Below are positions 1 through 24,108 of a stretch of 24,108 nucleotides of DNA, in pieces. The notes under the pieces are model-generated. The model was not told the origin of the DNA and searched no databases. It saw only the letters and a list, made by a program, of their open reading frames with translations. The stretch covers positions 1 through 24,108 of the IMG/VR virus record IMGVR_UViG_3300027779_000155. One strand, given 5' to 3'. Made by a program: the position numbers and the translations under genes. Position 1 is the first letter of the stretch. Each line of letters starts with the position of its first letter. The DNA comes from a virus.

Positions 1-372
1 GCAAACAGCACATTTGATTTAGACACTGATACACTTATTGCAGTGTTAGCTACATCTGGCTATACGCCAGCACTAACACAATCTAACCTTACTGACATTA
101 CAAATGAGGTCACTGATACTGATTATTCTCGCCAGACAATTACTGGACAGAGTATAACGGCTACTGGCTCGACTATAAATATTGATATAGGGGATATCAG
201 TTTCGGAAGCAATGTTACAATTACGGGAAAATGGTTAATTTTATTTGATTCAACTGTTTCGAATGAGCTTGTTTCCTATGTTGATTTAGATACTGGTGGC
301 GGCTCAGTCTCCAGTTCAAATTCGACATTTTCTGTAACTATTGCAAGCGCAGGAATGGCTACGTTAACTTAA
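1..372 (+). CDS. Virion structural protein, 5' truncated by window edge
   Basis: The frame is open from base 1, so the true start lies upstream; the internal GTG at 43 is not needed as a start. The visible 123 residues are rich in Thr, Ser, Asp and Gly. Near the end the chain reads YVDLDTGGG, followed by a Ser-rich stretch and alternating hydrophobic beta-strand residues. This resembles small beta-rich proteins found near the head genes of many siphophages, where they are usually annotated only as virion proteins. The place upstream of connector and portal genes supports a structural role. The exact role, for example decoration or fiber attachment, is not recognised. Confidence 0.6.
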   Translation, partial: ANSTFDLDTDTLIAVLATSGYTPALTQSNLTDITNEVTDTDYSRQTITGQSITATGSTINIDIGDISFGSNVTITGKWLILFDSTVSNELVSYVDLDTGGGSVSSSNSTFSVTIASAGMATLT

Positions 373-386
373 TTTTGGAGGCTAAT

Positions 387-692
387 ATGGTGCAATCACC
401 GTATAATGTTGCCCTCCAGACAGTTGATGCTACTAAAAGCGTAGGTGCTACTTTAGATTATTCTATTGATTGGTCTGCGCTTGTTGGAGCAGGTGAAAAT
501 ATTACTGGTTCAACTTGGACGGCTTCTTCTGCAGATATAACAATAGTATCAAATACTATTAGCGGTACTACTACCGATGTTTTTATTTCTGGAGGACGTA
601 ACGGCTATTTTTACGATCTTTTAAATACAATTGTTACAGACGAAGCGCGAACATTCGTGCGCCTTTTTTCTATAGGAGTTCAGCCTAAATGA
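387..692 (+). CDS. Putative phage fiber-tail adaptor-like structural protein
   Basis: This encodes 101 residues. The ATG at 387 is chosen because GGAG at 377-380 lies six bases upstream; an in-frame TTG at 375 would overlap that ribosome-binding site. The chain has the pattern LDYSIDWSALVGAGENI...STWT, then VFISGGR...YDLLNTIVT and a closing RTFVRLFSIGV. This is the layout of a small immunoglobulin-like phage protein family often annotated as fiber-tail adaptor or virion protein. The stop overlaps the next start as ATGA at 689, so the two genes are translationally coupled. Family membership is recalled from pattern, not searched. Confidence 0.6.
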   Translation: MVQSPYNVALQTVDATKSVGATLDYSIDWSALVGAGENITGSTWTASSADITIVSNTISGTTTDVFISGGRNGYFYDLLNTIVTDEARTFVRLFSIGVQPK

Positions 693-1288
693 CTATTTCA
701 GATCTGGGCGTAGAATACGCCTCAAAAGAGCCAACTATAGTTTATGCAGGTACTACTTGGAGATGGGAAAGAAGTTTAATTTCTGATTTCCCCGCGGCAA
801 CGTGGACGTTAACTTATTATTTTAGATCATCTGACGGAAAATATAACTTTGATATATTGGCTGTTAATAATTCTAATAATTTTAGGGTAAATTATACTTC
901 TGCTTTATCTGATGTTGTTGCTCCTACTAACTATAGGGGGCAGGGATTTGTAAGTAATGCCGCAGGTGAAAGATTTATAGTTTATGAAGGCCAACTTCAA
1001 ATAATGCCTGATTTTAACTTACAAAACACTGGCAGAGATCTAAGGAGTCACGCTGAGAAAGTTTTAGAGCAAATTAAGGCTCTATTAGAAGGTCGCTTTG
1101 TAGATGATTCCTCAAGTTACAGTATAGCCGGTAGAAGTTTAACCAAGTTAACCCCTCTGGAACTTATAGAAACTAAACATGAATACGAGCGCATAGTAAT
1201 AGCTGAGCTAAGACAGAATAGAGCTAAACAAGGCCTAGAAACTGGTCAAGTAATACGAGCTAATTTTACTGGTAACTCAGGTTTTTAA
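689..1288 (+). CDS. Head-tail connector with gpW-like C-terminal part
   Basis: 199 residues in two parts. The C-terminal part, about residues 115-185, is helical and charged (KVLEQIKALLEGRF, then a short beta hairpin, then LTPLELIETKHEYERIVIAEL). It fits the lambda gpW fold of helix, hairpin and helix. gpW is a 68-residue connector under the portal that completes the head for tail joining. The first ~110 residues are a beta-rich region with YAGTTWRWE and TWTLTYYFRS that gpW lacks. The position directly before the portal gene matches lambda W. A fused or extended connector is therefore likely, but the N-terminal domain is not recognised. Confidence 0.55.
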   Translation: MTISDLGVEYASKEPTIVYAGTTWRWERSLISDFPAATWTLTYYFRSSDGKYNFDILAVNNSNNFRVNYTSALSDVVAPTNYRGQGFVSNAAGERFIVYEGQLQIMPDFNLQNTGRDLRSHAEKVLEQIKALLEGRFVDDSSSYSIAGRSLTKLTPLELIETKHEYERIVIAELRQNRAKQGLETGQVIRANFTGNSGF

Positions 1289-1297
1289 GGATATATA

Positions 1298-2818
1298 ATG
1301 GCGTTTTGGGATAGATTTAAAAAAAGCAATAAAAGAAAAAGCTTAAATGGCTCTAGGAATTTTACCGGCGCTAGTGGCGGAAGGCTTTTTAATGATTGGA
1401 AGTCAAACGATAGCTCTCCCGATGCGGAGCTACAAGGCAATCTGACTATATTAAGAAATAGAACGAGAGATCTAGCTAGAAATAATCCTATCGTTCAGCG
1501 CTATTTTCAGCTTATTAAGCAGGGTGTAGTAGGGAACGGAGAAGGCTTTAAGATTCAAGTTCATAGCCGCAATGAGGACGGCAAATTAGATGATAATGAT
1601 AACGATAATATAGAGTACAATTGGTATCAGTGGTGTAGAAATCCAGAAGTTTCTGACACTTACTCAATGCCAGATATATATAATATGATAGTTGAGGGCT
1701 TAGCTAGAGATGGCGAAGTCATGTGTCAATATATTAATACTCCAGAAGGATTAAAATTATCTTTTTTAGAGCCTGACCACATTGATAGTAATTTAAATAA
1801 ACAATTGCCTAACGGTAATATAATTAAAATGGGAGTTGAGATTGATAATCTTACTCAAAAACCTCTTGCTTATTGGATTAATCCTAATCCATATACCACA
1901 ACTGTAGCGACCAATAGCACATACAATGGATCAAATCAGCCAAGCAGGATAGCGGCTAATAAAATGTTACATTTATTCGATCCTGATAGATTCGGACAAA
2001 CTAGAGGTTACCCACAGAAATTAGCCTCAACGATGACGGCTATAAAGTGGTTACAAGATTTTAGATTATCAGAGCTAGTAGCCTCTAAGGCTGCAGCTTC
2101 CAAAATGGCATTTATTAAAACACCTGTTGGCGATTCAATGTCTACGGAATCCTTTTTAGATGGCGAGGCCGGCACTATGCCAGCTATGAATTTTGAGCCA
2201 GCGACAATAGATCTATTACCGCAGGGAACAGATATAGAATTTGCTAACTGGAATCATCCGAACACGGGTGTAGGTGAATTTGATAAAGCAATGCTAAGAA
2301 CAATAGCCTCTGGTTTGGGGGTGTCTTATGCGTCCTTATCCAATGATTTGACGCAAACTAGCTATTCGTCAGCCCGTGTCGGGCTATTAGATGAACGTGA
2401 TGGATATAAAGCTAGTCAATCTTTTGTGATTAGTCACTTTTGCATTCCGGTTTATAGAAAATGGTTAGAAATGGCGATTACATCCGGCACTTTAAATTTA
2501 CCTATGGCCCGATTTAATAAATGGTCTGAGCCAGTAACATTTAATCCTAGAGGTTATCACTCCGTTGATCCTCTTAAAGAGGCGCAAGCCAACGCTATGA
2601 ATATAAATAACGGTCTAGCAACTATGCAGGACGTATTAAATCAGTCAGGAAAGCAGTTAAGTACTCATTTCTCAGAATTAGATGCACAAGCAGGTTTAGC
2701 TGAAAAAATGAATATTGATCTGGCTTATGAGCCTTATGGCACAAAATATAACGCACAAACGGGCGTACCATTTGATCAAGATGGAGAAATTAACACCAGT
2801 GAGGAAAATAATGAATAA
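1298..2818 (+). CDS. Portal protein, lambda gpB family
   Basis: 506 residues, typical for the lambda-type portal family (PF05136). The start has AAGGA at 1286-1290, seven bases upstream. The N-terminus is basic; the body shows LRNRTRDLARNNPIVQRYFQ, then VVGNGEG, RDGEVMCQYI, LEPDHIDS and a long central region ending with YSSARVGLLDERDGYK. These are recognisable portal motifs. The protein forms the dodecameric ring at the capsid vertex through which DNA is packaged. Its last eight bases overlap the start of the protease-capsid gene (ATGAATAA), so translation is coupled. Confidence 0.92.
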   Translation: MAFWDRFKKSNKRKSLNGSRNFTGASGGRLFNDWKSNDSSPDAELQGNLTILRNRTRDLARNNPIVQRYFQLIKQGVVGNGEGFKIQVHSRNEDGKLDDNDNDNIEYNWYQWCRNPEVSDTYSMPDIYNMIVEGLARDGEVMCQYINTPEGLKLSFLEPDHIDSNLNKQLPNGNIIKMGVEIDNLTQKPLAYWINPNPYTTTVATNSTYNGSNQPSRIAANKMLHLFDPDRFGQTRGYPQKLASTMTAIKWLQDFRLSELVASKAAASKMAFIKTPVGDSMSTESFLDGEAGTMPAMNFEPATIDLLPQGTDIEFANWNHPNTGVGEFDKAMLRTIASGLGVSYASLSNDLTQTSYSSARVGLLDERDGYKASQSFVISHFCIPVYRKWLEMAITSGTLNLPMARFNKWSEPVTFNPRGYHSVDPLKEAQANAMNINNGLATMQDVLNQSGKQLSTHFSELDAQAGLAEKMNIDLAYEPYGTKYNAQTGVPFDQDGEINTSEENNE

Positions 2819-4808
2819 AGAAATAAAAAAAAGACATATAGAGGAAATTATTGAAGATGATGACTCTTATACTGTTAAATTTCTTAAAGCTGAATCTTAT
2901 GAAGATGAAACAGTAGAAATTACAGAAGATGAAACAGAGGAAATGACTATTGAAAATAGTGAGGTTGTAGATGAAACTAAAACTGACACTAAACAGGAAA
3001 AGAATATAGAGCATCGTGCAGCTTTTCCATTAGAATTTGAGAGGGACGAAGTAGATAGCCGAACAATAAGCATGGCTGTTAGTTCTGAATCTCCCGTATT
3101 GCGTGATTTTGGCTGGGAAGTCTTATCACATAGGGCGGGTGACGTTAATCTTGATAGGCTGAATAACAAAGCTCCATTATTAATGGACCACAACAGCCGC
3201 GACCAAATAGGCGTTATCGAAGGCACTAGATTAGATGAGAGTCAGGGACGGCTCTACGCAACTGTTAGATTTGGTAAATCTGCAAGAGCTAATGAAGTGT
3301 TTGAGGACGTTTTAGATAATATAAGAAGCCAAATTTCTATTGGCTATTCAATAGATAACTTAGAGCGCGAAGTAGATATAGATTCAGACGAAGAAACCTA
3401 TAGAGCAAAATTTACGCCTCTGGAGGTGTCAGTTGTCAGTATGGCAGCCGATCAATCCGTAGGCCTAGGCCGTTCGTTATCATTACAACAACAAAAACCC
3501 ATTATTAAGGAGATTAAGATGGAAAAAGTAATAGAAGCAGAAGTAGTAGCTGAAGGAGTTAGAGAAACTAACTTAGACGCTCAAATAAAAGTAGCAACAA
3601 CAGAAGCAGTTGCTAAAAGAGAAAAGGATATTAGTGAAATTTATGCACTAGCATCAAGGCATGAGAAAAAACATCTAGCAGACGAAGCAGTTGCAAAAGG
3701 TGTATCTTTAAACTCATTTAGAGGCGCTTTACTTCAAGAAATTGAAAATAAACCTTTAGAAACTGCTGAAGTTGGCTTAACTCAAAAAGAAACTAGAGAG
3801 TTTAGTATAGTTAAAGCTGCAAAGGCACAAGCTGGCTTAATTCCAATGGAAGAAGCTGCATTTGAATTTGAAGCATCTAGAGCGCATGGCAAGAAAATTG
3901 GCCGTGAAACTAAAGGCTTTTTTGTTCCTGAAGATGTAACAAATAAATGGTCTTCTACTCAAGAAAGAGTATTATCAACGGCTGTAGGATCTGCAGCGCC
4001 TGTTGTTTATACAGATCTTAGATATCAGGATATGATTGATGCTTTAACTCCATTTAGTACTGTTTTAGCTTCAAATCCCATCGTTTTAGCTAATAACCTA
4101 GGCAATATCTCAATTCCCAGAACGACCGCAAATTCTACCTCTAATTGGGTGGGAGAGGGCGTTAATGTAGCAGCTTCAGATCCAGCATTTGATAGCGTAC
4201 TTTTAGCTGAACACACTAATGGGTGTTTTGTTGATATGACTAGAACGCTGCTCCAAAACACAAACGGGTTCAGTGTTGAAGCTATGGTTCGTAGACAATT
4301 ACTACAAGCTATGGGTACTGCATGGGATCAAGCAGCTATTGCTGGTAATCCTGCAGCAGTTGCAGCATCACCGCGGGGCATTGAGTTCACCGCCGGTGTA
4401 AATGCGACAGGTTTTTTAGCAGGTGGAGCGCCTACTTATGCCGAGCTAATTGCTATGGAAAGTGCGGTATATAATTCCAACGTAGATCTTGGAACTAATG
4501 CAGTTTGGATTACTACACCTGCTCAGTATGGCTTAACTAAGTCACTAGCTACAAATGGCGCTGGATCTCCAGTTGCTTCTATAGATGGCCGCCTAGATGG
4601 TCGATCTGTACTTATCAGCTCACAAGTAACTGCTAATACTTGGGTTCTCGGAGATTTTTCTTCAGAGTTCTTAGTAGCAACTTGGGGTGGACTAGAGGTT
4701 ATCAGTGATAGCTCAGCGCTTGCTTTACAGGGCGGTTTACGCGTCATTGCTTTAAGTAGTGTTGATTTTGCGGTGAAACATCCTCTCGCATTTTGTGTAT
4801 CAGTCTAA
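2811..4808 (+). CDS. Prohead protease fused to HK97-fold major capsid protein
   Basis: 665 residues from the ATG at 2811, which has GAGG at 2801-2804; a longer frame from 2715 would overlap the portal gene by about 100 bases and is unlikely. After a very acidic N-terminus (residues 1-70) comes a prohead protease domain with FPLEFERDEVDSRTISM, a His in LLMDHNS (His127) and a Ser in QISIGYS (Ser176). The 49-residue His-Ser spacing matches HK97 protease. From about residue 237 follows a helical scaffold-like segment, then an HK97-fold capsid protein with FFVPEDVTNKW, SIPRTTANSTSNWVGEG and a closing GLRVIALSSVDFAVKHP. Protease and capsid are usually separate genes. An internal start at 3519 probably makes capsid alone. 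Confidence 0.9.
   Translation: MNKEIKKRHIEEIIEDDDSYTVKFLKAESYEDETVEITEDETEEMTIENSEVVDETKTDTKQEKNIEHRAAFPLEFERDEVDSRTISMAVSSESPVLRDFGWEVLSHRAGDVNLDRLNNKAPLLMDHNSRDQIGVIEGTRLDESQGRLYATVRFGKSARANEVFEDVLDNIRSQISIGYSIDNLEREVDIDSDEETYRAKFTPLEVSVVSMAADQSVGLGRSLSLQQQKPIIKEIKMEKVIEAEVVAEGVRETNLDAQIKVATTEAVAKREKDISEIYALASRHEKKHLADEAVAKGVSLNSFRGALLQEIENKPLETAEVGLTQKETREFSIVKAAKAQAGLIPMEEAAFEFEASRAHGKKIGRETKGFFVPEDVTNKWSSTQERVLSTAVGSAAPVVYTDLRYQDMIDALTPFSTVLASNPIVLANNLGNISIPRTTANSTSNWVGEGVNVAASDPAFDSVLLAEHTNGCFVDMTRTLLQNTNGFSVEAMVRRQLLQAMGTAWDQAAIAGNPAAVAASPRGIEFTAGVNATGFLAGGAPTYAELIAMESAVYNSNVDLGTNAVWITTPAQYGLTKSLATNGAGSPVASIDGRLDGRSVLISSQVTANTWVLGDFSSEFLVATWGGLEVISDSSALALQGGLRVIALSSVDFAVKHPLAFCVSV
3507..3521 (+). 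promoter_or_regulatory. Internal ribosome-binding site and ATG for capsid alone
   Basis: AAGGAG at 3507-3512 stands six bases before an in-frame ATG at 3519 inside the protease-capsid fusion. Initiation here would give a 429-residue protein beginning MEKVIEAEVV. That is the size of a normal HK97-type capsid protein with its N-terminal delta segment. It offers a simple way to make many capsid subunits per protease. Confidence 0.7.
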
Positions 4809-4837
4809 TGGCTTTAACGCTTAACGATTATCAAGGG

Positions 4838-4863
4838 AAGGGAGCGGAGAAATCCGTTCCCTT
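4838..4863 (+). other. Strong RNA hairpin with GAAA tetraloop after capsid gene
   Basis: AAGGGAGCGGA (4838-4848) pairs with TCCGTTCCCTT (4853-4863) over 11 pairs including one G-U, closed by a GAAA loop of the GNRA class. No T-run follows, so it is not a standard intrinsic terminator. It sits 30 bases past the capsid stop codon. A role in protecting the 3' end of capsid mRNA, or in partial attenuation, is inference. Confidence 0.7.
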
Positions 4864-4870
4864 GAATACT

Positions 4871-5062
4871 ATGAAAATAACAATCTTAAAAAGCACCCGA
4901 CTCAATGGTTTAACTAAATTAGCTGGATCAATAGTCGATCTGGAATTACCAGAGGCTAAATTTTTAATTAATACTGGAGTTGCTGCAGAAACTAAAGAAA
5001 AAGCAAAAGTTAAAAAATCTGATAAAGCAACTAAATCATCTGAGGTGAATCATCGTGACTAA
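4871..5062 (+). CDS. Small head-region protein of unknown function
   Basis: 63 residues from ATG 4871. The frame could also begin at ATG 4808, overlapping the capsid stop as TAATG, but that would translate through the strong hairpin at 4838-4863. The chain reads MKITILKSTRLNG, then LAGSIVDLELPEAKFLINTGVA, then a Lys-rich tail. The pattern of a short beta-barrel followed by a charged tail is common just after capsid genes. It resembles the next gene in layout (V/I-x-L, then K, GxIxD, then A-x-x-L), so the two may be old duplicates. Function not recognised. Confidence 0.55.
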   Translation: MKITILKSTRLNGLTKLAGSIVDLELPEAKFLINTGVAAETKEKAKVKKSDKATKSSEVNHRD

Positions 5063-5246
5063 AGTAAAATTACTTGTGAAAACAGAAATCTTAGGAATAT
5101 CTCAAAAAAAAGGCGATATTATTGATGTTGGCGGCGTGTATGCTGATAAACTTGTCGATAAAAAGATTGCTACCTATAATTTAGAACAATCTGAGCCAGT
5201 TTCTACCCAAAAAATAGAAATAGACAATGCTAAACCTAGCGAATGA
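5055..5246 (+). CDS. Small head-region protein, possible paralogue of the gene before
   Basis: 63 residues from a GTG start at 5055. GAGG at 5042-5045 stands nine bases upstream and the gene overlaps the previous stop by eight bases. The chain begins MTKVKLLVKTEILGISQKKG, followed by DIIDVGGVYADKLVDKKIA, and ends in a polar tail. The order of strands and the placement of Gly, Asp and Ala match the preceding protein, though identity is low. The last 20 bases overlap the start of the joining-protein gene. No family recognised. Confidence 0.55.
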   Translation: MTKVKLLVKTEILGISQKKGDIIDVGGVYADKLVDKKIATYNLEQSEPVSTQKIEIDNAKPSE

Positions 5247-5547
5247 TGCTTTTTTTAATCTCAATGATTTTGCCAGTACGGCTACATGGAGATTAGCAAG
5301 TAATAACGATAATTATGTTGTTACTGGAGTATTTACTAATGATTTCTATTCTGGATTTGATGAACTAAATGCTCCGGTTTCAACCTCACAACCACAATTT
5401 ACTATTAAAACATCTGACATCCCTACAGGGGGCAAGGAGGATGACACTTTGATCATACCAGTAAATAATATTGATCAAAACTTCAAAGTCAAAATAATTG
5501 AACGAGATGGCACTAACATAAGCCTCTTAATTTTGCAGCGGCAATAA
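5227..5547 (+). CDS. Head-tail joining protein, gpFII-like
   Basis: 106 residues. The sequence FTNDFYSGFDELNAPVSTSQ is followed by PQFTIKTSDIPTGGKEDDTL and FKVKIIERDGTNISLLILQ. This is the pattern of the lambda gpFII-type family: a beta-sandwich with a central segment describing a threshold of two strands, then a closing VxxxxxDGTxxxxLxL. gpFII binds under gpW and forms the surface to which the tail attaches. Position between the capsid gene and the tail terminator fits lambda order. The start overlaps the previous gene by 20 bases. Confidence 0.72.
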   Translation: MLNLANDAFFNLNDFASTATWRLASNNDNYVVTGVFTNDFYSGFDELNAPVSTSQPQFTIKTSDIPTGGKEDDTLIIPVNNIDQNFKVKIIERDGTNISLLILQRQ

Positions 5548-5550
5548 CAC

Positions 5551-5994
5551 ATGACACATATCAGACAACAAATAAGAACCAGAGTCGTTTCTGATCTTAC
5601 GGGGCTACCTTTAACTGGGAGCAATATTCAAGATACAAGGCTTTATAATTTAACGCAGTCTCAATTACCTTGTTTAGAAATTTATACTGAAAATGAAAAT
5701 AGTGAAATTAGCACTATAGGCCCAGACGTTACATTAGATAGAGAATTAGATCTTATTATTATTGGCTACGCAGAAGCTAATACCGGCATAGAGGACACAT
5801 TAGATACGATAGCCCTACAGGTAGAAAATGCTCTAGGGGCAGATCTTACATTAAATAACTTAGCTGTGACTCAATATTTAGAGAATACAGTTATTGCATT
5901 CACCTCAGAAGGGGAGAAGCCGATAGGAACGGTCACATTATCCTATAAAATTCGATACATGAATAACGTATTGAGCGCTAGTCAACCATTATAA
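5551..5994 (+). CDS. Tail terminator protein, gpU-like
   Basis: 147 residues. Features are an N-terminal helix (MTHIRQQIRTRVVSDLTGL), a strand with LPCLEIYTENE, a central LDLIIIGYAEANTGIEDTLDTIALQVENAL and a C-terminal GTVTLSYKIRY. This matches the minor tail protein U/tail completion family, which caps the tail tube at its final length and joins it to the head. It lies directly before the tail tube gene as in many siphophages. Confidence 0.75.
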   Translation: MTHIRQQIRTRVVSDLTGLPLTGSNIQDTRLYNLTQSQLPCLEIYTENENSEISTIGPDVTLDRELDLIIIGYAEANTGIEDTLDTIALQVENALGADLTLNNLAVTQYLENTVIAFTSEGEKPIGTVTLSYKIRYMNNVLSASQPL

Positions 5995-6006
5995 CAGGAG
6001 TAAAAT

Positions 6007-6411
6007 ATGGCATATGCAACAGGATCGGATGCAGTTATTAAAATTGGATCAGATACATTATTACAATGCAGCAGTTTTAGCATTGACAAAACAGTAGATA
6101 ACGCAGAAACATCTGCAATATCAACAACAGCAAAGACTTTTGTAAATACACTTGATAGCTGGACTGGAAGTTTAAGTATATTCTATGATGCTGCAGATAC
6201 GGCAACTACTGCAATACTTACAGCTACAGCCGGTAACACCGGAACAGTAGAAGTTAGCTTTTATTATGAAGGCACTGCAACGGGTGCTAAATATTTAACA
6301 GGTTCAGCGCTTATGTCTAGTCTATCGTGGACTGGTGAAGCTAACGGAGTTTTCACTGCAGATGTCAGTTTAACAGGATCTGGAACTTTAGCAGAATCTA
6401 CTGCACCTTAA
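6007..6411 (+). CDS. Major tail (tube) protein
   Basis: 134 residues with a strong ribosome-binding site (CAGGAG, 5994-5999, seven bases before the ATG). The chain begins MAYATGSDAVIKIGSDTLLQ and continues with a repeated pattern of short beta strands rich in Thr, Ser, Ala and Gly, including TFVNTLDSWTGSLSIFYD and a closing WTGEANGVFTADVSLTGSG. This is the usual look of a siphophage tube subunit that stacks in rings to form the tail shaft. The strong initiation site fits a highly expressed protein. Confidence 0.85.
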   Translation: MAYATGSDAVIKIGSDTLLQCSSFSIDKTVDNAETSAISTTAKTFVNTLDSWTGSLSIFYDAADTATTAILTATAGNTGTVEVSFYYEGTATGAKYLTGSALMSSLSWTGEANGVFTADVSLTGSGTLAESTAP

Positions 6412-6413
6412 TT

Positions 6414-6794
6414 ATGAGCCTTATTAGTGATCGCATGAAAGCGATGCAATTGGAGCAAGAAAAATTCTGCATCCAAGTTGCTGAGTTAGGAGCTGAAGAT
6501 CAGCCCTTAAATATCTATTTTACTAAGATGACTGTCCGAGAGGATGAGAGAATTAGAAAAAACCATCCAGACTTTTATAAGACTATAAGCAATGGTGACA
6601 TTCCAAGCTTTAGCAGTTTATTAGATCTTATTATGATTAAAGCCAAAGATGAAGAAGGTAAAAGAATCTTTGATGAAGCCGATAGGCAGGTTTTTTTAGG
6701 CATGGATGTCTCATTTGTGACTAATATAGCCGGCGAGATACTTCAAAAGCTATTTGCTGATGACGTAAGTCTGGAAACTTCTGAAAAAAAATAG
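6414..6794 (+). CDS. Tail assembly chaperone, gpG-like part
   Basis: 126 residues, directly after the tube gene and before the tape measure. The protein is mostly helical and charged, with VREDERIRKNHPDFYKTI and a C-terminal helix ending ETSEKK. Its place and size match lambda gpG, which coats the tape measure during tail assembly. It ends in a run of eight A followed at once by the stop TAG. That run is a -1 slippery site that would extend the protein into an overlapping frame (see 6785-6791 and 6791-6949). Confidence 0.8.
   Translation: MSLISDRMKAMQLEQEKFCIQVAELGAEDQPLNIYFTKMTVREDERIRKNHPDFYKTISNGDIPSFSSLLDLIMIKAKDEEGKRIFDEADRQVFLGMDVSFVTNIAGEILQKLFADDVSLETSEKK
6785..6791 (+). promoter_or_regulatory. 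Programmed -1 ribosomal frameshift site, A AAA AAA
   Basis: The zero-frame codons are GAA AAA AAA TAG, so the heptamer A AAA AAA at 6785-6791 abuts the stop codon at 6792-6794. Slipping back one base lets the ribosome bypass the stop and read 52 more codons to TGA at 6947-6949. Overlapping G and G-T chaperones made by frameshifting are a conserved feature of long-tailed phages. Only a weak short hairpin is seen downstream. Confidence 0.82.
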
Positions 6795-6949
6795 TCGGCG
6801 ACAGTCATTTAATGGCCATGTACCAAGTGGCTGATCGCTTACATTTAACACTAGAAGATATTAGAAATATGACAATAGATGAATTTATGGGCTGGCTTGC
6901 ATTCTATCATCTAGAGTCAAAAAGGATTAATAATGGCAAAAAAGGTTGA
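6791..6949 (+). CDS. Tail assembly chaperone, gpT-like extension read in the -1 frame
   Basis: This stretch has no stop in the -1 frame and encodes 52 residues beginning IVGDSHLMAM. It includes VADRLHLTLEDIRNMTIDEF and GWLAFYHLES, the typical T-type segment: a short helix with L-x-[D/E]-[I/L], then a WxAFYxLE-type end. Joined to the 126-residue G part it gives a 178-residue G-T protein. In lambda the T part binds tube subunits while G binds the tape measure. There is no ribosome-binding site here, so expression depends on the frameshift. It overlaps the tape measure start by 17 bases. Confidence 0.8.
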   Translation: MVGDSHLMAMYQVADRLHLTLEDIRNMTIDEFMGWLAFYHLESKRINNGKKG

Positions 6950-8549
6950 ATATCAGCTACGCGCAAAAGATAAGACTAAAAATGCTTTTAAATCAGTAGG
7001 CAGAGGTCTTAACAAACTTAGAAAAAGCGTTTTTTCTTTAAAAGGTGCATTCGTAGGTGCTATTGGTATTGGTGGTATAGGTCTATTTATTAAAAAAACC
7101 TTAGAAAGCATTGATACTAATAAAAAAATGGCTGATAGTCTGGGCCTTACTACGCATCAACTAGGCGGCTTTGAGTATGGCGCTGCATTAGCTGGTGAAA
7201 GCATTGAAACAGTACAAAAGGGATTGCAAAAATTAGATTTTAATCTAGGGCAAGCATCTCAGGGTATTGGGCAAGCCAAATATGCTTTAAAAACTTTAAA
7301 TATTTCTTTTAAAGACTTAAACAAGCTTCAACCTAATGAAAGATTTTTAGCCGTCGCTGATGCTATTGGACAATTAAAAACCAGACAAGAACAAGCAACA
7401 ATAGCCGGCGAATTAATGGGTAAATCTGGTTTAAAGTTAATGCTCTTATTTGATGGCGGATCTAAAGCTATTAGAGAATTTCAAAAAAAAGCCGAAGATT
7501 TAGGCATATCATTAAGCAGAGAGCAATCTGCAAAAGTAGAAAAATTTGTAGATATGTTTCATACCCTTAAAGTGGTTTTACAAGGAGTGGGAAATACATT
7601 AGTTGTTGCCTTAGTTCCATTTATGGAAGCTTTCTTATCTGTATCACTTAAAGTATTGGAAGCATGGGTATTGGATGGAGGGCCAGCCAGAGCGGCTCAA
7701 GATATGTCAGATGCTATAAAATCAGCATTAAGATTTATTGCTGGTTTTGTGACGTTTTTAAATCAAGCTGTAATATCTAGTGCTATCTTGTTAAAAAACA
7801 TCCAAGAATTAAAAGCAATAGATATTGTAAAAAAAGTAGCAAATTTATTTAATCCTTTTGCATTGCTAGGCAAGGGAATGCTAATAGATCCAGCTCTTGA
7901 AGTTAGCCCAGACGCTGAAAAAACCCTTAAAGAAAAAATTGCCGATTTAACAGTAATGTTCGATAATGCATTTGGTAATTCATTAAGTGCGGCCAATGAA
8001 GGTATAATTGCCCTTTCTTCAAATCTAAATGATACCGCCGGAGATGCTCAAAAGCCTTTAGCCGCATTAACAACTAGTTTTAGCGAACTAAAAACTACTG
8101 CTTTAGTGGGTTTTGGCAATGCTTTTGGCTCTACAATGGAGCAGGTATTAGCTGGCACTAAAAAAATGAGCGATGCCTTTAAAGATTTAGGCAAAGTCAT
8201 AATTAGCTCATTAATAAATATTTTTGTAGCTCAAATGTTAGTTAATCCTTTAGCTGGAGGACTTGGCATGATTGACGGGTTAGCTAAACGCGCCGCTGGC
8301 GGTCCAGCCAGAGGGGGAACGCCTTATATAGTTGGAGAGCGTGGCCCAGAACTATTTGTTCCTAATTCATCTGGTAGAGTTATCCCTAATCACAAAATGG
8401 GTGGATCTGGTGGCGGTGTTACAGTAGTACAAAATATTAATTTTGCTACAGGTATACAGGCTTCAGTTAGAAGTGAAGTTCTACAACTACTGCCAGCTAT
8501 TGCACAAGTATCTAAAGGTGCAGTACAAGATGCAAGATTAAGGAAATAA
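6933..8549 (+). CDS. Tail tape measure protein
   Basis: 538 residues, short for this family. The N-terminus is basic (KVEYQLRAKDKTKNAFKSVG), followed by a hydrophobic Gly-rich stretch at about residues 37-53 and long helices. Another hydrophobic region lies near residues 215-235. The C-terminus has GGPARGGTPYIVGERGPELF and VPNSSGRVIPN, a well-known tape measure ending. The protein sets tail length as a ruler and is carried into the cell with DNA. Using the general rule of about 0.15 nm per residue, a tail of roughly 80 nm is expected; that figure is an estimate. Confidence 0.9.
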   Translation: MAKKVEYQLRAKDKTKNAFKSVGRGLNKLRKSVFSLKGAFVGAIGIGGIGLFIKKTLESIDTNKKMADSLGLTTHQLGGFEYGAALAGESIETVQKGLQKLDFNLGQASQGIGQAKYALKTLNISFKDLNKLQPNERFLAVADAIGQLKTRQEQATIAGELMGKSGLKLMLLFDGGSKAIREFQKKAEDLGISLSREQSAKVEKFVDMFHTLKVVLQGVGNTLVVALVPFMEAFLSVSLKVLEAWVLDGGPARAAQDMSDAIKSALRFIAGFVTFLNQAVISSAILLKNIQELKAIDIVKKVANLFNPFALLGKGMLIDPALEVSPDAEKTLKEKIADLTVMFDNAFGNSLSAANEGIIALSSNLNDTAGDAQKPLAALTTSFSELKTTALVGFGNAFGSTMEQVLAGTKKMSDAFKDLGKVIISSLINIFVAQMLVNPLAGGLGMIDGLAKRAAGGPARGGTPYIVGERGPELFVPNSSGRVIPNHKMGGSGGGVTVVQNINFATGIQASVRSEVLQLLPAIAQVSKGAVQDARLRK

Positions 8550-8552
8550 AAA

Positions 8553-9182
8553 ATGACTATTACCTATCCTTTAACATTACCTGACACAACATCATTTCAA
8601 TCTGTAACTTTAACAGCACTATCAACAAATGGAATTAATATTTCCCCTTTTACTTATCAACAGCAAGTTTATAAGTGGAGCGGTGAAACTTGGCAAGCCG
8701 ATGTAAGACTTGTACCGTTAAAACGCGAAAACGCTGAAATATGGATAGCGTGGTTAACATCCCTGCGAGGTATGCAAGGTACGTTTTATATGCAGCCTAA
8801 TCCTGACAGCTTAACACCTCAAGGAAATGGCGGAGGTACTCCAACAGTCAACGGTTCACATTCGGCTAACTCTCAATCTTTATCAGTAACAGGCGCAACA
8901 GCATCTACAACAAATTGGTTAAAAGCAGGTGACTTTATAAGTATTTTAACCGGCAGCAGTAAACAGCTATTAAAGGTCCTTACAAACTCAAATACAGATT
9001 CTAGCGGTAATGTTGTATTAGATATATATCCAGCTCTTAGATCTAACTTAACAGGCGCAGAAGCCATAACAACTACAAACGCTACTGGTATATTTAGAAT
9101 GGCAAGTAATGAAATGAATTATAATATTGATCAAGCCTCTTTATATGGTTTGGGATTTACAGCTATTGAATCTATAAGTTAA
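8553..9182 (+). CDS. Distal tail/minor tail protein
   Basis: 209 residues. The N-terminal part has ISPFTYQQQVYKWSGETWQ followed by LKRENAEIWIAWLTSLRGMQGTFYM, a pattern I know from tail-tip proteins of alphaproteobacterial siphophages. A Gly-rich linker (GNGGG) leads to a second beta domain with GATASTTNWLKAGDFISI and LDIYPALRS. It lies right after the tape measure, where the distal tail ring protein is encoded. The precise role, ring or minor tip component, is inference. Confidence 0.7.
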   Translation: MTITYPLTLPDTTSFQSVTLTALSTNGINISPFTYQQQVYKWSGETWQADVRLVPLKRENAEIWIAWLTSLRGMQGTFYMQPNPDSLTPQGNGGGTPTVNGSHSANSQSLSVTGATASTTNWLKAGDFISILTGSSKQLLKVLTNSNTDSSGNVVLDIYPALRSNLTGAEAITTTNATGIFRMASNEMNYNIDQASLYGLGFTAIESIS

Positions 9183-9206
9183 TTTAAAAAATGCGGAGTT
9201 TTTTTT

Positions 9207-10178
9207 ATGTCTAGAAATATAAATTTTTCATCTCAAATTGCTGGCGATGTAGTAGAGCCTTTTTATGCTGTTGATTGCGACTTTAGCGGAATAGTTAGCA
9301 GAACTTTTGATACATTAGTTATGGCAACTGGAGAAGGTAATAGATATCAAATAGACGGATTACAACAATATGATTTTATTGTAGCGCGAGGCAATACAGT
9401 TATATTTGATCAATCGGATAGCTCTAATACAAATCATCCATTATTTATTGTAACAAGCGAAGATGGAGCGACTCTAGTAGGTGGACAAATTTATAGCGGA
9501 ACTGCTGGAAGTGCGGGTGCTAAAAATACTTGGATTGTTCCTGCTAACGCGCCGGATGAAGTCTGGTATAAGTGCGCTAATCATTCGGGCATGGGTGGTA
9601 GAATTAAAGTAGTTGATCCAGCCGTAAGATTATGGACCGGTTATGGAAATATAACGATTAATTCTAAAGTTTATATAGGGGCGGGCCAATTAGGCGGCAT
9701 ATCATCTATTGGAGAATCAAATAAAATTGAAGCAAAAGGCATTACTTTATCTTTAAGTGGTATTCCTTCTAATTTAATGACTAGCGCACTATACGAAACT
9801 TATCAAAATAGAAATTGTACTATATTTTTTGGATGTTTAGTTAGTGGTCAATTAACAGTTACGCCTTATGAAATATTTACTGGTTTAATGGATACTATGA
9901 ATATTACACTAAATGGTGACACTTCAAATATCACTTTAAGTGTAGAGTCTTCTTTAATAAATTTAAAACGTACTAAAATAAGCAGATTCACTAATGAGGA
10001 TCAGTTAGCCCTAACAAACAATACTGATACATCATTAAGGTATGTAGCGGATCTACAAAATAAGGAGATATTATGGGGGATTCCTTATAGTCAAATAGCC
10101 AAAGTAGTAAAAACACCTACTCAGGCCGAATTAGATCAACAAATAGAAGATATTTTAAGAAAAGGAATTATTTATTAA
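9207..10178 (+). CDS. Tail-tip protein with an inserted cupredoxin-like domain
   Basis: 323 residues. The outer parts form a familiar tail-hub-associated protein: residues 1-28 end in VDCDFSG, and residues 139 on continue AVRLWTGYGNITINSKVYIG, GITLSLSGIPSNL and EIFTGLMDTMNITL. Between them lie about 110 extra residues. These have a cupredoxin pattern: FIVARGNTVIFDQSDSSNTN, HPLF (His77), a Gly-rich loop, VPANAPDEVWY, then CANHSGMGG with Cys123, His126 and Met129. These four residues are the usual ligand set of a type 1 copper centre. GCGGAG at 9193-9198 serves as ribosome-binding site. Copper binding is inference; the domain could be an ion-free carbohydrate- or surface-binding module. Confidence 0.75.
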   Translation: MSRNINFSSQIAGDVVEPFYAVDCDFSGIVSRTFDTLVMATGEGNRYQIDGLQQYDFIVARGNTVIFDQSDSSNTNHPLFIVTSEDGATLVGGQIYSGTAGSAGAKNTWIVPANAPDEVWYKCANHSGMGGRIKVVDPAVRLWTGYGNITINSKVYIGAGQLGGISSIGESNKIEAKGITLSLSGIPSNLMTSALYETYQNRNCTIFFGCLVSGQLTVTPYEIFTGLMDTMNITLNGDTSNITLSVESSLINLKRTKISRFTNEDQLALTNNTDTSLRYVADLQNKEILWGIPYSQIAKVVKTPTQAELDQQIEDILRKGIIY

Positions 10179-10182
10179 TTAA

Positions 10183-10596
10183 ATGAATATTTTAGACGAT
10201 TTCGTAGAACGTAAACTACTAGAGCCTTTTAAATGGGGTGCTAATGATTGCATTTTATTTGCTAATGAAGCTGTGGAAATAGTAACAGGTATTAATCACG
10301 CTAAAGATATTGGGGAATGGCATGACATTTACAGCGTCAAAAAATTAATGATAAAATTAAAATATAAATCAATGTTCGATATTTTTGATGCACGTTTTAG
10401 ACAGCATAAAAACATAAATAAATTAAAAGATGGCGATGTAGTTACTAGCACCATCGCCAGAGTAGATGATAGTTTTAAAGATCTATCGCTTGTTTATTAT
10501 AAAAATAAATTAATAGCTCCCGCTAAAGATGGATTAAAAAGTTTTGATTTAGATGTTGGTGAGAATTTTTTTAATATTAGAAGTTTAAGGATTTAA
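10183..10596 (+). CDS. DUF6950-like tail peptidase (NlpC/P60-type) candidate
   Basis: 137 residues. The start reads FVERKLLEPFKWGANDCILF, with Cys23 in the NDC position that matches the nucleophile of NlpC/P60-like cysteine peptidases, followed by a helix (ANEAVEIVTG). This is the DUF6950-type pattern found in tail-tip clusters just before the gpJ-like gene. Such proteins are thought to trim peptidoglycan during DNA entry. I cannot assign the His and third catalytic residue with confidence. No other cell-wall hydrolase is visible in the window. Confidence 0.65.
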   Translation: MNILDDFVERKLLEPFKWGANDCILFANEAVEIVTGINHAKDIGEWHDIYSVKKLMIKLKYKSMFDIFDARFRQHKNINKLKDGDVVTSTIARVDDSFKDLSLVYYKNKLIAPAKDGLKSFDLDVGENFFNIRSLRI

Positions 10597-10597
10597 T

Positions 10598-12307
10598 ATG
10601 GAAGCAATAGGAACAGCCATAGTCGGAGCGGCTAATTGGATAGCTGGGGCATTAACTGGTGTTAATCCTGCTTTTATTGGGCCGCTTCAAACTGGAGCAA
10701 TTACTGCAGGTCAAATGGCCGCATATACCGCTATAGCTTGGACATCTACAGCGATTATTACTGGCGTGCCGTTATATTTTGCAGCTCAGGCCATGATGCC
10801 TAAAATGGCTACTATGATGGGTAGAACTGATACAGTTAGAAGTCCAATTCAAAGTAGAAAAATAGTTTATGGAAGGGCTGTATTAGGTGGCACAATTCTT
10901 TATATTTCAGAAAGTGAACAAGGTGGACAAATTAACAGGGGAAATCTGTATATTTTATTAGGTATAGCTGGACATGAAGTAGAAGAATTTGAAACATTTT
11001 ATTTTGATGGTGAGGAATTAACTATAGTTAATGGACAAGTTGAAGCTCCATCAAGATACAATCCTACCCCTTCTATTGGTAGATTTGCTAATCTGGATTC
11101 ATCTATGAGAGGACAAACAGGACAAACACAAAATACTAATTTTGTTACATATACTGATTTAACAGCTTCAGATACTTTTGATGGAATAGCTTGCGTACCT
11201 ATGATTCTTGGCTATAACCAAGAAATTTACGTGAATGGTATTCCGAATTTAACAGTAAAAGCAAAAGGAGCTAAATTATATGATCCTAGGGATGGTTTAA
11301 CGTCTTGGAGCGATAACCCAGCTTTAGCAATTAGGGACTATTTAACGAATACGCAGTATGGTTTAGGTGTACCAACATCTAGAATAGATGATACAACTTT
11401 TAGCTCTGCTGCTAACTTATGTGATGAGCTAATCACTTTAGACGATAGCTCTACTCAAAAAAGATATGCCTGTAATGGTGTATTAGATACAGCTACCTCA
11501 TTTCAAGATAATTTAGAAACTTTACTATCATCGCTTGCAGGAAATATGACTTATAGCGGAGGGAAATTTAAGTTATACGGCGGAGAGTACAGATCACCTA
11601 CTGCAACTATTACTGAAGATGATATAGTAGGTGTTTTAGACATACATAGTAAAAACTCACGTAGAGATCAATTCAACACCATAAAAGGTATTTTTATGGG
11701 TGATGAAACGGACAACGTGCCGGCAGACTACGCAACTATTAAATCTACAACAGCAATTACAGAAGATGGCGAAGTATTAGAAAAAGAATTACCATTACCC
11801 ATGACTAATAATTCTGTTACTTGTGAAAGAATAGCTAAGATTTATTTAGAAAAGAATAGAAGGCAAGTTAACATGACAATGCTTTTATCTTTAAAACAAT
11901 TTGCACTAGAGCCTATGCAGGTAGTTAACGTAACTTTACCGGCGCTTGGATATGAAAACAAAACATTTGAAATTGTTAACTGGAGTTTAGAAAACCAAGG
12001 CAATACTTTAGGCGTTTCTGTTATGTTGCAAGAGACGGACGCTTTAGTATATGAATGGACTAGCGCTGAAGAAATTGGATATACACAAACAACCGCACCA
12101 GTTGCTACTAATTATATGACTGTAGCTGTGCCAGCATCATCATTGGCGGTTGTCTCTACTACTGGAGAAGATGGAACAATTCAAGATGTTGTAGAGGTAA
12201 CAATAGTAGATGATCCAGAAGATCCCCACATTGTTGATTATGATATTTACTGGAAAGATACAACAGAAACAGATTTTGAAACTTTAAGTGTATTAAGGGA
12301 TGTATAA
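10598..12307 (+). CDS. Tail tip attachment protein gpJ-like, N-terminal part
   Basis: 569 residues. After a hydrophobic Ala/Gly-rich start come RKIVYGRAVLGGTILYISES, then LGIAGHEVEEFETFYFDGEE, AIRDYLTNTQYGLGVP and a conserved baseplate-hub-like body. This is the typical order in gpJ-like proteins that form the tail tip and bind the receptor. The C-terminus enters a fibronectin type III-like domain (VDYDIYWKDTTETDFETLSV) and stops after LRDV. The rest of that domain appears at the start of the gene at 12855, after two lysis-type genes. The frame therefore looks split by an insertion. The stop overlaps the next start as TAATG. Confidence 0.85.
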   Translation: MEAIGTAIVGAANWIAGALTGVNPAFIGPLQTGAITAGQMAAYTAIAWTSTAIITGVPLYFAAQAMMPKMATMMGRTDTVRSPIQSRKIVYGRAVLGGTILYISESEQGGQINRGNLYILLGIAGHEVEEFETFYFDGEELTIVNGQVEAPSRYNPTPSIGRFANLDSSMRGQTGQTQNTNFVTYTDLTASDTFDGIACVPMILGYNQEIYVNGIPNLTVKAKGAKLYDPRDGLTSWSDNPALAIRDYLTNTQYGLGVPTSRIDDTTFSSAANLCDELITLDDSSTQKRYACNGVLDTATSFQDNLETLLSSLAGNMTYSGGKFKLYGGEYRSPTATITEDDIVGVLDIHSKNSRRDQFNTIKGIFMGDETDNVPADYATIKSTTAITEDGEVLEKELPLPMTNNSVTCERIAKIYLEKNRRQVNMTMLLSLKQFALEPMQVVNVTLPALGYENKTFEIVNWSLENQGNTLGVSVMLQETDALVYEWTSAEEIGYTQTTAPVATNYMTVAVPASSLAVVSTTGEDGTIQDVVEVTIVDDPEDPHIVDYDIYWKDTTETDFETLSVLRDV

Positions 12308-12471
12308 TGATTAAGCAAAATTCAAATATTTTAGATGAGAGAATTTCAGCGCATGAAAAATTGTGTATTGAAAAATATGATAATATTAAATCTAGATTAA
12401 TGAGATTGGAGGTCATACTAATGACAAGTACAGCCTCCATTATTGGTCTTTTGCTTAACTTATCTTTTTAA
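12307..12471 (+). CDS. Small XhlA-like membrane protein, lysis accessory candidate
   Basis: 54 residues. Residues 1-34 form a charged amphipathic helix (ILDERISAHEKLCIEKYDNI then KSRLMRLE), followed by one hydrophobic segment, about residues 36-53 (VILMTSTASIIGLLLNL). A coiled coil followed by a C-terminal membrane anchor is the layout of XhlA-type holin accessory proteins. It starts on the stop of the gpJ-like gene (TAATG) and the next gene starts immediately after its stop (TAAATG). Function rests on layout and on the holin beside it. Confidence 0.6.
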   Translation: MIKQNSNILDERISAHEKLCIEKYDNIKSRLMRLEVILMTSTASIIGLLLNLSF

Positions 12472-12858
12472 ATGAATATTTTAACTTTATTGCCTAACAT
12501 GGTGAAAGTATTGGATAAATTTATTCCAGACAAAGATCTTAAAGCTAAAATAGAGCTAGAGTTAATTTCTGGTTTAAAAGATATTGATATTGCCCAAATT
12601 GAGGTTAACAAACAAGAAGCAAGGCACAAATCTTTATTTGTAAGCGGCTGGAGGCCTTTTATCGGTTGGTCGTGCGGTTTAGCGCTAACATATCACGCAA
12701 TAATACAGCCTATTTTAGAGGTCATTTGCAGAGCCTTTGGCTTAGATTTTATGTTTCCAGAATTTGATTTAACAATGCTTTATCCAGTATTAATGGGAAT
12801 GTTAGGATTATCAGCAAGTAGAAGTTTTGAAAAAAGTAAAGGTGTGGCGAGACAATGA
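12472..12858 (+). CDS. Holin of the 3TM (PF11351-like) type
   Basis: 128 residues. The N-terminal half is a charged helix (DKDLKAKIELELISGLKDID, IAQIEVNKQEARHKSLFVSG). Then comes the signature GWRPFIGW (59-66) leading into a hydrophobic segment (about 62-85) and a second one (about 100-116). The NxxEAxxxSxFxxGWRPxxGW pattern is characteristic of this holin family, which permeabilises the inner membrane at lysis. It lies between the two halves of the gpJ-like gene, and its stop overlaps the downstream start as ATGA. No endolysin gene adjoins it. Confidence 0.88.
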   Translation: MNILTLLPNMVKVLDKFIPDKDLKAKIELELISGLKDIDIAQIEVNKQEARHKSLFVSGWRPFIGWSCGLALTYHAIIQPILEVICRAFGLDFMFPEFDLTMLYPVLMGMLGLSASRSFEKSKGVARQ

Positions 12859-13826
12859 CAAAATTACCAATAGTGGGAATAAGCTCTGGTCGTAGTTATG
12901 ATGTAAAGGTGCGCGGTAGAAATATGGCGGGTAATTATAGCGCTTTTAATACTACGCAGCAGATTAATATACCAGCTTCCACCTCCGCTCCATCAACTCC
13001 AACAGGTTTATCTGCATCGAGTGATCCTTTGGCTATTACTTTATTTTGGACTAATCCCAGTGAAAAAGATTTAAAATCAGTTGAAATATATTACTCAACA
13101 TCCTCTGGCGGAACTAAAAATCTTATAGGATCTATTGATGCTGTAAGGTCAGCTAATCAAGAATATAATTTAGTTTATGACTCAACTACATTCAATCAAA
13201 ATCAAACATATTATTTTACAGTTAGGGCCGTAAATACTAGCGCAGTGGCTTCTGCATATTCTAGTGAAACTACCGCTACATTTTCTACTGTAAATACGAA
13301 CAATATAACTCTTAATGCAGTCTCTAGTATGTTTAGCGCAATACAGTCAGGGAACGCATCACTTTCTACAATAAGAGACTCTATCTCTTATTCATCCAAC
13401 AGCGGCGGATCTATCAGTACATTACAAGGAATAATGATAGCTGAAATAACTCTAGGAGTAGTTGCAAGTGATATAGCTGGTTTTAATTTAATTGCTAATG
13501 CAATGCTTCAAAAAAAATCAACTTGGTCGCCGAACGCATATTCGACTGCTGTAGTCTTACAAAAAATAGCAGGTCAAAGCTATTACGAGCAAGCCACAGG
13601 ATCGGGAAGTTCAGCACAATTTTTAGGAGATCAAGAGCCAGACTCTAGAAACTTTGATGATGGAGTTCAGGCTACTTATTCAACTTCTTCAATTGACACT
13701 TCTGGTGATGTGATTGGAACTACCGGATCTAAATATGGATTATTTTTATATACTGATGGTGAGCCTTCTTATTCACTAGGTATTTTTTCTGGAACTGGCT
13801 TAACTGTAACGGAACTAAAACGATGA
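12855..13826 (+). CDS. gpJ-like C-terminal part, detached, with fibronectin III domains
   Basis: 323 residues, read only by coupling to the holin stop (ATGA) since no separate ribosome-binding site is obvious. The first residues TKLPIVGISSGRSYDVKVRG then RNMAGNYSAFN are the second half of a fibronectin III domain whose first half ends the gene at 12307. A full fibronectin III-like domain follows, about residues 40-140 (PTGLSASSDPLAITLFWTNP, TYYFTVRAVN). The remainder is Ser/Thr-rich with a central helix and a beta-rich end (KYGLFLYTDGE). It is most simply the receptor-side end of the tail tip protein. Confidence 0.75.
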   Translation: MTKLPIVGISSGRSYDVKVRGRNMAGNYSAFNTTQQINIPASTSAPSTPTGLSASSDPLAITLFWTNPSEKDLKSVEIYYSTSSGGTKNLIGSIDAVRSANQEYNLVYDSTTFNQNQTYYFTVRAVNTSAVASAYSSETTATFSTVNTNNITLNAVSSMFSAIQSGNASLSTIRDSISYSSNSGGSISTLQGIMIAEITLGVVASDIAGFNLIANAMLQKKSTWSPNAYSTAVVLQKIAGQSYYEQATGSGSSAQFLGDQEPDSRNFDDGVQATYSTSSIDTSGDVIGTTGSKYGLFLYTDGEPSYSLGIFSGTGLTVTELKR

Positions 13827-14023
13827 CATTAGAATTATTAAAAGGTTATTTTTATGACCTAGATGGAAATTTATTACAATGGTACGAAGGCTACGGCAAT
13901 TTAAAAAATAAATCTGAATTGCTGGAACATAGATCTCCCTCGATTGGGTTTGTATTCTCTAAGTCATTAAATACAGATGCCTATAAATTCGATTTAGAAA
14001 CTCAAACAATACAAGAAAAATAA
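13823..14023 (+). CDS. Small tail-cluster protein of unknown function
   Basis: 66 residues, starting on the stop of the gene before (ATGA). The chain begins MTLELLKGYFYDLDGNLLQW and continues YEGYGNLKNK; aromatic residues and Gly are frequent, and there is no membrane segment. Being the last gene coupled to the tail tip, it may be a small tip subunit or a chaperone for the fiber end. No family recognised. Confidence 0.5.
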   Translation: MTLELLKGYFYDLDGNLLQWYEGYGNLKNKSELLEHRSPSIGFVFSKSLNTDAYKFDLETQTIQEK

Positions 14024-14025
14024 AA

Positions 14026-14328
14026 ATGTATATCTATAAGGCGGGATTAATAAGGGTGGTATCTGGTGACACTATACGCTGTAATATTGACTTGGGTTTT
14101 TCTGTTATTTTGCAAAATATAAAAGTAAAATTATTAAATATAAACTCCCCATCTGGAATAGAGGGAGAAAAGGCTAAAAACTATTTAATTGATATTATGC
14201 CTAAAAGGTTTTCAGTAAAAACTAGAATTATGGAAGGTACTATAATTGCCGAAGTCATGGTAGGTGGTGAAAATATTAATGATAAATTATTAAAATCACA
14301 GCTAGTAAATAAGTTTAATAAAACATAA
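14026..14328 (+). CDS. Staphylococcal-nuclease-like protein lacking catalytic residues
   Basis: 100 residues. MYIYKAGLIRVVSGDTIRCN is followed by IDLGFSVILQNIKVKLLNIN and then SPSGIEGEKAKNYL. This lines up with the thermonuclease-like pattern V-x-D-G-D-T, IDLGF, R-x-x-x-I-D-T-P-E, G-x-x-A-x-x-x-L. However, the first Asp is Ser, the Arg is Lys, and the DTPE segment reads NSPS. The residues needed for calcium binding and catalysis thus seem lost. The fold may be kept for DNA or protein binding. It is the last rightward gene before the attachment site. Confidence 0.65.
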   Translation: MYIYKAGLIRVVSGDTIRCNIDLGFSVILQNIKVKLLNINSPSGIEGEKAKNYLIDIMPKRFSVKTRIMEGTIIAEVMVGGENINDKLLKSQLVNKFNKT

Positions 14329-14332
14329 AAAA

Positions 14333-14359
14333 ATGCCTCTGGTATGCCTTTAGATGCCT
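14333..14359 (+). repeat. Left arm: three ATGCCT repeats
   Basis: ATGCCT occurs at 14333-14338, 14344-14349 and 14354-14359, 11 and 10 bases apart. The third lies within TTTAGATGCCT (14349-14359), which recurs in the right arm. They are likely arm-type binding sites for the N-terminal domain of the integrase. Confidence 0.65.
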
Positions 14360-14432
14360 AAAAAGTTATTTCGCCACGTTACACTAGATATTACTAGCTT
14401 TCATTTCGCTTTAGTGTTATAAGCTCAAAACC

Positions 14433-14462
14433 TTTACTCACGTTCAAAGTTGAGGGTTTAAT
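14433..14462 (+). promoter_or_regulatory. Weak candidate promoter upstream of the tRNA-Pro fragment
   Basis: TTTACT (14433-14438) and TTTAAT (14457-14462) are 18 bases apart and end seven bases before the tRNA-like 5' end. If integration fuses this side to the host 3' half, the phage would have to supply transcription for the rebuilt tRNA. The match to consensus is weak. Confidence 0.25.
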
Positions 14463-14469
14463 TAATGTT

Positions 14470-14513
14470 CGGGGCGTAGCGCAGTCAGGTAGCGCATCTG
14501 GTTTGGGACTAGA
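14470..14513 (+). tRNA. Partial tRNA-Pro(TGG), 5' half only; predicted attP core
   Basis: The 44 bases contain the acceptor 5' strand CGGGGCG, a D-arm (GCGC...GCGC), and an anticodon arm TCTGG-TTTGGGA-CTAGA with one G-U pair and anticodon TGG. After 14513 there is no T-arm (no TTCGA-type loop), and only CCCCCG at 14531-14536 resembles an acceptor 3' strand. It is thus not a working tRNA. The inverted anticodon stem around a 7-base loop (14502-14508) is the usual crossover site for tyrosine integrases that use tRNA genes. Confidence 0.75.
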
Positions 14514-14567
14514 TGCAGATACAGACAAAACCCCCGTAAATCAGCCATTATCATCAAAAAACACCAT

Positions 14568-14589
14568 TTTAGATGCCTTTTATATGCCT
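14568..14589 (+). repeat. Right arm: two ATGCCT repeats
   Basis: TTTAGATGCCT (14568-14578) is identical to the left-arm element, and ATGCCT recurs at 14584-14589, 11 bases on. The pair ends seven bases before the -35 box of the integrase promoter, so integrase binding could also affect its own transcription. Confidence 0.65.
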
Positions 14590-14595
14590 AAATAA

Positions 14596-14624
14596 TTGAC
14601 GCGAGACATCACATCAAGTATACT
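14596..14624 (+). promoter_or_regulatory. Sigma70-type integrase promoter
   Basis: TTGACG (14596-14601) and TATACT (14619-14624) are separated by exactly 17 bases, a strong match. Transcription would begin near 14631, between this site and the GGGAG ribosome-binding site at 14638-14642. The -35 box overlaps an operator-like palindrome. Confidence 0.75.
14597..14611 (+). promoter_or_regulatory. Operator-like site at the integrase promoter
   Basis: TGACGCGAGACATCA matches TGACGTTTGACATCA at the early promoter (20791-20805) in 12 of 15 positions. It has the same half-site layout, TGACGY-N3-ACATCA. It covers the -35 box, so binding would block polymerase. Confidence 0.6.
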
Positions 14625-14649
14625 TCTTAATATTAATGGGAGTTTTAAA

Positions 14650-15987
14650 ATGGATTACACAATAAAAAAAATAAATGAAAAGAATAAAGATTACTGGAGA
14701 ATTGATTTTAGATACTATGCTTATTCAGATAATTTAGTTAATCAAAGCTTAATAGGTAGATCTAAAAGAGTAAAAATTTTAGCCAGTAAAAAAAATAAAT
14801 CTCAGGTAGAGGATCACGCTAAGAAAATAATTAGTCAATCTAATCCAGATTATGATAATGGAATTTTTCTAATTAAAGAATTTTTCGGAGTAGGAAAATT
14901 AGTTAATGATCCCCAGAGTAATCAAGGACAAAAAAAACTTATTCCAAATGATAAAGATTCATCTTTAGGCTACTGGTATGCCAACACAAGATTTAATGAT
15001 TATAGAACTTTTAATAAACCTTCGTTAAAAACCTTGGAGTTTGAATTTTGCGCAATGAAAAAATTTGTAGAGATTGCCGGAGATCAAGAATTTGATAAAT
15101 TAGATGTCGATACTTTTGCTAGAGAACTTTATAGGAATATTCAAAAGGGCGGTTTTGTGTGGGATGAAATTTCTAATAAGGCTAGAAAGTATACAACATT
15201 TAAAAAATATTTAAGTACGATTAAAATGGGTTGTAGGAAACTTTCAAAAAAATATAAAAAAAGAGATATATGGGAACATTTCGAACCTATCCCAGAACCC
15301 AGCAAAGAAGAATCAAAAAACTCTAAAGCATTAAGGGTGACTGATGATCATATTAAATATGTTTATGAGGCGATGCTAAAACAGTATTATACCGGCAATC
15401 AAAACAGAGGAAAAGAAATAGCTGCATACAGGACCAACAAAATAGATCTTCAATGGAGGTTTTATTCTGAAACTGGATGCAGACGTAATGAGCTAACTGG
15501 GCTTACGTGGGATAAGATTATTCTAGATCATAATGGCTTGCCAGAAATAAAAATTACGCAGCAATTTCATTCAGTAGAGAATAAATTAACAGATCTTAAA
15601 AACAGAAAAAAATGCGATAAAATTATTTCTGAAAAGCTTTATAAGGATCTAATGGATTATAAAAAATCTATGCCTCTTATTGAACAAAAAAACGATATTG
15701 TTTTTCCTAATACTTTTGGCGAATTTGATAAAAGAAATTCTCTTTATAGAACTCTTAATAATACAAATAAAAATCTATTTGGAGATCTAAGCGTAGGTGG
15801 TGATAAGTGGATAAGAGTGCATGACATTAGACATTATTTTGCTACGAAACTTATAAGAAAGGGAATTAGTTTAGCTGATGTATCTCAGTTGCTAGGGCAT
15901 AGCAATGAGACAGTGACAGCCTCTATCTATGTTCAAGACTATAAACTAACTGATGAAAGCAAAGGTAATGTAAGGGCTGCCCTTTAA
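14650..15987 (+). CDS. int: Tyrosine recombinase integrase
   Basis: 445 residues from ATG 14650, preceded by GGGAG at 14638-14642. An in-frame TTG at 14596 is rejected as a start because it is the -35 box of the promoter. Residues ~1-75 hold a beta-rich arm-binding domain, ~110-220 a helical core-binding domain, and the rest the catalytic domain. Catalytic residues are visible: Arg278 in GCRRNEL, His391 and Arg394 in HDIRH, His417 in LGHSNE, and nucleophile Tyr427 in SIYVQDY. The enzyme inserts the phage at a host tRNA-Pro gene using the attP just upstream. Confidence 0.93.
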   Translation: MDYTIKKINEKNKDYWRIDFRYYAYSDNLVNQSLIGRSKRVKILASKKNKSQVEDHAKKIISQSNPDYDNGIFLIKEFFGVGKLVNDPQSNQGQKKLIPNDKDSSLGYWYANTRFNDYRTFNKPSLKTLEFEFCAMKKFVEIAGDQEFDKLDVDTFARELYRNIQKGGFVWDEISNKARKYTTFKKYLSTIKMGCRKLSKKYKKRDIWEHFEPIPEPSKEESKNSKALRVTDDHIKYVYEAMLKQYYTGNQNRGKEIAAYRTNKIDLQWRFYSETGCRRNELTGLTWDKIILDHNGLPEIKITQQFHSVENKLTDLKNRKKCDKIISEKLYKDLMDYKKSMPLIEQKNDIVFPNTFGEFDKRNSLYRTLNNTNKNLFGDLSVGGDKWIRVHDIRHYFATKLIRKGISLADVSQLLGHSNETVTASIYVQDYKLTDESKGNVRAAL

Positions 15988-16079
15988 ATGCTAGAGCAAC
16001 GGATTAGGGATCAGTAAGCCTAGACTGTATTACAACTGTACGTTTATAATTATGTATTACGTTAAGCATATACGATAGA

Positions 16080-16100
16080 CTCCTTATATATTTATAGGAG
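16080..16100 (+). promoter_or_regulatory. Hairpin that hides the ribosome-binding site of the next gene
   Basis: CTCCT (16080-16084) pairs with AGGAG (16096-16100), the ribosome-binding site of the AlpA-like gene. ATA (16086-16088) pairs with TAT (16093-16095), leaving a 4-base loop and one bulged T. Closing this stem would lower initiation. Two copies of TGTATTAC lie upstream at 16026-16033 and 16053-16060; their role is unknown. Confidence 0.5.
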
Positions 16101-16106
16101 GCTATT

Positions 16107-16292
16107 ATGACATTTGATAAAAATCGTTTACTATCAAGGACTGAAGTTGCACTTTTAATGGGTAAATCAGCGGCTACTATCCAAAGATGGGAAAGCGAGG
16201 GTATATTTCCAAAAAGTGTACGAGCAAATAAAAAATGTAAAGCTATGTATCGTCAAGATGATCTAAATGATTGGATGAATGCTAAAAGATAA
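16107..16292 (+). CDS. AlpA/MerR-type HTH protein, excisionase candidate
   Basis: 61 residues with AGGAGG five bases before the ATG. RTEVALLMGKSAATIQRWES is a helix-turn-helix, followed by a wing with EGIFPKSVRANKKCKAMYRQ and a last helix DDLNDWMNAKR. This is the AlpA-like layout shared by many phage excisionases, which bend attP/attL DNA and steer integrase towards excision. It lies just after the integrase on the same strand. It could instead be a transcription factor, since AlpA itself activates transcription. Confidence 0.72.
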   Translation: MTFDKNRLLSRTEVALLMGKSAATIQRWESEGIFPKSVRANKKCKAMYRQDDLNDWMNAKR

Positions 16293-16310
16293 TTAAGGAA
16301 TTGACCTTAA
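16293..16310. other. Short inverted repeat between convergent genes
   Basis: TTAAGG (16293-16298) and CCTTAA (16305-16310) form a perfect 6-bp stem with loop AATTGA, placed between the ends of the convergent genes at 16292 and 16307. The stem is AT-rich and no T-run follows on either strand, so termination here is only possible, not shown. Confidence 0.3.
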
Positions 16311-16744
16311 AGCAAATTAAAGGATTTTATGGGGAAATGAACGATAGGCCCTATATCGCGCTTATCGTTCCTATAGTCTTTATACTGCATTCCTAGCTCT
16401 GTTTTTACGGTCATCATGTCCACATATCCAATAGATCCACAGCCCAGCCATTTAACTAGAAATAATACCGGTATAGTGAATAATTTACCTTTATCTTTAG
16501 CAAAGCTATACTTTTTTAACGAACAAATAACAGTGGGATAAGTATTAAGAGAATTAGATCTAACTCTAACTTCTACAAAAGCCACATACTTATTATCTCT
16601 TTTACAAATATAATCTAAAGGATATTGAGGGCCGCAATCTTCAGCAACAAAATCCCATTTATCCATTAGCATCTCTATTGCATTTTGCTGGTTAGATCTA
16701 TCGTTTCCATCTTCATATAGCCTATAAGGAGGATTAATGCTCAT
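16307..16744 (-). CDS. PD-(D/E)XK-like nuclease fold protein
   Basis: 145 residues from ATG 16744, with GAGG six bases upstream; the longer TTG start at 16756 would overlap that site. The chain has an N-terminal helix with Glu24, then YPLDYI (Asp44), then a strand KYVAFVEVRVRS with Glu58 and Arg60. This matches the D...E-x-[KR] core of PD-(D/E)XK nucleases, with Arg in place of the common Lys. Such proteins act as resolvases, exonucleases or restriction-type enzymes. It is the last gene of the leftward recombination operon, so a role in phage recombination is plausible. Confidence 0.5.
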   Translation of the reverse strand: MSINPPYRLYEDGNDRSNQQNAIEMLMDKWDFVAEDCGPQYPLDYICKRDNKYVAFVEVRVRSNSLNTYPTVICSLKKYSFAKDKGKLFTIPVLFLVKWLGCGSIGYVDMMTVKTELGMQYKDYRNDKRDIGPIVHFPIKSFNLL

Positions 16745-16859
16745 TACATACCTCAATTTCTTTGTTTAGGTCCTGCCAGTTTTTATTAACTAACCCCATA
16801 GAAAAGACTAAAAAAAGAACGCATAAAATAATAAATAATATTTCAAAATTAACTTTCAT
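16734..16859 (-). CDS. Small single-pass membrane protein
   Basis: 41 residues from ATG 16859. Residues 4-24 are strongly hydrophobic (NFEILFIILCVLFLVFSMGL), followed by a charged tail (VNKNWQDLNKEIEVCNEH). The stop overlaps the next start by 11 bases, as expected for coupled phage genes. A purine-rich GGAGAG lies about a dozen bases upstream, rather far for initiation. Spanin-like or superinfection-type roles are possible but not supported. Confidence 0.5.
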   Translation of the reverse strand: MKVNFEILFIILCVLFLVFSMGLVNKNWQDLNKEIEVCNEH

Positions 16860-16968
16860 TTAGGGCGTACTCTCCTACAATTTGATTTTTAGCTTTAATC
16901 AAAATTAAATCATCCGCAGCATTCCCATGAATATTAAAAAAACATACTGCTAGTAAAAATCCGTTCAA
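16849..16968 (-). CDS. Possible small exported protein, TTG start
   Basis: 39 residues if the TTG at 16968 is used. The chain is a hydrophobic stretch (NGFLLAVCFFNIHGNAADD) followed by LILIKAKNQIVGEYALNES. It looks like a signal peptide with a short tail and overlaps the next start by 11 bases. No ATG is available in the frame and the ribosome-binding site is poor. It could be chance. Confidence 0.25.
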   Translation of the reverse strand: MNGFLLAVCFFNIHGNAADDLILIKAKNQIVGEYALNES

Positions 16969-16986
16969 TACAATCTCACAAATGTA

Positions 16987-17001
16987 AGGCTTAAAAAGCC
17001 T
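16987..17001 (-). other. Hairpin downstream of the HTH gene
   Basis: AGGCTT and AAGCCT pair perfectly around a 3-base loop, nine bases past the stop of the gene at 17010. The T-tract needed for an intrinsic terminator is missing, so it may only slow or process the leftward transcript. Confidence 0.3.
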
Positions 17002-17009
17002 CTTAAAGT

Positions 17010-17279
17010 TTATTTCTCATAGGTTATTTCTCCAGATTTAAGATGGTTAAACCTCCAGACTTCCTCATTATTAAAATACCAGACTTGCCTTTTTTTTCCT
17101 CCCAGTCTTTGTACTGGTTGTGGGAAAGTATAGGTATTCACTCTGCGGTACAGGCGTTGCATAGTAGCGCTTTTACTTTTCTTATAGTCTCTGGCCCATG
17201 TAACGCGACAAACATCGTCACTACTCATTTGGGCGTTTTCACTTTCATATGAATAAAAATTATTTATAGAATGGGACAT
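17010..17279 (-). CDS. Small winged-HTH-like DNA-binding protein
   Basis: 89 residues from ATG 17279; the frame is open further upstream but that part lies inside the preceding gene. After a polar N-terminus comes DDVCRVTWARDYKKSKSATM, then QRLYRRVNTYTFPQPVQRLG and GKKRQVWYFNNEEVWRF. The FPxPV, a basic turn, then a W-rich strand and helix is the wing pattern of AlpA/excisionase-like proteins. It overlaps the gene before by 20 bases. A regulator or accessory recombination protein is likely. It is a second candidate for excisionase. Confidence 0.5.
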   Translation of the reverse strand: MSHSINNFYSYESENAQMSSDDVCRVTWARDYKKSKSATMQRLYRRVNTYTFPQPVQRLGGKKRQVWYFNNEEVWRFNHLKSGEITYEK

Positions 17280-17793
17280 CTTCTGAGTATCCTTCTGGGT
17301 TATATTTTTGCTCTTGATTATCTTTGTTTTTATAAGCTGCAGCCCTAGAATTAACGTCCCCTTGATCAGAATTAAGCCTGTCATTTTGATTTCTATTGGC
17401 CAGATAATCTATATCAGCTGGGCTGTGGGTTAAAAATTGGAGGTGGGCGTTGCTTTTAAACTGATCAGCAATGTCATTTAGCCAAAGTTTACCAGTTACT
17501 AATATTGAAGCTTTTCCTGATCCCTCAGATTTTTCTACAAGTCTATAGCCCATAATATCAGCTAATAATTTTAAAAATCTAAATGGAATTTCACATAAAC
17601 AAGATTGATACTCTATACCAATATTTCTGCCTTGCTCACTAAAATTTCTTTTAATATAAATAGATAGTAACTCTAAGGGGTTGAGGTAATATTCTTTTGG
17701 TTTTTTTTCTCTTTGTTCCATTTGTTTAGCCTTGTTTTGTAAATAAATTTTATTATTAATTCCTACTAGGGTATCGCCAAATTTAAACGCCAT
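17260..17793 (-). CDS. Unknown recombination-operon protein with SSB-like tail
   Basis: 177 residues, starting on the stop of the ERF gene (TAATG). The N-terminus is Lys-rich (NKAKQMEQREKKPKEYYLNP), the middle holds EIPFRFLKLLADIMGYRLV and a beta strand SGKASILVTGKLWL, and the last third is polar, low-complexity and Asn/Gln-rich. It ends SEDVPFYK, close to the acidic DDIPF tip by which SSB proteins recruit partners. A disordered tail with such a tip next to an annealing protein suggests an SSB-like or loader protein. The fold is not recognised. Confidence 0.4.
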   Translation of the reverse strand: MAFKFGDTLVGINNKIYLQNKAKQMEQREKKPKEYYLNPLELLSIYIKRNFSEQGRNIGIEYQSCLCEIPFRFLKLLADIMGYRLVEKSEGSGKASILVTGKLWLNDIADQFKSNAHLQFLTHSPADIDYLANRNQNDRLNSDQGDVNSRAAAYKNKDNQEQKYNPEGYSEDVPFYK

Positions 17794-18329
17794 TATCCTT
17801 TTTTGTATTGATTATATGCAGGTTGTTTAACTCTCTCTGGGCCGTTGTCTATATCGTTGTCATCTGCTGCTAAATCCAGCATCATATATTTTAAATATCG
17901 CCGGTTATAACTAATAGCCTTACCCATTGCCTGATTATCATTTTTAGAGCTTTCATGGAGTAGGGGGAGACTTGCAGATAGATATTGATTTTCCTTCATA
18001 ATCTTATAAGTAATATAAAGTTTACCATCTGGATCTTTTTCGGTTTGAAAAATAGAGCAAATACCTTGCTTTACTAAAGCCTCTTTTGTAGCGTTTTCAA
18101 TAGAAACTAAAGAGGCCCATGCAAATGTAAAAGTATGATTGGCTGAGCTGTCCTTTTTTACTTCTTTAAATTCCCCTTGGGCAGCACTTAAAGCCTTAGT
18201 AATAACATCTATATCATTGCTAGTTTTTACTATTGTCATAGCTGGACTTAACTTTAAGCCTTCTACCTCTATAGGGTTTTCATAATATTCTTTAATTTCT
18301 TTTTCTAAATCTCGATTAACTTCACTCAT
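17793..18329 (-). CDS. erf: ERF-family single-strand annealing protein
   Basis: 178 residues. SPAMTIVKTSNDIDVITKAL starts an ERF-like core (PF04404), with NHTFTFAWASLVSIENATKE, a central beta strand KLYITYKIMKEN and the motif NDNQAMGKAISYNRRYLKYM. The A-x-[TS]YxRRYxL-type segment is a family hallmark. The protein binds and pairs single-stranded DNA for recombination or circularisation. AAGGTGA precedes the ATG by a suitable distance, and the start overlaps the gene before as ATGA. It lies in the leftward operon, as do the lambda recombination genes. Confidence 0.85.
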   Translation of the reverse strand: MSEVNRDLEKEIKEYYENPIEVEGLKLSPAMTIVKTSNDIDVITKALSAAQGEFKEVKKDSSANHTFTFAWASLVSIENATKEALVKQGICSIFQTEKDPDGKLYITYKIMKENQYLSASLPLLHESSKNDNQAMGKAISYNRRYLKYMMLDLAADDNDIDNGPERVKQPAYNQYKKG

Positions 18330-19000
18330 TTAATTTCACCTTGAGCAAAATGTTTTATTAAAGTATCTAAATGGGTAACATTGAACGGAGTTATATCTAT
18401 TGAATCTTCATAAAACCATTTAAAAAAACCCCGCCACTGATCTAAAGTTTTTTTAATTCCGCCTCTTGTCCTTTTATTTTTTTTAGAGCTGCCGGAAAAT
18501 TCAGCGTTTAATAAATCATTGGCATATTCTATTAATTTTTCTGGCGTAACTCTATTTACAGGGACATATTTTTTATCACCTTTGTATGCGCACTTAATAA
18601 GCGTATCCATGTTTGGCCTTATGTCGTCAAAACTTTGAAGATCCTTTTTTTTATAAAGAAAACAATTAACTGGCAATTTTAGTATTAATTCTGGGTTAGT
18701 AATAAAAGCTCCATTAGATCTGTTAGAAATAAAATAACTTTGGTTAGATAAACTACTGTCTCCATAAATTAAGCATTTTAGATCAGTCTTTCTTTGATTA
18801 GAGCTTAAACGGCTTTGTTTTTTAATTTCTTTTTTAAGTATTAGAGCCTCATCTCTCCAATAAACTTTTGTCCTGCCTAATTCGGGTATAGTAAAACTTT
18901 TAGTTATTTTATGTTCCTTTTCCATTTTAAAAATCTCTTGCTCAGTTAAATCTAATAAGCTGGCAAAATTAGTACGCGTTATTATTTTTTCAATATTCAT
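18326..19000 (-). CDS. Unknown protein with HTH-like N-terminus
   Basis: 224 residues. Residues ~8-60 read TNFASLLDLTEQEIFKMEKE, then a loop and RTKVYWRDEALILKKEIKKQ, which resembles a MerR/AlpA-like helix-turn-helix with wing. The middle has LKLPVNCFLYKKKDLQSFDD and a basic region SSKKNKRTRGG; the C-terminus has aromatic helices (DQWRGFFKWFYEDSI). It is coupled to the ERF gene and follows a 38-residue gene. A role in leftward early functions is expected from context. The family is not recognised. Confidence 0.45.
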   Translation of the reverse strand: MNIEKIITRTNFASLLDLTEQEIFKMEKEHKITKSFTIPELGRTKVYWRDEALILKKEIKKQSRLSSNQRKTDLKCLIYGDSSLSNQSYFISNRSNGAFITNPELILKLPVNCFLYKKKDLQSFDDIRPNMDTLIKCAYKGDKKYVPVNRVTPEKLIEYANDLLNAEFSGSSKKNKRTRGGIKKTLDQWRGFFKWFYEDSIDITPFNVTHLDTLIKHFAQGEIK

Positions 19001-19113
19001 TTTAATTCCTTTAATAGTTGCCTTATTTTTTCGTGGCGAGTTTTTTCACTTAATAATTTTGTACGAACTATTAAGCGCTTTTCTTTTTCTTCTAATAAAT
19101 TGATAACTCCCAT
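18997..19113 (-). CDS. Small charged helical protein heading the leftward operon
   Basis: 38 residues from ATG 19113, ending as ATGA on the next start. The chain MGVINLLEEKEKRLIVRTKL then LSEKTRHEKIRQLLKELK is almost wholly helical and basic. No good ribosome-binding site is visible, so it might be leaderless or chance. In lambda the first gene of this operon is the small basic antiterminator N, but nothing in this sequence proves such a role. Confidence 0.4.
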   Translation of the reverse strand: MGVINLLEEKEKRLIVRTKLLSEKTRHEKIRQLLKELK

Positions 19114-19124
19114 AGGAGTACTAA

Positions 19125-19148
19125 AAAGGATATGTTGTGAAACGTCAA
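19125..19148 (-). promoter_or_regulatory. Candidate leftward early promoter (PL-like)
   Basis: On the minus strand TTGACG (bases 19148 down to 19143) is a good -35 box. The -10 region near 19120-19125 (TTTAGT) is weak. The -35 box is shared with an operator-like palindrome, and the leftward operon begins at 19113. The site would be the counterpart of lambda PL. Confidence 0.4.
19133..19147 (-). promoter_or_regulatory. Operator-like site at the leftward promoter
   Basis: On the minus strand this reads TGACGTTTCACAACA and matches the early-promoter site TGACGTTTGACATCA in 13 of 15 positions. It covers the putative -35 box. Confidence 0.6.
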
Positions 19149-19151
19149 ATA

Positions 19152-19166
19152 TGATTTAATACATCA
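19152..19166 (+). promoter_or_regulatory. Second operator-like site, weaker
   Basis: TGATTTAATACATCA keeps both half-sites, TGA-x-x-T and ACATCA, around a 3-base centre and matches the consensus in 10 of 15. It lies five bases from the first leftward site, so cooperative binding of two repressor dimers is possible. Confidence 0.45.
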
Positions 19167-19173
19167 CTTAGCT

Positions 19174-19199
19174 CGCGTGACGTTACGCGCGTGACGTTA
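19174..19199 (+). repeat. Tandem 12-bp repeat in the leftward control region
   Basis: CGCGTGACGTTA occurs at 19174-19185 and 19188-19199, a 14-base period. Each copy carries TGACGT, the left half-site of the operator. The first copy also reads almost the same on both strands (CGCGTGACGTTACGCG). GC-rich repeats stand out in this AT-rich DNA. They may bind the repressor, the Cro-like protein or a host factor. Confidence 0.55.
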
Positions 19200-19227
19200 A
19201 GAGTGGGATCATCATTAAAATGAAACT

Positions 19228-19911
19228 TTAATTATTATCGTCTGGAAAAATTTTACTAGCGAATTGCTCTCTAATATCTTTAGGACATAAAAGTAAAATT
19301 TCTTCAAATTTTTCTAATACCTCCCCTAATGGATTTGCAATAGCTGCTGTACCTATTTTATCATTTGTAAAATCATTTAATTGCTTTTTATTGTAGTATT
19401 CCATTTGAAAATTTTTAGGTTGATCAATTCCTCGCGGCAGAATATCAGTATTAACCATATAAACAAATTTAGGCGCTTTATAATCTTTTGTCATTTCTTG
19501 TTGATATTCATTTAATTCCTTATATGGAACTCTGATAAGCAATTTAATTTTATTTAATTTAGTCATCATTCCGGTCACAGCAGATAAGCTAAAATCAAAA
19601 TCATAACCATTTAAGGAATCTTTAACTCCAGAGGTACTTAAAAAGGGGCATTTGCTTCTAGCTATTCTCCAGAAAAATAACTCTACCATTGTCTCGACTA
19701 ATGTAAGATCTTCTAAATTTCTTTGAATGTTTAAAGACATAACAGAAATTTGCTGCATCTGGGCCACGTGAAATAATGTTAAAGCAGATTCTATTAATTC
19801 ATCAAAGGGCAGATCTGTCCAATTAACATCATAGTTAAATTTTTTATCTTTATTGTTTAAAAGCCTAGCATTGCTAATAGCTATGTTTTTTAATAAACTT
19901 TCCTTATTCAT
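19228..19911 (-). CDS. Unknown protein in the lambda rex position
   Basis: 227 residues from ATG 19911, overlapping the repressor stop by eight bases (ATGAATAA) with AGG upstream; a longer start at 19950 would lie deep in the repressor gene. The chain is helical (FDELIESALTLFHVAQMQQI, LVETMVELFFWRIARSKCPF) with a beta segment KIKLLIRVPYKELN and an acidic end FPDDNN. No signal peptide, membrane segment or catalytic motif is visible. Made together with the repressor, it would be expressed in lysogens, as rexA and rexB are in lambda. Superinfection exclusion or host modulation is inference. Confidence 0.5.
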   Translation of the reverse strand: MNKESLLKNIAISNARLLNNKDKKFNYDVNWTDLPFDELIESALTLFHVAQMQQISVMSLNIQRNLEDLTLVETMVELFFWRIARSKCPFLSTSGVKDSLNGYDFDFSLSAVTGMMTKLNKIKLLIRVPYKELNEYQQEMTKDYKAPKFVYMVNTDILPRGIDQPKNFQMEYYNKKQLNDFTNDKIGTAAIANPLGEVLEKFEEILLLCPKDIREQFASKIFPDDNN

Positions 19912-20590
19912 AGATAACCTGAGTTCCAACGAATAATTGTATATAATCAATTTTTTTTATATCAAAAATCTTTTGTGGTTTTGCTAAAACTTTTTCATGG
20001 TCTTTAAACATAAGAGACTGAAATTCCTTAATGCCGGTTACGCCTATTTCATCTTGAATATGATTTATTTTGAAGTCTATGCCGAAATAAGGATGAAGCC
20101 TTATATCCTTAAAAACAATTAATCCAGCTTTATTAGCAATTAATGAGCTATAGGGATCTAGCTTCTTAGATTTAATTAAATAATAGTGAGTCCTCTGAGG
20201 TAGGGGCAATTTTAGGCATAAGTAATCATCTGGGTAATGAGCTACAAATTTAACATCTTCACCCTTTCTTAATATAATAGTTTCGGCATCATCGTCCATA
20301 ATGCCAACGCAGGGAACGCATCTAGATTTTAAGATAGTATCATCTACTAAATCCTCTGGGTTTGCTTCTATATCTCTTTGTTCATATAGGCCCTGTATTA
20401 AAGTATTAATATGTTCATGGGTAATTCTTTGAACTGGTGATAGGTCAGATTTAAGATTACACCAGCGGCTGACTGTTTCTCTTCTTACGCTGCATATCTC
20501 GGCTATAAGTTGCTGGCTTATTTGATTATCAGTTATATATTGACCTAGCTTAGATTTACCAAACTTAGACATTGATAGTATCTCTCCCAT
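19904..20590 (-). CDS. XRE-type phage repressor (CI-like)
   Basis: 228 residues from ATG 20590, with GGGGAG five bases upstream. Residues ~23-46 (QISQQLIAEICSVRRETVSR) form a helix-turn-helix. The C-terminal two thirds contain VPCVGIMDDDAETIILRKGE and YDFLCLKL-like strands resembling the fold of S24-type repressors, but I find no GDSM serine motif. Auto-cleavage after DNA damage therefore seems unlikely. Divergent orientation to the early genes and the operators between them mark it as the lysogeny repressor. Confidence 0.75.
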   Translation of the reverse strand: MGEILSMSKFGKSKLGQYITDNQISQQLIAEICSVRRETVSRWCNLKSDLSPVQRITHEHINTLIQGLYEQRDIEANPEDLVDDTILKSRCVPCVGIMDDDAETIILRKGEDVKFVAHYPDDYLCLKLPLPQRTHYYLIKSKKLDPYSSLIANKAGLIVFKDIRLHPYFGIDFKINHIQDEIGVTGIKEFQSLMFKDHEKVLAKPQKIFDIKKIDYIQLFVGTQVIYE

Positions 20591-20604
20591 GATTTCTCCC
20601 CATT

Positions 20605-20633
20605 ATTATAATTTATTAAAAAAATATTCAAGA
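20605..20633 (-). promoter_or_regulatory. Candidate repressor promoter (PRM-like)
   Basis: On the minus strand TATAAT (20610 down to 20605) is a perfect -10 box. TCTTGA, 17 bases upstream (20633 down to 20628), is a poor -35. Transcription would begin near 20598, so the message would have a very short leader that starts at the ribosome-binding site. A weak -35 is common where the repressor activates its own gene. Confidence 0.45.
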
Positions 20634-20694
20634 TAAAGAGCTAATTTTTTTGTTTTTTTTATTAGTTCTTTGTTATGACGAATATTGATTCTGT

Positions 20695-20730
20695 ATTTAA
20701 TATTGTTACAAATCAAATTTAATATTAAAT
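20695..20730. repeat. AT-rich repeat and palindrome in the immunity region
   Basis: ATTTAATATT occurs at 20695-20704 and 20717-20726, 22 bases apart, two turns of the helix. The second copy is part of a perfect 14-bp palindrome, ATTTAATATTAAAT (20717-20730). The 240 bases from 20591 to 20831 hold no gene; they hold promoters, operator-like sites, this repeat and a DnaA box. TGACG at 20676 and TGATGT at 20749 look like single operator half-sites. Confidence 0.45.
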
Positions 20731-20773
20731 AATCTTAAAAATCAATAGTGATGTTACGGATTAAAAATTTTCT

Positions 20774-20782
20774 TGTGGATAA
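20774..20782 (-). other. DnaA box, perfect match
   Basis: TGTGGATAA is the exact complement of the DnaA consensus TTATCCACA. It lies next to a long AT-rich stretch and nine bases before the operator at the early promoter. It could mark an origin or let DnaA affect early transcription. Confidence 0.45.
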
Positions 20783-20790
20783 CTCAATTA

Positions 20791-20805
20791 TGACGTTTGA
20801 CATCA
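20791..20805 (+). promoter_or_regulatory. Operator-like palindrome at the rightward early promoter
   Basis: TGACGTTTGACATCA has half-sites TGACGT and (complement) TGATGT around TTG. It overlaps the -35 box of the early promoter and is the reference for the related sites at 14597, 19133 and 19152. Confidence 0.65.
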
Positions 20806-20826
20806 CTTAAAAAGTATTCTTAAATA
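20797..20826 (+). promoter_or_regulatory. Rightward early promoter (PR-like)
   Basis: TTGACA (20797-20802) is a perfect -35 box. TAAATA (20821-20826), 18 bases on, is the likely -10. Transcription would start near 20832-20833, at the first ATG itself, so the first gene may be read from a leaderless message. Confidence 0.6.
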
Positions 20827-20831
20827 TAAAA

Positions 20832-21056
20832 ATGCAAATATTTATAGAACAGGCTGAAAATGTATATGACACTTTAATAGAAAAAGGTATGACGCATTTA
20901 GGGATGCTTAATAAACTTAACATTATTCATGGTTTTGGGATCAATGAGGGTGTTTATAACTCTGTAGATGAATTTCCGGATCAGCAGTTCAGCCCAAACG
21001 AGCCGACAACTAAATTTTTAATCTATCAAATGATCTTAAATGAATCTCACCAGTAA
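20832..21056 (+). CDS. First early gene, unknown small protein
   Basis: 74 residues. No ribosome-binding site precedes the ATG, and the predicted transcription start falls at the same place, which suggests leaderless translation. The chain has a helix (QAENVYDTLIEKGMTHLGML), then NKLNIIHGFGINEGVYNSVD and a helix at the end (TTKFLIYQMILNESHQ). It overlaps the Cro-like gene by 17 bases. Position favours a regulator, but no HTH is clear. Confidence 0.5.
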   Translation: MQIFIEQAENVYDTLIEKGMTHLGMLNKLNIIHGFGINEGVYNSVDEFPDQQFSPNEPTTKFLIYQMILNESHQ

Positions 21057-21219
21057 ACAAATGGCAGAAATAATGATCCGTACAGGAACATCTAAAACGG
21101 ATCTTTTTTCTAAGCTCAATATTTTTACAGCTCAATCAAATGACATGATTAAAGGAAAAATTAAAGTTTCGGATGAAGTGTCTCGATATTTAATAGGCCG
21201 CCTCCATGCTAACAAATAA
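21040..21219 (+). CDS. Cro-like HTH protein
   Basis: 59 residues, overlapping both neighbours. TSKQMAEIMIRTGTSKTDLF is followed by SKLNIFTAQSNDMIKGKIKV and SDEVSRYLIGRL. The run of short helices with a K-G-K before the last helix is like Cro/CI-type DNA-binding domains, in which the third helix reads DNA and the segment before the last helix is often NG(K/R). It is the likely opponent of the repressor at the shared operators. No ribosome-binding site is strong; translation is coupled to the previous gene. Confidence 0.5.
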   Translation: MNLTSKQMAEIMIRTGTSKTDLFSKLNIFTAQSNDMIKGKIKVSDEVSRYLIGRLHANK

Positions 21220-21475
21220 AGCGCGCAATAATCTAAGTTTTCATAAATTAGTAGCGAGAATATACAAAGATACATTTAGTCCTGAAAATGTATCTTTCAG
21301 GGAAAAAGATGCAATTAAGCAAAAAGAATTAAGAAATCAACGCTTAAAGCGTAAATGGTCTTTCAACTATGAAAAAGAATTAGAGAGAAATGATCTTAGC
21401 CCTATTCAAAGAGAAAATTATAGAAAAAATCTTATCTTGAAAGAAAATAACGAGTTTCCAGAGTTAAAAGAATGA
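21206..21475 (+). CDS. Unknown small basic early protein
   Basis: 89 residues rich in Lys, Arg, Glu and Asn (RNNLSFHKLVARIYKDTFSP, KELRNQRLKRKWSFNYEKEL). It is probably helical, with no membrane segment. It overlaps the previous gene by 14 bases and its stop forms ATGA with the next start. Charge and place fit a nucleic-acid-binding or host-directed early protein, but no family is recognised. Confidence 0.5.
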   Translation: MLTNKARNNLSFHKLVARIYKDTFSPENVSFREKDAIKQKELRNQRLKRKWSFNYEKELERNDLSPIQRENYRKNLILKENNEFPELKE

Positions 21476-21627
21476 CTACATATAGTTTAAATACTTTTAC
21501 ATTATTTTTATTTATATGTGAGTACGCATATACAAATACATCAAAGCAAATGGACTACATTGTAAGTATTATACATAGGTATTCAAACACTCAGTCAATA
21601 CCTAAAAAAATGTATAGTTTCGAATAA
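21472..21627 (+). CDS. Unknown small early protein
   Basis: 51 residues, starting on the stop of the gene before (ATGA at 21472-21475). The first half is hydrophobic and aromatic (YSLNTFTLFLFICEYAYTNT) and the second half polar (MDYIVSIIHRYSNTQSIPKK). The hydrophobic part is short for a membrane span but not impossible. Coupling to its neighbour is the main support. Confidence 0.42.
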   Translation: MTTYSLNTFTLFLFICEYAYTNTSKQMDYIVSIIHRYSNTQSIPKKMYSFE

Positions 21628-21636
21628 CGTGGATAA
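21628..21636 (-). other. DnaA-box-like site, one mismatch
   Basis: CGTGGATAA differs from the complement of TTATCCACA at one end position. It overlaps the GTG start of the next gene, so it may be chance. Confidence 0.2.
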
Positions 21637-21814
21637 GTTAACTCAAAATAATGACACTATCTACATCATGCCTAGACATTGTTCAGGTTTGAACTCTCTC
21701 AATATTTTTATAAACGATGAAGAATTTAATAAAATTTTATCTGAATACGAGATCTTAAATCTCATTTCAGGGTTAACAGAATTATTAAAGCAAACTGAGA
21801 GGGGTATCAAATGA
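21629..21814 (+). CDS. Unknown small early protein, GTG start
   Basis: 61 residues from GTG 21629; the only other in-frame choice is an ATG at 21668 that has no ribosome-binding site either. The chain has TIYIMPRHCSGLNSLNIFIN followed by a helical half (FNKILSEYEILNLISGLTEL). Its last four bases overlap the next start as ATGA. No family recognised. Confidence 0.45.
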   Translation: MDKLTQNNDTIYIMPRHCSGLNSLNIFINDEEFNKILSEYEILNLISGLTELLKQTERGIK

Positions 21815-22215
21815 AAAAAAAGGCATGGGCTACAGATGAAGAAATAGCGGATCTTGATGACTTATTTAGAGAGGCAGCGCTAACAGACTCGCGATTACCA
21901 ACAGTAATAAAAAAACGTATTAACACTAGCTGGCTAGAAATTCCCTCAGATTGGAATCAGTACGGCTGGGATAAGGATGCTATTCCAAGAATACAGCCAA
22001 GTAAAGACCAGATAGACAGGTATCAAGAGGCTTTAGAGCTAGGACTAAAGCTACCAGAAGAAGACAGGCGATTAATATGGGCAGTTGCTATATCTATGCG
22101 AGAGCGCAGCCATGGCACATGGACTAGGCTGGCAAAAAAATACCGGTGTGATCGTAGAACTGTAAAATCTAATCATCGCGGGGCATTGATGCGGGCCTTT
22201 CAGGTTAGCCAGTAA
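21811..22215 (+). CDS. DUF6362-like HTH protein
   Basis: 134 residues. The middle has PSDWNQYGWDKDAIPRIQPS followed by QIDRYQEALELGLKLPEEDR and LIWAVAISMRERSHGTWTRL. The end has AKKYRCDRRTVKSNHRGAL, a helix-turn-helix. The order W-x-Y-GW, P-x-x-x-x-ID, then RRLIW and a terminal HTH is typical of DUF6362 proteins of alphaproteobacterial phages, thought to be regulators. It may act as a late or middle gene activator. It joins the methyltransferase gene as TAATG. Confidence 0.62.
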   Translation: MKKKAWATDEEIADLDDLFREAALTDSRLPTVIKKRINTSWLEIPSDWNQYGWDKDAIPRIQPSKDQIDRYQEALELGLKLPEEDRRLIWAVAISMRERSHGTWTRLAKKYRCDRRTVKSNHRGALMRAFQVSQ

Positions 22216-23678
22216 TGGTAATGAATGTACTTAGTTTATTTGACGGAATGTCATGCACTCAGATTGCATTAAAGAATTTAGGCATCAAAGTAGATACCTA
22301 TTATGCAAGTGAGATAGATAAATATGCCATTAAAGTAGCAAAAGAAAACTTTCCAGAAACAATACACCTTGGTGATATTAAAGATATTAAAGGTAAAGAT
22401 TTACCTGAGATTGATTTAATTGTTGCGGGCAGCCCTTGTCAGGGTTTTTCTTTTGCGGGTAAGCAATTAGCTTTTGATGATCCACGTTCAGCATTGTTCT
22501 TTGAGTTTGTTCGATTGTTAAAAGAAGTTAAACCTAAATACTTCTTGCTTGAGAATGTTCGTATGAAGAAAGAACACATGGATGTTATCTCGCAACAAGT
22601 GTCAGAGGTATATCCAGAATGCAGTAACGGAAGTTTGTTTGGTATTGAACCAATAAAGATTAACTCTGCACTTGTTTCAGCTCAAAATAGAAACAGATTG
22701 TATTGGACTAACATACCAAACATTGAACAACCAGAAGATGTTGGTTTGGTATTGAGGGATGTATTAGAGGATTTTCTAGGTAAAGAACATAATGCAGGCG
22801 AAGAATTACAAAAAAATTATAAAGGTGGAAATCAATTAAATCCTAATTATAAGAGTCAAGCTAACACTATTCATAATATAGATGAAAAATCTGCAACGAT
22901 ATCAGCAGGAACACATGGCTATGCGAATGGCTATGTGCATGATAAAGATTTAGAGTGGGTAAAAACACCACAATATCTTAAAAATAAATTGTATGGAGTG
23001 CCTAGAGGTGAGTATGTAAAAGGAGTTGATGAAAAATCAAATACCCTTAGTGCTACTATGTATAAAGGACAAATATCAGCTTATGTAAAAAGAAGGGATG
23101 AAGACTTAAAGAAGATGACAACCAAAGAAGGTAAGGCTTTTGTTTTAACAGCATCCTATCAAGGGGCTGCTTCTTGGAATAGCATTGAACGAAAACAAAG
23201 GACAATGATTCCTACTTACAATACACCTAAACAAGTTGGCACTACCGCAGACTTAAAGGGTTTTGATATTATTAAGAGAGTGTACTCAGAAGATGGTAAA
23301 TCACCAACACTTACAACAATGGGTGGTGGACATAGAGAACCTAAAGTTGCAGTTAAAGGTGGTGCTTTAAGGGCTAGATCTAAAAATAAAGAAGGTAAAA
23401 ATGTTGAGTGGAAAAAAACTAAACCTCAACAAATGTTAGAGTTAAGAAAGGATGATAAAAGTAATTCTTTAACATCATCAACAAAAGATAGCCTTGCAGT
23501 TAAAGAAGAAGAACTAACTTGGCGTAAGTTAACGCCATTAGAATGTGAGAGATTGCAAACAGTTCCAGATAACTATACGGCTGCCGTATCAAACACGCAA
23601 AGATACAAAATGCTTGGTAACGGATTTACTGTAAAAGTTATTGAACACATATTAACAAACATGGATAAGGATGCTTAG
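22215..23678 (+). CDS. DNA cytosine-C5 methyltransferase
   Basis: 487 residues. The SAM-binding motif I is LSLFDGMSC (6-14). The catalytic motif IV is GSPCQGFSFAG with Cys75, motif VI is ENV (113-115), motif VIII is QNRNR (157-161), and the late motifs are ECERLQTVPDNY and KMLGNGFTVKVIE. The enzyme methylates C at a specific sequence, likely to hide phage DNA from restriction. Between motifs VIII and IX lies a long target-recognition region with four related segments near 223, 272, 360 and 413, each with KSxT- or KSxS-like cores (DEKSATIS, DEKSNTLS, GKSPTLT, DKSNSLT). No partner nuclease is seen beside it. Confidence 0.92.
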   Translation: MVMNVLSLFDGMSCTQIALKNLGIKVDTYYASEIDKYAIKVAKENFPETIHLGDIKDIKGKDLPEIDLIVAGSPCQGFSFAGKQLAFDDPRSALFFEFVRLLKEVKPKYFLLENVRMKKEHMDVISQQVSEVYPECSNGSLFGIEPIKINSALVSAQNRNRLYWTNIPNIEQPEDVGLVLRDVLEDFLGKEHNAGEELQKNYKGGNQLNPNYKSQANTIHNIDEKSATISAGTHGYANGYVHDKDLEWVKTPQYLKNKLYGVPRGEYVKGVDEKSNTLSATMYKGQISAYVKRRDEDLKKMTTKEGKAFVLTASYQGAASWNSIERKQRTMIPTYNTPKQVGTTADLKGFDIIKRVYSEDGKSPTLTTMGGGHREPKVAVKGGALRARSKNKEGKNVEWKKTKPQQMLELRKDDKSNSLTSSTKDSLAVKEEELTWRKLTPLECERLQTVPDNYTAAVSNTQRYKMLGNGFTVKVIEHILTNMDKDA

Positions 23679-24108
23679 GATCTATAATTATACTAAGCAC
23701 AAGGTATGCCCTAAAGAAATGATATTAACTGAATTAAAAGAAAATCCAACATTAAGAGTGCTAAGTTTGGGTGCTGGCGTGCAATCTACTGTAATGGCTT
23801 TAATGACTATGACAGGTGAAATCAAAGATAAACCTGATTGTGCTATTTTTAGTGATACTGGTGCAGAGCCTAAAAATGTATATGAACATTTAGAATGGCT
23901 TACAGGACAATTAGATTATCCAGTTTATATCGTATCAAAAGGTAATTTAAGAGATGATACATTAAAAAGTATTTTTACGACTGTGCCTTTTTTTTTAAAA
24001 AATAGTGGCATTGGTAGAAGACAGTGCACTAATGAATACAAGATTCAACCAATTAGAAAAAAGATAAGAAATTTATTAGGTGTAGATAAAAATAAAAAAG
24101 TTCCTAAA
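23671..24108 (+). CDS. PP-loop/PAPS-reductase-like protein, 3' truncated by window edge
   Basis: 146 codons are visible and the frame is open at the window end. The start at 23671 overlaps the methyltransferase by eight bases; the ATG at 23719 is an alternative. VLSLGAGVQSTVMALM is a variant PP-loop (normally SGGxDS) that binds ATP. It is followed by AIFSDTGAEPKNVYEHLEWL, VSKGNLRDDTLKS and GRRQCTNEYKIQPIRKK. This is a phage-linked group of the PAPS reductase/adenine nucleotide alpha-hydrolase family. Related proteins act in sulfur transfer or DNA modification; the substrate here is unknown. The pairing with a DNA methyltransferase suggests a DNA modification role. Confidence 0.75.
   Translation, partial: MLRIYNYTKHKVCPKEMILTELKENPTLRVLSLGAGVQSTVMALMTMTGEIKDKPDCAIFSDTGAEPKNVYEHLEWLTGQLDYPVYIVSKGNLRDDTLKSIFTTVPFFLKNSGIGRRQCTNEYKIQPIRKKIRNLLGVDKNKKVPK

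Follow-up and report, generated by a model that had tools for sequence, protein, structure and literature searches.

A symmetric dyad at the early, recombination and integrase promoters of an uncultured marine temperate phage is a candidate operator for a single repressor

The DNA analysed here, which we call the window, is the whole of record IMGVR_UViG_3300027779_000155, a linear viral fragment of 24,108 bp. It encodes head, portal and tail proteins, an integrase, a small excisionase-like (xis-like) HTH protein, a recombination operon, the product of a divergent HTH gene, and early genes (Table 1), and its source is read as an uncultured marine temperate phage. Among named phages, those closest in the portal protein are Roseobacter phages (~38%). 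We saw no terminase genes at either end of the fragment, and intergenic sequence makes up 5.7% of the contig. The integrase gene has its own promoter, and the tRNA-Pro segment held in the attP-like region is 95% identical to phage tRNA-Pro genes. A DNA methyltransferase gene (22215-23678; phrog_116, E = 1.1e-74) lies near the contig end.

Table 1. Features of the window and of the related phage G010 (L090 coordinates). Scores out of 15 are matches to the site at 20791; dyad mismatches are counted against TGAYGTNNNACRTCA.
Feature	Position	Strand	Details
Window
attP-like region	14333..14589	.	repeats around the 5' 40 nt of tRNA-Pro (14474-14513)
attP-like flanking repeats	14333-14359; 14567-14589		ATGCCT ... 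TTTAGATGCCT; TTTAGATGCCTTTTATATGCCT
Candidate operator, integrase promoter Pint	14597..14611	+	TGACGCGAGACATCA; 12/15; 1 dyad mismatch
Tyrosine integrase with own promoter	14650..15987	+	PF00589, E = 1.7e-19
Possible weak operator, upstream of xis-like gene	16050..16064	.	TTATGTATTACGTTA; 2 dyad mismatches; intergenic
Small HTH protein, excisionase-like	16107..16292	+	HTH_17, E = 6.6e-7; phrog_66 excisionase, E = 3.7e-9
Leftward recombination operon	16307..19000	-	PF04404, PF24579 matches
PDDEXK nuclease	16307-16756	-
Operon members	17260-17793 and 17010-17384	-
Erf	17793-18329	-
Operon member	18326-19000	-	hypothetical protein
Candidate operator, leftward recombination promoter PL	19133..19147	-	TGACGTTTCACAACA; 13/15; 1 dyad mismatch
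Second candidate operator, leftward promoter	19152..19166	.	TGATTTAATACATCA; 10/15; 1 dyad mismatch; 19 bp from first
Candidate immunity repressor	19904..20590	-	N-terminal helix-turn-helix, strand-rich C-terminal half
Candidate operator, rightward early promoter PR	20791..20805	+	TGACGTTTGACATCA; 15/15, exact; contains TTGACA (20797-20802)
Rightward early genes	20832..22215	+
G010
Perfect dyad before holin-like gene	2876
Perfect dyad, integrase promoter	6531		between TTGATT (-35) and TATAAT (-10)
Weak pair before reading frame after int and tRNA gene	8253/8274		21 bp apart
Weak pair, leftward promoter	12447/12467		20 bp apart
Single weak site	13912		20 bp from early site
Perfect dyad, early promoter PR	13932

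The divergent HTH gene is our candidate for the immunity repressor, on the basis of its position, its orientation, weak HTH matches and a distant homologue in a related phage, G010, described below. The HTH matches were marginal, neither S24 nor any other repressor family was matched, and the AlphaFold model of the protein is poor (mean pLDDT 37).

A preliminary description of this DNA had noted four related 15-bp elements, a full match at 20791 and scores of 13/15, 12/15 and 10/15 at 19133, 14597 and 19152, with half-sites TGAYGT and ACRTCA around a 3-base centre. All four are present at those positions and with those scores. When the 24-kb contig was searched with the dyad TGAYGTNNNACRTCA (TGAYGT-N3-ACRTCA) at no more than one mismatch, these four alone were matched; every one is intergenic and none lies within a gene, the comparison of genic with promoter matches that the same description had called for. 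At the 14597 site the one mismatch falls in a single half-site (TGACGC). The site at 20791 lies in the intergenic space between the divergent repressor gene and the first early gene, and at the equivalent position G010 has TTAATGTATTACATTAA. TTGAC(A/G) hexamers overlap three of the four sites, in agreement with the earlier observation that three sites cover a -35 box: TTGACA is contained in the site at 20791, TTGACG on the minus strand overlaps that at 19133, and Pint consists of TTGACG (14596-14601), a 17-bp spacer and TATACT (14619-14624), with a promoter score of 10/12. Pint is thus a good promoter; the -10 boxes at PR and PL of the window are less clear.

Several other elements were seen around these sites. 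A 12/15 match to the operator at 15822-15836 is within int and is probably due to chance. A terminator-like match over the Pint site was set aside, as five such matches were found in the region against a shuffled mean of 3.3. Direct repeats CGTGACGTTA occur at 19176 and 19190, upstream of the leftward sites (region 19174-19199), and GTGATGTTACGG occurs at 20747-20760, upstream of the early site. In both the window (20815-20832) and G010 (L090 13953-13973), the first early gene begins ~5-15 nt from the likely -10 box, and early transcripts of both phages may have almost no leader.

How much weight the window motif bears depends on how the pattern is chosen. With the dyad as given, the probability that all four matches are intergenic is 1.1e-5 for a pattern chosen after the fact, and 500 local dinucleotide shuffles of the window averaged 0.096 matches and never had more than two, none reaching the observed four, a figure that is optimistic because the pattern was derived from the sites themselves. 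We also ran an open-ended search, which covered all 6-base half-sites with one degenerate position allowed and spacers of 0-10 and scored intergenic enrichment. TGAYGT-N3 ranked first in the window, yet 39 of 100 shuffled windows equalled it, and an open-ended dyad comparison between pairs of promoter regions in the window was not significant. Since so many shuffles match the open-ended rank, the window by itself is suggestive of the motif and does not establish it.

Relatives were reached by portal alignment followed by a repressor search within the records so found. As single queries against viral contigs, the repressor, the integrase and Erf each returned no relatives, and the repressor returned nothing useful from named phages. 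Alignments of the repressor and the integrase led again to G010 and to no other relative; 48 further related records, many of them fragments, yielded no integrase and no repressor, and a scan of genome contigs gave one irrelevant Marinimicrobia fragment and nothing else. One independent temperate relative with both a repressor and an integrase was therefore found, namely G010 (IMGVR_UViG_3300030098_002632; 34,996 bp). It is syntenic with the window for int, the recombination genes, the repressor and the early genes, and has the same attP-like layout; identity to the window proteins is 28% for the repressor and 30% for the integrase. A complete tRNA-Pro(TGG) gene is present in G010 just 3' of int (L090 8167-8244), and an anticodon arm resembling that of tRNA-Pro lies in the attP-like region; the complete gene may make up for a host copy interrupted when the phage integrates. 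Two further relatives, G004 and G006, have portals ~79% identical and keep the recombination genes. We found no homologue of the repressor or of the integrase in either, and neither matched the window dyad or the G010 dyad at the thresholds used. At the corresponding positions G004 has a GHKL-ATPase-like gene (L092 7444-8946; a weak match) and another unrelated reading frame (11059-12162).

G010 has a dyad of its own, TTAATGT-N3-ACATTAA, which differs in sequence from that of the window and has the same 3-bp centre. Three perfect copies are present where 0.003 are expected, at the early promoter, at the integrase promoter and before a holin-like gene, and in each case 3-4 bases separate the dyad from a TATAAT-like box downstream. 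These dyads are without TTGACA. Allowing up to three mismatches, the G010 sites form three pairs at 20-21 bp (one of them made by the perfect early site and a weak neighbour); within the range of 10 to 40 bp no pair had a different spacing, and three such pairs appeared in none of 300 shuffles of G010. The open-ended search ranked this dyad family top, with seven intergenic and no genic sites, and none of 100 shuffles equalled its score (19.3, against 13.5 for the best of them). The holin-promoter site recurs, with an altered centre, in G014, which is closely related to G010. A second shared dyad, TAAGGCGT(T/G)CTACGCCGTAA, occurs in G010 in exactly two copies (L090 12481-12500 and 13882-13901), one ahead of the leftward promoter and one ahead of the early promoter, with an expectation of 0 in shuffles; the repeats CGTGACGTTA and GTGATGTTACGG of the window are possibly its counterpart.

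The G010 geometry, that is, a 3-bp centre and AYGT/ACRT inner bases with at most one mismatch, could then be taken as a prior for the window. Under this prior a dyad is present in all three window regions (int, early and leftward), a result matched by none of 300 shuffles. If any half-site is permitted, 5 of 300 shuffles match the three-promoter pattern and 1 of 300 reaches four sites in all. Like that of G010, the leftward promoter of the window has two sites, here spaced at 19 bp. For the weaker window site at 16050, ahead of the xis-like gene, the comparable G010 feature is the weak pair at 8253/8274.

The presence in G010 of its own dyad of the same geometry, perfect at the early and integrase promoters and weaker at the recombination promoter, is as predicted if one repressor serves PL, PR and Pint. 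The earlier proposal that a single operator links the early, recombination and integrase promoters thus gains support from the G010 pattern, while the open-ended search of the window did not reach significance for it. We consider it probable that the product of 19904-20590 is a dimeric immunity repressor that directly silences Pint, PR and PL. As far as can be read from the two sequences, the operator has changed along with the repressor between the window and G010. One dimeric repressor, most likely this protein, would read a 15-17 bp dyad (xxAYGT-N3-ACRTxx), and as the dyad overlaps the -35/-10 region, bound repressor would block RNA polymerase. On infection, with no repressor present, the early, recombination and integrase genes would all be on; as repressor accumulated, all three gene sets would be shut together; and on induction the integrase would be released along with the lytic genes. 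The spacing of the paired sites at the recombination promoters and at the G010 early promoter, 19-21 bp or roughly two turns of the helix, suggests cooperative dimers. Repression by binding, cooperativity and timing are what we infer from site placement and spacing.

Other proteins could be imagined at these sites. An excisionase (RDF) might act at att and Pint as well as at the early promoters, like Apl of phage 186; the integrase site lies a few bp from an attP repeat arm, the xis-like HTH gene comes after int in the window, and RDFs bind both att and pR-pL and repress int promoters (PMC7498355). RDFs, however, recognise direct repeats spaced by one helical turn (PMC7498355), whereas the sites here are dyads whose pairs are separated by about two turns. 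A perfect G010 site is moreover found at the holin promoter, 3.6 kb from the int site, and tblastn with the window xis-like gene found no homologue in G010, and we regard an excisionase as unlikely. A shade less likely still is binding by a regulator of the host or by some other phage product, for example a Cro-like early protein or the integrase. Host factors act on phage promoters, and a conserved small early protein of the window (21040-21219) matches no family. The two phages nevertheless have unlike dyads, and neither dyad is matched in the relatives that yielded no repressor or integrase; in G004, too, a protein related to the small early one was read, so that its distribution does not follow the sites; and the repeats flanking tRNA-Pro are the likelier arm sites for the integrase.

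Look-alike dyads might also arise by chance from TTGACA-like -35 boxes in AT-rich sequence, and the shuffles that equalled the open-ended search of the window, together with the non-significant comparison of its promoter regions, speak for such an origin. It is made very improbable, in our judgement, by the independent G010 result, by the geometry-constrained test in the window and by the G010 dyads that contain no TTGACA. We thus return to a single repressor as the preferred reading of the sites.

If so, the arrangement resembles the CI/OL/OR system of lambda in its divergent repressor and early genes, its leftward recombination operon, its promoter-overlapping dyads and its spaced sites. As in lambda-type immunity, candidate dyads lie between the repressor and the early operon and also at the leftward recombination promoter. 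In lambda, int is controlled via pL and the CII-dependent pI, and CI is not known to have an operator at the int promoter. Unlike in lambda, the sites here are not confined to PL and PR and are also found at Pint, and in G010 at Pint and the holin promoter. As to the HTH fold with an S24 (LexA-like) C-terminal domain of lambda-type repressors, 19904-20590 gave weak HTH matches, and no similarity to a repressor family or protease domain was found.

Operators beyond the early promoters have precedents. Cluster A mycobacteriophages have 20-30 asymmetric repressor sites per genome (stoperators), mostly off promoters, which act on elongation, and their lysogens are reported to express few loci, the integrase (or parABS) locus being one of them (PMC6550527). 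The window sites are like stoperators in extending beyond the early promoter, and the consensus of stoperators likewise shifts with the repressor between related phages (PMC6550527). Unlike stoperators, which are oriented with transcription and number tens per genome, a pattern not seen in the window, the window sites are symmetric, number four to five and all lie at promoter regions including Pint. The master repressor MrpR of SPbeta, an inactivated tyrosine-recombinase fold, has a 15-bp element (SPBRE) at several intergenic regions, and the SPbeta recombinase gene, sprA, is transcribed during vegetative growth (PMC10516654). A 15-bp element repeated at several intergenic regions is shared with the window, where the integrase promoter itself carries a candidate operator. 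In P4 and KplE1 an RDF represses the int promoter near att, and RDFs bind direct repeats spaced at 10-11 bp (PMC7498355). As predicted for the window, in these systems and with Apl of phage 186 a single DNA-binding protein contacts early promoters as well as the att/int region. The window differs from Apl/Cox-type RDFs in that its dyads are inverted and their pairs spaced at 19-21 bp, and G010 differs in having a site at the holin promoter. A limited search of open-access papers found no phage in which the repressor directly controls the promoter of the integrase gene. The preliminary description had spoken of a different lysogeny circuit; it does differ from that of lambda, but scattered operators are already known in other phages, and the circuit of the window is a variant on those.

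Little work has been done on how uncultured marine phages regulate lysogeny. We put forward, tentatively and with some doubt, that in a group of marine phages one repressor directly gates the early genes, recombination, the integrase, the gene after int and, in some members, the holin; that this replaces the indirect control of int through pL and CII in lambda; and that operator and repressor have diverged together. If true, this would be a complete circuit that places integration and lytic functions on one switch, and the circuit could be recognised in metagenomic contigs by one rule, the occurrence of a 3-bp-centred dyad at PR as well as at Pint. Operators and repressors that have diverged in step would also offer a natural pair for studies of immunity specificity.
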